DNA of 64,000 nucleotides from Crocinitomicaceae bacterium (GTDB lineage: Bacteria; Bacteroidota; Bacteroidia; Flavobacteriales_D; Crocinitomicaceae). Numbering within the stretch: position 1 is the stretch's first letter; each line of letters begins with the position of its first letter. Both the position numbers and the translations under genes were made by a program. The stretch spans positions 1 to 64,000 of the forward strand of contig JAHEIL010000004.1 in assembly GCA_024639405.1 (NCBI GenBank). Direction: 5' to 3'. Below are positions 1-64,000 of the stretch, one piece after another. The notes below the pieces were generated by a model. That model saw only the letters and a list, made by a program, of their open reading frames with translations, was not told the DNA's origin and made no database searches.

Positions 1-179
1 CAGTTCGTAAAATGTCAGGAAATGTTGGTGTAGAGCGTATCTTCCCTATTTCTTCTCCTTTCATTGATGAAATCGTTGTTACGAAAAAAGGACGTGTACG
101 TCGTGCTCGTATTTTCTACTTCAGAGAAAGAACTGGAAAAGCAGCTCGTATCAAAGAGAAAAGAAGATTTTCAAACTAA
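1..179 (+). CDS. rplS: 50S ribosomal protein L19, C-terminal part (5' end outside window)
   Basis: The reading frame starts at base 3 and gives 59 residues ending at a TAA at 177-179. It contains the conserved L19 stretch [14 protein letters not shown] followed by the basic tail [21 protein letters not shown]19 sits at the interface of the two ribosomal subunits. About half of the protein, which is usually near 115-120 residues, lies upstream of the window. A strong terminator follows directly, so this is the last gene of its transcript. Confidence 0.95.
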
Positions 180-198
180 GATATTCCACTTGTTGGAC

Positions 199-229
199 AA
201 AGGCTTTCTCGCAAGGGAAAGCCTTTTTT
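199..229 (+). terminator. Rho-independent terminator after rplS
   Basis: A stem AAGGCTTTC / GAAAGCCTT encloses a short loop and is followed by a run of T. It lies 20 bases after the rplS stop codon and ends just before the next start codon. Confidence 0.9.
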
Positions 230-239
230 ATGTTTAAAC

Positions 240-1010
240 ATGGCTAAAAAACGAAGCAAAAAAACTATTCACCGCAAAAAAAAGAAAACAACCTATGTTT
301 GGCTTGTTTTGTTGTTAATCGCAATCGGTTTTGGTGGCTTTATATTTTATAAAATAAATGCGTTTTTAAACAAGCAACAAGCTATCGCTGTAAAAAAAGA
401 AATCCTCTATTCGATTCCTGAAGGATTCCCAGCATTTGGTATCGATGTTTCTCACCACCAAGGTAAAGTTGATTGGTATAAAATATTTCAACAAGAAGGC
501 TACGATTCTATCATTCATTTTGTGTATTGTAAAGCGACTGAAGGCGGTGATCATTGTGATACGCAATGGGAATACAATCGTAAAACTTTATTAAAACTAA
601 AAGTACCACACGGGGCTTATCATTTTTTCTTACCTAAAAAAGATCCCATTCTTCAAGCGAAACATTTTTTAAACACCTGGAAAAAATCAGATTATGATTT
701 ACCGCCCGTTTTAGACGTTGAACGCAATTCTCGCAATGACCAAGAATTAATTTCAGCAATGAAAAAATGGTTAACTTACGTTGAATCAAAAACAGGTATG
801 CGACCAATAATCTACACATCCTACTACTATTTCGATTCTAAATTTCAAAACGATTTTAAAAATTACAAATTCTGGATATCAGCCTATAGCAAACGACCTG
901 AAAAAATTGAAGACAGTCGTATCATTCATTGGCAATTTAGCGAAAAAGGATCTTTACCTGGTTGTGAAACCCGTTTGGATTTTAATGTATCAAAAATTGC
1001 TTTCTATTAA
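240..1010 (+). CDS. Glycoside hydrolase family 25 lysozyme, membrane-anchored
   Basis: This 256-residue protein probably cleaves the beta-1,4 bond between N-acetylmuramic acid and N-acetylglucosamine in peptidoglycan. A very basic N-terminus is followed by one membrane helix at about residues 19-37, which likely anchors the enzyme facing the periplasm. The GH25 domain begins with FGIDVSHHQG (Asp69) and carries the catalytic pair in LDVE (Asp159, Glu161), plus the family motif GAYHFF. Family identity is clear from the motifs. The physiological role, such as wall remodelling, is inferred. Its last codons overlap the convergent marC-like gene by 4 bp. Confidence 0.92.
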   Translation: MAKKRSKKTIHRKKKKTTYVWLVLLLIAIGFGGFIFYKINAFLNKQQAIAVKKEILYSIPEGFPAFGIDVSHHQGKVDWYKIFQQEGYDSIIHFVYCKATEGGDHCDTQWEYNRKTLLKLKVPHGAYHFFLPKKDPILQAKHFLNTWKKSDYDLPPVLDVERNSRNDQELISAMKKWLTYVESKTGMRPIIYTSYYYFDSKFQNDFKNYKFWISAYSKRPEKIEDSRIIHWQFSEKGSLPGCETRLDFNVSKIAFY

Positions 1011-1642
1011 AGAACGTTCCAACTCAATAACAGTTCTTGGATCGCAGAAGTTACATATTCGATTCCAATTGCTATTTCGATAAAACCGATTATTCTAGAA
1101 ACAGCATTTAAACCAGATCCACCCAATATTTTCACGATAAATTGAGAAGATTTAAGCACCAAAAAAACAACCAGCGATGTCGCAATAATTGCAGCTGAAC
1201 CCCATATAAAATCATAAAAAGAAGATGCAGTTTGATTGTAAGCTATCAACAAGGAAATTGATCCTGGTCCTGCCAACATTGGAATGGCTAATGGCGTTAG
1301 CGAAACTTCAGCACGTGTTTCTAAATCCACTTGTACGCTTGAGTGTTTCATTCCTTTGTGTTTTGTAAAGGAGCCGTTTAATAACGAGAATCCTGCAGCT
1401 GTAATAATTAATCCACCAGCAATTCTCAAAGAATTAATAGACACACCAAAAAATTGCAAGACGTAATTTCCAACAAAAAAAGAAATTAATAAAATCACAG
1501 CAACGTTGAAGGATGTCCAAATTGCAGTTTTATTGCGGTTTCTTTTTGTTTCTTCTTTTGTTAAACTAATGAATACAGGAATCGTTCCCAAAGGATTGAC
1601 AACTGAAATTAACGCGGCAAAAATACCAATAAAAAGTTCCAT
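1007..1642 (-). CDS. MarC family integral membrane protein
   Basis: This 211-residue protein is almost wholly hydrophobic with about six membrane helices, as in the MarC/UPF0056 family. It starts with the typical ISVVNPLGTIPVFISLT, and the middle holds AIPMLAGPGSISLLI. Members are inner-membrane proteins of unsettled function. The old link of marC to multiple antibiotic resistance was not upheld in later work, so no transport role is claimed here. It converges on the lysozyme gene, and its start is 80 bp from the end of the next minus-strand gene. Confidence 0.9.
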   Translation of the reverse strand: MELFIGIFAALISVVNPLGTIPVFISLTKEETKRNRNKTAIWTSFNVAVILLISFFVGNYVLQFFGVSINSLRIAGGLIITAAGFSLLNGSFTKHKGMKHSSVQVDLETRAEVSLTPLAIPMLAGPGSISLLIAYNQTASSFYDFIWGSAAIIATSLVVFLVLKSSQFIVKILGGSGLNAVSRIIGFIEIAIGIEYVTSAIQELLLSWNVL

Positions 1643-1722
1643 GTTTTTGTTGCAAAGTTCATGGAAATCTTTGGATCAAATGTTACAAAAAGGTTACGAT
1701 AAAATCAATAAATTGCAAATGA

Positions 1723-3783
1723 TCACAATGCTTGAATCACAAAATCTGTTCTTCTATTTTTGGCACGATTCTCCTCAGAATCATTGGAAACTTTAGGTTT
1801 TGTTTCCCCAAATCCTTTAGAAACCAATCGATCTGCTGCAATTCCTTTTGACTCCAAATAAGCTGCCACACCCTTCGCTCTTTTTTCAGATAACTGAAGA
1901 TTAGCGGCGTCATCTCCTAAATCATCGGTATGCCCTTGAATGGCCACTTTAATTGTTGGGTTTTCTTCTAAAAAGCGTATAAAGCCTGTCAAAATAAATT
2001 TTGTTCGAGCTGTCAATTCTGCTGAATTTGTTGCATACAAAATATCATTAATGGTATAGGAAGCCCCTACTTTTAATGTGTTTACTGCTAATTTCACATC
2101 CTTCATCACAACAGTATCTTTAGAGAAAGATTCTTTTGTTAGTAATTTAGAATCAAACGCTGCACCTTCTTTTTTCACTGTTACCATCACATCTTTTTGA
2201 CTATCCGTTCTTACAACAGCAGCGTATTTCCCATCGTTTCCATTCACCTTAACTTTTGTGATTTCATTACTTCCTTCGTATGCAATTTCAATCGTTGCGC
2301 CCTCAACAGCTTCCCCTTTTTCATTCGTTAAATCTCCTTGAACAATGGCAACAGACTTTGGACGTGCTTCTTCATACAATTCAAATGAATAGATATTCCA
2401 ATCACCTCCTAAATAAGAAGAATAATAAGCAATTTTCCCATCAGTTGAAACAAATAAACCGATTTCATCTTCTTTAGAATTAATTGGATAACCAATGTTT
2501 TTTGGGGTTCCCCATTTACCATTTTCTTTGCGAACATAAAATATATCTAAGCCTCCAGTACCTTTTCTTGTTTCAGAAGTTGAAGAAACAAAATACAAGG
2601 TTTCACTATCTTGGTGCATAAAAGGACTTTTATCTTTTCCGTCAGTATTTATTTCGTCAAATGGTCGCGCTTTTTCCCACGTACCATCTTCTCTTCTTTT
2701 CGAAATATAAATGTCATTATCGCGCGAAGTTGGTCGTGCAACGGTATAATACAAAGTGTTTCCATCTGCTGAAAGTGAAGGTTGCGCTTCCCATCCATCT
2801 TTTGTATTGATGGCATCCCCTAAATTTCTCAAAGGTGTCCATACAAATCGATTTTTATCTTTTTCAGAACGCATAAATGTAGTGGAATACAAATCACAAT
2901 TTAAGTAATCTTGATTGTATACTTTTTCTTTTTTACAGGCACAAATGATCATTTCTTTGTTATCTACAGAAACCGTTGCAGCTCCATAATTAGAAAACGA
3001 CCCATCGTTAAACGGAAATGCTAAAGGTTCACCAGTTGTGAAATCTGTAAATCCATCATTTCGTCGAGAACTTGTAAATTCTTCCACAATATTCCCTGTT
3101 AAATCACCCAAATTGGCACGGTTTAATTTTCTAGTATAAAACATAAATTCGTTGTCTGGAGAGATCATCGGAAAGTATTCGTCGTTGTTCGAAGAAACGT
3201 TTTTAACTTTTTTAGGTTCAAATGGAACTTTCGACGCTTCTAATTCTAAAGCTTTCTCATTGTCTTTCAGAACCAATTTTGCCTTTTGCAATTTCTCGTC
3301 GTAATCATCTGGATAACGTTTATTGTCCGAATGTTTGAATTCAATAAATTGCTTAAACCATTTTAAAGCAGCTTCATTGTCTTTTTGCATGTAGTTGATG
3401 ACCCCCAAAAAATATGTACAATTGGCATGGTAATCATTACAAAGTTGGATTGTTTGCTCAAATAATTCTTCCGCTTTTTTGAAACTACGATCGCCTAGTT
3501 GAGTACTCGCTTGGGTTTCATATAAATCTAATCCAGTAAAGTAAACATACATTGCATATTCATATGTTACCATTGCATTATCAGGAGCTGCTTCAATTGC
3601 TTTTGCGAAGTTAGTAGCTGCAACTCTTGAATCCTGACTTTTATTGGCGTTTTCCAATAATTTGACAATTTTTTTATCAGGTGGCAAACATGCTTCATCT
3701 TCTTGCGCTACTAAATTCGTGCTAAACACAAAGAAAAGTATCCAACTAAACGGTTGAAAAAATCGATTATTTATTGCTTTCAT
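1723..3783 (-). CDS. OmpA-family protein with TPR, PD40 propeller and carboxypeptidase-regulatory domains (PorE-like)
   Basis: From the start at 3783 this is 686 residues. That start gives a clean signal peptide (MKAINNRFFQPFSWILFFVFSTNLVAQ); the ten in-frame codons upstream are less plausible. The order is TPR-like helices (about 35-150), a WD40-like PD40 propeller (about 200-470), a CarboxypepD_reg fold (about 480-560), and a C-terminal OmpA peptidoglycan-binding domain with GHTDDLGDDAANLQLSEKRA. This order matches PorE, a type IX secretion component that ties the machine to peptidoglycan. PorE is a lipoprotein, however, and no lipobox cysteine is visible here. It may therefore be one of the paralogues common in Bacteroidota. 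Confidence 0.85.
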   Translation of the reverse strand: MKAINNRFFQPFSWILFFVFSTNLVAQEDEACLPPDKKIVKLLENANKSQDSRVAATNFAKAIEAAPDNAMVTYEYAMYVYFTGLDLYETQASTQLGDRSFKKAEELFEQTIQLCNDYHANCTYFLGVINYMQKDNEAALKWFKQFIEFKHSDNKRYPDDYDEKLQKAKLVLKDNEKALELEASKVPFEPKKVKNVSSNNDEYFPMISPDNEFMFYTRKLNRANLGDLTGNIVEEFTSSRRNDGFTDFTTGEPLAFPFNDGSFSNYGAATVSVDNKEMIICACKKEKVYNQDYLNCDLYSTTFMRSEKDKNRFVWTPLRNLGDAINTKDGWEAQPSLSADGNTLYYTVARPTSRDNDIYISKRREDGTWEKARPFDEINTDGKDKSPFMHQDSETLYFVSSTSETRKGTGGLDIFYVRKENGKWGTPKNIGYPINSKEDEIGLFVSTDGKIAYYSSYLGGDWNIYSFELYEEARPKSVAIVQGDLTNEKGEAVEGATIEIAYEGSNEITKVKVNGNDGKYAAVVRTDSQKDVMVTVKKEGAAFDSKLLTKESFSKDTVVMKDVKLAVNTLKVGASYTINDILYATNSAELTARTKFILTGFIRFLEENPTIKVAIQGHTDDLGDDAANLQLSEKRAKGVAAYLESKGIAADRLVSKGFGETKPKVSNDSEENRAKNRRTDFVIQAL

Positions 3784-3931
3784 AGTATGCCATTTCATCG
3801 TTTTACTATACACTTAAATTGATATAAAAGTTACACTTATTTTGATGAAAATTCAGCATTTTTTTAACTATTTTAAAAAAGACAAATTGTAGCGTCAAAT
3901 AAATCTATATTTTTATACAAAATCGAAACAA

Positions 3932-6900
3932 ATGAAATCAAAATTACTTTTAATAAGTTCATTACTTTTTGTAACACCTATCTTGTATTCTCAAAAGAAA
4001 GCTGCCATTATTAAGCCTTTGTTTGATGAAAGTACGACAAGTGGTCTATCTTTCAGATTAGCTGGCCCTGCGCTAACTTCTGGAAGAGTTGTTGACATTG
4101 CAGTTCATCCAAAAAATGCCGACAAATGGTACATTGCTGCAGCTTGTGGTGGAATTTGGACAACAGCAAATCATGGAACAACTTTTACTCCAATTTTTGA
4201 TAATTATGGTTCATTTTCAACTTCTTGTGTAGAATTAGCGCCTTCTAATCCATCAACTGTTTGGGTTGGAACTGGTGAAAACAACAACCAACGTTCTGTT
4301 TCATACGGTGATGGCGTTTATAAATCATTGGATGGCGGAAAAAGTTTTGTTAACATGGGATTGAAAAAATCGGAACACATTGGAAACATCATTATTCATC
4401 CTACTAATGAGAACATTGTTTGGGTGGCTGCTTATGGTCCTGTTTGGAGTGCTGGTGGAGAACGAGGCGTTTACAAAACAACTGACGGAGGAAAAACTTG
4501 GAATCGCACTTTATTTGTATCTGAAGAAACAGGAATCGCAGAAATTGCGATTGACCCAACGAATCCTTCTGTTTTATATGCTAGTGCTCATCAACGTCGC
4601 AGACATGAATGGACTTATGTTGGTGGTGGTCCTGAATCAACATTATACAAATCAATTGATGGTGGAGAAACATGGCGAGAAGTAAATTCTGGACTTCCAA
4701 AAGGACAAATGGGAAGAATTGGAATTGCTGTATCACCTGTAGATCCTTCATATGTATATGCAATTGTTGAAGGAAAGAATAGCAGTGGTGGGTTTTACAA
4801 ATCAACGAATTTTGGTGAAGGATTCAGTAAAATGTCTGATTTCAACACAAGTGGAAATTATTACCAAGAAATTTTCTGTGATCCAAGCGATAAAAACAAA
4901 GTCTTTGCAATGGACACCTACATGCACCATACCATTGACGGAGGAAAAACGTTTAAACCAACAGGTGAACATCAAAAACACGTCGACAATCATGCTATTT
5001 GGATAGATCCAAATAATACAGACCATTGGATTTCTGGATGTGATGGTGGAGTGTATGAAACATACAACCACGCCAAAGAATGGAAGTTCTACAGCAATTT
5101 ACCAATTATTCAATTTTACAAAGTTGCAACTGATAATGCTAGTCCTTTCTACAACATTTACGGTGGAACACAAGACAACAATTCGATGGGAGGACCATCA
5201 CAAACTACCAACGTAGGTGGAATCATGAATGAAGATTGGTTCATCACAAATGGTGGTGATGGATTTGAATCAGCTTGCGACCCTACAGATCCAAACATTG
5301 CGTATGCACAAGCACAATATGGGTTTCTAGTGCGTCACGACAAAGCGTCCGGAGAAAAAGTTTACATTCAACCTATGCCAGGGAAAAATGAACCTGCATA
5401 TCGTTGGAATTGGGATGCCCCACTTTTAGTATCTCCACACGATCATAAAACTTTATACTTTGCAGCCAATAAAGTGTTTAAGACAATTAACCGAGGCGAC
5501 GATTGGTCTACAATTTCACCAGATTTAACACAACAAATTGATCGCAACAAATTGCCGGTAATGGGACAAGTTTGGTCGATTGATGCAGTCATGAAAAATG
5601 CGTCTACTACAATTTATGGAAACATCGTTGCATTGGATGAATCTCCAATAAAAAAAGGTTTATTGTATGCTGGAACTGATGATGGCTTGATTCAAGTCTC
5701 AGAAAACGATGGCGAGAAATGGACTAAAATCAATTCATTTCCAGGGGTACCTTCCAATACACGCGTCAACATGCTAACAACTTCTTCGTTTGATGAAAAT
5801 AGTGTTTTTGCAGTATTTAACAACCACCGTGCAGGTGATTTCAAACCTTATTTATTCAAAAGTAATGATAAAGGTAAAACATGGAAATCTATAGTAGGTA
5901 ATTTGCCAGAGCGTGGTTCTGTTTACTGTATCAAACAAGATTTTATCGATCCAAATTTATTGTTTGTTGGAACTGAATTTGGCGCTTATTTCACGAATGA
6001 TGGAGGTGTAAATTGGACTAAAATAAATGGTTTACCAACAATTGCTGTTTACGATTTAGACATTCAAAAACGTGAACATGATTTAGTAGCTGCTACATTT
6101 GGTAGAGGTTTTTATGTGTTGGATAATTACAGTCCTTTACGACACATAAACAAAGATAATCTAGACAAAAAAGCACACATTTTCCCAATTAAAGACGCCT
6201 TATTGTACGTTCAATCAGATCCATTAGGTTTAGAGGGAACAGGTTTTCAAGGGGCTAACTTATGGTCAACACCCAATCCAGATTTCGGCGCAACGTTTAC
6301 ATATTACATCAAAGATGAATACAAAACATTGAAAGAACAACGTCAAGAAAAAGAAGCTGCACTAGAAAAAGATAAAAAAGCGGTAGACTACCCTACTTTT
6401 GATGCTTTGCGATTAGAGGAACAAGAAATTGCTGCTCAACTAATTTTTAGCATCCGCACAGAAAAAGGAATTGAAGTTCGACGTTTAACAGCTGCTCCTT
6501 CCAAAGGAATTTCTCGTGTCACATGGAATTTACGTGGAGAAGCAACGAATCAAATTTCGATGAACAATGGAAACAATAAGAACAATGGATTTTTAGTTCC
6601 AGCAGGAAAATACACTATTGAAGCGTATTTAGTTCACAATGGAACAGTTACTTTGGTTGCTGAAAAAACACCATTTACTGTAAAAGCGTTAAACAATCAA
6701 ACTTTGGTTGCTAAAAATCCTGAAGCCTTGGCTGCATTTAGAAGTGAATTAGCGGAATTGAATCGAAAAGTAAGCGGTTCAAGTGCATTATTGGGCGAAA
6801 CGAAAGACAAAATAAGTTTATACGAACAAGCTATTAAGCACTACCCTTCAACCGATTTAAATTTACTGAACGAAATCAAACAATTGTATTTAGCCCATGA

Positions 6901-7189
6901 TCGTTGTGCATTAGCTTTGTATGGCGATGGGATAAAAACCGCTAGAGAAGTTGAAACGGAACCAAGTATTATGAGTCGTTTATCCTTAGTTGAATACATG
7001 TTAAATGATAATACAACAGATGCTACAAAATCGCAAATTGCCAACAAATCAATCGCTGAAGAAGCATTCAATGAAATGCGCACACAACTGAATGAATTGA
7101 TTATTAGAACTAAAAAAATAGAAGTTCAATTGGATAACTTACACATTCCTTACATTCAAGGTAAAGATCAAAATTGGAAAAAGGATTAA
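3932..7189 (+). CDS. Exported VPS10/sortilin-like beta-propeller protein with Asp-box repeats
   Basis: This 1085-residue protein has a signal peptide (MKSKLLLISSLLFVTPILYSQ). At least eight BNR/Asp-box motifs run through residues 120-740, for example KTTDGGKTW, KSIDGGETW, KSNDKGKTW and FTNDGGVNW. Such repeats form the blades of the sortilin/VPS10 propeller and of related glycosidase-like proteins. The last 350 residues form a separate, partly coiled region with AEKTPFTV and long helices. Bacteroidota proteins of this type are often annotated as glycosyl hydrolases, but no catalytic site is visible. No type IX sorting tail is seen at the C-terminus. It is transcribed divergently from the OmpA-like gene. 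Confidence 0.85.
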   Translation: MKSKLLLISSLLFVTPILYSQKKAAIIKPLFDESTTSGLSFRLAGPALTSGRVVDIAVHPKNADKWYIAAACGGIWTTANHGTTFTPIFDNYGSFSTSCVELAPSNPSTVWVGTGENNNQRSVSYGDGVYKSLDGGKSFVNMGLKKSEHIGNIIIHPTNENIVWVAAYGPVWSAGGERGVYKTTDGGKTWNRTLFVSEETGIAEIAIDPTNPSVLYASAHQRRRHEWTYVGGGPESTLYKSIDGGETWREVNSGLPKGQMGRIGIAVSPVDPSYVYAIVEGKNSSGGFYKSTNFGEGFSKMSDFNTSGNYYQEIFCDPSDKNKVFAMDTYMHHTIDGGKTFKPTGEHQKHVDNHAIWIDPNNTDHWISGCDGGVYETYNHAKEWKFYSNLPIIQFYKVATDNASPFYNIYGGTQDNNSMGGPSQTTNVGGIMNEDWFITNGGDGFESACDPTDPNIAYAQAQYGFLVRHDKASGEKVYIQPMPGKNEPAYRWNWDAPLLVSPHDHKTLYFAANKVFKTINRGDDWSTISPDLTQQIDRNKLPVMGQVWSIDAVMKNASTTIYGNIVALDESPIKKGLLYAGTDDGLIQVSENDGEKWTKINSFPGVPSNTRVNMLTTSSFDENSVFAVFNNHRAGDFKPYLFKSNDKGKTWKSIVGNLPERGSVYCIKQDFIDPNLLFVGTEFGAYFTNDGGVNWTKINGLPTIAVYDLDIQKREHDLVAATFGRGFYVLDNYSPLRHINKDNLDKKAHIFPIKDALLYVQSDPLGLEGTGFQGANLWSTPNPDFGATFTYYIKDEYKTLKEQRQEKEAALEKDKKAVDYPTFDALRLEEQEIAAQLIFSIRTEKGIEVRRLTAAPSKGISRVTWNLRGEATNQISMNNGNNKNNGFLVPAGKYTIEAYLVHNGTVTLVAEKTPFTVKALNNQTLVAKNPEALAAFRSELAELNRKVSGSSALLGETKDKISLYEQAIKHYPSTDLNLLNEIKQLYLAHDRCALALYGDGIKTAREVETEPSIMSRLSLVEYMLNDNTTDATKSQIANKSIAEEAFNEMRTQLNELIIRTKKIEVQLDNLHIPYIQGKDQNWKKD

Positions 7190-7207
7190 GTTTCTTTTGA
7201 CAAAAGC

Positions 7208-7242
7208 AAAATGCCCCAAAATCTTAATTTGGGGCATTTTTT
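7208..7242 (+). terminator. Rho-independent terminator
   Basis: A 13-bp stem AAAATGCCCCAAA / TTTGGGGCATTTT with a 7-base loop is followed by T. It ends the propeller gene and is symmetric enough to act on both strands. Confidence 0.88.
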
Positions 7243-7289
7243 ATTGAAGTAATTTTCATTTAAATGTAATACTTAATAGTAGAGGCAAA

Positions 7290-7319
7290 AAAAAAGCTAC
7301 CGTTACAGATAGCTTTTTT
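7290..7319 (-). terminator. Rho-independent terminator for the type IX substrate gene
   Basis: The stem AAAAAGCTA / TAGCTTTTT has flanking A and T runs and lies 16 bases past the stop codon of the minus-strand gene. With the terminator at 7208 it insulates the two convergent genes. Confidence 0.8.
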
Positions 7320-7334
7320 CATTTGAGAATAACG

Positions 7335-8963
7335 TTATTTTTTAACAATCAACTTTCTAAGTTCTTTTCCACCTATATTCACAAAGTACATTCCTTCAGA
7401 CAAATATTGAACATCAAGTGTTGACATTCCAATACCAATAATTCCAGTTTGAACAACAACGCCATTAATAGTTAGCAATTCAAAAGAAAGCGGTGAATTA
7501 GAATCATTTGTGAAAATAACTTTTTCTTTCGCTGGATTAGGATACATTTCAACGTGATGCTGAACAACAGCATCAATTCCTAATTCTAAATTATCTAAAG
7601 CAACAATTCCTTCTGTCAAAATTGCAAAATCAGCTCCAATAATTACGTCGTTCCCTACCAATGAAATGGAATGTGCATTCACTTGAGGAATATAAGGAAC
7701 ATCTAATTTAATCGCGTAAACTCCTGATGGAACAGATGTAAATTGATAATTACCAACAGCATCAGAATACGTAAATGCAATTACTTGATTAGATTGATTG
7801 TACAATTTAACTAATGCATTTGCAAAAGCAACCGTTGGAGATTTCAAATATGATGTATCAATGATAATGTTACCCGTAATAACACCAGATCCACTTAAAG
7901 CATTCAGTGTGTCTGAATTAATATTTCCATTGTTTAAGAAACAAGGTAAACCAATAGCTGTTGCAGTTGCCCAAGTATCTCCATTTGTGTAATACAAAGG
8001 TGCAACTCCAGGATAAAGAATCGGATTTGGTGTAAAGCGAACATGGTACATTCCTGTTTGCAAACTATCAGCCAAATATGTTCCATTAGTAACAGGAATG
8101 GTTTGAACTGGTTGCGCTAAAAGTGTATCTCCTACAAAATTAAAAACTTCCAACACCCCATCTGCTGGTGTATTATTCACCGTTAACAACCCGTTTATGT
8201 CGTTGTATGATTCTTGTTCGTCTAAGAAAATTGCTGAATCAAATGCACTGTCTGAAACATCTGCAATCACTAATTTAATGTGGTAATTAACACCAGTTTG
8301 AGCAAAGAATTTAGCAATAAATGGTGTAGTATATGCATCAAAAACAAAATTCCCAGCATTAACTCCTCCTAAATTATCAATGTAATATTGAGGATTTACT
8401 GTTGCATTTACTGAATTAATTTCTACTGGAATCGTTGTCCCTGGTAAAAATGCAATATTAGAATAAGGCCCGTTATTAGAAGAAACTAAGAACAAAAAAC
8501 GATCTGTAAACGATGAATTTGCATATTCTGGGTATTCTTCTGAAGCCAACACATACGTAAAACTTATTGTGTCTGATAATGTTGGTGTAAAATCAAATTC
8601 CACGATACACGCATCGTAATTCGTTGGGATTTGCCCTGCAAGTGTTCCAAAATTAGCGATATCAACATCTCCAGGAGTACCTAAATTCGTGTTGTTAAAA
8701 ACAGAACTTGGTTGTTGTGAACCTGTAATTACTCCAGTTGATAACACTAAACCACTATTCAAACCTAAAATACCACCATTTTCAAAACGTCCTATTTGTT
8801 GCGGCAATGCAACCATTTGCACATTTGAAACACCATCACATTGTACACCAAAAATATTGGCAATCATCATGTTAAGATTTGAAATCGGTGAAAATTGAAT
8901 GGTTTGAGAAAAAATGGTATTACAAATTAAAGTAATAAATAGAATAGTCAATAGTTTTTTCAT
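7335..8963 (-). CDS. Secreted choice-of-anchor L domain protein with type IX sorting tail
   Basis: The start at 8963 gives 542 residues with a signal peptide (MKKLLTILFITLICNTIFSQ). Codons farther upstream run into the terminator of lon and are rejected. Residues 30-260 carry the choice-of-anchor L fold with TYVLASEEYPEYANSSFTDRFLF. A middle region resembles carboxypeptidase-regulatory repeats (GNYQFTSVPSGVYAIKL). The C-terminus is a type A sorting domain (MYPNPAKEKVIF ... GMYFVNIGGKELRKLIVKK). The protein should be exported by the type IX system and attached to, or released from, the cell surface. Its partner is unknown. Confidence 0.9.
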   Translation of the reverse strand: MKKLLTILFITLICNTIFSQTIQFSPISNLNMMIANIFGVQCDGVSNVQMVALPQQIGRFENGGILGLNSGLVLSTGVITGSQQPSSVFNNTNLGTPGDVDIANFGTLAGQIPTNYDACIVEFDFTPTLSDTISFTYVLASEEYPEYANSSFTDRFLFLVSSNNGPYSNIAFLPGTTIPVEINSVNATVNPQYYIDNLGGVNAGNFVFDAYTTPFIAKFFAQTGVNYHIKLVIADVSDSAFDSAIFLDEQESYNDINGLLTVNNTPADGVLEVFNFVGDTLLAQPVQTIPVTNGTYLADSLQTGMYHVRFTPNPILYPGVAPLYYTNGDTWATATAIGLPCFLNNGNINSDTLNALSGSGVITGNIIIDTSYLKSPTVAFANALVKLYNQSNQVIAFTYSDAVGNYQFTSVPSGVYAIKLDVPYIPQVNAHSISLVGNDVIIGADFAILTEGIVALDNLELGIDAVVQHHVEMYPNPAKEKVIFTNDSNSPLSFELLTINGVVVQTGIIGIGMSTLDVQYLSEGMYFVNIGGKELRKLIVKK

Positions 8964-8990
8964 AGCAATAGATTTTAAACTGGTAAAATT

Positions 8991-9023
8991 AAAAGACGCA
9001 ATCAATCTTTTATTGGTTGCGTC
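8991..9023 (-). terminator. Rho-independent terminator after lon
   Basis: On the minus strand a stem of about 12 bp, GACGCAACCAAT / ATTGATTGCGTC, with one mismatch is followed by TTTTAATTTT. It starts 13 bases after the lon stop codon. The gene that follows begins only about 27 bases after the stem, so its promoter must overlap this region unless it depends on read-through. Confidence 0.8.
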
Positions 9024-9035
9024 CTTAAAATTCAA

Positions 9036-11483
9036 TTAATTTATTTCAACTGGATGTTTAACTTTATCATTGGTCAACGCTAAATCCAATACTTCTTTCA
9101 TGTGCTGAACAAAATGAAACGTCAATCCTTTTAAATAATCTTGCTTAATTTCTTCGATGTCTTTTCGATTTTTTTCACACAAGATGATTTCTTTTATTCC
9201 TGCTCGTTTTGCAGCCAAGATTTTCTCTTTTATTCCACCAACTGGCAATACTTCTCCTCTTAATGTGATTTCACCGGTCATTGCTAAGTTTTTCTTCACT
9301 CTTCGTTGCGTAAACAAGGAAGCTAATGATGTTAACATGGTAATTCCAGCACTTGGCCCATCTTTTGGTGTTGCGCCTTCTGGAACGTGAACATGCACAT
9401 TGTATTGATCAAATATTTCTTGTTTTAAATCCAACCAATCGCTGTGGGCTTTTAAAAATTCAAGTGCAATAACAGCTGATTCTTTCATAACATCACCTAA
9501 ATTACCGGTCAAGGTTAATTTCCCTTTCCCTTTTGTAATTGATGATTCAATGAATAAAATATCTCCGCCAACACTTGTCCATGCCAAACCTGTTACAACT
9601 CCAGCTACTTCATTGTTTTCGTATTTTGTTCGACCTCTTCCTGCACCTAAGAACGTGAATAAATCTTCCGCTGAAATTTTTACTTGAAACTCTTCCTCCA
9701 TGGCAATTTGACGCGCACGGTTACGAACCAATTTAGCAATCATCTTGTCTAAGCCACGAACACCAGATTCATTGGTGTATTCTTCTATTAATTTTTCCAA
9801 CACTTTTTTATCAACTGAAATATCTTTTTTAGAAATTCCATGTTCTTCAATTTGCTTTGGTAATAAGTGCTTTTTGGCAATTTCAATTTTTTCCTCAATG
9901 GTATAACCATTTACTTCAATGATTTCCATACGGTCCAACAACGGACCTTGAATTGAATTTAGGCTATTTGCCGTTGCAATGAACATCACGCGCGATAAAT
10001 CGAATTCTGTTTCAACGTAATTATCGTAAAACGCATTGTTTTGTTCAGGATCCAACACTTCTAACAATGCTGATGAAGGATCACCGTGGTTACTTTTTCC
10101 TAATTTATCGATTTCATCTAACACAAAAACTGGATTAGAAATCTCCGCTTTTTTCATGTTTTGCATGATGCGACCTGGCATTGCACCGATGTATGTTTTT
10201 CTGTGACCTCGGATTTCTGATTCATCGTGTAATCCACCCAAAGACATGCGAATGTATTTTCTTCCCAATGCTTCAGCAATTGATTTTCCTAAAGATGTTT
10301 TACCAACCCCCGGAGGACCATAAAAACACAAAATAGGTGATTTCATATTGCCTTTCAGCTTTAAGACAGCTAAATATTCTAAGATACGTTGCTTTACTTT
10401 TTCCAATCCGTAATGGTCGCGTTCTAAAATTTCAGCAGCGCGTTTTAAATCTAAATCGTCAATAGAATAAACACCCCAAGGTAAATCCAATAATAAATCC
10501 AAGTAATTTAACTGAACAGAATATTCAGCTCCTTGCGGATTCATACGTTGAAATTTATCCAATTCTTTGTAAAATAATTTTTGAACCTTTTCGTCCCACA
10601 ACATGTTTTCTGCACGTTCACGTAAATCTCGCACGTCTTGCTCTTGAGGATTATCCCCGAGTTCATCTTGGATTGTTCGGATTTGTTGGTGCAAGAAATA
10701 ATCGCGTTGTTGCTTGTCCATATCCTTGCGGACTTTGGAATGAATTTCGTTGCGCATCTCCAATAATTGGATTTCTAGCGTCAAATGCTCCATTACCATC
10801 ATAACACGTTTTTTCATGTCTAACTCTTCCAACATTTGTTGTTTTTGAGCGACATCAGCATTCATGTTAGACGAAATAAAATTCACTAAAAAAGTTGGTG
10901 AATCAATGTTTCCAATTGCAAAAGAAGCTTCTGATGGAATATTTGGACTTTCTTTGATGATTTGAAGTGCTAAATCTTTGATTGTTTTAAATAACACGTC
11001 CATTTCTGTCGTGTCTTTATCAAACTCTTTTTCCACCAACATTTTCACGTTGGCGCGCATGTAAGGTTCAGTTTGAGTAGGAGCTACAATTTCAAACCTT
11101 CTTTTCCCTTGAATAATAACGGTAGAAGTACCATCAGGCATTTTCAACATTCGGATGATTTGAGCAACTGTCCCAACTGTATGTAAATCAGCAAATTCAG
11201 GCGCTTCTTCTTCTTGGTTTTTTTGAGATACTACTCCAATAATTTTAGAACCTTTGTTCGCTTCTTGAATTAATTTGATGGATTTGTCTCTTCCAACAGT
11301 AATCGGGATGACAACACCAGGAAATAAGACATTATTTCGCAAAGGCAATATCGCTAAATCTTCAGGGAATTCTTCTTTATTCATTGATTCTTCCTCTTCA
11401 GAGGTAATCAATGGAATAAATTCAGCATCTGCGTCGAATGCTTGTGTAAATTCAAATAAATCTGTATTAAAAATATCGCTCAT
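9036..11483 (-). CDS. lon: ATP-dependent Lon protease
   Basis: This cytosolic AAA+ serine protease degrades misfolded and regulatory proteins. Its 815 residues match the family length. An N-terminal substrate domain (LAILPLRNNVLFPGVVIPITVGR) precedes the AAA+ module with Walker A GPPGVGKTSLGKS and Walker B VFVLDEIDKLG. The C-terminal protease domain has the catalytic dyad Ser711 (in DGPSAGITM) and Lys754 (in GGIKEKILAAK). The acidic N-terminal extension before the domain is typical of Bacteroidota Lon. It is a single gene with its own terminator. Confidence 0.97.
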   Translation of the reverse strand: MSDIFNTDLFEFTQAFDADAEFIPLITSEEEESMNKEEFPEDLAILPLRNNVLFPGVVIPITVGRDKSIKLIQEANKGSKIIGVVSQKNQEEEAPEFADLHTVGTVAQIIRMLKMPDGTSTVIIQGKRRFEIVAPTQTEPYMRANVKMLVEKEFDKDTTEMDVLFKTIKDLALQIIKESPNIPSEASFAIGNIDSPTFLVNFISSNMNADVAQKQQMLEELDMKKRVMMVMEHLTLEIQLLEMRNEIHSKVRKDMDKQQRDYFLHQQIRTIQDELGDNPQEQDVRDLRERAENMLWDEKVQKLFYKELDKFQRMNPQGAEYSVQLNYLDLLLDLPWGVYSIDDLDLKRAAEILERDHYGLEKVKQRILEYLAVLKLKGNMKSPILCFYGPPGVGKTSLGKSIAEALGRKYIRMSLGGLHDESEIRGHRKTYIGAMPGRIMQNMKKAEISNPVFVLDEIDKLGKSNHGDPSSALLEVLDPEQNNAFYDNYVETEFDLSRVMFIATANSLNSIQGPLLDRMEIIEVNGYTIEEKIEIAKKHLLPKQIEEHGISKKDISVDKKVLEKLIEEYTNESGVRGLDKMIAKLVRNRARQIAMEEEFQVKISAEDLFTFLGAGRGRTKYENNEVAGVVTGLAWTSVGGDILFIESSITKGKGKLTLTGNLGDVMKESAVIALEFLKAHSDWLDLKQEIFDQYNVHVHVPEGATPKDGPSAGITMLTSLASLFTQRRVKKNLAMTGEITLRGEVLPVGGIKEKILAAKRAGIKEIILCEKNRKDIEEIKQDYLKGLTFHFVQHMKEVLDLALTNDKVKHPVEIN

Positions 11484-11643
11484 TCTCTATTTTGTATATG
11501 TTTTTATGAACTAGTAATTTGATGATAAACTACTTCATGTTTTATGCGTCAAGTTGTCAGTGAAACTAAATTAATTGCCTAAAAACTCAATCAAAGCAAG
11601 TAAGTCAAATCATGTGCCATTGAAAAGTAACTGAAATTTTGTC

Positions 11644-12780
11644 TTAGTTTGAAGAATGAAGGTGTTTCAAAATGTCAATTTCAGCAGTTGATAAAGCCAA
11701 TTTTCTACGTTGCATCATGTTATTTGCATATTCAATTGCTTTGTCAAAACGAAAAGGAACATTTGTTTCCACGTCACACCATGAAAACGATGGAATAAAT
11801 TTAGCTGGAAATCCTGCTCCGAAAATAGATGAACTCACACCGACAACCGTTCCGGTATTAAACATAGTGTTAATTCCACATTTGGAATGGTCGCCCATAC
11901 ACAAACCTAAAAATTGTAAGTCAGTTTGTTCTTCTTGTTTCGTTTCGTATGAATAAACAGCGATTTTACCGTAATTGTTTTTCAAGTTAGAAGCATTCGT
12001 GTCAGCGCCAATATTACACCATTCACCAATTGTTGCGTTGCCTAGAAAACCATCGTGACCTTTGTTAGAATACGCTTGAAACACAACATTTGATACTTCT
12101 CCACCAACTTTACAATGCGGACCTAAGGTCGTTGCTCCGTATACTTTCGTTCCCAACTTTAACGCACTGTGTTCGCCCATTGCAAAAGGACCTCGAACGA
12201 TTGACCCTTCCATAATTTCCGCATTTTTACCAATATAAATCGGACCAGTAGTCGTATTTAAAATCGCCGCTTCAACCATTGCTCCTTCTTCAACAAAAAT
12301 CAAAGAAGCATCACCGATTATTGTATTAGAATTTGAAATAGATTGAGAAATTCTTCCTGCACTAATTAAATCGAAATCAGATTGAATTGCTATTTCATTT
12401 TTCTGGAATATATCCCATCGATTTTCTAGCAAAAGTGGCGTTTTACCTGTGTATTTAACCAATTCTGATCCTGTACCTTTGTATGCCAACTCATAACTTT
12501 CAAAAACCAATTTTTCATTTTCTGAAAGCGCCAATATTGCAGCAACGACCTCATCATTTGGAATCAAAGCACCATTTACAAATAAGTCAGCATTTTGGGT
12601 TGTTGGAAACTTAGCATTTAAATAGGCCTCTGTTTCGAAGAAAATTTCAGCAGTTGGCTCAACTAATTTCCAGCGTTCAGTATTGGTCATAATTCCAATT
12701 CTTAAATCTCCAATAGGACGCGTTAAACTTAAAGGCGCAAATCGCTTATGCAATCCATTATCAAATAATACTAGTTTCAT
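11644..12780 (-). CDS. GlmU-family sugar nucleotidyltransferase-like protein
   Basis: The 378 residues begin with LFDNGLHKRFAPLSLTRPIGDLRIG, the N-terminal motif of a GlmU-related nucleotidyltransferase family common in Bacteroidota. The second half shows hexapeptide-repeat spacing typical of a left-handed beta-helix (for example IYIGKNAEIMEGSIVRGPFAMGEHS). Genuine GlmU makes UDP-N-acetylglucosamine. This shorter family may act on another sugar phosphate, and the classical GxGxRM pyrophosphorylase loop is not seen, so the reaction is open. It overlaps the upstream symporter gene by 20 bp, implying translational coupling. Confidence 0.82.
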   Translation of the reverse strand: MKLVLFDNGLHKRFAPLSLTRPIGDLRIGIMTNTERWKLVEPTAEIFFETEAYLNAKFPTTQNADLFVNGALIPNDEVVAAILALSENEKLVFESYELAYKGTGSELVKYTGKTPLLLENRWDIFQKNEIAIQSDFDLISAGRISQSISNSNTIIGDASLIFVEEGAMVEAAILNTTTGPIYIGKNAEIMEGSIVRGPFAMGEHSALKLGTKVYGATTLGPHCKVGGEVSNVVFQAYSNKGHDGFLGNATIGEWCNIGADTNASNLKNNYGKIAVYSYETKQEEQTDLQFLGLCMGDHSKCGINTMFNTGTVVGVSSSIFGAGFPAKFIPSFSWCDVETNVPFRFDKAIEYANNMMQRRKLALSTAEIDILKHLHSSN

Positions 12781-14242
12781 CAGCTGCTGTTAGATTTTTC
12801 TTACTAAATGCATACAACAATGTAAATGTTATCGCACCATTTATGATTAATATTTCGTTTCCAAATTTATAAGCGCCAAACAACGTTGCAGCATTCCGAT
12901 CTAGTAAATAGCAGATAAGCGGAGAAACAATACAGACGATAGGAACAATTGGAATTTTAAGTGATTGAATCGAACGTTTTGTTAATATACCAAAAGAAAA
13001 CAATCCTAACAAGGGACCATAAGTGTAACCAGCTATGATAAAAATTAAATCAACGATACTTTTATCATTTTTCCATTTAAAATAAAAAACAAGCAATGTA
13101 AATAACACCGCAAATCCAATGTGAATTTGTTTACGCAGGCGCGTTTTCTGTTGTTCATTCAATGTTTCTTTTCTTTCAAAACCTAAAATATCAATACAAA
13201 AAGAAGACGTTAATGCTGTTATCGCTCCATCCACAGAAGGAAACAAAGCAGAAATTAATCCAATGATAAAAATGAGGAAAATTCCTTGTGGTAAATGATC
13301 ACGAACTATTGAAGGAAACACATCATCAGGAGCGTATTCCCAACCATTTTGTTGCGCATAAATGTATAAAATACCTCCTAAAAACAAGAATAAAGCATTC
13401 ACCAACAACAATACAAAACTAAATGAAACTATGTTTTTCTGTGCATCTTTTAAGGTTTTTACACTGATGTTTTTTTGCATCATTTCTTGATCCATACCAG
13501 TCATAGTGATGGTAATAAATGCTCCACCAATTATGTGTTTTAAGAAAAAATCTTTTTTCATTGGGTCAAAACTCCACAAATGCGTCATGTTCTTGTTTTC
13601 CATTTCCGACCAAATTGTTGACCAATCCCAGCCTAAAGTCTGTTGAATAGAAACAATACAAACAACCAACGCCAATAACATAAAAACAGTTTGAAGCGTA
13701 TCCGTCCAAACAATGGTTTTAACCCCACCTTTCAAGGTGTAAATCACAATCATCAACATAATGATTAAAGTTGTTGCCCAAAATGGAAAATGCAATTCAT
13801 CCAACACAAACAACTGCAACACATTGATAACAAGGTACAAACGAACTGTTGCTCCTAATGTTCTAGACAATAAAAAATACCCTGCGCCCCATTGATACGC
13901 TTTAAAACCTAATCGAATTTCTAAGTAACGGTAAATAGATGTTAAATTATACTTGTAATACAATGGCAACAAAACATATGCTACGACAAAATAACCAATG
14001 AAAAATCCTAGAACTAACTGATAATAATGCCACGCACCTGCTCCAACTCCACCCGGGACAGATACAAATGTTACACCAGACAAGGAAGTTCCGATCATTC
14101 CAAATGCAACCAAGTACCATGAACTTTTTTTATTTCCAGAAAAGAAAGAAGCAGAATCTGCATTCTTTGAAGTAATCAATGAAATTGCAATTAATACTGC
14201 AAAATACAAAACCAATATCGATACAATAAGTGCTGTACTCAT
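12761..14242 (-). CDS. Sodium:solute symporter family protein
   Basis: This 493-residue inner-membrane protein has about 13 hydrophobic helices. SSS-family features include FGMIGTSLSGVTFVSVPGGVGAGAWHYYQLV near the start, LIGLISALFPSVDGAITALTSSFCIDI in the middle and the GYTYGPLLGLFSFGIL segment. Members import a small solute with Na+. The substrate cannot be read from the sequence. It is first in a two-gene operon with the GlmU-like gene, a pairing that hints at a sugar or amino sugar, but this is inference. Confidence 0.9.
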   Translation of the reverse strand: MSTALIVSILVLYFAVLIAISLITSKNADSASFFSGNKKSSWYLVAFGMIGTSLSGVTFVSVPGGVGAGAWHYYQLVLGFFIGYFVVAYVLLPLYYKYNLTSIYRYLEIRLGFKAYQWGAGYFLLSRTLGATVRLYLVINVLQLFVLDELHFPFWATTLIIMLMIVIYTLKGGVKTIVWTDTLQTVFMLLALVVCIVSIQQTLGWDWSTIWSEMENKNMTHLWSFDPMKKDFFLKHIIGGAFITITMTGMDQEMMQKNISVKTLKDAQKNIVSFSFVLLLVNALFLFLGGILYIYAQQNGWEYAPDDVFPSIVRDHLPQGIFLIFIIGLISALFPSVDGAITALTSSFCIDILGFERKETLNEQQKTRLRKQIHIGFAVLFTLLVFYFKWKNDKSIVDLIFIIAGYTYGPLLGLFSFGILTKRSIQSLKIPIVPIVCIVSPLICYLLDRNAATLFGAYKFGNEILIINGAITFTLLYAFSKKNLTAADETSII

Positions 14243-14361
14243 AATTAAATTTGAAGGCTGAAATTACAATTTTTTACTGAAATGACTTATTTTTATTTCA
14301 AATAAAACGAAGAATCCACTAAATTAAGCAGCTTGTTTTTATCTTTGTCGAAAATAAACTT

Positions 14362-14883
14362 ATGAATACGCTTTTAATAATCTTACTTAGTTTTATTCCT
14401 GTAGCAGCTGTTTTAGTGATAACATTTCTTTTCTTAAAAAAAGAAGGGCAAAAAGAAAGCAACTATTTACAACTCGAATTAAAAAAACAACGTCAAGAAT
14501 TTTTTCTACCTTCTCGTTTAGAAGCATACCAACGAGCAGTTTTATTCATGGAACGAATTCATCCGAATAATTTAGTAATGCGTTTACACAATCCTGGTTT
14601 ACCTGCAAAAATGTTGCAAGCAGAATTTTTAAAAGCTATTCGTGAAGAATATGATCACAATGTTGCACAACAATTATTTATCTCCCCTTTGGGATGGAAA
14701 ATGGTTCGCGATGCAAAAGAAGAAACTATCAAAATCATTAACATAGCTGGAAGTCAACTAGAAGCAACTGCTACAGGAATGGATTTATCAAGCAAAATAC
14801 TTACGATTGTTGGTGAGATTGGTGAATTACCTAACGACATTGTTGTTGAACAATTGAAAAGTGAATTACAAAGATTGTTTTAA
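14362..14883 (+). CDS. Conserved membrane-anchored protein of unknown function
   Basis: The 173 residues start with one membrane helix (MNTLLIILLSFIPVAAVLVITFLFL). A soluble, mostly helical domain follows, containing LQLELKKQRQEFFLPSRLEAYQRAVLFMERIHPNNLVMRL. Similar small proteins with this LEAYQRAVLFLERI-type motif recur in Bacteroidota, but I know of no function. A perfect TATCTTTG -7 box at 14340-14347 lies just upstream, with no clear -33 element. It converges on the S4-domain gene 10 bp away. Confidence 0.75.
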   Translation: MNTLLIILLSFIPVAAVLVITFLFLKKEGQKESNYLQLELKKQRQEFFLPSRLEAYQRAVLFMERIHPNNLVMRLHNPGLPAKMLQAEFLKAIREEYDHNVAQQLFISPLGWKMVRDAKEETIKIINIAGSQLEATATGMDLSSKILTIVGEIGELPNDIVVEQLKSELQRLF

Positions 14884-14893
14884 TCTTCAATAA

Positions 14894-15106
14894 TTAGGAA
14901 ATAAGTTTCACTCTAAAATCTTCCATTTCAATCACATCACCAGGTACTAATTTTGCGCGTTTACGCAATTCTACTTCACCATTACGGAAAACTTCTCCTT
15001 CGTCAACAATGAACTTTGCATGTCCACCAGTTGCCGCAATCCCTAACACTTTTAACAATTGAATTAATTCAATGTATTCCCCTTCAATTTTAAATTCCGT
15101 TACCAT
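14894..15106 (-). CDS. Small S4-domain RNA-binding protein (YbcJ/YaaA-like)
   Basis: The start at 15106 gives 70 residues that are essentially one S4 RNA-binding fold: MVTEFKIEGEYIELIQLLKVLGIAATGGHAKFIVDEGEVFRNGEVELRKRAKLVPGDVIE. The 34 in-frame codons farther upstream lie inside the meaB-like gene and are not needed. The motif GGHAKxxVxxGxVxxNGxxExRKR is diagnostic of this family, which is thought to contact structured RNA or the ribosome. It overlaps the end of the meaB-like gene by 17 bp and is likely translated from the same message. Confidence 0.85.
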   Translation of the reverse strand: MVTEFKIEGEYIELIQLLKVLGIAATGGHAKFIVDEGEVFRNGEVELRKRAKLVPGDVIEMEDFRVKLIS

Positions 15107-16145
15107 CTGATGATTTCTTTTGTGTAAATAAGTAATATAGTTCGTCTGCTCCTTGAAATGAACTTTTTTCGCCATTTTCAACAGCACTTTCAACTTCTTT
15201 AAGCGCATTTAGCAACTTTGCATCCGAGAAAAAATGACCAATTATTTTTTCTTTTAGCGTTTCTAGCAACCAATATTTATCTTGTATTTTTCGATGTTGA
15301 GCAAACCATCCATTTGTTTTGGTTTGATTATCATAAGAGGCAATTACCTCCCAAACCTTATCAATATTGGTATTTGTGTATGCGCTGCAGGTCAAACTTG
15401 GCACCACCCATTGACTTAGTTTCGGTGGAAATAAATGCAGTGCATTCGCATACTGTCGACTCGCTTGTTCAGCTTTCAATTGATTTTCACCATCCGCTTT
15501 TGTAATTACTAAGGCATCGGCCATTTCCATAATACCGCGTTTGATTCCTTGCAACTCATCTCCTGCACCAGCCAACATTAACAGTAAAAAGAAGTCAACC
15601 ATCGAATGTACAAGCGTTTCAGACTGACCAACGCCAACAGTTTCAATGATGATGGCATCAAAACCAGCTGCTTCACACAAAATAATTGCCTCTCTGGTTT
15701 TTCGTGCAACACCACCTAAAGTAGTTCCTGCTGCTGAAGGTCGAATGTACACATTTGGATTGGTAGACAATTCCTGCATACGCGTTTTATCTCCTAAAAT
15801 ACTTCCGCCTGTTGACGAACTAGAAGGATCGATTGCTAAAACAGCTACTTTTTTTCCATTTCCAACCAATGTTGCGCCGAACGATTCAATAAATGTACTT
15901 TTCCCTACTCCCGGAACACCCGTTATTCCAATTCGAATTGAATTCCCAGCATAGGGTAAACAATATTTTATCAATTCATTTGCTATCAATTGATCCGATT
16001 GCAAACTGGATTCAATCAAGGTGATGCATTGACTTAATACTGTTCTATCACCATTCTTGAGTTGCTCAAACAAAGAAAGTGCATGTAAATCTTCCTTACG
16101 TGCTTTTCTTTTTGCAATCCAATTTGATAAATGGTGTTGTTCCAT
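15090..16145 (-). CDS. meaB: MeaB/ArgK family GTPase, methylmalonyl-CoA mutase chaperone
   Basis: The start at 16145 (MEQHHLSNWI) gives 351 residues; the six codons before it are not conserved-looking. Walker A is GVPGVGKSTFIE, followed by VLAIDPSSSSTGGSILGDKTRM and the G-protein segment IIETVGVGQSE. The base-recognition motif is TKAD. MeaB guards loading and repair of the adenosylcobalamin cofactor of methylmalonyl-CoA mutase. The mutase genes are not in this window. An S4-domain gene overlaps its 3' end. Confidence 0.93.
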   Translation of the reverse strand: MEQHHLSNWIAKRKARKEDLHALSLFEQLKNGDRTVLSQCITLIESSLQSDQLIANELIKYCLPYAGNSIRIGITGVPGVGKSTFIESFGATLVGNGKKVAVLAIDPSSSSTGGSILGDKTRMQELSTNPNVYIRPSAAGTTLGGVARKTREAIILCEAAGFDAIIIETVGVGQSETLVHSMVDFFLLLMLAGAGDELQGIKRGIMEMADALVITKADGENQLKAEQASRQYANALHLFPPKLSQWVVPSLTCSAYTNTNIDKVWEVIASYDNQTKTNGWFAQHRKIQDKYWLLETLKEKIIGHFFSDAKLLNALKEVESAVENGEKSSFQGADELYYLFTQKKSSDGNGI

Positions 16146-16215
16146 ACCTACAAATATAAACAATGTAAAGAATCGAACAACAATTCCAATAGTTTGATGT
16201 AAACATTAGAAATAG

Positions 16216-16223
16216 TAATTTTG
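16216..16223 (+). promoter_or_regulatory. Bacteroidota promoter just upstream of the phosphoesterase gene
   Basis: A perfect -7 box TAATTTTG lies 19 bases after a TTG at 16194-16196, the ideal spacing. Only 4 bases separate the box from the ATG at 16228, so transcription should start at or within the first codon. Confidence 0.6.
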
Positions 16224-16227
16224 ATGC

Positions 16228-16725
16228 ATGAAACGAATTGGTTTACTTTCTGATACACATGGATTCATCGACCCTAAAATTTATGACTACTTTAAAGATG
16301 TAGATGAAATATGGCATGCAGGCGATATTGGAACAATCGAAGTGATTGATGAGTTAAGAAAATTCAAACCATTTAGAGGTGTTTATGGAAATATTGACGA
16401 TTATTCTATTCGAAAAGAAGTGCCAGAATTCAATCGTTTTAACTGTGAAGATGTTGAAGTTTTGATTACACACATTGGCGGTCGACCGGGAAAATTCATT
16501 CCAACTGCTTTGGCAGAAATTAAACGCAAACCACCAAAACTATTCATCTGTGGACATTCACACATATTATTGGTAAAAATGGATGCACAGTTCAATATGT
16601 TATGTATGAATCCAGGAGCATGTGGTTACAAAGGTTTTCATGCTGTTAAAACTTTATTGCGTTTTTCAATTACTGGTGATCGAATTCACGATTTAGAAGC
16701 AATAGAATTAGGAAAACGTGTCTAA
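16228..16725 (+). CDS. YfcE/MJ0936-type metallophosphoesterase
   Basis: The 165 residues carry all calcineurin-like phosphoesterase metal motifs: LLSDTHG, HAGDIG, GNID, THIGG and GHSH. Such enzymes hydrolyse phosphodiesters or phosphomonoesters with Mn2+ or Ni2+; the natural substrate of this subfamily is uncertain. The size matches the compact YfcE class. The promoter position suggests a leaderless or nearly leaderless message. The porQ gene follows in the same direction after about 70 bp. Confidence 0.93.
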   Translation: MKRIGLLSDTHGFIDPKIYDYFKDVDEIWHAGDIGTIEVIDELRKFKPFRGVYGNIDDYSIRKEVPEFNRFNCEDVEVLITHIGGRPGKFIPTALAEIKRKPPKLFICGHSHILLVKMDAQFNMLCMNPGACGYKGFHAVKTLLRFSITGDRIHDLEAIELGKRV

Positions 16726-16794
16726 AGACAAAAAATGACACAATTTCAAGTGTTAAATAAAATTTTTAGTATTTCTTTGCGTTACGATTACACG

Positions 16795-17826
16795 ATGAAA
16801 AAAATAAGTCTACTTTTAATAAGTTTTGTTACTAGTTATACGTTTGCTCAAATTGGCGGAACGTATGCTTTTCCATTTTTAAACTTAACGTACAATGCTC
16901 GTGCAGCAGGATTAGGCAATCAATTTATTACCGCGAAAGACAATGACATAAACATTGGTATTTCAAATCCTTCTCTATTAAATAAAGACATGCATAAAAT
17001 GATTTCCATCAATCAAGCATTTTTAGCAGGCGGAATCAACTATGGACAAATAGCTTACGGAAAAGCAATTAAAAAAGGTGTACTCGGATTATCGATGCGC
17101 TATATTAATTATGGTGAATTTAAACGCACTTCCATCACAGGGGAAGAAATTGGTACGTTCAACCCATTTGAATGCATTGTTGGGGCTAGTTTTGGAAAAC
17201 AATTGAATCCAAGAATATCTGTTGGTGGGACAATGAATTTTATTTATTCGCAATTAGAAGCCTATTCATCATTCGGACTTTCATTGGATTTGGCAGGTAC
17301 TTATATCAGCAAAGATGGAAACTTATTAGTAACTGCTATGGTTAAAAATGCGGGTATACAATTAAATGGTTACGATGGTCAAGCTCGCAAACCTTTACCC
17401 ATTGATTTTCAACTTGGCGCATCCTACAAATTAGCACATGCTCCATTTCGCTTTTCTATATTAACACATCATTTGAACAAATGGGATTTAACATACAATG
17501 ATCCCAATGCAAAACCAACAACAGATCCATTAACCGGTGAAATCGTACCAGTTGCCTCAGCAAGTTTTGTTGAAAAATTAGCCAATCACTTTATTTTTCA
17601 GGCTGAAATTTTAATGAGTAAAAATCTTCACGTAAGAGCTGGCTTTGATTATCACAGGAGACAAGAATTAAAATTAGAACAACTTCCAGGCTTAGCAGGC
17701 TTTACTTTTGGAATTGGATTTAAATTCAAAAAAATCAAAATAGACTATGGTTTATCTGTGTTTTCAAAAGCTGGATACAACAATATGCTAAGTCTTTCTT
17801 CGTGCATTTCCGACTGGAAAAAATAA
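16795..17826 (+). CDS. porQ: Type IX secretion system protein PorQ
   Basis: The start at 16795 gives 343 residues with a signal peptide (MKKISLLLISFVTSYTFAQ); the 20 codons upstream are not signal-like. The mature start IGGTYAFPFLNLTYNARAAGLGNQFITAKDNDINIGISNPSLLN is the PorQ signature, and the rest alternates like an outer-membrane beta-barrel. In Porphyromonas gingivalis PorQ works with PorU, PorV and PorZ, attaching type IX cargo to A-type lipopolysaccharide at the surface. Type IX genes are usually scattered, so an isolated porQ is normal. Confidence 0.93.
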   Translation: MKKISLLLISFVTSYTFAQIGGTYAFPFLNLTYNARAAGLGNQFITAKDNDINIGISNPSLLNKDMHKMISINQAFLAGGINYGQIAYGKAIKKGVLGLSMRYINYGEFKRTSITGEEIGTFNPFECIVGASFGKQLNPRISVGGTMNFIYSQLEAYSSFGLSLDLAGTYISKDGNLLVTAMVKNAGIQLNGYDGQARKPLPIDFQLGASYKLAHAPFRFSILTHHLNKWDLTYNDPNAKPTTDPLTGEIVPVASASFVEKLANHFIFQAEILMSKNLHVRAGFDYHRRQELKLEQLPGLAGFTFGIGFKFKKIKIDYGLSVFSKAGYNNMLSLSSCISDWKK

Positions 17827-17880
17827 TCAAAACAGCATATTAACAACTTTTATCAACACTAAAATGTTGATTCTTTTAAT

Positions 17881-17910
17881 TTGTTTTACAATTTTACTTT
17901 TCTACATTTG
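17881..17910 (+). promoter_or_regulatory. Bacteroidota promoter of the outer-membrane barrel gene
   Basis: TTG at 17881-17883 and a perfect TACATTTG -7 box at 17903-17910 are separated by 19 bases. This leaves a leader of about 18 bases before the ATG at 17934. Confidence 0.7.
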
Positions 17911-17933
17911 GGTAAACTTAAACAAAACAAATT

Positions 17934-18641
17934 ATGAAAAAATTAGCTATTTTAGTTGGTGCAATTTTGTTGTCAGGTGCAACATTTGGCCAAAAAGCGA
18001 CAATGGACAATCCATGGTCTTTAGAGGGTGCTGTTGCTTTTGGTGGCGCATCAGGTGTAACTTGGACAGCTCCTACAGTTCGTGCGCGTTATTTCGTAAA
18101 AGAAAACATTGCAATCCGTGCTTCATTAGGATTAGGTGACGGATTAGGTACTCCAAAATCAGAGTCATATACTTACAATGACCCAACAAGTACAAACACA
18201 GGTACATTTGAAATAAGTAGAATGTCTTGGAATGCACAAATTGGTGGTGAATACCATTTAGCTGGAACAGATCGTATGTCTCCTTACTTCATGTTAGGAA
18301 TTAACTTTGGTGGAGGAAGTGAAACTGGAACAACTGCAAATGCAATTTATGATCCAACTACTCAATCAGGTTCTTATGCAAACGGTGTAAATGTTGAACA
18401 AAAAGGTGGTTTCAGTATGTTTGGAGCACAATTAGGAGCTGGTATGGATTACTATGTAGCAGAAAACATCTATGTTGGATTAGAGTTAGGGATTTCTTAC
18501 ACTTCTAAATCAAAAGACGATGTAACTACAATTGGAACAACTCCTGGAGGAGCTATCAACTCTACAGTACCAGGTTATTCAAAATCTTACCTTTCAACTG
18601 CTGCTGGAAATGCTGCATTGCGTTTAGGATGGAGATTCTAA
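17934..18641 (+). CDS. Outer-membrane beta-barrel protein
   Basis: The 235 residues start with a signal peptide (MKKLAILVGAILLSGATFGQK). Alternating polar and aromatic strands follow, including ARYFVKENIAIRASLGLGDG, GGEYHLAGTDRMSPYFMLGINFGGG and MDYYVAENIYVGLELGISY. The chain ends in RLGWRF, a typical C-terminal outer-membrane signal. This is the OmpW/OmpA-like eight-strand barrel class seen in many Bacteroidota. The codons are regular and the promoter consensus, so it may be abundant. No specific ligand can be inferred. It has its own promoter and terminator. Confidence 0.87.
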   Translation: MKKLAILVGAILLSGATFGQKATMDNPWSLEGAVAFGGASGVTWTAPTVRARYFVKENIAIRASLGLGDGLGTPKSESYTYNDPTSTNTGTFEISRMSWNAQIGGEYHLAGTDRMSPYFMLGINFGGGSETGTTANAIYDPTTQSGSYANGVNVEQKGGFSMFGAQLGAGMDYYVAENIYVGLELGISYTSKSKDDVTTIGTTPGGAINSTVPGYSKSYLSTAAGNAALRLGWRF

Positions 18642-18658
18642 TAATTAATTTTTATTTG

Positions 18659-18689
18659 AAAAGGGGAATGAAAATTTCCCCTTTTTTTT
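18659..18689 (+). terminator. Rho-independent terminator after the barrel gene
   Basis: The stem AAGGGGAA / TTCCCCTT with a loop of about 6 bases is followed by eight T. It starts 17 bases past the stop codon. Confidence 0.9.
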
Positions 18690-18716
18690 GTGCCAAAAAG
18701 TACTTAATTTCGTTGC

Positions 18717-19406
18717 ATGCAAAAACGAATCACCATCGCCATTGACGGACATTCATCTTGCGGGAAAAGCACATTAGCAAAATCCTTAGCAAAAAAAATA
18801 AATTACATCTTCATTGATAGCGGAGCGATGTATCGTGGCGTTACGCTTTTTTGCATGCGAAATCAATTGATTGAAAACGGAACCCCATTGACAGTAGAGG
18901 TACTAAAACACTTAAGTGAAATCAACCTTTCATTTCGATATAATCCAAAAACCGATAAAGCAGATTTGTTTTTAAATGACGAAAATGTAGAAGAGCTAAT
19001 TCGTCTACCAGATGTAGCGGCCAATGTTTCAAAAATCGCAACCATCAAAGAAGTTCGTCAAAAATTAGTGGATGAACAACAAAAAATGGGTGTAAAAGGT
19101 GGAATTATTATGGATGGCCGCGACATCGGATCAGTTGTTTTTCCTTCTGCAGAGTTAAAACTTTTTGTCACTGCAAGCAATGAAATAAGAGCTCAACGAA
19201 GGTTTGATGAATTAGTATCAAAAGGTATTCAAACAACTTTTCAAGAAGTATACGATAATTTGGTACAACGCGATGAATTAGATTCAAACAGAACTGAAAG
19301 TCCATTAATTCAAACTAGCGATGCTGTTGTAATCGATACAACTCTATTAACAAGAGAGGAACAATTAGATTTAGCCTATCAATTGTACCAAAAAACCATT
19401 GCTTAA
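18717..19406 (+). CDS. cmk: Cytidylate kinase
   Basis: The enzyme transfers phosphate from ATP to CMP or dCMP in pyrimidine nucleotide synthesis in the cytosol. The 229 residues show the P-loop IAIDGHSSCGKSTLAK, the family motif YIFIDSGAMYRGVTL and the base-binding segment IIMDGRDIGSVVFPSAELKLFVTA with DGRDIG. The lid region QRRFDEL is also present. Length is normal for this kinase. An ACT-domain gene follows in the same direction. Confidence 0.95.
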   Translation: MQKRITIAIDGHSSCGKSTLAKSLAKKINYIFIDSGAMYRGVTLFCMRNQLIENGTPLTVEVLKHLSEINLSFRYNPKTDKADLFLNDENVEELIRLPDVAANVSKIATIKEVRQKLVDEQQKMGVKGGIIMDGRDIGSVVFPSAELKLFVTASNEIRAQRRFDELVSKGIQTTFQEVYDNLVQRDELDSNRTESPLIQTSDAVVIDTTLLTREEQLDLAYQLYQKTIA

Positions 19407-19482
19407 CTTTTTAAATATTTAACAAAGACGTATTTATTTAAACAAATTGTTTATTTTTGTTGTTCAACTACAGAAAACTGCT

Positions 19483-20145
19483 ATGCATTCTATTGGAAAA
19501 ACAACAGAAGAATTAATTAATAAAAGTCCTTTTTTACGCGAAGCAATGACAGATGATCTAATCAATATTTCTGCATTGGCTCGAAAATTAAAACCTGAAT
19601 TAGAGGAAATCATTGGCAAAGAAGTAAAAGAAGGTGCAATCGTAATGGCTATCAAACGAATGACGCCTGGCTTATACCATAAGTTAAATGTCAAAATCAC
19701 AAATGTTTTAGGCGATTTAGGCGATTTTTTAGTTAGAAGCAATTTAACAGATTACACATTCGAAAATTCTGAATCTTTAAAAGCAAAGCAAGCAGAATTA
19801 ATCAAAGAAATAAATAAAGACAACGATAGTTTTTTCACGCTATGTAAAGGTGTATCTGAAACAACTTTTATCATAAGCTCTCAACATAGTGAAGTATTAG
19901 AAACAATTTTCAAAACAGAAAAATTACGCTCTCACACACCTGATTTAGCTTCTATCACCGTTAAACTCCCCAAAATAAACACTGAAATCTATGGTATTTA
20001 TTACTACATCTTGAAGCATTTAGCTTGGGAAGGAATCAACATTGTAGAAATCATGTCTACATCAAATGAATTTACCGTTGTTGTAAAACAAGACGATGTT
20101 GACAAAGCATTTAAAATATTAATGCAAATCAAAAGAGGAAATTAA
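19483..20145 (+). CDS. ACT-domain protein related to aspartate kinase regulatory regions
   Basis: The start at 19483 gives 220 residues. The 12 codons upstream overlap a -7-like box (TATTTTTG, 19452-19459) and are rejected. The N-terminal half is helical (TEELINKSPFLREAMTDDLINISALARKLKPELEEI). The C-terminal half carries ACT-like folds (SSQHSEVLETIF ... GIYYYILKHLAWEGINIVEIMSTSNEFTVVVKQDDVDKAFKIL). Such Bacteroidota proteins are often annotated as aspartate kinase, but there is no kinase domain here. A ligand-sensing role is plausible but unproven. The 3' end overlaps the next, convergent gene by 4 bp. Confidence 0.75.
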   Translation: MHSIGKTTEELINKSPFLREAMTDDLINISALARKLKPELEEIIGKEVKEGAIVMAIKRMTPGLYHKLNVKITNVLGDLGDFLVRSNLTDYTFENSESLKAKQAELIKEINKDNDSFFTLCKGVSETTFIISSQHSEVLETIFKTEKLRSHTPDLASITVKLPKINTEIYGIYYYILKHLAWEGINIVEIMSTSNEFTVVVKQDDVDKAFKILMQIKRGN

Positions 20146-20885
20146 TTTTTATTAATTAATTCACCTTTTCCATAACGTGAATACAATATAGAACTTGGAA
20201 AGCCTTTGTACAGCACATTTCCACTTTGATTCAATTGTGCTTTCAATCGAATTGCAGCAGGTTTAACCAAAATATCTCTTTGGGAATTTGACACTACTGT
20301 TATCGAATCATTGACAGCAAGATCATACAACCTTGCATAGGAATTTCCTCCTAAATAACACAATAAATAATTTGAAGTACCATTGATTAAAAAATCTGTG
20401 TAACCAAAATCAGAACTCAGTTTTAAATAGTTGGTTTGAACATTCAATTGAATTACTCCAGAACCATCAAACGCATTAATCCATAAACTATCTAGTAGCA
20501 ATGGTGTTGTATTAATCATTTTTTTAGAACCTCCAAAAGCAATTTTCTTAAGAGATGAGAAATGAATTTCTACACTTATATCATCTTTATAATCTCTTAA
20601 AAACGAACAAGAATTATTATTTTCAACAGATAATTGCTTTCCTGTTTGATTAATTTCGACAAAATTCAATAAGTTTTTACCTCCTTTTAAAATGATTTTA
20701 TCCAAAGTATCTCTGAACAATACATAGGTAATATCTGATTTTAAAACTAATTCCTCAATTGGTGAAAAATTAATTTCCTTGCTTATAATAGTACCTATTG
20801 ATTTAAAACACGAACGATCTTCTTCTTTAGAGCAAGACAGAAGTATGAATAAAACAAGAGTGGCACAAATTAATCTCATAATCAA
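20142..20885 (-). CDS. Lipoprotein with head GIN / DUF2807-like beta-helix domain
   Basis: The 247 residues start with a lipoprotein signal ending in FILLSCSKEED, so the cysteine near residue 18 should be lipidated. The rest has short repeated strands such as LKKIAFGGSKKMI, LWINAFDGSGVIQLNV and LKLSSDFGYTDFLINGTSNYLLCYLGGNSYARLYD. This is the pattern of the putative auto-transporter adhesin head GIN domain, common in Bacteroidota surface proteins. The function is unknown. It overlaps the upstream deacylase-like gene by 4 bp, so both are probably co-expressed. Confidence 0.8.
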   Translation of the reverse strand: MIMRLICATLVLFILLSCSKEEDRSCFKSIGTIISKEINFSPIEELVLKSDITYVLFRDTLDKIILKGGKNLLNFVEINQTGKQLSVENNNSCSFLRDYKDDISVEIHFSSLKKIAFGGSKKMINTTPLLLDSLWINAFDGSGVIQLNVQTNYLKLSSDFGYTDFLINGTSNYLLCYLGGNSYARLYDLAVNDSITVVSNSQRDILVKPAAIRLKAQLNQSGNVLYKGFPSSILYSRYGKGELINKN

Positions 20886-21955
20886 TGATTAAATGTATAA
20901 CCGATTCCCAATTCTGCAAAATCTGCTCTTCCCCAATGAGAATGCAACACTAACTGCGTATTCATTCCATTTTTAAAATAATAACGCATGCCGATTCTAT
21001 GATATAACCTACCATCTTGATTGAATTTATCACGTACATATGTTCCCATTCCAACTACAAAATGAAACTGATCCAAAGGCAATAAAAACCCAGCAAACAA
21101 ACCAACTTGGATTAAATCCAGTTGTGACTTAGGAATATCTTCTTGCACACCTCTTATCGATTGTTTCGAAATTACATCCACTGCCACTTCCAAACCTGTT
21201 TTGTAATTAAAAAATCTTCTCGTATGCAAACTCAAAGCATAAACTGGAAATTTTTCACCACCTGAAGGAGAATTTTCTTTGGCTGAAGCAATCAATGTTG
21301 CCCCTATCAACCACTTTTTCTTAGGAACAATAGGAACACTTCCAACTGAATCTTTTGGTTGTTGTTGAAGTGTATAGCCATATGCTAATGAAAAATAAGG
21401 TAAATTGATCCCTAAATTGGGCATTTTAAATGCAGCATTGCTTAAATGCGTCATATCAATACCAAATGAAAGCTCATTCGATTTGAACTGATATGTTGTT
21501 TTTAAACCAAATGTGATTAACGCATTTATAGCCGAACTCATCGCTACATTTTTAGGGTTAAAATCTTTATCATAGCGTTTTGATATATAACCCAGTCCAG
21601 CGCCTAATCTTCCAGAAAATAAAAAATGCTGTCTTCGAATAAATGGGAATTCTATGAATGGAAACACTCCAATGCTCTTGCCTAAAATAGAATCATTTCC
21701 TAAAGAAGCTCCAAATAAAGTGACTCCATAAGTTGGATAACGATAAGCTTTTTGCCAGTTTTCTGATCCTTTTGAATGAATGTAAAAAGATAATTCTCCA
21801 GCATATGATAATGAATTTGCTAAATGCGCCATTATTTCATGGTGCGCTAATAAAATTCCAACTTTTTGTTTGTATTCAATACCATACTCATATTTGATTT
21901 GAGCATTACTGGTTAACGACGATAGCAATAAAGCAATTAACAGATTTCTTTTCAT
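20882..21955 (-). CDS. Acyloxyacyl hydrolase / PagL-like lipid A 3-O-deacylase family protein
   Basis: The 357 residues have a signal peptide (MKRNLLIALLLSSLTSNAQ) and an amphipathic beta-strand pattern. The motif THLSNAAFKMPNLGIN places His170, Ser172 and Asn173 as in the PagL HxSN site, which removes the 3-O acyl chain of lipid A in the outer membrane. A duplicated C-terminal barrel region makes it longer than enterobacterial or pseudomonad PagL (about 170 residues), a form usual in Bacteroidota. A -7-like TAGTTTTG (21963-21970) sits close to the start. Co-transcription with the GIN lipoprotein is likely. Confidence 0.8.
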   Translation of the reverse strand: MKRNLLIALLLSSLTSNAQIKYEYGIEYKQKVGILLAHHEIMAHLANSLSYAGELSFYIHSKGSENWQKAYRYPTYGVTLFGASLGNDSILGKSIGVFPFIEFPFIRRQHFLFSGRLGAGLGYISKRYDKDFNPKNVAMSSAINALITFGLKTTYQFKSNELSFGIDMTHLSNAAFKMPNLGINLPYFSLAYGYTLQQQPKDSVGSVPIVPKKKWLIGATLIASAKENSPSGGEKFPVYALSLHTRRFFNYKTGLEVAVDVISKQSIRGVQEDIPKSQLDLIQVGLFAGFLLPLDQFHFVVGMGTYVRDKFNQDGRLYHRIGMRYYFKNGMNTQLVLHSHWGRADFAELGIGYTFNH

Positions 21956-22011
21956 GAATTAACAAAACTACTAAATTATAGTAAAATTAATTTAATTTTG
22001 ATGAAAAAAAA

Positions 22012-22785
22012 ATGGACGAACGACTGATTGCATTTGAACGCTTATTAAACATTATGGACGATTTACGAGAAAAATGTCCATGGGATCAAAAACAAACCTT
22101 AGAAAGCCTTCGTCCATTAACAATTGAAGAAACATACGAATTAACAGATGCCATTACAGCCAATGATTTAACTGCATTAAAAGGTGAAATTGGTGATCTA
22201 TTTTTGCATTTGGTTTTTTATTGCAAAATTGGTTCTGAGCAAAAAGAATTTGATGTCACAAGTGTTCTCAATGCTGTTTGCGACAAATTAGTTTACAGAC
22301 ACCCTCATATTTACAGTGATACAGTAGCTGAAACTGAAGAAGAAGTAAAAGCGAATTGGGAAAAACTAAAATTAAAAGAGGGCAAAAAGTCTGTTTTAGA
22401 AGGTGTCCCTTCTGCATTACCAGCATTGGTAAAGGCAAGTAGAATCCAAGAAAAAGTTAAAGGTATCGGATTTGAATGGAGCAATAAGGAAGATGTTTGG
22501 GCGAAAGTATTAGAAGAAATAGAAGAATTTAAAGCGGAAGAAGCCATTCAATCAGCGGAAATGGAAGAAGAATTTGGTGATGTATTGTTTTCATTGGTAA
22601 ATTATGCGCGTTTTAATAACATAAATCCTGAAAATGCTTTAGCGAAAACAAATGAAAAATTTAAAAAACGTTTTCAATTAATGGAGCAATTTATTGAAAA
22701 AGAAGAACTTGAGCTTTCAAATATGACACTTAATGAAATGGATGTTTATTGGGAAAAGGCAAAAAAGCAATTAAAAAAACACTAA
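22012..22785 (+). CDS. mazG: Nucleoside triphosphate pyrophosphohydrolase MazG
   Basis: The enzyme hydrolyses (d)NTPs to monophosphates and pyrophosphate, cleaning damaged nucleotides and affecting stringent signalling. The 257 residues match the two-domain MazG of Escherichia coli. The first domain has CPWDQKQTLESLRPLTIEETYELTDAI and GEIGDLFLHLVFY; the second has EKVKGIGFEW and EEEFGDVLFSLVNYARF. Both keep the acidic ExxE and ExxD metal-binding pattern. A TAATTTTG box at 21993-22000 lies 11 bases before the ATG. Confidence 0.95.
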   Translation: MDERLIAFERLLNIMDDLREKCPWDQKQTLESLRPLTIEETYELTDAITANDLTALKGEIGDLFLHLVFYCKIGSEQKEFDVTSVLNAVCDKLVYRHPHIYSDTVAETEEEVKANWEKLKLKEGKKSVLEGVPSALPALVKASRIQEKVKGIGFEWSNKEDVWAKVLEEIEEFKAEEAIQSAEMEEEFGDVLFSLVNYARFNNINPENALAKTNEKFKKRFQLMEQFIEKEELELSNMTLNEMDVYWEKAKKQLKKH

Positions 22786-22881
22786 CCGTTCATTCATTCA
22801 AACCTACAGATAAAAAGATTCTTATTTTAAAACCGAATTCCTTACAATTAATTTTCTATCTTCGAAATCCAAAAAAATATT

Positions 22882-25221
22882 ATGCGTTTAATTACATTTT
22901 TACTATTCATTTCCATTTTCCATTTTGTTGGATTTTCCCAAGAATATATCCTTCGAGGATTTGTTACTGATCAAAAAAGTGGCGAACCTATTGGTTTTGA
23001 AAAAATTAAACAATTTAAAGCAGCTGACAGCTCAATTGTTACTTCTGCAACATCTGACGACAATGGTTTCTTTACCATACCAAAAGTTAAACCTGGAAAA
23101 TATTTAATTAAAGTTGATAATCCAGCATACAAGTCATTTTCATTACTAGTTGATGTTTCAGGGAAAAAACTAATAATAAATGTAAAAATTGAATTAGAAA
23201 AAAGCGACAAAACAAAAGACTTAGATGCGATACGTGTCACTGCTGCTGGAAAAATTAAAAAAACAGATCCACAAGTTTCTCAAATTCGATTGGATAAAAA
23301 AGGATTAGAACGCATTCCAAGCATGGGTGCTGAAAACGACATTGTTGGTGCATTTTCTGTTACTCCAGGTGTTGTCACAACAGGCGATCAAGGTGGTCAA
23401 TTGTATGTTCGTGGTGGGACACCAATTCAAAATAAAGTTTTATTAGACGGAATGACGATTTATCAACCTTTTCATTCGATCGGATTTTTCTCGATTTTTG
23501 AAACGGAATTGGTGAAAAATGTAGATGTTTATACGGGTGGATTTGATGCGAAATATGGAGGTAGAATTTCATCAATTATGGACATCAGTTACCGAGATGG
23601 TGCAAAAAACAAATTTGGTGGTAAAGTATCCGTTTCTCCATTCCTGGCAAAATTGGTATTAGAAGGTCCGATTGGTTCAACAAAAAACGGCTTGAGTAAT
23701 AATTCTTATGTGTTTTCAGCAAAACATTCATTATTAGATTATACCTCTAAAAGTTTATATACTACTGTTAACGAAGGGAATGGATTACCGTTTAATTTTA
23801 CCGATTTATATGGTAAGTTAACTTTTGGTTCTAAAGGAGGTTCAAAAGTAAGTGTGTTTGGTTTTCACAACAGAGATTCTGTAAATTATGGTGTAGCTGA
23901 TTTAAATTGGATTGCAAGCGGAGGAGGTTTGAATTTCATGCTCATTCCAACTAGTTCATCGATGTTAATTAAAGGACATGTTAATGGATCATCTTACGCT
24001 ACAACATTTGCTGAAGCAGCTCAACAACCAAGAGAAAGTAGCATTAACGGATTTGATTTAGGATTTGATTTCACCTATTTCTTGAAAAATGAAAGCGAAT
24101 TAAATTATGGGTTTAATTTTAGTGGCTTTAATACCAATTACAAAACAACCAACGAAGTAAAAAGAGTCATTGAAATTGCTGAACATTCAACTGAAATAGG
24201 CCTTTATACTTCATATCGATTGATTAAAAATCGTTGGGTCATTCAACCAAGTATTCGTGTACAAGTTTATTCTGCTATTAGTGAAATAACATTGGAACCA
24301 AGAATTGCAGCGAAATACAATGCTACTGAGAAATTTAGACTGAAACTTTCTGGTGGAAGATTCACTCAAAATTTCACTTCTGCTTCGTCGGACAAAGACA
24401 TTGTAAATCTTTTCAACGGTATATTAACTGCACCTCAAAATGTTCAATCTACATTCGTAACGCAGTTTCAACAACAACAAGATTTAAACAATGGACTTCA
24501 AAAAGCGTGGCATGCGATCATCGGTGCTGAATACGATTTAGGAAAAGACCTCATGTTAAATGTGGAAGCTTACTATAAATATTTTGACAAACTAAGTAAT
24601 ATCAATCAAAACAAAATTTACGATGACGTAGCTGCATTTTCTCAAATTGATGATGTTTACAAAAAGAATTTCATCATTGAAGATGGTGTAACTTATGGAT
24701 TAGATGTATTATTAAAATATTCTAAAAATAGAATTTTCCTTTGGGGAGTTTATTCTTATGGAAATTCACAACGTTGGGATGGATTCAATTTTTACAATCC
24801 TGTTTTTGACCGTAGACACAACATCAACATCGTTGGAACGTATTTATTTGGAAAGAAAAAAGATTTAGAATTAAGTATTCGATGGAATTTAGGTTCAGGA
24901 TTACCTTATACACCAACTGCAGGTTATTATCAAGGTGAGAACTTTAATGGAGGAGTTACAACAAATATCAACACCTCAAACCCTAGTAATATTAGTTTAA
25001 GTATGGGCGACTTCAATAGCCAACGTCTTCCATATTACCATCGATTAGATGTAACAGTTAAAAAACAATTTACTTTTAAAAACAAAAGCATTTTAGAAAT
25101 GATTGGAAGTGTAACCAATGTTTACAATAGAAACAACATCTTTTATGTGAACAGAATTACTGGTAAAGAAATTTATCAATTCCCATTTCTTCCTAGTGTA
25201 GGAATCAGTTATAAATTCTAA
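22882..25221 (+). CDS. TonB-dependent receptor with N-terminal carboxypeptidase-regulatory domain
   Basis: This 779-residue outer-membrane transporter has a signal peptide (MRLITFLLFISIFHFVGFSQ). A CarboxypepD_reg domain follows (about 22-110, GFVTDQKSGEPIGFEKI). The plug domain contains GAFSVTPGVVTTGDQGGQLYVRGGTPIQNKVLLDGMTIYQP and GGFDAKYGGRISSIMDI. The remainder is a barrel ending in PFLPSVGISYKF. No partner SusD gene is adjacent, so a glycan-type SusCD role is unlikely. A siderophore, peptide or other ligand is possible. Its end abuts the convergent M61 peptidase gene without a gap. Confidence 0.92.
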   Translation: MRLITFLLFISIFHFVGFSQEYILRGFVTDQKSGEPIGFEKIKQFKAADSSIVTSATSDDNGFFTIPKVKPGKYLIKVDNPAYKSFSLLVDVSGKKLIINVKIELEKSDKTKDLDAIRVTAAGKIKKTDPQVSQIRLDKKGLERIPSMGAENDIVGAFSVTPGVVTTGDQGGQLYVRGGTPIQNKVLLDGMTIYQPFHSIGFFSIFETELVKNVDVYTGGFDAKYGGRISSIMDISYRDGAKNKFGGKVSVSPFLAKLVLEGPIGSTKNGLSNNSYVFSAKHSLLDYTSKSLYTTVNEGNGLPFNFTDLYGKLTFGSKGGSKVSVFGFHNRDSVNYGVADLNWIASGGGLNFMLIPTSSSMLIKGHVNGSSYATTFAEAAQQPRESSINGFDLGFDFTYFLKNESELNYGFNFSGFNTNYKTTNEVKRVIEIAEHSTEIGLYTSYRLIKNRWVIQPSIRVQVYSAISEITLEPRIAAKYNATEKFRLKLSGGRFTQNFTSASSDKDIVNLFNGILTAPQNVQSTFVTQFQQQQDLNNGLQKAWHAIIGAEYDLGKDLMLNVEAYYKYFDKLSNINQNKIYDDVAAFSQIDDVYKKNFIIEDGVTYGLDVLLKYSKNRIFLWGVYSYGNSQRWDGFNFYNPVFDRRHNINIVGTYLFGKKKDLELSIRWNLGSGLPYTPTAGYYQGENFNGGVTTNINTSNPSNISLSMGDFNSQRLPYYHRLDVTVKKQFTFKNKSILEMIGSVTNVYNRNNIFYVNRITGKEIYQFPFLPSVGISYKF

Positions 25222-26928
25222 TTACTTCATCCACTTATCCAATGCATTGATTTGCAATTTGGTAGGTTTTGTCGTAATTGGTTGCACATAATATTCCAAA
25301 TAAAAGTTTCGATTTACTTCTGGTAGATGTATCGTTAGCAATCTTCCTGCTCTGTTAATAGTTACTTTCTTAGGCTGGTTGTCAAAATATGCTAACCATT
25401 TATCCAATTCACCTTGGCACAACACATCATTGACCGCAATGATTTCATCATTCAACATTAATCCTCCTAAATCAGCTGGACTTCCCGTATAAATTGACGC
25501 CACAGTTAAAGTACCTGGTATGACTTTCATTCCTAATTTTCCAGCGGAATAACTTGCTAAGGGACGATGTGTCAATTCCAATCCTAAATAATCTAAACTA
25601 TCAGCTAGAATTGACTCAAATGGTTGTGTACCATGTATGAAATCATTAAAAAATTCATCCCAATTCACACTTGATACTTGTTCTAATACTGCTTTGTAAT
25701 CCTCTTCTGAAACTCCTTTTCCTTTCACAGCGTAATCAAAATAAAGCACTCGCATTACATCATCTAGACAAAAACGATTAATGGTTGCTTTTAATATTTT
25801 TACATCCGTGACAAAAGCTAACAAGCAACCTTCAGTATAAATGGAAACTTTTCTACCGGGCGCGCCTGGAGTGTAACCGTCCAACCAGGTATCAAAGGAC
25901 GATTCTGCAACTGAATAATTAAAACGAGCCGGATTGTCAAAATGTTTTTGCAATTGATTTTTAAATTCCATCAAGTAGTTTTCCAAGGTGAAAACGCCAC
26001 TTTTCAATAGAAACATATCACCCATATACGTTGTAATCCCCTCACAAATGTATCCTAATTCAGAATAATTTTCCTGTTTAAAATTGTAGGGATATAATTC
26101 AATTGGTCGAATGGCTTTTACATTCCACGTATGGTACAATTCATGTGACGAAACACCCAACAATTCTTTGTAAAGCGACCCAAAAACATCGTAAGTTGGC
26201 CCTAATAAAATAACAGTTGAATTACAATGTTCAACACCATGATACGCTTTATAAGGAACAATTTGACACAAAAAATGATATTCTTTTGTTGGGAACTCCT
26301 TGAACTTTTGAAGTTGTTTATCTGTAAATAGTTTAAAATCTTTTAGTAAACGATCCCATTCAACTTCAATCGAACCATTGAACCAAATGTGAAATAACGT
26401 TGCGCCAGATTCATAAGTTTGGTGTTGTAAATTTGCTGAACAAATAAAAGGAGAATCAGCCAGCTCATCAAAATTGGCAACTTCCCAAGCATTCCCTTTT
26501 TTTAACATCGCTGTTGCAACCTCCCAGTTAGCAGGTATAATTAACTCAACAGAACAAGGTTCGTGTTCCAATCCTTCTACAAACACACAACAATTAACTG
26601 GATTTACATACAATTGATCTGGCGATAAAAATGTGGACCCAGCGTTTAAATCTGCAGCAAAATACTGGTATGAAACAGTAATTGTTTTTTCATCTTTCGT
26701 ATCAACTTGCCAGCTATCTTTTGTCAATTTAAAGCAATTCAACTTTGTATTTGAAGTTCCTAAAACTTTAAATCCCTTTACATTTTTAGCAAAATTCCCC
26801 AATTCATAACGGCCTGGGCGCCAGCTTGGCAAATGAACAATCGTTTGATCATTATTAACGTGAAATGTTGCTGTTATTTGGATGTATTGTTGATGTGCAT
26901 TCGCACTATTGAACGTATATTGAACCAT
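25222..26928 (-). CDS. M61 family metallopeptidase (glycyl aminopeptidase type) with PDZ domain
   Basis: The start at 26928 (MVQYTFNSAN) gives 568 residues. The 29 codons farther upstream run through a terminator and are rejected. The zinc site is SSHELYHTWNVKAIRP (HExxH), with a downstream Glu in LGYICEGITTYMGD. The N-terminal beta domain holds the typical VHLPSWRPGRYELGNFAKNV, and a PDZ-like region near the C-terminus has IYTGSPADLGGLMLNDEIIAVND. M61 enzymes remove N-terminal Gly or Ala from peptides. No signal peptide is visible with this start, so it is probably cytosolic. Confidence 0.92.
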   Translation of the reverse strand: MVQYTFNSANAHQQYIQITATFHVNNDQTIVHLPSWRPGRYELGNFAKNVKGFKVLGTSNTKLNCFKLTKDSWQVDTKDEKTITVSYQYFAADLNAGSTFLSPDQLYVNPVNCCVFVEGLEHEPCSVELIIPANWEVATAMLKKGNAWEVANFDELADSPFICSANLQHQTYESGATLFHIWFNGSIEVEWDRLLKDFKLFTDKQLQKFKEFPTKEYHFLCQIVPYKAYHGVEHCNSTVILLGPTYDVFGSLYKELLGVSSHELYHTWNVKAIRPIELYPYNFKQENYSELGYICEGITTYMGDMFLLKSGVFTLENYLMEFKNQLQKHFDNPARFNYSVAESSFDTWLDGYTPGAPGRKVSIYTEGCLLAFVTDVKILKATINRFCLDDVMRVLYFDYAVKGKGVSEEDYKAVLEQVSSVNWDEFFNDFIHGTQPFESILADSLDYLGLELTHRPLASYSAGKLGMKVIPGTLTVASIYTGSPADLGGLMLNDEIIAVNDVLCQGELDKWLAYFDNQPKKVTINRAGRLLTIHLPEVNRNFYLEYYVQPITTKPTKLQINALDKWMK

Positions 26929-26980
26929 GTTTGATCTAAATTTGGCTTTAAAGTTAAAAAGTATTCTTTGAATTATATTA

Positions 26981-27011
26981 AAAAAAAACGACAACCAAAA
27001 AGATTGTCGCT
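26981..27011 (-). terminator. Rho-independent terminator after the ABC-F gene
   Basis: On the minus strand CGACAATC / GGTTGTCG (one G-U pair) encloses five T and is followed by nine T. It lies 22 bases past the ABC-F stop codon and before the M61 start, separating the two genes. Confidence 0.88.
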
Positions 27012-27032
27012 TCACTTTAAATATTCTAAAAA

Positions 27033-28655
<1,623 letters not shown>

Positions 28656-28709
28656 TTACTTGAAATTTGGCACAAAGATACGAACTTCTAGGCAAATTTC
28701 AAGCTTGAA

Positions 28710-29231
28710 TTATTTCAACCACTTCAAGTGTCTACTGTAAAGAATTACAAAGACTGCTGCTAGAATTAAATTCCAAACAACTACAATTGTTGGAATATCA
28801 GCAGGTGAAACAAAAAAGTACAATTGAATGACTGAAAACAATGAGTAAATGATGTACAAATGAAATCCAATTTTTTTGCCTTTCCACATAGATAAAGCAC
28901 CAAACAAACCTGTTCCAATCACAATAATTGAAACCAATGAAACCATGTAAAACTGAGCATTAATGGATTCTGTCATACGCTGAACTTGTTCCAACATCGT
29001 CACAAAGCTGTGCATTTCCAAAGATTTCAATTCATCAATCATTTTGATCATTTCCACCTTTTGTTCTTCCATAACTTCTGGAGACAATGGTCCTCCAAGT
29101 AAATTAAAAATACTTGACAGCATTGAAAGTCCAGCTGAAACAAACGTCAAAATACATAAAATTTTTAGTGCTTGTGGACGTTTATTACTTTCAGGTAAAT
29201 TAAAATCTGAAGAATTATTGCTTGTTTCCAT
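28710..29231 (-). CDS. Small integral membrane protein, unknown function
   Basis: The 173 residues have four likely membrane helices, near 22-48, 92-112, 120-140 and 145-167. A 40-residue soluble loop between helices 1 and 2 (PEVMEEQKVEMIKMIDELKSLEMHSFVTMLEQVQRM) is helical and rich in Met and Glu. I do not recognise a named family. The ATG directly follows the hutH stop codon with no spacer, so the two genes are probably translated from one message. The function cannot be deduced. Confidence 0.7.
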   Translation of the reverse strand: METSNNSSDFNLPESNKRPQALKILCILTFVSAGLSMLSSIFNLLGGPLSPEVMEEQKVEMIKMIDELKSLEMHSFVTMLEQVQRMTESINAQFYMVSLVSIIVIGTGLFGALSMWKGKKIGFHLYIIYSLFSVIQLYFFVSPADIPTIVVVWNLILAAVFVILYSRHLKWLK

Positions 29232-30716
29232 TTATATTTTTTCTTTTACAAACTTAACACTTTCAGCAATCAAAGGTTGTAAGAAGGTATCATTTTTAAC
29301 AAATGTTACCACTTTTCTATAATTCGAATACATTTTCTCAAGTCTTTCACTTGTTTTTAATGGACGTCGAAATTCAAACGCTTGCGCAGCATTCAACAAT
29401 TCAATTCCTTGAATGGTATAACAATTCTGAATGATTCGATACAATTTAGTCGCAGCATTCGCTCCCATACTTACATGATCTTCTTGCCCATTACTTGAGT
29501 CGATCGAATCGATTGAAGCTGGCGTACACAATTGTTTGTTTTGACTAACAATTGAAGCAGCCGTATATTGAGGAATCATAAAACCAGAATTTAAGCCAGG
29601 GTTTGCGACTAAAAAAGCTGGTAAATTACGTGTACCTGAAATCAATTTATACACACGTCGCTCTGAAATACTTCCCATCTCTGCTAGTGCAATCGCTAAA
29701 AAGTCCATCGATATCGCTAAAGGTTGACCGTGAAAGTTTCCTGCAGAAACAACATCGTCTTCATCAGGAAAAACAGTTGGATTATCCGTTACCGCATTGA
29801 TTTCTCGTTCTACAATTTGCGAAACATAATCAATTGCGTCTTTAGAAGCTCCATGCACTTGAGGAATGCATCTGAAAGAATACGGATCCTGAACATGCGC
29901 TTTTTCTTGCGTCACCACTTCACTACCAGCTAATAAATCGCGAAAAATTGTTGCAGTTTCAATTTGACCTTTTTGGTTTCTTATTTCATTTACATTCGCT
30001 TGAAAAGGATTGATTCTACCATCATATCCTTCCAATGACAAAGCAGCTATTTGATTCCATTGTTGCCAGAGTTGAAGTGAATTTGCAACAGCATAACTTG
30101 CATATGCACTCATGAATTGTGTTCCATTCAACAAAGCTAAACCTTCTTTGGATTGCAATTGAATTGGTTCTAATGAAAAATGGGACAGTACAGACTTCGA
30201 GGTAACTTTTTCACCTTTAAAATAAACTTCACCTTCACCAATCAGTGGTAAACTCAAATGTGCTAATGGCGCCAAATCTCCTGAGGCCCCCAAACTACCT
30301 TGTTGGTAAACAACAGGTAGAATTTCATTGTTATAAAAGAAAATTAAACGTTCGACCGTTGCAACTTGCACACCTGAATTCCCATGCGATAATCCAATGA
30401 TTTTTAACAACAACATGCGTTTAACTAATTCAGCTGGTACTTCTTCACCTGTTCCACACGCATGCGAAACAACTAAATTATATTGTAACAAACCTAAATC
30501 TTCAAATGAAATTGCCGTATTGCACAACGAACCAAAGCCAGTATTTATTCCATAAATCAATTGGTCGTGATTGGCCATTTTATCATCTAAATATTGACGA
30601 CATTTTGCAATGGCAGCACGCGCTTCAGCACCTAATTCGATTGTTTTTGATGAAAGAAGTAAATCTTCTAATTCTTTCAATTCAATCCATTGATTATTAA
30701 TTTTATAACTACTCAT
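29232..30716 (-). CDS. hutH: Histidine ammonia-lyase
   Basis: The enzyme removes ammonia from L-histidine to give urocanate. The 494 residues contain GSLGASGDLAPLAHL, whose Ala144-Ser145-Gly146 forms the MIO cofactor, together with YGINTGFG (Tyr55) and GTQFMSAYASYA. The selectivity position reads Ser84-His85 (NLVVSHACG), as in histidine lyases and unlike the HL or FL pairs of tyrosine and phenylalanine lyases. No other hut genes flank it, so the rest of the pathway is elsewhere or absent. It lies in a minus-strand series between hisS and a small membrane protein. Confidence 0.92.
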   Translation of the reverse strand: MSSYKINNQWIELKELEDLLLSSKTIELGAEARAAIAKCRQYLDDKMANHDQLIYGINTGFGSLCNTAISFEDLGLLQYNLVVSHACGTGEEVPAELVKRMLLLKIIGLSHGNSGVQVATVERLIFFYNNEILPVVYQQGSLGASGDLAPLAHLSLPLIGEGEVYFKGEKVTSKSVLSHFSLEPIQLQSKEGLALLNGTQFMSAYASYAVANSLQLWQQWNQIAALSLEGYDGRINPFQANVNEIRNQKGQIETATIFRDLLAGSEVVTQEKAHVQDPYSFRCIPQVHGASKDAIDYVSQIVEREINAVTDNPTVFPDEDDVVSAGNFHGQPLAISMDFLAIALAEMGSISERRVYKLISGTRNLPAFLVANPGLNSGFMIPQYTAASIVSQNKQLCTPASIDSIDSSNGQEDHVSMGANAATKLYRIIQNCYTIQGIELLNAAQAFEFRRPLKTSERLEKMYSNYRKVVTFVKNDTFLQPLIAESVKFVKEKI

Positions 30717-30741
30717 ATTGAATGTGTAACTTTAATTTTTT

Positions 30742-32109
30742 TTATTTCAACTTTTCAATTAACTCAAATAAGCTAACTAATTCTTGATCACCAGTTTCTA
30801 GGTTTTTTAATAAAATTTGCTCTTTTTGTATTTCTTGCTCACCTATCATCGCAACAAACTGTACTTTTCGATCATTGGCATACTTCAATTGTTTTTGCAA
30901 TTTTGCATTTGAAGGATACAATTCACAAGCAATATTATTGGCACGAACTTCTTTCATTAATTGAAGGCAATGTGCTTGTTCGGATGAACCAAAATTCACA
31001 AATAACAAGGTCAATCCTTGGTCCGTTTCTTTTGGGAATAATTCCAATTCAGTCAATACATCGTAAATACGATCTGCTCCAAATGAAATTCCAACACCTG
31101 ACATACCACTCATTCCAAACAAGCCAGTTAAATCATCGTAGCGTCCACCCCCACAAATACTTCCCATTTTCACGCCGTTCGCTTTCACTTCAAAAATAGC
31201 ACCTGTGTAGTAATTCAATCCACGTGCTAGTGTAATATCAAATTCTAATTCAGCTTTTTGCAATCCAAGAACTGCAATTTGATCAAAAATAAATTTCAAT
31301 TCTTCAATTCCTTTTAAGCCAATTTCACTTGTTGCTAAAAAAGCTGATAGCTGTTCAATTTTTTCTTCTGTAGAACCCGTTATGTGAAACAAAGGCTCTA
31401 TTCGAGCGATAGCAGTTTCAGAAACACCTTTTTCAAGCAATTCTTTTACTACACCTTCAATTCCGATTTTATCTAATTTATCGATCGCAACTGTAATTGC
31501 GATTAATTTGTCTGCTTCACCACACACTTCAGCAATACCCGTTAAAATTTTTCGGTTGTTTATTTTAATGGTGAAATCAGGTATGTGCAAATTCGACAAT
31601 ACCTCATCAAACAATTGCACCAATTCCAATTCATAGATCAACGAATCACTTCCAACAACATCTGCATCGCATTGAAAAAACTCTTGGTAACGCCCGTGTT
31701 GCGGCCGATCAGCGCGCCAAACCGGTTGAATTTGATAGCGTTTAAATGGGAAAGACAATTCATGTTGGTGTTGCACAACGTAACGTGCAAAAGGAACTGT
31801 TAAATCATAACGTAACGCTTTTTCAGCCAACGAATTAGCAAAACGTGGAAGATTCTCTTCGGTTAAAGCGTTAATGTCAGCTTTTTTCAATTTATCACCA
31901 GAATTTAAAATTCTAAAAATCAAGCGATCACCTTCTTCCCCATATTTCCCCATTAAAGTAGATGACAACTCAAAAGAAGGCGTTTCAATTGGAGCAAATC
32001 CATATTTTTTAAACGCAGTTTTAATGGTGTCGAAAAGATAGCTTCTTCTAGCTACTTCAATCGGTAAAAAATCTCTTGTTCCTTTTGGAATCGATGGTTT
32101 TTGAGCCAT
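30742..32109 (-). CDS. hisS: Histidyl-tRNA synthetase
   Basis: This class II synthetase charges tRNA-His. The 455 residues begin with the family motif [10 protein letters not shown] and include motif 2 [32 protein letters not shown]. The histidine-binding loops are ARGLNYYTG and [11 protein letters not shown], with motif 3 [11 protein letters not shown]. The C-terminal anticodon-binding domain contains [22 protein letters not shown]. Length is normal. It is placed 25 bp upstream of hutH, so both genes for histidine use are adjacent, perhaps by chance. Confidence 0.97.
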
Positions 32110-32155
32110 GTATAGTATTATTTATTACAAAGATAATTCGATTTTTTGAATTGAA

Positions 32156-32184
32156 TTGTAACTGCAATAAATTCAGTATTTTTG
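32156..32184 (+). promoter_or_regulatory. Promoter of the slyD-like gene
   Basis: TTG at 32156-32158 and a TATTTTTG -7 box at 32177-32184 are 18 bases apart, close to the Bacteroidota optimum. Transcription should begin near 32190, giving an 18-base leader. Confidence 0.6.
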
Positions 32185-32207
32185 CACCCTATTTAAAAAA
32201 AATCGAC

Positions 32208-32714
32208 ATGACAATTCAAGCAAACATGGTAGTTTCGTTGAACTACAAACTATCGAATCACACTACAGGTGAAAAAATTGAAGAAACAACTCCAGAACAT
32301 CCGATGGTGTTTTTATACGGCGTTGGAGGCGTTATTCCTCAATTTGAAGAAAATATTGCTGGTAAAAAAGTAGGTGATACATTTGCTTTCCACATTGAAG
32401 CTGCAATGGCATATGGAACACCAGACGAAAATCAAGTAGCTGAGATTCCAGTGAATGTATTTCACGATGAAGATGGAAAATTTGATACAGAATACTTTAC
32501 AGTAGGTGCATTAATTCCAATGTCAGATAGCGAAGGGAATCAATTACGTGGAACAATCAAAGCGATCAATGACGAAATCGTTCACATGGATTTCAATCAT
32601 CCATTGGCAGGTGTAGACTTACATTTCGAAGGAAGTATTGCTGCTATTCGCCCTGCAACACAAGATGAAATCGACCATGGACACGTTCATGGTGAAGGTG
32701 GTCACCAACACTAA
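32208..32714 (+). CDS. slyD: SlyD-type FKBP peptidyl-prolyl isomerase
   Basis: The start at 32208 gives 168 residues; longer in-frame starts overlap the promoter and the hisS start. The FKBP half contains YGVGGVIPQFEENIAGKKVGDTFAFHI, and the inserted chaperone flap runs through about residues 70-130. The C-terminal tail DHGHVHGEGGHQH is histidine-rich as in SlyD, where it binds nickel. SlyD speeds proline isomerisation and can supply Ni2+ to metalloenzymes. It is a single gene ended by a strong bidirectional terminator. Confidence 0.93.
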   Translation: MTIQANMVVSLNYKLSNHTTGEKIEETTPEHPMVFLYGVGGVIPQFEENIAGKKVGDTFAFHIEAAMAYGTPDENQVAEIPVNVFHDEDGKFDTEYFTVGALIPMSDSEGNQLRGTIKAINDEIVHMDFNHPLAGVDLHFEGSIAAIRPATQDEIDHGHVHGEGGHQH

Positions 32715-32720
32715 TTATTG

Positions 32721-32768
32721 AATTGATTAAAAAAAAGAAGAGAAACCTCTTCTTTTTTTTAATCAATT
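32721..32768. terminator. Bidirectional terminator, 22-bp perfect stem
   Basis: Two perfect 22-base inverted arms (32721-32742 and 32747-32768) enclose the loop AAAC, with A and T runs on both sides. It serves the slyD-like gene on the plus strand. Its right arm contains the stop and last codons of the convergent minus-strand gene. Confidence 0.9.
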
Positions 32769-33094
32769 TTCTCAGCACTTAATCCTGACTTTTCTAAATC
32801 GAATACAGTTGAACCTATTTCAAGTGTAAACCAAGTTAAAAACAAGTCCAATGTTCTGTTTTCTGGCCAATCTTCTTCTGTATCGGTAATCATTGAAAGC
32901 TCATTTTTGAAAATTTCTTTAAAATTTTGCTCAATTAACGGCTCAATTTCAAAGAAATCCTCCGTAATTAAATAGACATTTGGTTCCACCTCATCTTCTT
33001 CTGAGAAAACGACATCATCTTCAAATTGATTGGCCCAATCCCAAAACGCTTGTTTGGGTGCAACTGTTATAAAACCTCTATTAACTATTTTCAT
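32759..33094 (-). CDS. Small acidic protein of unknown function
   Basis: The 111 residues are strongly acidic and soluble, with FITVAPKQAFWDWANQFEDDVVFSEEDEVEPNVYLITEDFFEIEPLIEQNF and EEDWPENRTLDLFLTWFTLEIGSTVFDL. The WDWAN and EEDWP...F.WF patterns recur in conserved hypothetical proteins of Bacteroidota, which supports a real gene, but I know of no function. The stop codon is inside the stem of the shared terminator. The start is 4 bases after the end of the lipoprotein gene, so they form an operon with the threonine aldolase gene. Confidence 0.75.
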   Translation of the reverse strand: MKIVNRGFITVAPKQAFWDWANQFEDDVVFSEEDEVEPNVYLITEDFFEIEPLIEQNFKEIFKNELSMITDTEEDWPENRTLDLFLTWFTLEIGSTVFDLEKSGLSAEKID

Positions 33095-33098
33095 ATTG

Positions 33099-33713
33099 CT
33101 ATTTTTTGATTGGAATTAAAACACGATTCTTCATCGAATTCCAAGACGTTTTTTTATGGTGTTGATCAATAATGAATTTCCAATTTGAAGAATGGGTTAA
33201 GGTATCAAAATAGGTGAACCATTGCTTCGTTTTTACTTGCTCTTTTGAAGTAATATAGGTTAAAGAAGTATCATTTACTAGAATTACACAATTGTCTTTT
33301 TGCAGCGCACGTTTTTGACCAATTGAAATAGATTTACATGGTTCTCCAAAACAATCCAACCAGTTGTAAAATGCGTTATAAGTTGCCATTGAATCCTTAA
33401 AAACCCATTGTGTAAATAACGTTTCATTGGTGGAATTATACAATTTAAATTTGAAACTTTTTTTCGGTGTAAAACGATCGTTAAAGAACAACGAATCAAC
33501 TGAAACAATCGAATCTATTTTGAATCCAACCCATTGTGCTGCAAGTTGTGAAAAACCAATCAATTCTTTTTTTTCTTTATTATTAGTTGTTTGCTTACTT
33601 GTATTTTTTGCTTTTGGAGCAATGTCCTCCATTTTCAATACTTTTTCTGTTGCAGTGTCACTACAACCTTGTATAAGTAGAATTAACAACAAATAAAAAC
33701 TTATTTTTTTCAT
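33099..33713 (-). CDS. Putative lipoprotein of unknown function
   Basis: The 204 residues begin with a lipoprotein signal (MKKISFYLLLILLIQGCSDT, lipid cysteine at 17). A charged linker and then a compact domain follow, with FNDRFTPKKSFKFKLYNSTNETLFTQWVFKDSMATYNAFYNWLDCFGEPC. I do not recognise the domain. It overlaps the end of the threonine aldolase gene by 4 bp (ATGA-type) and is followed 4 bp later by the small acidic protein gene, so it is the middle gene of three. Confidence 0.72.
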   Translation of the reverse strand: MKKISFYLLLILLIQGCSDTATEKVLKMEDIAPKAKNTSKQTTNNKEKKELIGFSQLAAQWVGFKIDSIVSVDSLFFNDRFTPKKSFKFKLYNSTNETLFTQWVFKDSMATYNAFYNWLDCFGEPCKSISIGQKRALQKDNCVILVNDTSLTYITSKEQVKTKQWFTYFDTLTHSSNWKFIIDQHHKKTSWNSMKNRVLIPIKK

Positions 33714-34732
33714 ATTGTTAGTGCTTTTAATACTTCTAACGTTTGATCCATTTGAGCATTCGAAATATCTAAATGTGTGACAAAACGCACCATTCCAGGT
33801 CCAAACGCCATAGCTAAAACTTTTTGCTCTTTCAATTTTCCAATAAGTAAATCACGCTTTGATGCATCTTTTAGCACAGCAACAACAATATTAGTTTGAA
33901 CAGGATAAACACGTTCAACCCAATTCAATTGCACTAAGCAACGTTCCAATTCAAGTGCATTTTGATGATCTATTTTCAATCGTTCAACGTTATTCTTCAA
34001 TGCAAACAATCCACCTGCAGCAATCATTCCAGCTTGTCGCATTCCACCACCAAACACTTTACGAACGCGGCGTGCTTTCTTAATAAAATCTTTTGTTCCA
34101 ATTAAAACAGATCCAACTGGAGCACCTAAACCTTTCGACAAACAAACTGAAATCGAATCGAAATTAGTTGCATAGGTTGCAGGATTAACACCTGTAGCGA
34201 CAATTGCATTCAACAAACGTGCGCCATCCAAATGCAAAGGCAATCCATTTTCTAACGCAAAATGACGAATTCTTTTAATTTCCTCGACATCGTATATCGC
34301 TCCTCCACCACGATTTGCAGTATCTTCTAAACTAATCAATTGTGTTTTAGGATAATGAACATCGTCAGGATTCATCCATTGGGCAATCGATTCTAAAGTT
34401 AATCTTCCGCGATCACCTTGCAATAAACGTACTGAAGCACCAGAATTTTTAGCAATCCCGCCGCCTTCGTATTTGTAGATATGACTTTCTTCGTGACAAA
34501 TAACCTCGCCTCCAGGCTGAACATGCACATTAATGGCGATTTGATTGGTTTGTGTTCCAGAACTACAAAACAAAGCCGCTTCTTTCCCAAAATAATTGGC
34601 TGCAAATTCTTCTAGTTCATTAACCGTTGGATCTTCTTGAAAAACATCGTCACCAACTGGAGCATTAAACATAAATTCACGCATTTCTTGCGAAGGCTTT
34701 GTAACAGTATCACTTCTAAAATCAATCATCAC
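33710..34732 (-). CDS. ltaE: Low-specificity L-threonine aldolase
   Basis: This PLP enzyme splits L-threonine or allo-threonine into glycine and acetaldehyde. The 340 residues begin with the family motif MIDFRSDTVTKPSQEMREFMFNAPVGDDVF. Cofactor contacts appear in FCSSGTQTNQIA and LHLDGARLLNA, and the Schiff-base lysine is Lys200 in SVCLSKGLGAPVGS. Family and length fit well. It heads a three-gene minus-strand operon. A second Met directly follows the first and either may be used. Confidence 0.93.
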   Translation of the reverse strand: MMIDFRSDTVTKPSQEMREFMFNAPVGDDVFQEDPTVNELEEFAANYFGKEAALFCSSGTQTNQIAINVHVQPGGEVICHEESHIYKYEGGGIAKNSGASVRLLQGDRGRLTLESIAQWMNPDDVHYPKTQLISLEDTANRGGGAIYDVEEIKRIRHFALENGLPLHLDGARLLNAIVATGVNPATYATNFDSISVCLSKGLGAPVGSVLIGTKDFIKKARRVRKVFGGGMRQAGMIAAGGLFALKNNVERLKIDHQNALELERCLVQLNWVERVYPVQTNIVVAVLKDASKRDLLIGKLKEQKVLAMAFGPGMVRFVTHLDISNAQMDQTLEVLKALTI

Positions 34733-34843
34733 AACTTTTTGAGGCTGAAATTAAGATTTTTAAGGCTTGTATCCAAATTTGAACACCTACAATATGTGGT
34801 GAACTTCTTGAAATTATTCTGCAAGAATTACTATTTTTAAACA

Positions 34844-35617
34844 ATGGAATATGCATTGTTGATTTTTACGATTTTAGTTGGGACTATCCTTACCTTTTTT
34901 TCTGGTTTTGGGTTAGGAACCTTGCTTTTACCTGTGTTTTGTTTGTTTTTTCCAATTGATGTTGCAGTTGGTGCTACTGGAATTGTTCACGGAATGAACT
35001 CGATTTTTAAATTTCTTTTTGTATACAAGAACATTCATTTTCCTACATTTTTGAGATTTTCGATCCCCGCTATTATTTTCGCAGTTATTGGTGGAATAAC
35101 GCTTAGTGCTATATCTGAACTTCCAATTGCTTGGTCATACATGTTTTTTAATAAAACAATTGATGTATCATACATACAATTGATCATTGGATGCATCATG
35201 TTGTTTTTTGCATGGATTGAATTGAGTCCAAAATTGAACCAATTAAAAATCCAACAAAAATGGCTGCCATTAGGAGGTGTATTGAGTGGTTTTTTTGGCG
35301 GGATTTCTGGACATCAAGGAGCATTGCGTGCAGCATTTCTTACTAAAGCTGGACTCACCAAAGAACAATTCATTGCCACATCAAATGCGAGTGCAGTAAT
35401 TATAGATCTTACTCGTTTAACTGTTTATTTTACAACAATTCCATTTGGACAATTAGCGCCACATGCAACATTAATTATAATCGGAATTTTTGTTGCTTTT
35501 ATTGGAACTACAATAGGAGCACGCTTGGTAAAGAAAGTTACCTTACAATGGATTCAACAATTTGTTGGAAGTTTATTGATTGTTTATGGGCTTGGTCTTA
35601 TCTTCGGACTAATTTAA
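34844..35617 (+). CDS. TauE/SafE family membrane transporter
   Basis: This 257-residue inner-membrane protein has about eight helices. The duplicated TauE/SafE half-motif is seen at FFSGFGLGTLLLPVFCLFFPIDVAVGATGIVH and again at LGGVLSGFFGGISGHQGALRAAFLTKAG. The family exports sulfite, sulfoacetate or related organic anions. No sulfur-metabolism gene is adjacent, so the substrate is open. It stands alone, with the M1 peptidase gene following 69 bp later under its own promoter. Confidence 0.9.
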   Translation: MEYALLIFTILVGTILTFFSGFGLGTLLLPVFCLFFPIDVAVGATGIVHGMNSIFKFLFVYKNIHFPTFLRFSIPAIIFAVIGGITLSAISELPIAWSYMFFNKTIDVSYIQLIIGCIMLFFAWIELSPKLNQLKIQQKWLPLGGVLSGFFGGISGHQGALRAAFLTKAGLTKEQFIATSNASAVIIDLTRLTVYFTTIPFGQLAPHATLIIIGIFVAFIGTTIGARLVKKVTLQWIQQFVGSLLIVYGLGLIFGLI

Positions 35618-35636
35618 TGGTTTCTTCTTTTTTTTA

Positions 35637-35666
35637 TTGTTTTTTAACTGAATAAAACTAAATTTG
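35637..35666 (+). promoter_or_regulatory. Promoter of the M1 peptidase gene
   Basis: TTG at 35637-35639 and a perfect TAAATTTG -7 box at 35659-35666 are exactly 19 bases apart. The ATG at 35687 leaves a leader of about 15 bases. Confidence 0.7.
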
Positions 35667-35686
35667 ACAAACACTAGAAAAATCAA

Positions 35687-37630
35687 ATGAGAGCTCTCCA
35701 CTTATTGTTTTTTTCAGTTTTTTCACTTCTAATGATTGCTTGCGAAACAGTAGTCAAAAAAAATGTGAGTCCAACTGAAATTATTGCAAAACAAACGGCC
35801 GACGACCATAGCTACGCCAATTGCAAGAAAATCCACACCAAGCATTTACACCTTGAATTAGACGTTAATTTTGAAAATCAAACGATTTATGGTGTCGCTC
35901 GTCACGAAATGATCAATAATGGAACTGACACGGCTATTTTTGACATTAAAGGACTTGAAATTCAAAAAATTACACTAGGACAAAAAGGCAACGAAAAAGA
36001 AGCCAGCTTTATGATTGGTAAATGGGACAAAGATTCCATTTTAGGCCAACCGTTACTTGTTACGATAAAACGAACAACACAATACATCAACATTTATTAC
36101 AAAACAACTGAATTAACCCAAGCAATTGATTGGTTAAGTCCATCACTAACAAGCGGGAAAGTTCATCCATTCATGTACACACAAGGTCAAGCGATTTTAA
36201 CCAGAACATGGATCCCCTTGCAAGATACACCAGCAAATAGAATTACTTATTCAGCAGATGTGAAAGTTCCAACTGATTTAATGGCTGTGATGTCTGCAAA
36301 AAACCCACATCACAAAACAAAAGATGGCATCTATCATTTTGAAATGAAACAAGCCATTCCATGCTACTTAATTGCATTAGCAGTTGGAGATTTGTCGTAT
36401 CGCAAATTAGGCGTTAATTCAGGTATTTATGCTGAGCCACAATTGTTAGCTAAAGCGAGTTATGAATTTGCTGATTTACCCAATATGATTACGACTGCTG
36501 AAAATCTATATGGCCCTTATAAATGGGAACAATATGATTTATTGATGCTTCCTTACTCGTTTCCTTATGGAGGAATGGAAAATCCAAGGCTAACATTTGT
36601 GAATCCAACCTTGTTAGTTGGTGATCGAAGCTTGGTATCCGTTGTTGCACATGAATTAGCGCATTCTTGGTCAGGTAATTTGGTTACCAATTCTTCTTGG
36701 GATGATTTCTGGTTAAACGAAGGATTTACAGTTTACTTTGAAAACCGAATCATGGAACAATTGTATTCCAAAGAAATTGCGGATATGTTAGCACTTATAG
36801 AATTTCAAGAATTAGAATCTACCATTTCTGACATGAACAAAAGTGAACATCCAGAAGATTCTCGTTTAAAATTAAACTTGGCTAACCGAGATCCTGAAGA
36901 CGGATTAACTGATATTGCGTATGTAAAGGGTGCGTTCTTTTTAAAAACAATCGAACAAAAAGTTGGAAGAAAACGTTTCGACCAATTTTTAAAAAATTAC
37001 TTTCAACATTTCGCTTTCAAAACGTTAAATACCGAACAATTCACTACTTTTTTAACGACTGAATTATTGCAACCAAATAAGCTAACCTTTAATACTTCAG
37101 AATGGTTGTATCAAAAAGGATTGCCTAAAAACTGTATTCGTTTGCATTCCCCAAGATTTGAAAAAATAACCCAATTAGCGCGCAATTTTGCTGCTGGTGA
37201 AAATATTTTTAAGAAAAAAGTTACATGGATAAAAATCAAAGGAAAACGAAGAAAGAAAAAACAAGTTTACCAATTAAAACGCTCTGATTTTATTGCTCAG
37301 GAATGGCAAGTATTTATTCGTCAATTACATGAGAAAATGCCTGTTGAACAATTGAAACGTCTTGATCAAGAATTGAACTTTAAAAATTGGGGTAATGCTG
37401 AAATCATGGAAGAGTGGTTTGTTTTAGGTATACATTCAGGATACAAAGCAGTATTTCCTGCAATGGAGAAATTCATTACCAAAGTCGGTCGACGCAAATT
37501 CTTGATTCCGATTTATACTACTTTAGCAGAACAATCCTCTACTAAAAAATGGGCTTTAGGTGTTTATAAAAAAGCTAAAATCAATTATCATCCAATTACT
37601 CAAAGAAGTATAGAAGCTTTGATTTATTAA
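35687..37630 (+). CDS. M1 family metallopeptidase, leukotriene A4 hydrolase-like lipoprotein
   Basis: The 647 residues begin with a lipoprotein signal (lipid Cys19 in SLLMIACE), so the enzyme is probably anchored in a membrane facing the periplasm. Substrate and catalytic motifs are GGMEN (295-299) and the zinc site HELAHSW (His322, Glu323, His326) with Glu345 in WLNEGFTVYFE. The helical C-terminal domain ends in KKWALGVYKKAKINYHPITQRSIE, as in leukotriene A4 hydrolase relatives. It should act as an aminopeptidase on short peptides. A basic insert (KGKRRKKKQ) near residue 520 is unusual. Confidence 0.94.
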   Translation: MRALHLLFFSVFSLLMIACETVVKKNVSPTEIIAKQTADDHSYANCKKIHTKHLHLELDVNFENQTIYGVARHEMINNGTDTAIFDIKGLEIQKITLGQKGNEKEASFMIGKWDKDSILGQPLLVTIKRTTQYINIYYKTTELTQAIDWLSPSLTSGKVHPFMYTQGQAILTRTWIPLQDTPANRITYSADVKVPTDLMAVMSAKNPHHKTKDGIYHFEMKQAIPCYLIALAVGDLSYRKLGVNSGIYAEPQLLAKASYEFADLPNMITTAENLYGPYKWEQYDLLMLPYSFPYGGMENPRLTFVNPTLLVGDRSLVSVVAHELAHSWSGNLVTNSSWDDFWLNEGFTVYFENRIMEQLYSKEIADMLALIEFQELESTISDMNKSEHPEDSRLKLNLANRDPEDGLTDIAYVKGAFFLKTIEQKVGRKRFDQFLKNYFQHFAFKTLNTEQFTTFLTTELLQPNKLTFNTSEWLYQKGLPKNCIRLHSPRFEKITQLARNFAAGENIFKKKVTWIKIKGKRRKKKQVYQLKRSDFIAQEWQVFIRQLHEKMPVEQLKRLDQELNFKNWGNAEIMEEWFVLGIHSGYKAVFPAMEKFITKVGRRKFLIPIYTTLAEQSSTKKWALGVYKKAKINYHPITQRSIEALIY

Positions 37631-37681
37631 TCCGACACAACTATTTTATAAAAATTTCGTTTTTGAGTAAACGCAACACTG

Positions 37682-38680
37682 ATGGCTTTTAAAATTGCAG
37701 AACCTTGTCACGAAGATTGGTCAAAAATGACCAGTACAGAAAAAGGTGCTTTTTGCCAAAAATGTGCCTTAGAAGTAGTTGATTTTACAGGTAAATCTCC
37801 TTTTGAAATTAAAGAATTACTTATTCAAGAAGTTGCTAATAAACAACGTACTTGTGGACGGATTACAAATTACCAATTAGACCAACTTAATGATGATTTC
37901 TTTCACTGGAAAAACGACAGTGAGCGTTTTCGTGCTATTTGGGTCTTTTCGTTGATAGCTGTTTTTGGTTTGGGACTTTTTAGCTGTCAAAACACCTTAT
38001 CTAAAGAACTTGTAACGCAGTTAAACACCGAAACAGCGGTGCTATTAGCCCAAGATTCTCTACATTTAGACAGTTTGAATTCTCCAGAAAAATCAGATTC
38101 TATAACGCTTGCAACTGAAATATTGCCATTTACCATAAATCCCTATCGCCCAGAAATCTATTACCAAGGAATTATGCCCTATTACAATTGGGATTTTAAA
38201 TTACCTGTTATAGACTGTTACAATATCAACTTAGGACCAATTGTTCAAACAGGTCAATTTGGAATAGATACCGTTGCAATTACACATTTAAAAGAGAAAA
38301 AAATCAATTCAAAAAAATTAGATTTCACAAACAGTAAAACACATGAAAAACATCATTCAAACCGACATAAACAAACAAAAACTACTAAAACCACAACAAT
38401 AGAAGGCGTTTTAGATTCAGGTTTTAAGTATTTTGATGCGTTTATCTCTCCAAATCCTGCATCTATTGAAAGCAAGTTGTATTTAACAGTTCACAAAGCG
38501 CTAACCATTCAAATCGATTTGTATTTAGAAAATGAACCTACTGTTCACCGAACGGCTAACTCCTATTTTGAAGCAGGAAATTTTGAAATTGAATTAAAAC
38601 TACACTTGTTAGTAAAAGGCACACATCAGCTTCTATTGCAAGCGAAGGAACAAGTTTCAGTATTGTCATTTGTTGTTTGA
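37682..38680 (+). CDS. Bacteroidota protein with N-terminal Cys-rich PCHEDW domain and one membrane helix
   Basis: The 332 residues start with FKIAEPCHEDWSKMTSTEKGAFCQKCALEVVDFTGKSPFEIKELL and later CGRITNYQLD. This conserved four-cysteine module (CHEDW...FCxxC...CGR) is found in many Flavobacteriia proteins of unknown function and may bind metal. One membrane helix follows near residues 81-101 (IWVFSLIAVFGLGLFSC). The rest is a low-complexity stretch, a Lys/His/Thr-rich linker and a C-terminal beta domain (YFDAFISPNPASIESKLYLTVHKAL) resembling a sorting-tail-like Ig fold. The function is unknown. Confidence 0.75.
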   Translation: MAFKIAEPCHEDWSKMTSTEKGAFCQKCALEVVDFTGKSPFEIKELLIQEVANKQRTCGRITNYQLDQLNDDFFHWKNDSERFRAIWVFSLIAVFGLGLFSCQNTLSKELVTQLNTETAVLLAQDSLHLDSLNSPEKSDSITLATEILPFTINPYRPEIYYQGIMPYYNWDFKLPVIDCYNINLGPIVQTGQFGIDTVAITHLKEKKINSKKLDFTNSKTHEKHHSNRHKQTKTTKTTTIEGVLDSGFKYFDAFISPNPASIESKLYLTVHKALTIQIDLYLENEPTVHRTANSYFEAGNFEIELKLHLLVKGTHQLLLQAKEQVSVLSFVV

Positions 38681-38693
38681 TTTTAAAAATTAA

Positions 38694-38726
38694 GACAAAA
38701 AAAAATCCCACCAAATGGCAGGATTT
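38694..38726 (-). terminator. Terminator after valS
   Basis: On the minus strand AAATCC / GGATTT flanks a small inner stem and is followed by a long T run. It lies 20 bases beyond the valS stop. Confidence 0.75.
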
Positions 38727-38745
38727 AATTTTAACAAGAAACAGC

Positions 38746-41370
38746 TTAAATTGCTGCGATTTTCTCTTCTAAAATGGCAATTTTTTGTAAGGCATCTGCT
38801 TCTTTCTTGCGTTCTATTGCAACCACTTGATCTGGAGCACCTGACATGAATTTCTCGTTTGTTAACTTACTTTGAACTGATTTCAAGAACCCTTTTGTGT
38901 AATTCAATTCCTCTTCCATTTTTTTCTTTTCAGCAACCAAATCAATGGCATCTCCAAAAGGTATGAAATATTCGTTTGATTGCACCAAGAATGAATTTGC
39001 ATTGGCAACTTTTTCATTGACGTAATCCAATACTGCTAAATTGCCCATTTTGGCGATTACACTATCAAATGATCGATCAACAGAAGTATTTTCTTTCACA
39101 AACAAGTCCATTTTCACTTTCGTTGCAATGTTGTTTTGCTTGCGCACATTACGTATGTTAGTGATAACTTCAGAAGCTAATTCAAAAGCTGCTAATACGT
39201 TCGTTGCAGGTTCTTTCACCGTTGGCCATGCTGCAATAATAATATCGTCCCCTTCTTTGCGCTCACGGATTAAATGCCATAATTCTTCTGCGATAAATGG
39301 AGTATAAGGCTGAATTACTTTTAAGATTTGTTCAAAAAAGTCTTTCGTTGCTTCCATTGTTTTAGCATCAATAGGTTGTTCGTAACCTGGCTTAATCATT
39401 TCAAGGTACCAAGAACAGAAATCATCCCAAACTAATTTGTAAATCGCCATTAAGGCTTCAGAAATCTTGAATTTATCGAATAATTCATTGATTTGAATTA
39501 ATTCTTGGTTGAATTTCGCTTCGAACCATTCAATTGCTTTCACAGATGATTTTGGTTGCTCCATTTCACGAACCTCCCAAGCACTTACCAAACGATACGC
39601 ATTCCAGATTTTATTCGTGAAATTACGTCCTTGTTCACATTGAGAACTATCAAACGGTAAATCATTCCCAGCAGGTGACGAAATCAAAATCCCCATACGC
39701 ACACCATCTGCACCGTATTGTTCAATTAATTCAATCGGATCAGGAGAATTCCCTAACGATTTCGACATTTTACGTCCCAATTTATCGCGAACAATTCCTG
39801 TGTAGTAAACATTTTTGAACGGTAGATCGCCCATATACTCATACCCTGCGATGATCATACGTGCCACCCAGAAAAACATGATTTCAGGAGCCGTAACCAA
39901 GTCGTTCGTAGGATAATAATACTTGATTTCTTCGTTGTTAGGTTTTGTTAAACCGTCAAAGACAGAAATTGGCCACAACCAGCTAGAAAACCACGTATCC
40001 AACACATCTTCGTCTTGTTTCAACTCACTTGCAGTTACGTTTCTACCTGTTTTTGCAGCCGCTAATTCTAAGGCTTCTTCTCGTGTTTTTGCTACAACAT
40101 AATCTTCTGACCCTGTTCCAAAATACCAAGCAGGAATTTGATGTCCCCACCACAATTGTCTCGAAATACACCAATCTTTGATGTTTTCCATCCAATGTTT
40201 ATACGTGTTCTTGAATTTCTCAGGGTGAAACTTAATGTCGCCATTCATGACATGTTCTAATGCTGGCGCTGACAATTCTTTCATGTCAACAAACCATTGC
40301 AAGGATAATTTTGGCTCAATAACAGCATTTGTACGTTCAGAATACCCAATTTTATTGATGTGATCTTCCGTTTTAACCAAGTAACCTTTATCGTATAATT
40401 CTTTTTCTATGGCTTTACGTACTTCAAAACGATCCATTCCAGCATAATGCATTCCATGTTCGTTTAAAGTTCCGTTGTCATTGAAGATATCTATTGTTTC
40501 TAAGTTATATTTTTTTCCTAAATCGTAATCGTTGGTATCGTGTGCAGGTGTAACTTTCAAACAACCAGTTCCAAATTCCATGTCCACATATTCATCTTGA
40601 ATAATAGGAATTGTTCTGTTTACAATTGGCACAATCGCTTGTTTACCATGCAAGTGCTTGAATCGTTCATCGTTTGGATTGATACAAATCGCTGAATCTC
40701 CTAAAATCGTTTCAGGACGAGTTGTAGCGATTGTTAACCATTCGTCTTCCGTTCCTGCGATTTTGTAACGCACATAAAACAATTTTGAATTGACTTCTTT
40801 GTGCAACACTTCTTCATCAGAAAGTGCAGTTAATGCTTCAGGGTCCCAATTTACCATTCGGACACCGCGGTAAATTTTTCCTTTTTTGTACAAATCAATG
40901 AAAACATCTAAAACAGATTCAGAATATGCTGGATCCATTGTGAAATTGGTTCGTTCCCAATCACACGAAGCACCTAATTTCTTCAATTGTTCTAAGATAA
41001 TTCCACCGTGCTTATCCTTCCATTCAAAGGCATGCGCCAAAAACTCGTCACGTGTTAAATCAGATTTTTTGATGCCTTCTTGGCGCAATTTCTGAACAAC
41101 TTTCGCTTCAGTTGCTATAGACGCATGGTCCGTTCCAGGAACCCAACACGCATTTTTTCCCAGCATTCGTGCGCGACGCACCAACACGTCTTGAATCGTA
41201 TTGTTCAACATGTGCCCCATGTGCAAAACGCCTGTTACATTTGGCGGAGGAATGACGACTGTATATGCTTCCCGGTGATCAGGTTCTGAATGAAAATAAC
41301 CTTTATTCATCCAATGTGCATACCATTTTTCCTCTGCCTTTAACGGCTCATACGTTTTTGGGGTCTCCAT
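38746..41370 (-). CDS. valS: Valyl-tRNA synthetase
   Basis: This class I synthetase charges tRNA-Val and edits mischarged threonine. The 874 residues contain [17 protein letters not shown] (HIGH-type motif, residues 50-53) and [14 protein letters not shown] (KMSKS). The editing domain includes [15 protein letters not shown]-terminal coiled coil ([44 protein letters not shown]) is typical of ValS. A -7 box TATCTTTG on the minus strand (41394-41401) lies 24 bases upstream of the start. Confidence 0.97.
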
Positions 41371-41451
41371 TTTTTTCGACTTAAATTAAGGTGCAAAGAT
41401 AGCAATCTTGAAGAAATTATTTCACTTATTCTAAAACTTCAAAAAAATAAA

Positions 41452-41494
41452 TGTAAAGTTTTTTTTACATTTTGTAAATTTATTCTTACATTTG
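41452..41494 (+). promoter_or_regulatory. Cluster of TGTAAA/TTTACA half-sites and -7 box, probable operator
   Basis: The sequence has TGTAAA at 41452-41457, the palindrome TTTACATTTTGTAAA at 41464-41478 and CTTACA at 41485-41490. The last overlaps a perfect TACATTTG -7 box at 41487-41494. The layout suits autorepression by the Xre regulator of the operon that starts at 41518. The pairing with that regulator is inferred. Confidence 0.5.
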
Positions 41495-41517
41495 AATCTA
41501 AATTAAAATTTTATATC

Positions 41518-41988
41518 ATGAAAAACCAGTTATTATTTCCCCACAGTTTTCAGAAAATAGGTTGGCTATTATTTGTTCCAAGCATTATTGTAGGAATTTT
41601 ACTGATCATTAACAATGCATTCATCGAGAACTTATTTTCATTTAAGATGACAAGTTTCGCATTCATTGATACACCATTCTTATCAAAAAGTAGGTATTTC
41701 ACGTTTATCTACCAAGATTTTTTAGATGAATTGGTAAGTTCAACCTTATTAATTGGTGCATTATTAATTGTGTTTTCAAAAGAAAAGGTAGAAGATGAAT
41801 TCATTGCGAAGTTACGTTTAGACGCTTTACTTTGGAGTGTTTTGATTAATTACACCATCATTTTTGTAGGCATTTTAACCATTTACGGAAGTGTTTTTTT
41901 TACATTTTTAGTTGTGAATCTTTTTACATGTTTGTTTCTTTATATTATTCGATTCAATTACTTGTACCGCAAATATTCGAAAGCATGA
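41518..41988 (+). CDS. Integral membrane protein co-transcribed with an Xre regulator
   Basis: The 156 residues form four likely membrane helices, beginning with FPHSFQKIGWLLFVPSIIVGILLII. Similar proteins are frequently paired with a 65-70-residue Xre repressor in Bacteroidota, and the KKIGW-type start is shared among them. The function is unknown. The stop codon overlaps the start codon of the regulator (ATGA), so translation is coupled. The upstream region has palindromic half-sites, suggesting the regulator controls the pair. Confidence 0.75.
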   Translation: MKNQLLFPHSFQKIGWLLFVPSIIVGILLIINNAFIENLFSFKMTSFAFIDTPFLSKSRYFTFIYQDFLDELVSSTLLIGALLIVFSKEKVEDEFIAKLRLDALLWSVLINYTIIFVGILTIYGSVFFTFLVVNLFTCLFLYIIRFNYLYRKYSKA

Positions 41989-42185
41989 AAAATTCACTAA
42001 AAATCGAGCGGGCCAAAAAGAATATTACACAAGATGATTTAGCGAAAGCGATTGGCGTTAGTCGGCAAACAATCAATGCCATGGAAGCAAACAAGTACGT
42101 TCCATCGACCGTATTAGCATTGAAACTAGCGGTTTATTTCACTTGTTCGGTAGAAGAAATCTTTCAATTAACGGAAAACGATTGA
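41985..42185 (+). CDS. Small Xre-family helix-turn-helix regulator
   Basis: The start at 41985 gives 66 residues, nearly all one HTH_3 domain: MKNSLKIERAKKNITQDDLAKAIGVSRQTINAMEANKYVPSTVLALKLAVYF. This YozG-like class binds short palindromes and is often a repressor. The longer in-frame extension overlaps the membrane protein gene and is not used. It overlaps that gene by 4 bp. A target is suggested in the TTTACA cluster upstream of the operon. Confidence 0.9.
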   Translation: MKNSLKIERAKKNITQDDLAKAIGVSRQTINAMEANKYVPSTVLALKLAVYFTCSVEEIFQLTEND

Positions 42186-42187
42186 TT

Positions 42188-42808
42188 TTATGGAACAACA
42201 ACACCGTTCAAGAGTTCAAACATTTCTGCTTGTGCTTTTGCCAATAGATTTTGAGCGGTATATGTTACAAATTGGAATGTACCACTTTGATTGGAAAAAT
42301 AATAACCAAGATAAGTGAATTTGATGCCTTGTGTTGTGCCATTCATTTGCATGAAAAAGACTTTTTTACCATTCACCATTCTGAAATCTTCTTTCACGAT
42401 TTCGCAATTTGGAGCGACTTCCTGTGCGTTTTGGAGTGCAATTGTGCGTAAATTTTCAATTGGAATTTCAATTTGTTCGGAAATAAACATGCCATAAACA
42501 TCTTGCGTTTTATGAGTAAACGAATATTCTGAAGGGGATTCTGCTTTTTTCATCGTCCATTTAGATGTATTGTAAAAAATGGAAGCAGGAATGGTTTTAC
42601 TTTTTATTGAAAAAGTTAATCCAGCTGTTTTTGCAAAGTTTTGCGTGTTTGTTGGAATCGAATCAAAGTGACTTTTAGTTTCTTTAATGTAACCCCACGT
42701 TCCATCCTCGTACAACAATACCTCATCCCCATTTTCAGTTACCGCTTTGGTTTGAGCAATACTACTATTTACAACGAAGCAAATAAAAACTAGAAAAAAT
42801 AGACGCAT
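42188..42808 (-). CDS. Secreted protein of unknown function
   Basis: The 206 residues have a signal peptide (MRLFFLVFICFVVNSSIAQ) and begin the mature chain with TKAVTENGDEVLLYEDGTWGYI, a motif common at the start of Bacteroidota periplasmic proteins. The rest is a compact alpha/beta domain (TSKWTMKKAESPSEYSFTHKTQDVYGMFISEQIEIP ... NGKKVFFMQMNGTTQGIKFTYLGYYFSNQSGTFQFVTYTAQNLL), similar in pattern to small lipocalin- or Mog1-like folds. No function is claimed. It converges on the Xre gene 2 bp away. Confidence 0.75.
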   Translation of the reverse strand: MRLFFLVFICFVVNSSIAQTKAVTENGDEVLLYEDGTWGYIKETKSHFDSIPTNTQNFAKTAGLTFSIKSKTIPASIFYNTSKWTMKKAESPSEYSFTHKTQDVYGMFISEQIEIPIENLRTIALQNAQEVAPNCEIVKEDFRMVNGKKVFFMQMNGTTQGIKFTYLGYYFSNQSGTFQFVTYTAQNLLAKAQAEMFELLNGVVVP

Positions 42809-42838
42809 ACTTTTTTTTAGCGAAAGTAGAAAATTAAA

Positions 42839-43018
42839 TTAAATAGCGAGACTATTCATCCAATTTCTATTCATCGATAAATAAAGTTCAATGGCAGATA
42901 TGGAAAGCCCCACTTGACTAACTGCTATGCGTAAATTTGTTTCAGTACAATTAAAATACGTACACCAATCATTCATATCAAAGGAATAAAGTGCTGGGTT
43001 TAGTGCTTGTTTTTTCAT
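42839..43018 (-). CDS. Small DUF3606-like protein (59 aa)
   Basis: An ATG on the minus strand at 43018 opens 59 codons ending in TAA at 42839-42841. The peptide reads MKKQALNPALYSFDMNDW, then CTYFNCTETNLRIAVSQVGL, then SISAIELYL. The pattern D-x-x-W-x-x-x-F-x-(S/C)-x-x-x-L-R-x-A-V-x-x-V-G-x-S is that of DUF3606 proteins, which are short and of unknown function. An A-rich stretch precedes the start. The match is by eye, and the gene is easy to miss because of its size. Confidence 0.65.
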   Translation of the reverse strand: MKKQALNPALYSFDMNDWCTYFNCTETNLRIAVSQVGLSISAIELYLSMNRNWMNSLAI

Positions 43019-43375
43019 TTTTTTAAGTTTAAGTTAAAAAAAGTGGTTCAAGTTTTATGTCTATCAATTAAGTTCAAAATTAATTCCAAACAATTTCATT
43101 TAAAAGGAAGATTCACCCAATTTATGTTTCGGAAAACCGAAAAAAAAGAGCCTCTATACAATAGAGACTCTTTCATGTTGTGGTAGGTATTATCATTTAC
43201 AAAAAGTAAATAAAAACTGTATAAAAACTACAGGACAAATGTACGTGTTGAATTTATTTTATGGCTGTGTATTTCTACCCTAAATTGAATTCGGAAAACC
43301 GACTTTTTTTAATTGACTCACTTTTGTTTTAAAATTTGATTTAATTTCACTATTATTAACCTAATATTTAAGATT
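43019..43375. other. Intergenic regulatory region with two identical dyads and a hairpin
   Basis: This 357-base gap holds two copies of TTCGGAAAACCGA (43128-43140 and 43290-43302), itself a dyad TCGG/CCGA. It also holds an 11-bp-plus hairpin with a T run on the minus strand (43145-43173) and two smaller hairpins. It separates the DUF3606-like ORF from the two-component operon and probably carries both promoters. Confidence 0.5.
43141..43233 (-). ncRNA. Possible structured small RNA with terminator
   Basis: Reading the minus strand, a perfect -7 box TACATTTG (43236-43243) is followed by hairpins CTGTA/TACAG (43217-43233) and TTTAC/GTAAA (43196-43210). A strong terminator stem AAAGAGtCTCTAT / ATAGAGgCTCTTT (43145-43173) with eight T ends the unit. 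No coding frame uses it and nothing on the minus strand upstream needs a terminator here. No matching -33 element is evident, and a start near 43231 would disturb the first hairpin. Confidence 0.3.
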
Positions 43376-43684
43376 ATGTCATTTAATGGAACCGAAGGAG
43401 CACCAATCTCCTTAGCAGCAGCTGCTGCACTCACAAAAAATTACCGTGCCTCACGAACAGGCACAACACATGCTCATTTTTTTGGAAAAGATATCATTCT
43501 TCAACTGTTAGACATTCCAGAAGCAGTTGGAATTAGAGCGTATTATGGGCTTACAGAAGCCGGTGAACAAGAATTGGTATTAGTAGCTGTGGACGCACAA
43601 GAAAATGATTTAGAAATTCTAACCATTGATTGCGCAATTAAATGTCCGCCGAAATGTGGAATTAGCAGTTCGTTGAATTCTTAA
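43376..43684 (+). CDS. Small Cys-Pro-Pro protein heading a two-component operon
   Basis: The 102 residues read SFNGTEGAPISLAAAAALTK and continue with HAHFFGKDIILQLLDIPEAVGIRAYYGLTEAGEQELVLVAVDAQENDLEIL. They end in CAIKCPPKCGISSSLNS. It resembles a family of short Bacteroidota proteins with the core G-x-R-x-Y-Y-G-(L/M) and a C-terminal Cys-Pro-Pro motif, none with a known function to my knowledge. There is no signal peptide. The stop and the next start share one base, so it is translated with the membrane protein and the kinase/regulator pair. A signal or partner role for that system is inferred from context. Confidence 0.7.
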   Translation: MSFNGTEGAPISLAAAAALTKNYRASRTGTTHAHFFGKDIILQLLDIPEAVGIRAYYGLTEAGEQELVLVAVDAQENDLEILTIDCAIKCPPKCGISSSLNS

Positions 43685-44322
43685 TGTTGCTAGAGATCCT
43701 AGACAAAATATATTGGGTCAGTTGTTTGCTGACCCTCTATTTTTATGCTAAATCCTCGCAATTCTCCAAAAGAATAATTCAATTACTAATTACCTCTACA
43801 ATTGTCGCTATCATTAGTTATTTCTTAGCCAAAAATGAACTAAAAAACGATCTAATTTTCAACCTGAACAATTACTTAGAATTATATTTAATGTACCGCA
43901 TTTATGAACTTTTAATCCACGATGTCTCCAAAAAAATAATGATCATTCTGCTATTCCTTGTCGTAATATTTGGCATTTATGACAGTATTTTCATTGAACC
44001 GATTGATACTTACCAAGGCATTTTCTCTTTTTTTAAAAGTATCTGCGTATTGGGATTGTGCCTCATTAGTTTTTATACTGTTTACAAAGAGGAAAAAGTA
44101 ATTTACTTAGAAAAAGATGCCGTATTCTGGTTAAACTCTGGTATTTTAATCTACTATTTATCGACACTTTTTATTCAGCTTTTTACGAATTATTTAATTG
44201 CATCCTTTCCAGAATACGTTTACGATTTCACGTTATACCTCCAGTTTTCGCTGGCATTTGTCTTTTTAACGATGTTGTATGGCGCATTACGAATTGACTA
44301 CTTAAAAAACCAACAACCATGA
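43684..44322 (+). CDS. Polytopic membrane protein of a two-component operon
   Basis: The 212 residues have about six to seven membrane helices spread along the chain, starting with LEILDKIYWVSCLLTLYFYA. Large soluble domains are absent, and charged residues cluster in short loops. It could be a sensor module for the kinase downstream, which itself has only one helix. Its stop overlaps the kinase start by 4 bp. No named family is recognised. Confidence 0.7.
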   Translation: MLLEILDKIYWVSCLLTLYFYAKSSQFSKRIIQLLITSTIVAIISYFLAKNELKNDLIFNLNNYLELYLMYRIYELLIHDVSKKIMIILLFLVVIFGIYDSIFIEPIDTYQGIFSFFKSICVLGLCLISFYTVYKEEKVIYLEKDAVFWLNSGILIYYLSTLFIQLFTNYLIASFPEYVYDFTLYLQFSLAFVFLTMLYGALRIDYLKNQQP

Positions 44323-45104
44323 ACCAATCAGCCACATCCTTCATTACTTTCATATCAATTGCAACCGGTGGTTTAATCTTGATTGCATTTATTATTATAC
44401 TCTTTGTTATTTTTTACCAACGTAAAATGTTTGCGAAAAAAAATCAATTGAATCAATTAAACATTGAAAATCAAAAACAATTATTGGAAGCTGTATTGAC
44501 CACAAAAGAAGCTGAACAAAAACGTATAGCACAAGAATTACACGATGAAATTGGATCCTCTGTAAATTCTATTAAAATGTACTTACATTCAATCACACTT
44601 GAAGAACAAGCAAAGCAAAAATTAACAGATGATTTAGTACATATAAGCAAAAACATTCGGCGCATTTCAAACGATTTGATGCCTGCTGTATTAGAGGAAT
44701 TGGGTTTGATCGCTGCTATTAAATACCTTTGCAAGCGTTTCCAAGAAGCTTCCCAGTTAAAATTTATTTATTCAGATGAGCTTTCTGTTGACCTTAATTT
44801 GTCCAAAAAAGATGCATTAATAGTTTACAGGATATTACAGGAACTACTCAATAACATTTGTAAATATTCACACGCAAATTTGGTAGAAATAGATGTGAAA
44901 CATTCACAAAAAAAAACAACGATTCGAATATTTGACAATGGAACTGGCTTTATCCCAAGCAAAGAAAATTATACGATAAACAATGAATCTTTAGGATTAA
45001 AAAACATTCAAAGTCGTGTGCAGCAGTTAAATGCAACGCTTATGTATGAATACGGAAAACCGAAAGGAACACTTGTTACACTTACTTTAAATTCGAACTT
45101 ATGA
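44319..45104 (+). CDS. Sensor histidine kinase, NarX/DesK (HisKA_3) type
   Basis: The 261 residues contain one membrane helix (about 10-33) and then HisKA_3 with RIAQELHDEIGSSVNSIKMYL. His75 is the likely phosphorylation site, and the acidic residue after it (HDE) is usual in this class. The ATPase part has YRILQELLNNICKYSHA (N box), FDNGTGF (G1) and a G2 region ESLGLKNIQSRVQQLNA. There is no separate sensor domain, so sensing may come from the neighbouring membrane protein. It overlaps both neighbours by 4 bp. Confidence 0.92.
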   Translation: MNQSATSFITFISIATGGLILIAFIIILFVIFYQRKMFAKKNQLNQLNIENQKQLLEAVLTTKEAEQKRIAQELHDEIGSSVNSIKMYLHSITLEEQAKQKLTDDLVHISKNIRRISNDLMPAVLEELGLIAAIKYLCKRFQEASQLKFIYSDELSVDLNLSKKDALIVYRILQELLNNICKYSHANLVEIDVKHSQKKTTIRIFDNGTGFIPSKENYTINNESLGLKNIQSRVQQLNATLMYEYGKPKGTLVTLTLNSNL

Positions 45105-45766
45105 ATTCTAAAATAACGATTGGAATTGCTGAAGACCAACAAATTTTTCGCAAAGGATTGATTTCATTGATCAACAGTTTTGATTCAATGCAAGTAACAC
45201 ACGAAGCAGAAAACGGCAGTCAATTGCTGGATCTTATGCGAAAAAACTGCCCTCAAGTTGTAATTTTAGATTATTCGATGCCTTTACTCAATGGAATTGA
45301 AACAACAAAAGCCATTCGGTTGAATTTTCCAACTGTAAAAATCATCTTACTATCCATGTATGAAGCCGAAGAATTTGTGGAAGCTGCAATTAACGCAGGA
45401 GCCAACAGTTATTTATCAAAAGACGATGATTTATCAGAAATCAACAAAGCGATAGAAGCAGTTTTGCATTCGAATTATTATTTGAACGACCGTGTTTCTG
45501 CAATTATGATTGGGAATTTAATAAAATCAGGGAAAATCGATCCGAAATACAAAAACAATTCAGTTGAATTTTCGCCTGATGAAATTAAGATTATCGACTT
45601 AATTAGTAAAGAATTTACAACCCAGCAAATTGCTGACAAATTATTTAAAAGCACGCGTACCATAGAAAAATACCGCACAAAAATGATGGAACGCGTAGGT
45701 GCCTCCAATTCAGTAGGATTAATTATGTATGCCGTAAAAAATAAAATCATTGTATTTAATTCATAA
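45101..45766 (+). CDS. LuxR/NarL-family response regulator
   Basis: The 221 residues have a receiver domain with acidic pocket AEDQ and phosphoacceptor Asp57 in VVILDYSMPLLNG. A C-terminal LuxR helix-turn-helix follows (SPDEIKIIDLISKEFTTQQIADKLFKSTRTIEKYRTKMMERVGASNSVGLIMYAVKN). It should bind DNA after phosphorylation by the adjacent kinase. The two identical dyads upstream of the operon are possible targets, which would imply autoregulation; this is inference. Confidence 0.94.
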   Translation: MNSKITIGIAEDQQIFRKGLISLINSFDSMQVTHEAENGSQLLDLMRKNCPQVVILDYSMPLLNGIETTKAIRLNFPTVKIILLSMYEAEEFVEAAINAGANSYLSKDDDLSEINKAIEAVLHSNYYLNDRVSAIMIGNLIKSGKIDPKYKNNSVEFSPDEIKIIDLISKEFTTQQIADKLFKSTRTIEKYRTKMMERVGASNSVGLIMYAVKNKIIVFNS

Positions 45767-45832
45767 ACAACCTGATAAGCCATTAAATTTCAATCAACTA
45801 TCATTTTTTTTCATTTTTTTTCTTCAAAACAC

Positions 45833-45862
45833 TTGCTGAATTGAATATTTGTATTAATTTTG
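45833..45862 (+). promoter_or_regulatory. Promoter of tRNA-Asp
   Basis: TTG at 45833-45835 and a perfect TAATTTTG -7 box at 45855-45862 are exactly 19 bases apart, the consensus arrangement in Bacteroidota. The tRNA begins 75 bases downstream. Confidence 0.75.
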
Positions 45863-45937
45863 CACACGCTTTTAACGTAAAGCAGTACACAATTTTCCAA
45901 GTTCAACTGTTGTTGAAGTTCGAAAGAAAAGAAAATT

Positions 45938-46014
45938 GGTTTGGTAGTTCAGTTGGTTAGAATACATGCCTGTCACGCATGGGGTCGCGGGTTCGAGTCC
46001 CGTCCAGACCGCCA
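45938..46014 (+). tRNA. tRNA-Asp (anticodon GTC)
   Basis: The acceptor stem pairs GGTTTGG (45938-45944) with CCAGACC (46004-46010), with one G-U pair. The anticodon stem CATGC/GCATG encloses CTGTCAC with anticodon GTC at 45972-45974. The T-arm is GCGGG TTCGAGT CCCGT. The discriminator base is G and the CCA end is encoded. An integrase gene follows its 3' end, so this is a likely integration target. A terminator comes 13 bases later. Confidence 0.96.
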
Positions 46015-46026
46015 AGTTAAAAGCGT

Positions 46027-46051
46027 AAGCCTCCAATCGGAGGCTTTTTTT
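46027..46051 (+). terminator. Terminator after tRNA-Asp
   Basis: AGCCTCC / GGAGGCT with loop AATC is followed by seven T. Confidence 0.9.
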
Positions 46052-46156
46052 ATGCCCATAAGTTCCGTTTTTCAAGGTTTTTCAGTGTTTTCAAGGCTTT
46101 CTGCTGTTTCAGTGAATCGCCAAGAACATCAAAAAACATCAATTGAAATCAAAGTT

Positions 46157-46306
46157 CTGGCGAACAAGCCAGCGAACAAAATTAAAATCACCATTTTTGT
46201 TCGCTGGAAGTCGGGAAACCTTCGCCATTATTACGTTTGGTGAGTTTTGCTTATGAATGATTTTAACGTGTTCACAGTATTTATTCATTAAATCCAGCGA
46301 ACAAAA
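46157..46306. repeat. Repeated CCAGCGAACAAAA sites upstream of the integrase (putative arm sites)
   Basis: The 13-mer CCAGCGAACAAAA occurs directly at 46169-46181 and 46294-46306 and inverted at 46195-46207, giving a 13-bp perfect inverted repeat with a 13-base loop. A partial copy (CTGGCGAACAA) is at 46157-46167. The last copy ends on the first base of the integrase ATG. Spacing between tRNA and int suits arm-type binding sites for the recombinase, possibly with autorepression. The role is inferred. Confidence 0.6.
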
Positions 46307-47586
46307 TGGAGAATCAAAAATTCTTTGTCTCGTTTTGGTTAAATCCAAGCAGACAGCAAGACGGAAAAAGTAAACTTTACATCCGCATCGCAATTGATGG
46401 TCGAAGAGCCGAAATTGCCACATCGTATTTTATCAAAAGAAGTGATTGGGACAATGCCCATTTCCAAGTCAAGCCCAAGGCACCACATTCGGTCTTGATT
46501 AATGGTTTCATTGATCACACCACAAATGTGATTAAAAAGCACTTCCTATCGTATGCAGCATTTGGTAAAACCATTTCTGCCAAAGAACTCAAAGACCTCT
46601 TCCTGGGCAAAGTGGAAAAAGTAGAACCCAAATCACTAATGGATGCATTCGCATACCATAAGGTAAAAATGGAATCGATGATCCATGTGGGTAAAGTTGC
46701 CAAAACTACGTTGGCCAAGTACAATTATTGCCAAGGAAAAGTTGAGCGTTTTTTACATCACCGTTTCAAGAAAAAGGACATTCTTTTAACGGAATTGAGT
46801 TTAAAGTTTGTGACTGAATTCGAACACTTCCTTTTGGTAAACGAGCGCATGCAAACCAATTCAGCCCACAAGTACATTGTGAATCTAAAACGAATCATCA
46901 ATGTTGCAGTGAGTGTTGAATGGATGCCGAAGAATCCATTTGATAACTTCAGATGTTCTTACACCAATCCGGAACGTGAAATCCTTACACAGACAGAATT
47001 AGATACAATGCAGCACAAGTTGATTCTAATGCCTCGTTTAGCAGAAGTGAGGGATGTGTTTTTATTCTGTTGTTACACTGGTTTCGCTTACTCAGATATT
47101 TACAAATTTGTGCGTGACGCGATAACAATTGGAATGGATGGAGATTATTGGCTCTCTACCATTCGTCAAAAGACAGGAACCAGGGAAAGTGTTCCACTTT
47201 TACCATTAGCATTGGAAATTATTAACCGATACAAAGAACATCCTGTATGTGTGAAGTTCAACAAACTTCTTCCAGTGAACAGCAATCAAAAGTACAATGC
47301 GTATTTGAAGGAAATAGCTGAGATCTGTGGAATTAAAAAGACCTTGACTTCACACATGGCCAGACACACCTTTGCAACAACTGTGACCCTTTCAAATGGC
47401 GTTCCCTTGGAAACAGTTTCAAAGATGCTTGGTCATACCAAACTATCGACAACACAAATCTACGCGAAAGTGCTCGATACCAAAGTGAGTCATGACATGG
47501 GAGCGTTGAAATCAATTCTTGCAGCCAAACAAAAGCCCAAGGATTCAGAAAGCAACCAGGAAGTTTCTGATAAAAAATTAGGTTAA
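46306..47586 (+). CDS. int: Tyrosine-type site-specific integrase
   Basis: The 426 residues have an N-terminal arm-type DNA-binding domain (SFWLNPSRQQDGKSKLYIRIAIDGRRAEIATSYFIKRSDWD), a SAM-like core-binding domain (about 105-200) and a catalytic domain. The catalytic set is His350, Arg353 (HMARHTFAT), His377 (MLGHTKLSTTQIY) and nucleophile Tyr386. The first catalytic arginine is missing: the region reads CCYTGFAYSDIYKF, as in IntDOT of Bacteroides conjugative transposons. Its place right after tRNA-Asp suggests it integrated an element there. A UUCG-loop terminator follows the gene. Confidence 0.94.
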   Translation: MENQKFFVSFWLNPSRQQDGKSKLYIRIAIDGRRAEIATSYFIKRSDWDNAHFQVKPKAPHSVLINGFIDHTTNVIKKHFLSYAAFGKTISAKELKDLFLGKVEKVEPKSLMDAFAYHKVKMESMIHVGKVAKTTLAKYNYCQGKVERFLHHRFKKKDILLTELSLKFVTEFEHFLLVNERMQTNSAHKYIVNLKRIINVAVSVEWMPKNPFDNFRCSYTNPEREILTQTELDTMQHKLILMPRLAEVRDVFLFCCYTGFAYSDIYKFVRDAITIGMDGDYWLSTIRQKTGTRESVPLLPLALEIINRYKEHPVCVKFNKLLPVNSNQKYNAYLKEIAEICGIKKTLTSHMARHTFATTVTLSNGVPLETVSKMLGHTKLSTTQIYAKVLDTKVSHDMGALKSILAAKQKPKDSESNQEVSDKKLG

Positions 47587-47589
47587 TTT

Positions 47590-47615
47590 AAGGTCTGCTT
47601 CGGCGGACCTTTTTT
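47590..47615 (+). terminator. Terminator after the integrase
   Basis: AAGGTCTGC / GCGGACCTT with a TTCG tetraloop is followed by T. It begins 3 bases after the stop codon. Confidence 0.88.
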
Positions 47616-47725
47616 GATAAAGCGCACTATTTCATCCTTTTACATAAATACATTACGATGTTAAATTCGTATTTTGCTCTCATACTACATAATATATCAT
47701 ACCAATCTAAAAACAATGTTACGCT

Positions 47726-48547
47726 ATGGAATACTTTATTGCAACAGCTAATAATTTTTGTGATGTCTTAGAACAGTTGAGTTCAAGTGAACCGGATATC
47801 AACAAGAGAGCAAATAAGGCAGCGAAATTAATCAAGAATACACTTGAGAATTTTAGAACTAAAATTCGAAAAGAGGGTTTCCGATCTACTGAAGATGAAA
47901 TTCATTTTTTCAAATATGTGAAGCCTAAGATTAGTTCTTACCTCATCTTTTATTCTGTATTAGCAGAAATTGAAACAAGCAAAATCACCTTGAATGATGA
48001 AGAATTGAAATTATTTATTGACAAAAAAGATCGGAAGTTTCGCCACGTCATGCGCGAGAATATTGACTTTGTCAAATATTACAATGCGGGCTTATGTCAT
48101 TTAGATAACATCTATTTTGTGCGCGAAGCAAATGTCCTTTCGATGTCTAAAAACAGTACACATCAATTAGCCGATCCTGAGTTCAATGCGTCACATGATA
48201 TGGTTGCTGCTAATATTATGGCGTTTGAGTTGTTTAAAAAACACGTTGATCCAAAGCCAGATTTGCAAGCTTATGGTCCACCAGTTCCAAAATTAAAATG
48301 GACGGCCAGTAAATCAGACTTCATTGAATTGGTTTATGCCTTGCAAGCAACAACAGCTATCAATTATGGTGAAAATGAAATCAAAGAAATCTTTTCGGCT
48401 TTGCAATCTGTCTTTCAAGTTCACATCGAAGATCCGTATCGTATTTTCATAGATCTAGCAAATCGAAAAACGGCACCATTGAAATTTATTCCAAAGTTAG
48501 AAGAAGGATTTTTGCGGAAAGTGGATGAGATTGAAGGGGTGAGATGA
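47726..48547 (+). CDS. RteC-domain protein
   Basis: The 273 residues match the RteC family, known from CTnDOT-type elements, where RteC activates excision genes. Recognisable segments are IHFFKYVKPKISSYLIFYSVLAEIE, a central VKYYNAGLCHLDNIYFVR, and KLKWTASKSDFIELVYALQATTAINYGENEIKEI followed by DPYRIFIDLANRKT. RteA and RteB, the tetracycline-linked two-component pair of CTnDOT, are absent nearby. Whether this copy controls excision here is inferred from its place beside the integrase. Confidence 0.88.
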   Translation: MEYFIATANNFCDVLEQLSSSEPDINKRANKAAKLIKNTLENFRTKIRKEGFRSTEDEIHFFKYVKPKISSYLIFYSVLAEIETSKITLNDEELKLFIDKKDRKFRHVMRENIDFVKYYNAGLCHLDNIYFVREANVLSMSKNSTHQLADPEFNASHDMVAANIMAFELFKKHVDPKPDLQAYGPPVPKLKWTASKSDFIELVYALQATTAINYGENEIKEIFSALQSVFQVHIEDPYRIFIDLANRKTAPLKFIPKLEEGFLRKVDEIEGVR

Positions 48548-48963
48548 AAAATCAATCGCCCTAGTTTGATAACAAAGAAGTTTGAAAAAGATAATTATGT
48601 TAACATTTACGGCTTGGTTAAGATGGTTTTTCACCTCTAAACTTTCATATGGAGCACTAAAGGGCGCCTTTTTCCAAACCGCTATGATAAGCAGACCCTC
48701 TGTCTGTCGAGGTATTAACTATCCGTCTATTGTTGTTTTTATTGTTGGGTAAGAATGAGGCTGTTTGTTTTGGATGTGGGTATTGGTTTAAAAATTTTAG
48801 AATGGAAGGAGATTTTAAAAATAATTTTCTAAGGTAGATGAGGTGGAAGCACTTTTACAAATTTTGGCCTTTGTGTTGGCTAGTGTGAAACTAAGTTCAC
48901 GAACAACAATTATTAATAAACAACACGTGAGTAATTGTAAATATGCTTCCACCTTTATGATGG
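48548..48963. other. Long intergenic region with a nested 114-bp palindrome
   Basis: No convincing ORF is seen in this 416-base gap. A weak hairpin (AAAGG/CCTTT) at 48658-48672 may end the rteC-like message. From 48841 to 48954 lie nested inverted repeats, listed separately. The rest shows nothing I can interpret. Confidence 0.5.
48841..48954. repeat. 114-bp element with 11-bp terminal inverted repeats (MITE-like or structured RNA)
   Basis: AGGTGGAAGCA (48841-48851) and TGCTTCCACCT (48944-48954) are perfect inverted repeats. Inside them lie GTGTTG/CAACAC (48873-48878 and 48921-48926) and the hairpin GTGAA-ctaag-TTCAC. No clear target duplication is present. It sits 9 bases past the stop codon of the RND gene. 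Confidence 0.5.
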
Positions 48964-51900
48964 CTAATTTCCTTTGTTAATTTTTTCTTTTACAGCGTCC
49001 ACTAAATAATAGACCATTGGCACTAAAAACACAGTCAAAATTAAAGAAGACAGAAGTCCTCCAATAATTACCCAGGCCAATCCGTTTTTCCATTCAGCAG
49101 CTGTTCCAGTTGCCAATGCTATTGGTAACATACCGACTACCATTGAAAGCGTTGTCATTAAAATCGGTCTCATACGTCCCTTTCCTGCAATAATTAAAGC
49201 TTCTTTAAAATGTATTCCTTCTGCCTTTAGTTGATTCGTGAAATCTACAATTAGAATAGCATTTTTCACCACTAATCCCATTAGCATGATTAAACCAAGT
49301 AAAGCGAATAAACTTAAATTACTCAATGATAAATTCAATGCTAAAAATGCTCCAATGATTGCTACAGGAATAGAAAACAACACAACAAATGGGTAAATAA
49401 AACTATCATAAAGTGCTACCAAAATTAGATAAATCAATAAAAATGAAATGAGTAATACTGATCCTAAGGCTCCGAAACTATCATTTTGTCTTTTTATATC
49501 ACTTCCCCAAGTCATTTGAATTCCTTCTGGTAATGGGTTTTCTTTAAGATAAGCAACAACATCATCTGCAACAGTACCTGATGGTCTTCCTAAAGCGTCG
49601 GAAGTAAGTGTTACCGCTGGTTGACGATCTTTTCTTTCTAATAAAGATGGGGAGTTATCTTGTAAAACTTTAGCAAATTGACCAATTTCCATTGGTAAAC
49701 CCATAGGATTGATAATTGAAAGTTGTTGTACATCTTCAAAGTTTTGTCTACTAAATTCATTTAACCAAATTCTTACAGGATATTCTGTTCCATTTTCAAT
49801 AAGCGTTGCATCATCGTTACCCGTAAAAGCTGTTCTTAGATTCATCCCAACATAAGCAGTGGTTAATCCTAACCGTTGCATTTTATCCTTATCAGGAATA
49901 ATTTTATATTCGGGACTGCCAGCTTCAACAGATAACCTCACATTATCTGCACCCGGTATTTTTTCAACAATTTCTTTTAGATCTTTTCCGCTTTTCATCA
50001 CCAATTGTAAATCACTGCCACTTAATGTAATCTCAATCGGTGCAGAACGAGGAATTAAACCCAATGCGGCCATGGAATAGTTTATACTCGGATACCTTGA
50101 TTTTAAGTCTTCACGAAGTTTTATCATAAATGTTTCGGTCGGTAAATCATTAAGTTCTTTTTTTGACTTCAATTGAATGGTAAATTCTGTTTTATTTGCT
50201 GAACCAACACCTAAACTTCCTATTCCTGTGCTTGGTCCGCCGATGTTACTGAACACAGTTGCAACTTCTGGTTGTTGAATGATATACGTTTCTATTTCTT
50301 GTACGATTGAATTATTTTGGTGAATAGATGTGGATTTGTCAAATTCTAGAGCCATTCTAAATTTCCCTTGATCACCCGTTGATATAAGTTCTTTGCCAAT
50401 TATTCCTTGTTTAATCATTCCTAAGGTCATTACAAAAAGGAAGACTATTATACTTGTGAAAATGATTTTATGGTTTAAAACCCATTGTAATTGTCTACCA
50501 TACCAATTCGTAAATATTTCTAATTGGTATTCAAACCAAAGTAAGAAACGATTGAAAAAATTAGTTGCTTGCAAATCTTCCTTTTTACCAATGCGTGATG
50601 CCAACCAAGGAGTAAGAGTAAATCCAACTAATAAACTCGTAAGCGTAGAAGTTACAACAACGACAGAAAATTGCTTTAGCATATCAGCTACAAAAACTTG
50701 TAGAAATAGAATCGGTAAGAAAACTACAACATCAACCAAAGTGATGGACAAGGCAGCATAACCAATTTCCATTCGCCCATCCATGGAAGCAACTCGTTTG
50801 TCTTTTCCTTTGTCTAAATGTTTTTGAATATTTTCTAATACCACAACAGCATCATCAACCAAAATCCCAATAATTAAGGACATTGCGAGCAATGTCATCA
50901 AGTTCAATGTGTAGCCTAACAGCCACATTACAGCAAAAGCCGTTACTAACGAAGTAGGAATTGCAACGATAACAATTAATGAATTTCTAAAACTTCTTAA
51001 GAACAGCAGCATTACCATTGACACAAGGATTACAGCTAAAATCAAATCAAAAACTACTGAATCAACTGCTGCAATTGTGTTATCAGTACTGTCATCGGCA
51101 ATAATAAATTTCACATTTGAACTAGCATTTTGTTCTTCGATTGATTTGAGCTTTGCACGAACTAATTTCGAAACATTCACTGCGTTTGCATCACCTTGTT
51201 TCTTTATAAGAAGACCTATCCCATTTTTTCCATTGTACCGACTGATTGATGCTGTTTCTTTTATGCCATCTATAACATTTGCTACATCTTTCACATAAAC
51301 GGGGCTACCAGAAACGGGCATTGCTATTTGAACTTTGTTAATGTCTTCAAGTGTTGTAAATTTTCCTGTTAATCGAACTGAATTATTTTCTTTGTCTGTT
51401 TGAACTTTACCGGCAGGAAGATCCAATCCAGAACGATTAATTGCTTCAACCACCTGTAACAATGTAATTTTATACAATTTTAATTTATCCTGATCAACTT
51501 TTACCTGTATTTCCCTTTCTTCACCTCCCAAGATGGTTATTTCAGCAACTCCTTTAATTTGTTGGATTTGTGGAAGATAGTCATCCTTCATTTTTTGATA
51601 AAAATCAGTGGGAGACATACTACTTGTTCCACTAATTGACATGATGGGTAAATCGTTTGGAGAAACCTTACTCATTACTGGACTTAAAATATCCGTAGGT
51701 AAATCCTTGCGAATATTATCAATATAGCGCTGAGCATCTTGCATTGTTTTATCTAAATCAGTACCATATTTTAGATTAGCAATGATTATTGATGCATTCG
51801 GCAACGATTTCGTTACTAAATAATCTACACCTTCCAAATTTGCTAATGCATCTTCTAATTTTCGTGAAACTGAGGTTTCCACTTCATTAGGTTCAGCTCC

Positions 51901-52056
51901 TGGATAAACAGTTTTAATCACGACCACTGGTTGATTAAAATCAGGCATTAATTCATAACTCAAATTATTATAGCCAATTACACCTAATAATGTCAATACG
52001 CTAAAAAGTACAATGATCAGCGAAGGACGTTTGATTGAAATTTCTGTAAGATTCAT
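48964..52056 (-). CDS. RND efflux pump inner-membrane permease (AcrB/HAE1-like)
   Basis: This 1030-residue transporter exports drugs or other compounds using the proton gradient. It begins with MNLTEISIKRPSLIIVLFSVLTLLGVIGYNNLSYELMPDF. The two-fold set of 12 helices and large periplasmic loops fits the family. The fourth helix keeps the proton-relay pair in ILVDDAVVVLENIQKHL, as in hydrophobe/amphiphile exporters rather than metal exporters. It is the last gene of an eight-gene operon, 12 bp after the membrane fusion protein gene. Confidence 0.95.
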   Translation of the reverse strand: MNLTEISIKRPSLIIVLFSVLTLLGVIGYNNLSYELMPDFNQPVVVIKTVYPGAEPNEVETSVSRKLEDALANLEGVDYLVTKSLPNASIIIANLKYGTDLDKTMQDAQRYIDNIRKDLPTDILSPVMSKVSPNDLPIMSISGTSSMSPTDFYQKMKDDYLPQIQQIKGVAEITILGGEEREIQVKVDQDKLKLYKITLLQVVEAINRSGLDLPAGKVQTDKENNSVRLTGKFTTLEDINKVQIAMPVSGSPVYVKDVANVIDGIKETASISRYNGKNGIGLLIKKQGDANAVNVSKLVRAKLKSIEEQNASSNVKFIIADDSTDNTIAAVDSVVFDLILAVILVSMVMLLFLRSFRNSLIVIVAIPTSLVTAFAVMWLLGYTLNLMTLLAMSLIIGILVDDAVVVLENIQKHLDKGKDKRVASMDGRMEIGYAALSITLVDVVVFLPILFLQVFVADMLKQFSVVVVTSTLTSLLVGFTLTPWLASRIGKKEDLQATNFFNRFLLWFEYQLEIFTNWYGRQLQWVLNHKIIFTSIIVFLFVMTLGMIKQGIIGKELISTGDQGKFRMALEFDKSTSIHQNNSIVQEIETYIIQQPEVATVFSNIGGPSTGIGSLGVGSANKTEFTIQLKSKKELNDLPTETFMIKLREDLKSRYPSINYSMAALGLIPRSAPIEITLSGSDLQLVMKSGKDLKEIVEKIPGADNVRLSVEAGSPEYKIIPDKDKMQRLGLTTAYVGMNLRTAFTGNDDATLIENGTEYPVRIWLNEFSRQNFEDVQQLSIINPMGLPMEIGQFAKVLQDNSPSLLERKDRQPAVTLTSDALGRPSGTVADDVVAYLKENPLPEGIQMTWGSDIKRQNDSFGALGSVLLISFLLIYLILVALYDSFIYPFVVLFSIPVAIIGAFLALNLSLSNLSLFALLGLIMLMGLVVKNAILIVDFTNQLKAEGIHFKEALIIAGKGRMRPILMTTLSMVVGMLPIALATGTAAEWKNGLAWVIIGGLLSSLILTVFLVPMVYYLVDAVKEKINKGN

Positions 52057-52068
52057 GTTTCGCTGGTT

Positions 52069-53139
52069 TTAATTGAGAATTATATTTGCTCCATCAAATA
52101 GGTTGATAAAGCCATTTGTTACAATTACATCCCCAACTTTCAATCCGCCGGACACAACCGACCTATTTTGAATCTTTTTTGAAATTGTGATGTTTTTTAA
52201 GGAAGTTTTTCCGTTTTTGACCATATAAACTTGAGGCTGATTCACGGATCCAACAACGGATGATGAAGGAATAACTATTCCCGTTTCTTCAATAGCTGAT
52301 TTTATCCCGATGGATTTCGACGTGACTTTCCCAAACATTCCAGATTTTATTTTTAAATCCGCAGTATTTTTAACAATAAACTGAATAGGGAAGCTACTCC
52401 CCACGTTTGCTTTACTCCCAATCAAGGAAACGACAGCATTCAATGAAAGATCAGAATAAGCATCAGCTGTAATCGAATAATTTTTATTAAGTATAAATTG
52501 CTTTAAGTCATTTTCGGAAACATTTAAAGTGAACTTTAAAGTTGAAATATCCGTAATTTGAAGTAACGGAATACCTGGCGATGCAAAGGATCCTTCTTCA
52601 CTCAATTTGGCTGTTACAACACCACTGAATGGCGCTCGAATTGTTGTTTTATTAATTTGTTCAAGTAGTGTTGCTTGTTGAATTTTTGCAGATTTCAAAC
52701 CAAGTTCAGATTTCTCGAGTTGGATTCCTTGAATGGCATCAGCTTTCGCTAAAATTGAATTGCGATTTACATCAGCGGCAAACCCTTCAATTTGAACATT
52801 AATTGCTTGTAATTGCAGTTTTAGCAATGAATTGTCTAATTGAATTAGTTGTTGTCCTTGTTTAACAAAACTACCAACATCTACTAAAATTTTGTTTATT
52901 TTCCCTTGTGATTCTGCGCTAATTTTCGACTCCTTGTTTGGTTCAAATGTTCCTGAAAAATTAAATTCAGCATTTAAACTCTCAAGTTGAATAGTGTCCA
53001 CTTGCACATTAATCCCTTTTTCTTTGTCAAATTGATACACTTTTTGTTGAGTAACTGCTTTGTTATTCTTCAATTTGACTACAACTAAAGCTATTATAAT
53101 TAGGCCTGCTATAATTCCGATTATTTTTTTCCAATTCAT
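52069..53139 (-). CDS. RND efflux membrane fusion (periplasmic adaptor) protein
   Basis: The 356 residues start with an uncleaved or signal-type helix (WKKIIGIIAGLIIIALVVVKL). They carry the lipoyl/hairpin halves GKINKILVDVGSFVKQGQQLIQLDN and TTIRAPFSGVVTAKLSEEGSFASPGIPLLQI that define HlyD/AcrA adaptors. A beta-barrel and membrane-proximal domain follow. It bridges the RND permease and the TolC channel encoded next to it. The start is 4 bases downstream of the TolC stop, showing co-transcription. Confidence 0.93.
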   Translation of the reverse strand: MNWKKIIGIIAGLIIIALVVVKLKNNKAVTQQKVYQFDKEKGINVQVDTIQLESLNAEFNFSGTFEPNKESKISAESQGKINKILVDVGSFVKQGQQLIQLDNSLLKLQLQAINVQIEGFAADVNRNSILAKADAIQGIQLEKSELGLKSAKIQQATLLEQINKTTIRAPFSGVVTAKLSEEGSFASPGIPLLQITDISTLKFTLNVSENDLKQFILNKNYSITADAYSDLSLNAVVSLIGSKANVGSSFPIQFIVKNTADLKIKSGMFGKVTSKSIGIKSAIEETGIVIPSSSVVGSVNQPQVYMVKNGKTSLKNITISKKIQNRSVVSGGLKVGDVIVTNGFINLFDGANIILN

Positions 53140-53143
53140 ATGC

Positions 53144-54472
53144 TTAATTTTTAATTAAAAGATTTCCTGTTAGTTTTTTAAGTTCTAAATCTGCTTTAAG
53201 GTACTCTATGATATTCGTCAAATAGTTTTGTTGAGCTTCTCTTAAAGTATTGTCAGCGAGTAAAATATCAGTTAATGTTGCCATTCCTTGTTTTTGTTGA
53301 ATCACTGTTTGATAATAAATACTTTTAGCTAATTCAATTTGTTCAGTGGTTGTTTCTATTGATTTCAAAGTAACCAAGCGTTGCAGTTTAGCATTTTGAA
53401 CTTGAAAGTCATTTTGATCTGTTAGTAAAGACAATTGAAGTTCATTGTTTTGCAATTCAAGTCTTTTCTGGTTTATTTTACGAAGTGTTATCGTCCCACT
53501 AAACAATGGATATGAAAGTTGCATTCCTGCAAAACCAATCGGATAGAACTTTAAAAATTCATTTGGCTGTTTGTCATACCCGAACCCTGTCGTACCAAAT
53601 GTTCCAACAAGATTAAGCGACGGTAAAAATCTTGATTTATTTAACGTGTTAAGTTCACTTGACAATAAACGATTTTGAATCGTTGAGAGTCGCATATCTA
53701 ACATCGTTGAACTCACATATTCAATGAGCATTTCGTACTGTATTTTTGATTCAATCGCAATATTTGACTCTATTGAAAGGCCCATTGCATATTTCAAACC
53801 ATTTAAAGCTTGGTCATATTTACTTGTGATGGTTAATTTTTGGGCTGTTAATTGAGCTTTTTGCAATTTCACTTTATTAACATCTGTTCCTTTCGCCAGA
53901 AGTTGTCCATTGAGCAATTGAATAGTTGATAATAGCCGATCAACATTTACAAGATTGCTATCAATAAAACCTATTTGATGTTGTAAAATTTGCGCATTAT
54001 AGTAGAGATTAGAAATTTCAAAATAAATTTGTTCTTCTGTTTTTAGATATTGTATATCAGTTAATTCAGCTGCAATTTTTGTTGTTTGTATTGCGCCATA
54101 AACTTGTGGATTATACAACGTTACTGATACTTGTAAATTCGCGTTAATGTTGTGATCAACACCAAATTGCACCTCTTTAAATTGACCTTCAGGACCACCA
54201 AAAACAGAAAGAGGCATTAGTTGATAAGGCAAATTTGTATAATACTTATAATCTGCATTGGCTGCAATTTTTGGAATTAAATTAGCTTTTGCTTCTTGTT
54301 CTTTTTGCTTTCCAATAGAAATTGTATTTCTACTCATTTGGAGATTTTTATTATGAACCTGTGCTGTATCAATACACTGTTGTAGCGTATAAACCTGAGC
54401 TTGCGCAGAATTTAATCCTATTATTGTTAAAAACAGGATTAAAGATTGTTTGTGAATGTTTACTAACTTCAT
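53144..54472 (-). CDS. TolC-family outer-membrane efflux channel
   Basis: The 442 residues have a signal peptide (about 1-25, ending in GLNSAQAQ). The typical N-terminal motif YTLQQCIDTAQVHNKNLQMSRN follows, with long helical hairpins such as NDFQVQNAKLQRLVTLKSIETTTEQIELAKSIYYQTVIQQKQGMATLTDILLADNTLREAQQNYLTNIIEYLKADLELKKLTG. It forms the exit duct for the RND pump encoded downstream. The number of repeats and length fit the family. Confidence 0.93.
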   Translation of the reverse strand: MKLVNIHKQSLILFLTIIGLNSAQAQVYTLQQCIDTAQVHNKNLQMSRNTISIGKQKEQEAKANLIPKIAANADYKYYTNLPYQLMPLSVFGGPEGQFKEVQFGVDHNINANLQVSVTLYNPQVYGAIQTTKIAAELTDIQYLKTEEQIYFEISNLYYNAQILQHQIGFIDSNLVNVDRLLSTIQLLNGQLLAKGTDVNKVKLQKAQLTAQKLTITSKYDQALNGLKYAMGLSIESNIAIESKIQYEMLIEYVSSTMLDMRLSTIQNRLLSSELNTLNKSRFLPSLNLVGTFGTTGFGYDKQPNEFLKFYPIGFAGMQLSYPLFSGTITLRKINQKRLELQNNELQLSLLTDQNDFQVQNAKLQRLVTLKSIETTTEQIELAKSIYYQTVIQQKQGMATLTDILLADNTLREAQQNYLTNIIEYLKADLELKKLTGNLLIKN

Positions 54473-54485
54473 TTGACAATTTTTT

Positions 54486-54773
54486 TTACTTGATGAGTAT
54501 TAACTGGCTTTCAATTACTCCTTCAACCCAATGCTTTACCATTGATTCAATGTTTACATAATCTCCAGCCTTTAATGTTTCTTTTAAGCCGTTTTCATTT
54601 TCAAAAATCACTCGTCCTTCCATACAAATCAAAAGTGCAGGAGTTTTGGTGATATGCTCTTTTAATTTTTCGCCTTGCATAATTTGTATAGCAGTTGCAT
54701 TTCCTAATTCGCTTTTAAAAAGAGAAGTTGCTGAAACTGGTTTTTCTTGCGTGTGTAATTCTTTTATGTTCAT
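54486..54773 (-). CDS. Small cupin-fold protein of the efflux operon
   Basis: The 95 residues form one small beta-barrel cupin: FKSELGNATAIQIMQGEKLKEHITKTPALLICMEGRVIFENENGLKETLKAGDYVNIESMVKHWVEGV. The G-(X)5-H-type metal ligands are only partly present (KEHITK, VKHW), so an enzymatic role is uncertain; binding of a small ligand is possible. Its start overlaps the end of the upstream lipoprotein gene by 4 bp, and TolC follows after 13 bases. Confidence 0.78.
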   Translation of the reverse strand: MNIKELHTQEKPVSATSLFKSELGNATAIQIMQGEKLKEHITKTPALLICMEGRVIFENENGLKETLKAGDYVNIESMVKHWVEGVIESQLILIK

Positions 54774-55231
54774 TGGAAGTATTGATTAAATGTTGTGAAT
54801 GAAGTTTGAATGTTTTCAAATTGCTTTGTTTCTTCTCTTTCGTCTTTAGCTTCTGAAAGTTGTTTTACCAAATCCATGTATGGCAAAAGCCACTTGTGAA
54901 GTTCATCGTGTGCTTTGCCTTTCATTGTGCAATTAGAAGTAAGTAAATCAATGTTTGATTGAAGTTTTTTCACCAATGATTTGTAGTCTTTTTGCTCAAC
55001 ATTAGCGAAGGAATTAATTTCATTTTCCATATTTCGAATATGTGTTATCATATTGGCATCAACTTTCCATTTTTCTCCATTGTTGAGTTCAATCACTTCG
55101 CTTTCTTCATCGTGATGATGTTCATCGTGAATAGCGGTTTCCGTTTGTTCGCTTGATTTTTCGTTAGAAGTGTTACCGCAACCGAAAAGGAATAAACTGA
55201 TTGCTGAAATTAAAATTATTAAAGTTTTCAT
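54770..55231 (-). CDS. Histidine-rich lipoprotein, possible metal binder
   Basis: The 153 residues have a lipoprotein signal (FLFGCGNTSNEKSS). A linker with HDEHHHDEESE follows, and then a helical domain with SNCTMKGKAHDELHKWLLPYMDLVKQL. The histidine/acid cluster and the C-x-M-x-G-x-x-H-x-x-L-H pattern suggest metal or cation binding in the periplasm. I know such proteins only as conserved hypotheticals near heavy-metal and efflux genes in Bacteroidota. It overlaps both neighbouring genes by 4 bp. Confidence 0.75.
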   Translation of the reverse strand: MKTLIILISAISLFLFGCGNTSNEKSSEQTETAIHDEHHHDEESEVIELNNGEKWKVDANMITHIRNMENEINSFANVEQKDYKSLVKKLQSNIDLLTSNCTMKGKAHDELHKWLLPYMDLVKQLSEAKDEREETKQFENIQTSFTTFNQYFQ

Positions 55232-55617
55232 ATTTTCTTTTTTGTTATCGTGAAATATGCAAATATTGCAAAAACAAGGGTCACTGAAATTCTAAAGATC
55301 ATTGCACCGACAGTTTTTGCTTCATAAATGCCACCTGAATTGATGTGAATTTTAAGACCGATAAAAGCGGCTATCAGTATGAGTGTTGAAATTCCTAAGA
55401 ATGTAGCTGTCCATTTTTTGTTTTTAATAAACCCAAAAGCTGCAAAAAGATATAGAATGCTACTGATGAAATTTGACCAAACTACAAACAGAACATAATT
55501 GCCCTCTTTGGCTCTAATACCAAACAAATCAAAAATTACAGATGTGCTTAGGAATATAGTAAGAAATCCAAAACCAGCGAGGAGAATTGCAAATAAATAT
55601 GGAAGTACTTTCTTCAA
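55228..55617 (-). CDS. Four-helix membrane protein of the efflux operon
   Basis: The 129 residues contain four membrane helices, near 4-26, 38-60, 68-88 and 101-122 (for example VLPYLFAILLAGFGFLTIFLSTSVIF). No family is recognised with confidence. It overlaps the TetR gene upstream and the lipoprotein gene downstream by 4 bp each. Placement in the operon suggests a role in the same stress or export response. Confidence 0.72.
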   Translation of the reverse strand: MKKVLPYLFAILLAGFGFLTIFLSTSVIFDLFGIRAKEGNYVLFVVWSNFISSILYLFAAFGFIKNKKWTATFLGISTLILIAAFIGLKIHINSGGIYEAKTVGAMIFRISVTLVFAIFAYFTITKKKI

Positions 55618-56204
55618 TTTGATTTGATTAATGTTAATACTGATTGTATCATATTGTCACCGTTTCGAGTAATGTCAAATTGAAAATTTGCAACTCTCCA
55701 TTTAAACATTTGCAGTCTAAAAGTTCCCATCACGATGTGTATCAATTCATCGGATGTTATTGCATTTGTAAAAACATTTTTTTGCTGCCCTTCTAATATA
55801 ATTGGCATCAGGTGTTTTATTTTTACAGCCATTATCTTTGATATAGTTTCATTGATGCGTTGGCTTTCTTCCATTAGTCCATCTGAAAAAACAGCTACGA
55901 CAAAGTGAGGCTTCTTTTTAAAGAATATAAATTGATTTTGAAATAGCGTAATGAATTTTTCTTCGGGTGATTGTTCGGCGGAAATTGCATTTGAATATCG
56001 TTCATCCATACTCTTTGCAAGATATTCGAGCAAGGCGATAACTATTTCTTCCTTGCTTGAAAAGTGCCTGTAAATAGCACTTTCAGAAAATTCCATTTCA
56101 TTAGCAAGGTTCTTAATTGTTAAACCACTTACTCCTGATGCCGTTAGTATTTTACCTGCAGCTTCTATAATTTCAAGTTGTCTGTCTGAAATTGACGTTG
56201 TCAT
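55614..56204 (-). CDS. TetR/AcrR-family transcriptional regulator
   Basis: The 196 residues begin with a TetR-type helix-turn-helix: ISDRQLEIIEAAGKILTASGVSGLTIKNLANEMEFSESAIYRHFSSKEEIVIALLEYLA. The C-terminal domain is the usual ligand-binding helical bundle. It is the second gene of the operon and probably represses it. A dyad GTGAATGTTCGCTCAC lies exactly downstream of the -7 box of the operon promoter (56648-56663). Its inducer is unknown, presumably a pump substrate. Confidence 0.93.
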   Translation of the reverse strand: MTTSISDRQLEIIEAAGKILTASGVSGLTIKNLANEMEFSESAIYRHFSSKEEIVIALLEYLAKSMDERYSNAISAEQSPEEKFITLFQNQFIFFKKKPHFVVAVFSDGLMEESQRINETISKIMAVKIKHLMPIILEGQQKNVFTNAITSDELIHIVMGTFRLQMFKWRVANFQFDITRNGDNMIQSVLTLIKSN

Positions 56205-56217
56205 TTATTTTTTAGTT

Positions 56218-56625
56218 TTAGTTTATAGTTTTCATTTTCAAAAAGGCAACTCCTAGCCAAATCACAGAAGCCGTCATTGCAATTGCTCCAATTAATACCA
56301 GTGCAGGAGGCAAACCAAAATACACCTCTGTTAATATTCCTATTGGCATTAATAAGCCTGTAAGTGCCAACCTAGAAATGGCTTTCACGTTTTGAAGTTT
56401 GTCTCTGAAATGTAGGAGTAAATAGCCAATTAGGATGTTTAAAAATGCAAACAAATTCCCATGAACGTGAGCCAGTCTTGTTTCAAAGTGTTTCCCGATA
56501 CTGTATGAATTCACCCATTCTTCCTTTCCCGGAGCAAAGTCACGGAGATAGATCAGTAGAAAGCCATAAGCCATAAAAAGCCCCATTGTCAGGAAGCCTA
56601 TTGCGATGTTGTTTTTTCCGTTCAT
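56218..56625 (-). CDS. First gene of efflux operon: small four-helix membrane protein
   Basis: The 135 residues have four membrane helices, with NNIAIGFLTMGLFMAYGFLLIYLRDF, HVHGNLFAFLNILIGYLLLHFRDKL and a C-terminal VWLGVAFLKMKT. The sequence RLAHVHGNLFAFLNILIGY recalls small haem-copper-oxidase-like or cytochrome-associated membrane proteins, but this is only a resemblance. It is the promoter-proximal gene, 13 bases before the TetR gene. Confidence 0.72.
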   Translation of the reverse strand: MNGKNNIAIGFLTMGLFMAYGFLLIYLRDFAPGKEEWVNSYSIGKHFETRLAHVHGNLFAFLNILIGYLLLHFRDKLQNVKAISRLALTGLLMPIGILTEVYFGLPPALVLIGAIAMTASVIWLGVAFLKMKTIN

Positions 56626-56647
56626 TTTGTTTGTGTTTATATTGTAA

Positions 56648-56694
56648 GTGAATGTTCGCTCACAAAGGTATGTAAATTATATTCACACGTGCAA
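56648..56694 (-). promoter_or_regulatory. Promoter and TetR-type operator of the efflux operon
   Basis: On the minus strand TACCTTTG (56663-56670) is a perfect -7 box, with TTG at 56692-56694 about 21 bases upstream. The dyad GTGAnnGnnCnnTCAC at 56648-56663 overlaps the predicted start of transcription. A repressor bound there would block initiation, which fits the TetR gene in the same operon. Confidence 0.6.
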
Positions 56695-57414
56695 GTTTTT
56701 TTGATAAAACTTGAAAATATGACGAAAACATCTGGTGAATTGGGTAATTGGCACATTTGAAACTTGCCTGTGTATAGGGGCAAAACCCAAATGTGCTAAT
56801 TTTGGGCAGGCTTAAATTATTTTTAAATTGTCAGTGAGAAATCATCTGCATTCACGTACACTATTAAAAATTTAATAAATGTGAGTTTAATTTTTAAAAC
56901 CTCGCCGTTGTTTTAGTGTCAGTGAACTAGTCAGGCTTCAGGGTACATACAGCGAAATTGGCAACCACGTTTTTCTTGTCCGAAAGTTAATTTGGGAGTG
57001 AAAAATTGGTCAATTTGTTGTCTGCTCGCTAGTTGTCCCATCGTCTTTTAGGGTTACTTTTAATTTGCAAATATCTTCAATTATACCCATTCCCTCCCCA
57101 ATTTCCAAACAAAATTTTTCCCAACCTGTTCACAAGCTGTGAAAAAATCTCAATTATTTTACAGGTCACCTTTTTGAACCATTTTTTGGGGTAAAAAGTG
57201 ACTTTTCACTCCCTGAAAATAATCAACCAACAAAAATCGAGAATCAACCAAATTCGAACTTGTCGAGAACAAATTTTTCTTGTTGTCTTTTACCAACAAA
57301 ATCAAGGCTTTCGAGCTTTTTGCAGAAAAAAATCTTTCCCAACCTGTTCACAAGCTGTGAAAAAATTCCATCAAACCTACTGAATTTTGCCAAGAACACT
57401 TTAAAACAAATCAT
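56695..57414. other. Long intergenic region with repeats and hairpins, possible element origin or control region
   Basis: No coding frame is convincing in these 720 bases. Visible structure includes inverted arms GCACATTTG/CAAATGTGC (56751-56759 and 56788-56796) nested with GCCTG/CAGGC (56766-56770 and 56807-56811). AT-rich inverted arms lie around 56865-56905, and a 32-bp direct repeat occurs twice at 57117 and 57335. It lies upstream of the excisionase-like genes of the element. It may hold oriT, a replication origin or their promoter; none of these is proved. Confidence 0.45.
57117..57366 (+). repeat. Perfect 32-bp direct repeat (two copies)
   Basis: Identical 32-base units occupy 57117-57148 and 57335-57366, 218 bases apart. 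Each contains the dyad TTCACA-agc-TGTGAA and ends in six A and a T. The second copy is 48 bases upstream of the first helix-turn-helix gene. Confidence 0.85.
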
Positions 57415-57711
57415 ATGGCAGCAAACATCATCACTAGCGAAGATCTAGAGCAATTCAAATGGGAATTCTTAGAACTAATCAAAGGACACATTGATCAACG
57501 ACTTGGGAAAGTAAAACCAGAAATCGAAGACAGACAGTGGTTAAAATCCCATCAAGTGCAACGCATGCTGGGTATTTCCCCAGGCACTTTGCAAACATTG
57601 CGCATCAATGGGACGATTCCTTACACCAAAGTTGGCGGAATTATCTTCTATGACAAGAAAGACATTCAGCAAATCATGGAGAAAAACATGAAGAACAAAC
57701 GGAATTACTAA
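57415..57711 (+). CDS. Helix-turn-helix protein (HTH_17, excisionase-like)
   Basis: The 98 residues have a helical N-terminus (EDLEQFKWEFLELIKGHIDQRLGK). A MerR/excisionase-type domain follows, with WLKSHQVQRMLGISPGTLQTLRINGTIPYTKVGGIIFYDKKDIQQIMEKN. Such proteins stand next to mobilisation and excision genes of Bacteroidota integrative elements. It is probably an excision or transcription factor. The 32-bp repeats upstream are possible binding sites. A second similar gene follows after 9 bases. Confidence 0.88.
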   Translation: MAANIITSEDLEQFKWEFLELIKGHIDQRLGKVKPEIEDRQWLKSHQVQRMLGISPGTLQTLRINGTIPYTKVGGIIFYDKKDIQQIMEKNMKNKRNY

Positions 57712-57720
57712 TCAAATAAA

Positions 57721-58017
57721 ATGCGCAACATGAAAAAATCAGTTCAACAAATGCAACAAATTCTTGAGGAAATGAAGACAATCAAAAAAAACCTTATTCC
57801 TCAAGAACCTGTCAAAGAAATTTGGATCGGTGGTATTGAAGTACAAACAACACTTTTCATTTCTGAAAGAACCTTATATCGTCACCGCAAATCAGGAAGC
57901 CTGCCCTACAGTCGCGTTCGAGGAAAAATCTATTACAAAAAATCCGATATCCGCGATTTGCTTGAGAAGAACTACCGCACCGAGCAACCAAAATGCACGT
58001 GCTGCAGCAATAAATAA
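57721..58017 (+). CDS. Second helix-turn-helix protein (HTH_17)
   Basis: The 98 residues share the layout of the previous protein: helices at the start (VQQMQQILEEMKTIKKNL), then WIGGIEVQTTLFISERTLYRHRKSGSLPYSRVRGKIYYKKSDIRDLLEKN. The C-terminus CTCCSNK is cysteine-rich. The pair looks like diverged tandem paralogues. Whether they form a heterodimer is not known. Both belong to the element backbone. Confidence 0.88.
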   Translation: MRNMKKSVQQMQQILEEMKTIKKNLIPQEPVKEIWIGGIEVQTTLFISERTLYRHRKSGSLPYSRVRGKIYYKKSDIRDLLEKNYRTEQPKCTCCSNK

Positions 58018-58122
58018 TTAAATCAAGAATCAATGACGATACTCACAATCATCACCCTTTGGTTTCGGAAGAGAATCAAAGATCGAAAAAACAAAAACTA
58101 AAATCCATTAAATCGGTTACCC

Positions 58123-58944
58123 ATGCAAGTTAATTACATAAAACATTTGGAAAGCATCCATTCAAAGTTTATTGAGGATAATCGAATTAACCCATTCCAT
58201 ATCAGTTTATACATGGCTTTATTCCACCTATGGAATTCGGCCATGTTTCCTGAACAATTAAGCATCGCCCGAACAGAAGTCATGCTGTTTTCAAAAATAG
58301 GTTCCGTCAATACCTATACGAAATGTTTGAAACAGTTACATGCTTTCGGTTACATCGAATACCTGCCTTCCAAAAATCCATACGTAGGAAGTTTGATTAA
58401 CATGTACAGAAGTGATAATAGTTCAAGTAATAGTAGTGATCATAGTATGTGTCTCAAAACTGATAATAGTTGTGATAATACAAGTGAAATACACATGAGA
58501 CCTTATATAAACTATTTAAACAATAATAAACAATTAAACAATATAAACTATTTAGGTGTCGATTTAAAAAAAATCGACCAACCAACAATTTCAAAAAGTA
58601 AAGATGAATTTTCTTCTTCTGATGAAAAAGTAATGAAAGTTGCAAAGAATGAAAATCCAGTTGAAAAACCAAAAAAGACAAAACCAATTGTTGCTTTGCC
58701 AACCATGGATCAAGTCACTGCTTTTTTTCAAGAAAAAAATAGATCGGAATTGGAAGCGCAAAAATTCTTCAATCATTTTGAATCCAATGGATGGCTTGTT
58801 GGTGGAAAAGCAAAAATGAAAAATTGGCATGCAGCAGCGCGCAATTGGATCTTGAATTCCGACAAATTTCAAAGCGGAATACAACAAAAAAAGCCCGGTG
58901 ATATTGCAGTCAATCAAAACAAAGATTACAGTGTACCCCTCTAA
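58123..58944 (+). CDS. Element replication-type protein with winged-helix N-terminus
   Basis: The 273 residues begin with KHLESIHSKFIEDNRINPFHISLYMALFHLWNSAMFPEQLSIARTEVMLFSKIGSVNTYTKCLKQLHAFGYIEYLPS, a winged-helix pattern used by replication and element proteins. A low-complexity, Ser/Asn/Lys-rich linker follows. The C-terminal FFNHFESNGWLVGGKAKMKNWHAAARNWI is shared with DnaD-like primosome proteins. It is followed by a DnaC-like loader gene, a typical initiator-loader pair. The function in replication is inferred. Confidence 0.75.
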   Translation: MQVNYIKHLESIHSKFIEDNRINPFHISLYMALFHLWNSAMFPEQLSIARTEVMLFSKIGSVNTYTKCLKQLHAFGYIEYLPSKNPYVGSLINMYRSDNSSSNSSDHSMCLKTDNSCDNTSEIHMRPYINYLNNNKQLNNINYLGVDLKKIDQPTISKSKDEFSSSDEKVMKVAKNENPVEKPKKTKPIVALPTMDQVTAFFQEKNRSELEAQKFFNHFESNGWLVGGKAKMKNWHAAARNWILNSDKFQSGIQQKKPGDIAVNQNKDYSVPL

Positions 58945-59071
58945 TCTTCAATCTTCAATCTTTAATCTTCATCCCGACGCTTCGGGATTCAATCTTGTAA
59001 TCTTCAATCTTCAATCTTCAATCTTCAATCTTTAATCTTTAATCTTCAATCTTCAATCTTCAATCTTCAAA
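58943..59071 (+). repeat. Heptamer tandem repeat AATCTTC, about 15 units, with inserted hairpin
   Basis: Units of AATCTTC (a few ending in T or G) run between the initiator-like and loader-like genes: four before and eleven after a hairpin ATCCCGA/TCGGGAT (58971-58988). They may be iterons, or simply slippage-expanded intergenic DNA. Confidence 0.85.
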
Positions 59072-59080
59072 TCCTGTGTT

Positions 59081-59707
59081 ATGTTAGAAAAATGTTATAC
59101 CCTAGTCGATGGTTATCGACAATTCGACTTCCTCACCTGTGTGCGCTACCTCAATCATCTGGGAAGGAAACAATACGGATCATCATTTTCCATAAACCCT
59201 GACGATCGTTTTATTCTCCACAAACTCATTTCCTATGCGATTGGTTCTGAAGAGCGGTGCCAGGAACATGGAATTGACCTTTCGAAAGGAATCTTGCTGA
59301 CGGGTCCAGTTGGTTGTGGGAAAACATCATTAATGACCTTGTTAAACGCATTCATATATCCAGATCAGAAGTATCAGGTGAAAAATACACGGCAAATTGC
59401 ATCCGAATTTCACAAGGAAGGTTTTGAAGTAATCCACAAATACGGTATGCGTGAAAAAGCTTTTTGTCTCGACGATTTAGGAATAGAACACACCATCAAA
59501 CATTTTGGCAATGAATGTAACACGATAGGTGAAATTTTACTCCAGCGTTACGAATTACAAGTTAATCAAAGAATCATTACCCATGCAACCACCAATTTGA
59601 ATGCTGATGAATTGGAGGCCATCTATGGAATCCGTGTCCGTTCACGTTTGCGTTCCATGTTCAACCTCATCTCTTTCCCCATTGATACGTGCGACAAACG
59701 CAAATGA
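59081..59707 (+). CDS. DnaC/IstB-like ATPase, helicase-loader type
   Basis: The 208 residues have an N-terminal helical part and an AAA+ fold: Walker A LLTGPVGCGKTSLMTLL, Walker B FCLDDLGIEH, sensor 1 IITHATTNLNADELEAIYG and an arginine-finger segment RVRSRLRSMFNLISFP. DnaC-like proteins load the replicative helicase, and related ones help transposases. The partner upstream is the replication-type protein. There is no transposase nearby, which makes IstB itself unlikely. Confidence 0.88.
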   Translation: MLEKCYTLVDGYRQFDFLTCVRYLNHLGRKQYGSSFSINPDDRFILHKLISYAIGSEERCQEHGIDLSKGILLTGPVGCGKTSLMTLLNAFIYPDQKYQVKNTRQIASEFHKEGFEVIHKYGMREKAFCLDDLGIEHTIKHFGNECNTIGEILLQRYELQVNQRIITHATTNLNADELEAIYGIRVRSRLRSMFNLISFPIDTCDKRK

Positions 59708-59730
59708 TAATCCCATATAATAATCAAAAA

Positions 59731-60384
59731 ATGAAAATAAAACTCACAAAACTCGACACGACAAAAATCGTTCAAGTTCGTTTAAAAGACACCCAATATT
59801 ACCAGGAAGAATTTCCCAAAAAACAAATCGTCATTCACCACACCGTTTCCAATGGCAATGCTAAAAATGTAATTGCATGGTGGGGAAAAACACCTGCTCG
59901 CATTGGTGTTGCTTTCGTTATCGATCGAGAAGGAATCATCCACCAATGTTTCAGTTCCAAACATTGGGCGCATCATTTAGGCATCAAGAGCGCGAAAAAC
60001 AAGCAATTGAATCAACAGTCCATCGGAATAGAATTATGCGCTTGGGGGTCATTAAAACGCAGTGATGTGAAGTCAGGCATCGTCGCGCAATTCACCTCAT
60101 CCACAGGAACTATCATCCCAAACGATGAGGTCATTGCATTAGAAAAAACATTTCGAGGTTCAAAGTACTACCAAAAATACACCGACAAACAGTTGAAAAC
60201 CCTTCAAATACTACTGAACTACCTATGCAAAACCTACAACATTCCAAACACCTACAATTCCGATATGTGGGATTATTCAAGGTCGGCCATAAATGGAAGT
60301 CCTGGAATATTTACCCACGTCAGCTATAGAAAAGATAAAAGCGATTGTTTTCCACAGGAGGAGTTGCTGGAAATCCTTGAGTAA
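59731..60384 (+). CDS. N-acetylmuramoyl-L-alanine amidase
   Basis: From the ATG at 59731, chosen for the A-rich sequence before it, this is 217 residues. An alternative ATG at 59704 overlaps the loader stop codon. Amidase_2 motifs are VIHHTVSNG, GVAFVIDREGIIHQCF, HWAHHLGI and SIGIELCAWG, with zinc-binding histidines in HHT and later. It cuts the bond between muramic acid and the stem peptide. No signal peptide or holin is seen. In integrative elements such an enzyme may open the wall for conjugation or be a phage relic. Confidence 0.85.
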   Translation: MKIKLTKLDTTKIVQVRLKDTQYYQEEFPKKQIVIHHTVSNGNAKNVIAWWGKTPARIGVAFVIDREGIIHQCFSSKHWAHHLGIKSAKNKQLNQQSIGIELCAWGSLKRSDVKSGIVAQFTSSTGTIIPNDEVIALEKTFRGSKYYQKYTDKQLKTLQILLNYLCKTYNIPNTYNSDMWDYSRSAINGSPGIFTHVSYRKDKSDCFPQEELLEILE

Positions 60385-60455
60385 AAACATTGAATTCAAG
60401 ATTTTTTAAATTCGCCATAATAATTAAACTTTCATCTGATTAATATAGATTTAGA

Positions 60456-61121
60456 TTAATTTTCTGCGTTTAGTTCCTTCTCAAATTCAATCAGGTCTAT
60501 TTGAAGCTGACTTTCATCAATGCTTTTTAGAATTTCAACAAGCTCGTGATGACATTTTTTGTATTTTAGTTTACGTTTACAAAAACAAAAATCATTTCGA
60601 GTAAGAGGAGTATCGTTTAACAAGTGTTTTAAAATCATAACACATTCTTCAACGCTATTGATTTTCAAATCTTCTGCGTAGTACTGTTTAATTCCCTCAA
60701 AGTGATGCTTATACTCACCATTTGCAAACTTACCTTTTTTTTCGAAATAGACTTGATTAACAAAAAAAGGATAAATTTTTTCTCTTGTGAAGGTAAGTAA
60801 ATTGATTCCCCTTGCTTTTAATAACAACATTTTATGAGTTATGTCTAAGCAACAGATACCATGTTCGTCAATATGATGATCTTCTATCCTTTTAATCTTT
60901 TCAGATGTTTCTAATACTATTGGTATACAAAAAGGATATTGAAAGGGCACTATGATTATAATTGAAAACGTATCCCAATAATCACCAACGCTATCACAAA
61001 TATCTATTTCACCAGTAATCAACCAAGCATTATTAGCTTGGTTGATGTTTTTGTGACTTAGTTTTGGAAAAAATTCATTCAAAGATTTGAAATCTTTTTC
61101 AAATAAATTTGTGTTTTTCAT
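60456..61121 (-). CDS. E2-like (ubiquitin-conjugating fold) protein with C-terminal SEC-C zinc motif, Pycsar accessory gene
   Basis: The 221 residues have a UBC-like core: WLITGEIDICDSVGDYWDTFSIIIIVPFQYPFCIPIVLETS, then the block DHHIDEHGICCLDI. This last block parallels the E2 active-site line HPN...GxICLDI; Cys91 (of Cys90-Cys91) would be the catalytic residue. The C-terminus has CxC-x8-CH at Cys179, Cys181, Cys190 and His191, the SEC-C zinc motif. No E1 or JAB gene is adjacent. It is the last gene of the operon, 5 bp after the cyclase gene. E2 enzymes in short type II CBASS act on the signal-making enzyme; a similar role here is inference. Confidence 0.75.
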   Translation of the reverse strand: MKNTNLFEKDFKSLNEFFPKLSHKNINQANNAWLITGEIDICDSVGDYWDTFSIIIIVPFQYPFCIPIVLETSEKIKRIEDHHIDEHGICCLDITHKMLLLKARGINLLTFTREKIYPFFVNQVYFEKKGKFANGEYKHHFEGIKQYYAEDLKINSVEECVMILKHLLNDTPLTRNDFCFCKRKLKYKKCHHELVEILKSIDESQLQIDLIEFEKELNAEN

Positions 61122-61126
61122 ACAAA

Positions 61127-62131
61127 TTAAAAATTGAAATAAGGTTTACTTTTTTCAGCTAAAGGAATTAGATTTTGTGGATTTCTATTGTTGTAAACCA
61201 AATGGTTATGAGTTTTCATTATCAATTTCCCATTGTTGTCCGTTGCAATAATATCAAGCGTTTTTAAAAATTTAAACCATTCAAAATCATATTGAGTATA
61301 TCTAAATCCCTTTTCTGGAATTTGGAAAATATAGCGTTTTTTATGATCTACTAATCTAATGCAAACAGGAGTGAAAAATTGATCTAGTATTAAAGCTTCA
61401 CTTTTTATATTATCACCAATTACGATTCCATTATTATCAGCATAGCTTTGCATTTTGGCAGCTAAACTTGTATGTAGGCTACAAGTCGTAACTTCACTTA
61501 TTTCTCCAATGCCAGCTAATGACCAAATCACATCAGAATCATAACCAAGGTCAATTCCAATTCTAGTGTAAATATTTTCAACACCTTGCTCATTTAAAAG
61601 CTCTTTCAAATCATTCTTCATGAAATATGAAAATAATGCTGCGCTTTGTAAAGCCCTTTCAACGGCTATTTTTTTATTTATATTTTTTCCACCAAAGTAA
61701 ACAAATAAACCATCTCCTTGTAATCGATGAACATATCCACCAAATGCCAAACAAGTATGTATAGCAGCTTTTTGAATAATATTTGAAATTACCATTACAG
61801 TTAGAGGATCATATCTTTTAAAAAGATTTGTTGATCCTTTAATATCTATAAACATAGAAACAATGTAATGGTTTTCAACTCCTTGACTTTCTTTTAAGTC
61901 AGCGAAATCAGGATGAAGTCCAGTGGGTTGATTAAAATTTGGTGTAACCCCATTTTTTAGAGCTAATTCTGTCATTGCTGGCAATAACTGATTGTCTTGA
62001 AATTGGGCTCTAACTTCTTCTAGTAGTATACTTTCATTTAATTCACCTGTTGCGCTGTAGTATCTTTCCTTAGCAACGCCTTTATTCATCACTTGACGAA
62101 TGTTTTCAAAATATGTATTGTACAAATTCAT
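61127..62131 (-). CDS. pycC: Class III nucleotide cyclase of Pycsar type (PycC-like)
   Basis: The 334 residues have the guanylate/adenylate cyclase fold at about 90-250. Metal-binding Asp96 lies in VSMFIDIKGSTNLFKRYDP and Asp140 in HRLQGDGLFVYFG. Pycsar cyclases make cCMP or cUMP when phage infects the cell. Which base is used cannot be read by eye. The neighbouring three-helix membrane protein is the expected effector, 6 bp upstream. The C-terminus ends in PLAEKSKPYFNF, with no glycine for E1/E2-type ligation. The gene might also be an ordinary adenylate cyclase, but context argues for Pycsar. Confidence 0.85.
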   Translation of the reverse strand: MNLYNTYFENIRQVMNKGVAKERYYSATGELNESILLEEVRAQFQDNQLLPAMTELALKNGVTPNFNQPTGLHPDFADLKESQGVENHYIVSMFIDIKGSTNLFKRYDPLTVMVISNIIQKAAIHTCLAFGGYVHRLQGDGLFVYFGGKNINKKIAVERALQSAALFSYFMKNDLKELLNEQGVENIYTRIGIDLGYDSDVIWSLAGIGEISEVTTCSLHTSLAAKMQSYADNNGIVIGDNIKSEALILDQFFTPVCIRLVDHKKRYIFQIPEKGFRYTQYDFEWFKFLKTLDIIATDNNGKLIMKTHNHLVYNNRNPQNLIPLAEKSKPYFNF

Positions 62132-62137
62132 GTTTGA

Positions 62138-62632
62138 TTATTTTAAATTTTTTAGTATTAATATTATTAATGGTATGTAAATGAATATCTGTATTGCGAA
62201 CAAATTTCCAACAACATATAGTTTCTTGAATTTGCTTTTCAAACCTGAGGCAAGCTTAAATGTTTGCGTTCTTAAGTCTTCTATCTCTTCATCTTCGGAC
62301 TCATCAGCTGATTTTTTCTTGAAATTCGTTTCTCCCATACTCTCAATAGATTGAAAAAACAATAAAGAATTTGTTTCATCCGTTAAATAAGGTCTTGAAG
62401 CTAAAACTAAGATTAACAGATTTATCAAGCCTAGAATCATCGATATAATCAATAAAGTTGGAATTACCCAGTACCAATAAGTTAAATCCATAATCGTTGT
62501 GTAACTTGCAACCAAACCACCCACAATAAACAAGTTCAAAGTCAAATAGACATTACTTTTATTATTTACACTGTCAAAATAATGGTCATAACGTGCTATA
62601 CAAAATTTTAATCTTTCTTTTTCACGATCCAT
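62138..62632 (-). CDS. pycTM: Pycsar membrane effector (PycTM-like)
   Basis: The 164 residues begin with a soluble segment EKERLKFCIARYDHYFDSVNNKSNVYLTLNLFIVGG that is the hallmark of the Pycsar transmembrane effector family. Three membrane helices follow at about 28-47, 52-78 and 139-161. The effector is thought to sense cyclic pyrimidine mononucleotide and disrupt the inner membrane, killing the infected cell. It lies between the DUF2188 gene (3 bp) and the cyclase gene (6 bp). Confidence 0.85.
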   Translation of the reverse strand: MDREKERLKFCIARYDHYFDSVNNKSNVYLTLNLFIVGGLVASYTTIMDLTYWYWVIPTLLIISMILGLINLLILVLASRPYLTDETNSLLFFQSIESMGETNFKKKSADESEDEEIEDLRTQTFKLASGLKSKFKKLYVVGNLFAIQIFIYIPLIILILKNLK

Positions 62633-62635
62633 AAC

Positions 62636-62857
62636 CTAACCCTTAATTTTACTCGGATCATTCCCATAACTGTTCTTTTCACGAATCTTCCCATCCCGAC
62701 CATGAATGATCACTTCTGATTTTTGATTCATAGCGATTTTGATCGCTGCATTTTCCGCTTCTTTTTGAGTTGCAGTTACTTTAGTAGCTTTTTCGTTGCC
62801 GGCTACTTTAGCTGCCCATCCTTGTGGGTGCTTAACGACGTGTACATTCTTTCCCAT
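62636..62857 (-). CDS. DUF2188-domain protein
   Basis: The start at 62857 gives 73 residues: MGKNVHVVKHPQGWAAKVAG, then EKATKVTATQKEAENAAIKIAMN and a tail EVIIHGRDGKIREKNSYGNDP. The DUF2188 pattern is clear. The 18 codons upstream in frame are not needed. Its function is unknown. It heads the Pycsar operon with only 3 bp to the effector gene, so it may be a small regulatory or structural partner. Confidence 0.9.
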   Translation of the reverse strand: MGKNVHVVKHPQGWAAKVAGNEKATKVTATQKEAENAAIKIAMNQKSEVIIHGRDGKIREKNSYGNDPSKIKG

Positions 62858-62969
62858 AATTTTGATTTTTAGGAATAAATTCTTTAACTGATCATCTCTC
62901 GTGAAGACCAACCGAACCTGAAGGAAGTATGATTTTTTAGGGAAATTGGAGTAGTTTCAAAAAAGTTCG

Positions 62970-63069
62970 TACTTTCGTACCCTAAATATTAAGAATGTAA
63001 GTTTAGCCGTCCAAAGTTTAACTCACATTCCCTAGTAAATCAACAGCTCTCTTCAGGGCTGTTTTTTTT
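62970..63069 (+). ncRNA. Possible structured small RNA between Pycsar and restriction genes
   Basis: A -7-like TACTTTCG at 62970-62977 is followed by a hairpin GAATGTaAGTT / AACTcACATTC (62993-63003 and 63020-63030, ten pairs and one mismatch). A terminator ACAGCTC / GGGCTGT with eight T ends it (63043-63069). No ORF fits this strand here. It could also be the leader or 5' end of a divergent unit. Confidence 0.4.
63042..63069 (+). terminator. Rho-independent terminator
   Basis: ACAGCTC (63043-63049) pairs with GGGCTGT (63056-63062), including one G-U, and is followed by a run of T. It ends the putative small RNA. Confidence 0.75.
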
Positions 63070-63151
63070 GTCAAAGATACATGTAATCTTTTAACAAAAC
63101 AAATTTATTAAAATTTGAAGTGTTCTACAAATAAATTTATCAACATTTTTG

Positions 63152-63180
63152 TTGATAAGTTAATTTTTTACCTATTTTTG
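63152..63180 (+). promoter_or_regulatory. Promoter of the type I restriction locus
   Basis: TTG at 63152-63154 and a TATTTTTG -7 box at 63173-63180 are 18 bases apart. The hsdS ATG is at 63205. Confidence 0.6.
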
Positions 63181-63204
63181 AAGCGCATAACAAATTCAAA
63201 GTGT

Positions 63205-63774
63205 ATGGAAAAAGTATTTGAAAGTATCGCTGAATTTCAATTTGGATATTATGATAAGCCAGTAGATTCAGGTGCTGTGTCCTATATACAAGTTAAAGAT
63301 TTTGATGCTAACAATCAGTTTTCAAATGAAACTAGTGCATTTTTAAATATTGATGAAAAGTCTAGAAAACATCTTTTGAAGGATGGTGATGTGATTTTTG
63401 TGGCAAAAGGATTCAGGAATTTTGCATGGACATATAAAGAATCATTTGGACCTGCAATTGCATCATCAATCTTTTTTGTCATTAAAGTTGATACGTCAAA
63501 AATACTTCCTGAATTTTTGACTTCTTTACTAAATTCTGCGGCATATCAGCAGCAATTTCAGCAGTTAGGCGCTGGTAGTTCTATTCCATCAATTCGAAAA
63601 TCCGAATTAGAAGCAATTAAAATACAAGTTCCTCCATTGGAGCTTCAAAGGAAAACGGTCACAATCAATGAACTCTATTTAAAAGAATTGCAATTGACGA
63701 ACAAAATCATTGATGAAAAACAAAAGTATTACAACAATATTATTAACAAACTAATTACTCAAGTACATGTCTAA
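63205..63774 (+). CDS. hsdS: Half-length type I restriction specificity subunit (HsdS)
   Basis: The start at 63205 gives 189 residues; upstream codons cross the promoter. One target recognition domain (ESIAEFQFGYYDKPVDSG ... LKDGDVIFVAKGFRN) is followed by IPSIRKSELEAIKIQVPPLELQRKTVTINELYLKELQLTNKIIDEKQ, the conserved spacer coiled coil. Normal HsdS has two such units and about 400 residues. A single unit could work as a dimer on a palindromic site. The gene precedes and overlaps hsdM by 8 bp, unlike the usual M-S order. Confidence 0.85.
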   Translation: MEKVFESIAEFQFGYYDKPVDSGAVSYIQVKDFDANNQFSNETSAFLNIDEKSRKHLLKDGDVIFVAKGFRNFAWTYKESFGPAIASSIFFVIKVDTSKILPEFLTSLLNSAAYQQQFQQLGAGSSIPSIRKSELEAIKIQVPPLELQRKTVTINELYLKELQLTNKIIDEKQKYYNNIINKLITQVHV

Positions 63775-64000
63775 ATTAACTCAAAAAGAAATTAATCAAA
63801 CTGTCTGGAAAGCATGTGACTCGTTTAGAGGAGTTCTTGATCCTACACAATACAAGGATTATGTTTTAACAATGCTTTTTGTTAAATATGTTTCAGATGT
63901 GTGGAAGGATAAACATGCTGTTTACAAAGAAAAGTACGGAGATGATACTGTTAGGATTGAACGAGCTTTGAGAAATGAACGTTTTCAAGTTCCAGATAAC
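63767..64000 (+). CDS. hsdM: Type I restriction-modification methyltransferase HsdM, N-terminal part
   Basis: The frame starts at ATG 63767, inside the end of hsdS, and runs to the window edge: 78 residues seen. INQTVWKACDSFRGVLDPTQYKDYVLTMLFVKYVSDVW is the typical HsdM N-terminal helical region. The SAM-binding NPPY domain lies outside the window. The subunit methylates adenine at the site chosen by HsdS. hsdR may follow farther right. Confidence 0.92.
   Translation, partial: MSKLTQKEINQTVWKACDSFRGVLDPTQYKDYVLTMLFVKYVSDVWKDKHAVYKEKYGDDTVRIERALRNERFQVPDN

What the first reader, a model, noticed from the sequence alone, without database searches (positions are those of the whole stretch)
60456..62857. 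Pycsar operon carrying an E2-like/SEC-C accessory gene
Sequence: four tightly spaced minus-strand genes (gaps of 3-6 bp) encode DUF2188, a PycTM-like three-helix effector, a class III cyclase with Asp96/Asp140, and a protein with a UBC-type core. The core shows a DHHIDEHGICCLDI line plus a C-terminal CxC-x8-CH SEC-C motif. Knowledge: Pycsar is normally described as cyclase plus effector, and E2-only accessory genes are known from short type II CBASS. Inference: this is a Pycsar variant with conjugation-like control of the cyclase or effector. Against a simple CBASS copy, the cyclase ends in ...PYFNF rather than glycine, so another residue or a thioester/protease-like use is needed.
Basis: partly seen in the sequence, partly recalled or inferred. 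Interest (0 to 1): 0.9.

Follow-up and report, generated by a model that had tools for sequence, protein, structure and literature searches.

The report
Pycsar immune operon with E2 enzyme
A bacterial anti-phage signalling operon carries a stand-alone relative of ubiquitin-conjugating enzymes, and its signal-making cyclase ends in a short tail that also ends unrelated proteins encoded beside the same enzyme, which suggests that the enzyme acts on that tail.

Summary
Four packed minus-strand genes encode DUF2188, a PycTM effector, a Pycsar cyclase (PycC) and an E2-like protein with SEC-C cysteines. AlphaFold gives the last a UBC fold (pLDDT 93; Tsg101 UEV Z 12.2; Serratia CBASS E2 Z 9.9). The pairing recurs: PycC lies directly upstream in 22 of 22 loci of a scan seeded with Pycsar-linked E2s, and in 6 of 13 family genomes holding an E2-SEC-C gene; in the other 7 a CBASS cyclase lies there.

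Proteins next to E2-SEC-C share a tail, [KR]P[WYF] within the last 15 residues: 18 of 21 PycC, 15 of 17 CD-NTases, 1 of 1 MBL-fold protein. Without E2-SEC-C it is 0 of 14, 0 of 20 and 0 of 3. In the CD-NTase tree 5 of 6 independent contrasts agree, none disagrees (p 0.06). The published PycC structure 8JSF has the tail too.

Best reading: a CBASS-derived, E1-free E2 clips and ligates PycC through this tail. Ligation is inferred; docking or trimming alone are not excluded. Tal 2021 and Yan 2024 could not be read, so novelty is provisional.

The parts
62636..62857 (-). DUF2188 protein (73 aa from the ATG at 62857), first gene of the operon; optional, found in 10 of 22 related loci
   Evidence: PF09954 3.8e-21; PADLOC PDC-S16
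62138..62632 (-). PycTM / 2TM membrane effector (164 aa)
   Evidence: PF18967 1.7e-7; PDLC00700 2.9e-51; found in 21 of 22 related loci; in the 22nd, L038, only what looks like its 3' end can be read
61127..62131 (-). PycC class III pyrimidine cyclase (334 aa)
   Evidence: PDLC00767 1.9e-140; 8jsf 3.9e-81; D96, D140 and the CTP-specificity trio F94/R136/Q138 present
61130..61168 (-). C-terminal tail of PycC, residues 322-334 (IPLAEKSKPYFNF); K329-P330-Y331 at 61139-61147
   Evidence: P330 and A325 invariant in 18 of 18 PycC after a variable linker; pLDDT under 50 for 309-318, 323-325 and 327-334 in a model of mean pLDDT 73; tail shared with CD-NTases and one MBL protein
60456..61121 (-). E2-like (UBC fold) protein with C-terminal SEC-C cysteines (221 aa)
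   Evidence: PDLC00833 4.1e-78; pLDDT 93.1; Tsg101 UEV Z 12.2; Serratia CBASS E2 8hsb Z 9.9
60849..60851 (-). codon of Cys91, likely catalytic cysteine of the E2
   Evidence: Cys in 41 of 41 aligned E2-SEC-C proteins
60546..60599 (-). SEC-C region, residues 175-192 (C179, C181, C190, H191)
   Evidence: 16.7 bits, below the cut-off of 20.4; the four residues invariant in 18 of 18 Pycsar-linked E2s

Best explanation
This is an 'E2-only' Pycsar system. Shown: PycC, PycTM and an E1-less UBC-fold enzyme form one conserved operon, and PycC ends in a tail with a [KR]-P-[YWF] signal that follows the E2-SEC-C enzyme across unrelated partner proteins. Inferred: the E2-SEC-C enzyme recognises the tail, cleaves the few residues behind it using Cys91 (a thioester formed by transpeptidation, so no E1 and no ATP would be needed), and ligates PycC to a lysine, most likely on another PycC or a sensor. 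This would hold the cyclase off, or prime it, until a phage infects. Active PycC would then make cCMP, which opens the PycTM membrane effector and stops the cell.
For: UBC fold with an invariant Cys. PycTM-PycC-E2 order conserved. In the two PycC surveys the 7 best-scoring Pycsar cyclases (E up to 1.7e-62, the window included) all have an E2-only gene directly downstream (5 E2-SEC-C, 2 short E2); the 6 lower-scoring ones (E 4.4e-51 to 1.2e-29) have none within about 1.5 kb. Tail [KR]P[WYF] in the last 15 aa, after dropping copies over 80% identical: PycC with E2-SEC-C 18 of 21 (P[WYF] 21 of 21), PycC otherwise 0 of 14; CD-NTase with E2-SEC-C 15 of 17, otherwise 0 of 20; background 0.27% of 15-aa windows. 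CD-NTase tree: 5 of 6 independent contrasts agree, 0 disagree, 1 does not differ. The motif lies wholly upstream of any in-frame ATG, GTG or TTG of the E2 in 17 of 21 PycC and 4 of 17 CD-NTase pairs, so overlapping genes do not force it there. EaPycC 8JSF ends in YKPYL, as far as the alignment shows (residue 341 of 342). [quoted passage not shown]
Against: No enzymatic step was observed. The residue after the aromatic varies, so no cleavage point can be named. The best structural match is Tsg101 UEV, a catalytically dead E2 variant that binds proline-containing peptides (inactivity recalled), which fits docking as well as catalysis. The canonical HPN motif is replaced (H-I/V-D/S/N). The single E2 with a solved CBASS complex (Serratia, 162 aa) is hit by a short, SEC-C-less E2 and not by the E2-SEC-C profile, so that work transfers only by analogy. 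L084, a CD-NTase with E2-SEC-C, lacks the motif (NPRQYSNK). The tree contrasts alone give p 0.0625.
Confidence: 0.6

Rival explanations
1. Docking only: the UBC domain binds the KP[YWF] tail without covalent chemistry, as a UEV domain binds PTAP peptides, and tethers or inhibits PycC.
For: Top structural matches are Tsg101 UEV, several with bound PTAP-type peptides (Z up to 12.2); Pfam's only UBC-type hit is UEV; the tail is short and proline-centred and poorly ordered in the model.
Against: Cys91, His83 and His139 are each invariant in 41 of 41 homologues; UEV domains lack the catalytic Cys (recalled). Full-length type II CBASS, with a Cap2 E1-E2, conjugates the cyclase C terminus (PMC10097602 passages).
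Confidence: 0.2
2. Protease only: the E2 trims the PycC tail with Cys91 and this switches the cyclase on or off, with no ligation to a second protein.
For: The aromatic of P[WYF] sits 2 to 8 residues before the end, leaving a short piece to clip; no E1-like gene stands out among the ORFs beside the operon (by eye).
Against: Full-length type II CBASS with its E1-E2 Cap2 joins the cyclase C terminus to lysines (PMC11153139 and PMC10097602 passages); trimming alone would not need a UBC fold.
Confidence: 0.13
3. Passenger: the E2 gene is a neighbour from the same mobile element with no functional link to Pycsar, and the tail resemblance is chance or forced by overlapping start codons.
For: The operon sits among genes of mobile-element kind. 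The KPYGY tails and 7 of 8 CD-NTase short-E2 pairs examined overlap the E2 reading frame.
Against: PycC before E2 in 22 of 22 loci; Fisher p 2.9e-7 (PycC) and 1.5e-8 (CD-NTase), not corrected for kinship; 5 of 5 informative contrasts in the CD-NTase tree; 12 of 12 PycC pairs with at most 4 nt overlap keep P[WYF].
Confidence: 0.04

Closest known systems
Pycsar (Tal et al. 2021, recalled; clade E PycC, PMC11224242)
   Same: Class III pyrimidine cyclase beside a PycTM effector; PycC is 3.9e-81 to EaPycC 8JSF and keeps its metal and CTP-specificity residues.
   Different: [quoted passage not shown] here a third, E2-like gene and a matching cyclase tail are conserved.
Type II-short (E2-only) CBASS; Serratia CdnG-E2 (PDB 8hsb; Yan et al. 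2024, recalled)
   Same: E1-less E2 directly downstream of an immune nucleotide cyclase; fold match Z 9.9; CD-NTases beside E2-SEC-C share the tail.
   Different: The cyclase is an unrelated class III PycC. The Serratia E2 is 162 aa and is hit by a short-class E2 without SEC-C.
Full-length type II CBASS (Cap2 E1-E2 plus Cap3)
   Same: Cyclase C terminus is the conjugated element (PMC10097602 and PMC11153139 passages).
   Different: The E2 here stands alone at 221 aa, no E1- or JAB-like gene stood out among the ORFs beside the operon (by eye), and the tail is not a terminal Gly or Ala.
PADLOC models PDLC00833 (E1-E2) and PDLC00872/00865 (E2)
   Same: The protein family is already modelled as defence-associated.
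   Different: The model names give no Pycsar link or mechanism; where the PDLC00833 members came from is not stated in the output.

Membership tests
Pycsar | class III cyclase of the PycC family with two metal-binding Asp | tested here: met
   PDLC00767 1.9e-140; D96 and D140, 18 of 18
Pycsar | adjacent PycTM or PycTIR effector | tested here: met
   PF18967 above its cut-off (32.1 vs 27.2 bits); PDLC00700 2.9e-51
Pycsar | makes cCMP or cUMP and stops phage | not testable with these tools
   residues F94/R136/Q138 match EaPycC F100/R142/Q144, so cCMP is predicted
E2 / UBC-fold enzymes | UBC fold | tested here: met
   pLDDT 93.1; UEV Z 12.2, UFC1 Z about 10.5, 8hsb E2 Z 9.9; Foldseek best E 1.4e-3
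E2 / UBC-fold enzymes | catalytic Cys at the UBC position | tested here: met
   C91 in 41 of 41
E2 / UBC-fold enzymes | HPN motif before the Cys | tested here: not met
   H83 invariant but followed by I/V and D/S/N in 18 Pycsar-linked E2s; a PDB title speaks of UFC1's TAK motif in place of HPN
E2 / UBC-fold enzymes | forms a thioester and transfers its cargo | not testable with these tools
   needs protein
Type II-short CBASS | CD-NTase cyclase | tested here: not met
   the gene directly upstream of the E2 is PycC
Type II-short CBASS | stand-alone E2 next to the cyclase, no E1 | tested here: met
   E2 of 221 aa with PADLOC E2 hits; neighbouring ORFs read by eye
Full-length type II CBASS | E1-E2 Cap2, and cyclase ending in Gly or Ala | tested here: not met
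   221-aa E2 alone; PycC ends PYFNF
SEC-C motif | CxC-x8-C[HC] | tested here: inconclusive
   16.7 bits, below the cut-off of 20.4; residues invariant in 18 of 18

The most novel reading that the evidence does not exclude
E2-SEC-C enzymes read a portable C-terminal signal, KP[WYF], that evolution has put on at least three unrelated proteins (class III PycC, CD-NTases, an MBL-fold protein), and they ligate them without an E1 or ATP, much as sortase does. The immune cyclase itself then serves as the ubiquitin-like modifier. A second, short E2 class may read a different tail (H-x-F-Y-G-like), so that tails act as a code naming the enzyme.
Probability: 0.45. Interest if true: 0.9.

Novelty: new variant of a known kind. 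Interest (0 to 1): 0.75.

Why it matters
It joins two immune families through one control module. If E2-only enzymes govern both CBASS CD-NTases and Pycsar PycC through the same tail, then protein ligation is a general way to set immune cyclases, not a peculiarity of cGAS-like enzymes. The tail gives a direct test: move KP[WYF] onto an unrelated protein and ask whether the E2 acts on it. It also points to a tail in a published structure (8JSF) that the passages I read of its paper do not discuss, and predicts an E2 gene beside it.

Tried and rejected
Rejected: the E2 as a passenger gene. Rejected as a full account: the tail as a by-product of overlapping start codons. In 17 of 21 PycC pairs the motif lies before any in-frame ATG, GTG or TTG of the E2. 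For CD-NTases this holds in 4 of 17 (L020, L022, L128, L131); one search had said 6 because it took the annotated starts of L127 and L129. Of pairs with at most 4 nt overlap, 12 of 12 PycC and 4 of 5 CD-NTases keep P[WYF]. The KPYGY and KPYGN tails (L023, L024, L025, L078) overlap the E2 start, and so do 7 of 8 short-E2 CD-NTase pairs and both short-E2 PycC pairs, so the second 'tail code' stays weak. Its regular expression was made after seeing the tails.

Led nowhere: E2 and cyclase searches of viral contigs and of phage records with the E2 found none. The profile A1 in 395 Bacteroidota genomes matched 270, but only 10 places score like E2s (the window plus L076-L084, E 8.2e-26 or better); the other listed matches cover only the SEC-C end or little more, many inside frames of about 1000 aa, as in SecA (list cut). 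No sequence of the Serratia CdnG tail could be read.

Sampling limits: the 22 loci were found with patterns made from Pycsar-linked E2s, so 22 of 22 is not an unbiased rate; some are near copies, and 5 (L027, L028, L029, L044, L046) have the contig lengths of genomes already counted. The less biased counts are 6 of 13 and 7 of 13 PycC (G633's three places L062-L064, E 8.5e-11 and weaker in frames of over 1000 aa, left out). Two of the 6 PycC without E2 reach 43% and 41% identity, but over part of the query only. In one search, 10 rows over 80% identical were dropped. Left out beforehand: L119 (CD-NTase fused to a short E2), L121 (copy of L113), L130 (E2 behind an IS30 transposase), L135 (cyclase not in the stretch), and repeat fetches of the same places. 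'Other' CD-NTases had no E2-only gene within about 1.5 kb; their own enzymes were not typed. All 17 CD-NTases with E2-SEC-C match PADLOC oligonucleotide-cyclase models (best E 6.2e-79 or better). Plasmid records opened: 8 of 136 with a PycC match, 9 of 12, 6 of 6, 6 of 11, 0 of 23, 4 of 24 MBL records, 3 of 3.

Literature: searches of an open-licence library showed, in what they listed (25 of 103 papers, 17 of 18, 30 of 154), no title that joins Pycsar with an E2. Passages read: PMC11153139, PMC10097602, PMC11224242 (its section 6 whole), PMC10952713, PMC13373217, PMC12657218, PMC9117128. Tal 2021, Yan 2024 and one review are not held; what I say of them is recalled, save Yan's title, seen in a reference list.
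Full report
What is there. The window lies in a 2.63 Mb genome of 52 contigs. At 60456-62857 on the minus strand four ORFs follow each other with gaps of 3, 6 and 5 bp: DUF2188, a PycTM/2TM effector, a PycC cyclase and a 221-aa protein. Family scans name the first three clearly, and the cyclase is close to EaPycC, the solved clade E cytidylate cyclase (8jsf, 3.9e-81). The fourth has weak Pfam hits to UEV and SEC-C, both below cut-off, but a nearly full-length hit to PADLOC's E1-E2/E2 models (4.1e-78 and weaker).

The fourth protein is an E2 by fold. AlphaFold on an alignment of 18 own and related sequences gave pLDDT 93.1 and pTM 0.85. VIA-align ranks Tsg101 UEV first (Z 12.2, 2.5 A over 115 residues), then UFC1 (about Z 10.5), and the Serratia CBASS E2 of the CdnG-E2 complex (8hsb, Z 9.9, 3.7 A over 132 residues). 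Foldseek's own E-values are modest (best 1.4e-3), but its listed rows are entries of UBC or UEV domains. Across 41 E2-SEC-C proteins, Cys91, His83 and His139 are invariant, while Cys90 is Cys in 28. The HPN motif is replaced by H-I/V-D/S/N in the 18 Pycsar-linked ones.

The neighbourhood recurs. In 200 genomes of the window's family, 13 hold an E2-SEC-C relative. In 6 of the 13 the order is PycTM-PycC-E2; in the other 7 the protein before the E2 is a CD-NTase (PADLOC oligonucleotide-cyclase models). A scan of a collection of 84,980 species genomes with patterns from Pycsar-linked E2s gave 22 loci in Bacteroidota such as Flavobacterium, Sphingobacterium, Mucilaginibacter, Algoriphagus, Aquimarina and Dyadobacter; all 22 have PycC directly before the E2, 21 a PycTM, and 10 a DUF2188. 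Five of these loci are the same genomes as in the family search, and some are near copies. A Chryseobacterium plasmid has the same trio.

PycC surveys give the complementary count. Searching with PycC in 395 genomes of the phylum and 395 of the class (overlapping sets) and reading about 1.5 kb of flank gives 13 Pycsar cyclases, the window included. The 7 best-scoring (E up to 1.7e-62) all have an E2-only gene directly downstream: 5 E2-SEC-C, and 2 (L052, L058) a shorter E2 of 168 and 132 aa without SEC-C, found with an HMM made from CBASS short E2s (3.4e-36, 1.1e-22). The other 6 (E 4.4e-51 to 1.2e-29) are longer proteins (422-467 aa) with no E2 in view. In a tree, the E2-linked PycCs fall on one side of a branch (100/99), with the E2-SEC-C ones a group inside it (96/96). 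In the E2 tree the Pycsar-linked E2s are one group (98/94) set among CBASS-linked ones. This reads most simply as one passage of the E2-SEC-C module from CBASS to Pycsar, but both roots are only midpoints.

The tail. Listing the C termini of the proteins directly upstream of the E2-SEC-C genes in hand showed a shared signal: PycC ...SKPYFNF, NKPYFGF, SKPFYGFIKEN, NRPWLKRS; CD-NTase ...QKPWCRF, AKPFCNVR, PKPYGY, KSKPWQRC, and in other phyla PKPWGDTY (Cytobacillus), TKPWRN (Ligilactobacillus), AKPWKNI (Aliarcobacter), PKPWFKQ (Vibrio gigantis); and an MBL-fold protein of a Runella plasmid, NAKPWQRG. After removing copies over 80% identical, [KR]P[WYF] in the last 15 residues is present in 18 of 21 PycC, 15 of 17 CD-NTases and 1 of 1 MBL with E2-SEC-C, against 0 of 14 PycC, 0 of 20 CD-NTases and 0 of 3 MBL without it; the background is 0.27% of 15-residue windows. 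With the looser P[WYF] the counts are 21 of 21, 16 of 17 and 1 of 1 against 1 of 14 (L058), 0 of 20 and 1 of 3 (an upstream PY in L124), and the background is 3.3%. The Fisher values (2.9e-7, 1.5e-8) ignore kinship.

Controls on the tail. Kinship: on a CD-NTase tree built without the last 30 residues, E2-SEC-C use changes at least 6 times; of 6 independent contrasts the tail agrees in 5, disagrees in 0 and does not differ in 1 (sign test p 0.0625). L021 (KPFCNVR) sits among short-E2 cyclases ending HRFYGE, and L080 (RPWGKAM) pairs with L113 (SRSAK). The PycC tree adds one more switch in the same direction by my reading; no test was run on it. Overlap: the motif lies wholly before any in-frame ATG, GTG or TTG of the E2 in 17 of 21 PycC and 4 of 17 CD-NTase pairs; among pairs with at most 4 nt overlap, 12 of 12 PycC and 4 of 5 CD-NTases have P[WYF]. 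So for most PycC overlap cannot be the cause; for CD-NTases it can be excluded in the minority only. Conservation: in 18 PycC, A325 and P330 are invariant although the preceding linker (306-321) is much less conserved (0.48) than the tail (0.71) or the core (0.70). Most of 309-334 has pLDDT under 50, in a model that is only fair overall (mean 73). The published EaPycC aligns to the tail as YKPYL; the passages of its paper that I read do not speak of it, and 'ubiquitin' does not occur in the main text.

Mechanism. Jenson et al. found a conserved terminal Gly or Ala for CD-NTases with full-length Cap2 and Cap3, and no conservation in other architectures (PMC10097602 passage). Kruger et al. [quoted passage not shown] From memory, Yan et al. 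2024 report that the Serratia E2 processes the cGAS C terminus and joins it to lysines. The most economical account here is the same chemistry without an E1: Cys91 attacks a peptide bond near KP[YWF], keeps PycC as a thioester, and passes it to a lysine. Steps shown: operon, fold, invariant Cys, tail and its link to the enzyme class. Steps inferred: recognition, cleavage, thioester, acceptor, effect on cCMP, defence. The CTP-specificity residues of EaPycC (F100, R142, Q144) are matched by F94, R136, Q138, so cCMP is the predicted signal.

How sure, and how new. That the gene is an E2-like enzyme working with PycC is close to certain from co-occurrence; that it acts on the KPY tail is likely; that it ligates PycC is the best of three readings (about 0.6), with docking (0.2) and trimming alone (0.13) behind it. 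I file it as a new variant of a known kind: Pycsar with the E2 module of type II-short CBASS. PADLOC already models the protein family. The searches of the open-licence library listed no title on it, but some lists were cut, and the founding Pycsar paper and the single-E2 CBASS paper could not be read, so a mention there or in their supplements cannot be excluded.

Noticed in passing
L066:2917-5368 (Runella slithyformis plasmid pRUNSL03): An MBL-fold protein, an E2-SEC-C and a 236-aa protein without Pfam or PADLOC hits form an apparent operon; the MBL protein ends NAKPWQRG. A third context for the E2-SEC-C family.
   Followed up: partly
L124:3498-4529, L125:3504-4598, L126:3495-4568: MBL relatives on Paenibacillus and Hymenobacter plasmids, with a ThiF (E1-like) gene next door or one gene further, end RKPMGGQ, KQPMGTEHE and DKPMG: a different, glycine-bearing tail on the same scaffold.
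   Followed up: partly
L052:1390-2917, L058:1492-2947: Two PycC operons carry a short E2 without SEC-C; their cyclases end KHRFHYGK and KHNFHYDPFK, like CD-NTases beside short E2s (HRFYGE). The tail overlaps the E2 start codon, so it may be forced.
   Followed up: partly
L119:943-2421: A CD-NTase-like protein of 492 aa that also matches the short-E2 HMM (1.6e-35): probably a fusion.
   Followed up: no
window 57415-60384: Two HTH_17 genes, an AAA ATPase-like gene (below cut-off) and an Amidase_2 gene beside the operon; similar genes flank the operon in L016 and L017, there with genes that look like recombinases by eye, so it is probably cargo of a mobile element.
   Followed up: partly
window 63115-64000: A type I restriction specificity protein (Methylase_S, 2.5e-8), divergent from the operon and followed by what looks like more of a type I system; L017 has a similar neighbour.
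   Followed up: no
L130:2042-4341 (Carnobacterium maltaromaticum plasmid): An E2-SEC-C gene directly behind an IS30-family transposase and before an S-4TM pore-forming effector, with no cyclase annotated in the stretch.
   Followed up: no
8JSF chain A (EaPycC): The published Elizabethkingia PycC aligns to the tail as YKPYL, which predicts an E2-SEC-C gene beside it.
   Followed up: partly

What the first reader, a model, noticed from the sequence alone, without database searches (positions are those of the whole stretch)
60456..61121. Unusual pairing of a catalytic-type E2 line with a SEC-C zinc motif in one chain
Cys91 sits where E2 enzymes carry the thioester cysteine, next to another cysteine (Cys90), while Cys179/Cys181/Cys190/His191 match SEC-C. 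The zinc tail could bind a target, nucleic acid or SecB-like partners. It may replace the missing E1 or provide the substrate-recognition part.
Basis: partly seen in the sequence, partly recalled or inferred. Interest (0 to 1): 0.6.

Follow-up and report, generated by a model that had tools for sequence, protein, structure and literature searches.

The report
Ubiquitin-style E2 enzyme partnering Pycsar cyclase
A bacterial anti-phage operon pairs a Pycsar alarm-signal cyclase with a ubiquitin-conjugating-type E2 enzyme that most likely modifies the cyclase through a short 'KPY/KPW' tail, and the same tail appears on at least two other, unrelated kinds of enzyme whenever this E2 is the next gene.

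Summary
The ORF (minus strand, 221 aa) is an E2-fold protein with a C-terminal SEC-C zinc motif. In 28 relatives Cys91 is invariant (28/28) and a zinc-ligand set is kept in 27/28; Cys90 is not conserved. The pairing is not unusual in itself: it is a standing family already modelled as a CBASS E2. Two things are unusual. First, its partner here is a Pycsar cyclase: PycTM-PycC-E2 recurs in six other Bacteroidota loci. Second, enzymes encoded directly upstream of this E2 end in a short tail, [KR]-P-[WYF]-x(1-11), in 25 of 28 cases, against 0 of 41 relatives without the E2 and 0 of 421 other ORFs. The partners are CD-NTases, PycC cyclases and one metallo-beta-lactamase-fold protein. E2-less PycCs instead carry an AGS_C sensor domain. 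Two other PycCs sit next to a different, Serratia-type E2 and carry a tail like that of Serratia CdnG. Best explanation: Cys91 processes or conjugates the cyclase through this tail without an E1, priming second-messenger synthesis. The tail association is shown; the chemistry is inferred. I found no published report of an E2 in Pycsar, but key papers were not readable here.

The parts
60456..61121 (-). E2-SEC-C protein, 221 aa (E2/UBC-fold residues ~1-133, helical linker, SEC-C 175-192, C-terminal helices)
60849..60851 (-). codon of Cys91, the predicted thioester cysteine; invariant in 28/28 relatives
60546..60599 (-). SEC-C zinc motif (Cys179, Cys181, Cys190, His191)
61127..62131 (-). PycC pyrimidine cyclase, 334 aa; keeps D96/D140 (catalytic) and F94/R136/Q138 (aligned to the CTP-recognition residues of EaPycC); no AGS_C domain
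   Evidence: PADLOC PDLC00767 E=1.9e-140; model vs 8jsf Z 31.8, 50% identity; residues; EaPycC residues PMC11224242
61130..61165 (-). C-terminal tail of the cyclase PLAEKSKPYFNF; predicted E2 recognition/processing tag ([KR]P[WYF]x(1-11)-end)
   Evidence: low pLDDT for residues 309-325 and 328-334
62138..62632 (-). PycTM, Pycsar transmembrane effector, 164 aa
   Evidence: Pfam PycTM 32.1 bits over cut-off; PADLOC PDLC00700 and PDLC02364
62636..62911 (-). DUF2188 small protein (PADLOC PDC-S16), co-directional with 3-nt gap, but not found in the other PycTM-PycC-E2 loci: probably not a core part
63072..63103 (-). Bacteroidota-type promoter-like sequence TTTG-N20-TATCTTTG upstream of the operon (read by eye; inference)
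   Evidence: sequence; not tested statistically

Best explanation
This is the third gene of a Pycsar anti-phage operon (PycTM effector, PycC cyclase, E2). The E2 acts on its own cyclase. It recognises the flexible C-terminal tail of PycC (...AEKS-KPYFNF), Cys91 attacks a peptide bond in that tail or otherwise takes up the cyclase C-terminus as a thioester without an E1, and the cyclase is passed to a lysine, possibly of another cyclase. That priming step raises cyclic nucleotide (probably cCMP) production on infection, and the cyclic nucleotide activates PycTM. The SEC-C zinc motif is most likely a recognition element for the tail or acceptor. The same E2 serves CD-NTases in E2-only CBASS with the same tail, so the tail behaves as a portable tag. 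Shown here: the operon, conserved Cys and zinc ligands, E2 fold (predicted), the tail and its strong association with this E2, and the replacement of AGS_C by the tail in E2-linked PycCs. Inferred: that the tail is the E2's substrate, thioester/cleavage chemistry without an E1, activation rather than inhibition, cCMP as product, and the role of zinc.
For: Tail motif [KR]P[WYF]x(1-11)-end in 25/28 enzymes encoded directly 5' of an E2-SEC-C gene (looser P[WYF]: 27/28), 0/41 related cyclases without this E2 as neighbour (Fisher p=8e-16) and 0/421 other ORFs. After the motif was written down, all 8 newly examined partners fit the loose form (7 the strict form) and 0 of 25 new CD-NTase controls did. 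It spans enzyme folds that are not homologous: CD-NTase, class III cyclase and an MBL-fold protein that bears the tail on a charged linker while its two paralogues lack it. PycTM-PycC-E2 in seven loci. E2-linked PycCs form one clade (100/99) and lack AGS_C, which the tested E2-less PycCs have. A second E2 class (no SEC-C, distant match to Serratia E2 8hsb_B) sits behind two further PycCs with tails ..KHRFHYGK and ..IPKHNFHYDPFK, like SmCdnG ..VPKNTFYG and CD-NTases next to that E2 class. Cys91, His83, His139 and Tyr148 invariant in 28/28. Model matches the SmCdnG-partner E2 at Z 10.1 over 131 residues. Literature: E2-only CBASS proposed to act by cyclase-cyclase conjugation (PMC11153139); Cap2 joins the cyclase C-terminus to targets (PMC10097602).
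Against: No complex model or biochemistry; association is not proof of action on the tail. The tail does not end in Gly/Ala as Cap2 substrates do. Relatedness inflates the Fisher test: within CD-NTases only 4 concordant independent pairs (0 discordant, 1 tied) on supported branches, p=0.125. Best structural matches include non-catalytic UEVs that bind proline motifs, which would fit docking instead of catalysis. One partner (G448, NPRQYSNK) lacks the motif. The canonical HPN motif is reduced to its His.
Confidence: 0.66

Rival explanations
1. The protein is a reader, not an enzyme: a UEV-like domain that binds the KP[WYF] tail (as TSG101 UEV binds PTAP) and scaffolds or inhibits the cyclase until infection.
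For: TSG101/Vps23 UEV are among the best structural matches (Z up to 12.4) and Pfam's best hit is UEV; the tail is a short proline motif.
Against: Cys91, His83 and His139 invariant in 28/28, which a pure binder would not need; a functioning E2-only CBASS is cited in PMC11153139.
Confidence: 0.17
2. The E2 borrows a housekeeping E1 (the single ThiF-family protein on another contig) and conjugates a conventional ubiquitin-like protein to phage or host targets; the cyclase tail is only a docking site.
For: E2 fold and catalytic Cys; one ThiF-family gene exists in the genome.
Against: No ubiquitin-like gene seen in the operon, no Prok-JAB in the genome; ThiF genes are near-universal (12 of 14 control genomes); the tail associates with the E2 across phyla.
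Confidence: 0.08
3. The SEC-C zinc finger is the infection sensor: it binds nucleic acid or a phage protein and tells the E2, tied to the cyclase by the tail, when to act; E2-linked PycCs lost AGS_C because sensing moved to this protein.
For: AGS_C, named a sensor domain in Pfam, is present in tested E2-less PycCs and absent in E2-linked ones; zinc ligands conserved.
Against: No ligand known; the second E2 class lacks SEC-C and its PycCs also lack AGS_C, so SEC-C is not needed for the swap. Compatible with the best explanation.
Confidence: 0.1

Closest known systems
E2-only (type II short) CBASS, e.g. Serratia marcescens CdnG-E2 (PDB 8hsb, 8yjy)
   Same: A stand-alone E2 next to a second-messenger synthase with a specific C-terminal tail, no E1; same fold (Z 10.1)
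   Different: The synthase here is a Pycsar class III cyclase; the E2 carries SEC-C; the tail is KP[WYF] instead of FYG/FHG. Mechanistic detail of the Serratia system is from memory (Yan et al. 2024, not readable here) plus the citation in PMC11153139
PADLOC CBASS E2 families PDLC00833 (named E1-E2, 222 aa), PDLC00872, 00865, 00871
   Same: Same protein family end to end (E=4e-78 to 5e-36)
   Different: Filed there under CBASS-type E2; here it belongs to a Pycsar operon
Pycsar (PycC + PycTM); EaPycC, PDB 8jsf, clade E cytidylate cyclase
   Same: PycC 50% identical with aligned catalytic and CTP-recognition residues; PycTM effector
   Different: Third gene (E2); AGS_C of E2-less PycCs replaced by a short E2-linked tail. 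Whether EaPycC has the tail or an E2 neighbour could not be seen
Type II CBASS Cap2 (E1-E2 fusion) with Cap3
   Same: C-terminus of the synthase is the substrate of an E2
   Different: No E1 domain, no JAB peptidase, tail does not end in Gly/Ala

Membership tests
CBASS-type E2 with SEC-C (protein family) | full-length match to family models | tested here: met
   PDLC00833 residues 3-219 vs 3-218/222, E=4.1e-78
CBASS-type E2 with SEC-C (protein family) | invariant catalytic cysteine | tested here: met
   C91 in 28/28
CBASS-type E2 with SEC-C (protein family) | zinc ligands CxC..CH | tested here: met
   at least 4 Cys/His in the segment in 27/28; window copy itself below Pfam gathering score
CBASS (system) | adjacent CD-NTase | tested here: not met
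   neighbour is PycC; no SMODS match in the own genome (G000 0 matches)
Pycsar (system) | PycC with class III catalytic Asp pair | tested here: met
   PDLC00767 E=1.9e-140; D96, D140 in all 8 aligned
Pycsar (system) | PycTM or PycTIR effector | tested here: met
   Pfam PycTM over cut-off
Pycsar (system) | cCMP/cUMP synthesis and phage defence | not testable with these tools
   residues aligned with the CTP-recognition residues of EaPycC kept
Canonical E2 / UBC enzymes | UBC fold | tested here: met
   AF2 model pLDDT 90, UEV/UFC1/UBC matches Z 10-12; profile hits
Canonical E2 / UBC enzymes | HPN motif before the cysteine | tested here: not met
   only the His (H83) is kept; window reads HIDEHGICC
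Cap2 (E1-E2 fusion) | E1 adenylation domain and Gly/Ala-ending synthase tail | tested here: not met
   221-aa protein without ThiF; cyclase ends ..FNF
Bil / ISG15-like systems | ubiquitin-like protein, E1 and JAB in the operon | tested here: not met
   none among the operon and flanking ORFs; no Prok-JAB in the genome

The most novel reading that the evidence does not exclude
A portable C-terminal tag, [KR]-P-[WYF]-x(n), marks proteins of unrelated folds (CD-NTases, Pycsar cyclases, an MBL-fold protein) as substrates of one E1-independent E2-SEC-C enzyme. A second E2 class uses a second tag (P-x3-4-F-[YH]-G-like), and immune cyclases have switched between E2 classes by switching tags. E2 control would then be a general module of bacterial nucleotide signalling, not a feature of CBASS alone.
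Probability: 0.58. Interest if true: 0.85.

Novelty: new variant of a known kind. Interest (0 to 1): 0.7.

Why it matters
Ubiquitin-type conjugation in bacterial nucleotide immunity has been tied to CBASS synthases. This extends it to Pycsar, a cyclase of an unrelated fold, and gives a sequence rule (the tail) that predicts which proteins the E2 handles. It makes the open question of how a lone E2 works without an E1 testable with a six-residue deletion or a tail swap, and hints at further E2-controlled systems such as the Runella MBL-fold locus. It also offers a reason why one PycC lineage has no AGS_C sensor domain.

Tried and rejected
Single-protein scans of genome contigs and viral contigs found no real relatives, only SEC-C motifs of other proteins. 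No E2-SEC-C relative in phage records. The 14-row E2 alignment was too diverse for the pattern search. Reading of Tal et al. 2021, Yan et al. 2024 and Ledvina et al. 2023 was not possible, so absence of earlier reports is not proven; ten full-text searches found no paper describing an E2 in Pycsar. EaPycC's last ten residues could not be read; a search with a made-up composite tail peptide gave nothing useful. Considered and rejected: Cys90/Cys91 as a catalytic pair (Cys90 not conserved); SecB-like or protein-export function (no support beyond the shared zinc motif); DUF2188 as a core gene (absent in the other loci); an RNA element upstream (no Rfam match). The phylogenetic independent-pairs test on CD-NTases did not reach significance (5 pairs) and is reported as such.

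Full report
Observation. The frame at 60456-61121 lies on the minus strand and encodes 221 aa. The plus strand of the same stretch is closed by many stops, and in 500 shuffles of the local sequence the longest ORF was 127 aa. Pfam alone is weak (UEV E=2.6e-4 and SEC-C E=0.0066, both below gathering scores), but PADLOC's E2 models match end to end (PDLC00833 E=4e-78). A profile of 14 relatives finds both SecA zinc peptides (matching the zinc segment) and eukaryotic E2s such as UBE2W, UBE2L3 and UBE2A in the PDB, the E2 match ending just past the Cys91 column.

Conservation. Relatives were collected from whole genomes and plasmids. In 28 of them Cys91, His83, His139, Tyr148 and Cys179 are invariant; C181 26/28, C190 27/28, H191 23/28. 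Rows without His191 keep at least four Cys in the segment, and only one row has fewer than four Cys/His. Cys90 is Cys in half of the rows.

Structure. An AF2 model from 17 relatives has mean pLDDT 90. VIA-align 2 over Foldseek's top chains gives TSG101 UEV Z 12.4, UFC1 Z 11, and the E2 of the Serratia marcescens CdnG-E2 complex (8hsb_B) Z 10.1 over 131 residues. Residues 134-221, with the zinc motif, are hardly covered by these matches.

Operon. Genes run PycTM (62138-62632), PycC (61127-62131), E2, with gaps of 6 and 5 nt. PycC matches PADLOC PDLC00767 over its whole length (E=1.9e-140) and PycTM passes Pfam's cut-off. The closest solved structure is EaPycC, a cytidylate cyclase of Elizabethkingia anophelis (8jsf, Z 31.8, 50% identity). 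PMC11224242 reports D102/D146 as catalytic and F100/R142/Q144 as CTP-recognition residues; the window cyclase has F94, D96, R136, Q138, D140 at the aligned places, so cCMP is the likely product (inference). PycTM-PycC-E2 in this order occurs in six other loci: five genomes and a Chryseobacterium plasmid. The E2s of these seven loci form one group in the tree (94/89), among E2s that sit behind CD-NTases with patatin, NucC, TIR-STING or Cap15-type effectors.

The tail. The C-termini of the genes directly upstream of the E2 share a motif. Counted over 28 partners (20 CD-NTases, 7 PycCs, 1 MBL-fold protein), [KR]P[WYF]x(1-11)-end is present in 25 and P[WYF] near the end in 27. Of 41 related cyclases without this E2 as neighbour none has the strict and one the loose form (Fisher p=8e-16). 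Of 421 other long ORFs in the same loci none has the strict form and 12 the loose form. The motif was written down. Eight partners examined afterwards all fit the loose form, seven of them the strict form, and 25 CD-NTase controls examined afterwards do not. Because sequences are related the p-value is only a guide: on the CD-NTase tree there are just five independent pairs on supported branches, four concordant, none discordant, p=0.125. The stronger argument is the spread over non-homologous folds. In Runella the MBL-fold partner carries the tail on a charged linker, and two MBL paralogues in the same locus lack it.

What the tail replaces. E2-less PycCs are longer (418-486 aa); the two scanned against Pfam carry the AGS_C sensor domain, and most others end in similar sequence. 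E2-linked PycCs lack it and end in the tail. They form a single clade (100/99). AF2 gives the window cyclase tail low confidence (residues 309-325 and 328-334 below 50), consistent with a flexible tail.

A second E2 class. Two PycCs in the same clade (L044, L046) are followed by a shorter E2 without SEC-C, matched by PADLOC E2 models and weakly to the Serratia E2 (E=0.015). Their tails (HHEKHRFHYGK, IPKHNFHYDPFK) resemble SmCdnG (..VPKNTFYG) and CD-NTases that have the same E2 class next to them (L102 VIPNHTFHGKI, L114 VPASSGFYGEEKKI, L096 LPHKNYGGN). E2 class and tail change together.

How it most likely works. E2-only CBASS has been proposed to work by cyclase-cyclase conjugation (cited in PMC11153139), and Cap2 joins the synthase C-terminus to targets (PMC10097602). 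From memory, not read here, the Serratia E2 processes the cGAS C-terminus, takes it on its cysteine and passes it to lysine. By analogy, I propose that E2-SEC-C uses Cys91 on the PycC tail without an E1, with the KP[WYF] element as recognition signal and the zinc motif helping recognition, and that this primes the cyclase. Steps shown: fold (predicted), Cys and zinc conservation, operon, tail association, domain replacement. Steps inferred: substrate identity, chemistry, direction of regulation, product, zinc role.

Comparison and novelty. As a protein it belongs to the E2-SEC-C family that PADLOC files among CBASS E2s; as a locus it is a Pycsar system with a third gene. Ten full-text searches found no description of an E2 in Pycsar or of the KP[WYF] tail, but the main papers (Tal 2021, Yan 2024, Ledvina 2023) were not readable, and a structure of a tail-bearing Vibrio CD-NTase (9woo) has been deposited, so others may know the tail. 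I rate it a new variant of a known kind.

Noticed in passing
L018:3917-6365 (Runella slithyformis plasmid pRUNSL03): An MBL-fold protein with a KPW tail on a charged linker, then E2-SEC-C, then a 236-aa membrane protein with no family match: possibly an undescribed E2-controlled defence system with a third kind of enzyme.
   Followed up: partly
L044:6270-8303 and L046:6352-8321: PycTM-PycC followed by a different short E2 without SEC-C and a different cyclase tail (FHY type).
   Followed up: partly
window 62636-62911 (-): DUF2188 / PDC-S16 small protein directly upstream of PycTM in the same direction; not present in the other PycTM-PycC-E2 loci.
   Followed up: partly
window 63115-63774 (+) and L032:16-9777: Type I restriction-modification genes (S, M, S, R) beside the Pycsar operon: a defence island.
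   Followed up: no
window 57415-60384 (+): Two helix-turn-helix proteins, a replication-like protein, a DnaC-like ATPase and an amidase, possibly remains of a mobile element next to the operon.
   Followed up: no
window 61018-61046: Perfect 11-bp inverted repeat inside the E2 coding sequence, terminator-like on the plus strand.
   Followed up: no
PDB 9woo chain A versus L119:2253-3443: A solved CD-NTase is nearly identical to the Vibrio gigantis plasmid CD-NTase that has the KPWFKQ tail and the E2-SEC-C neighbour.
   Followed up: no
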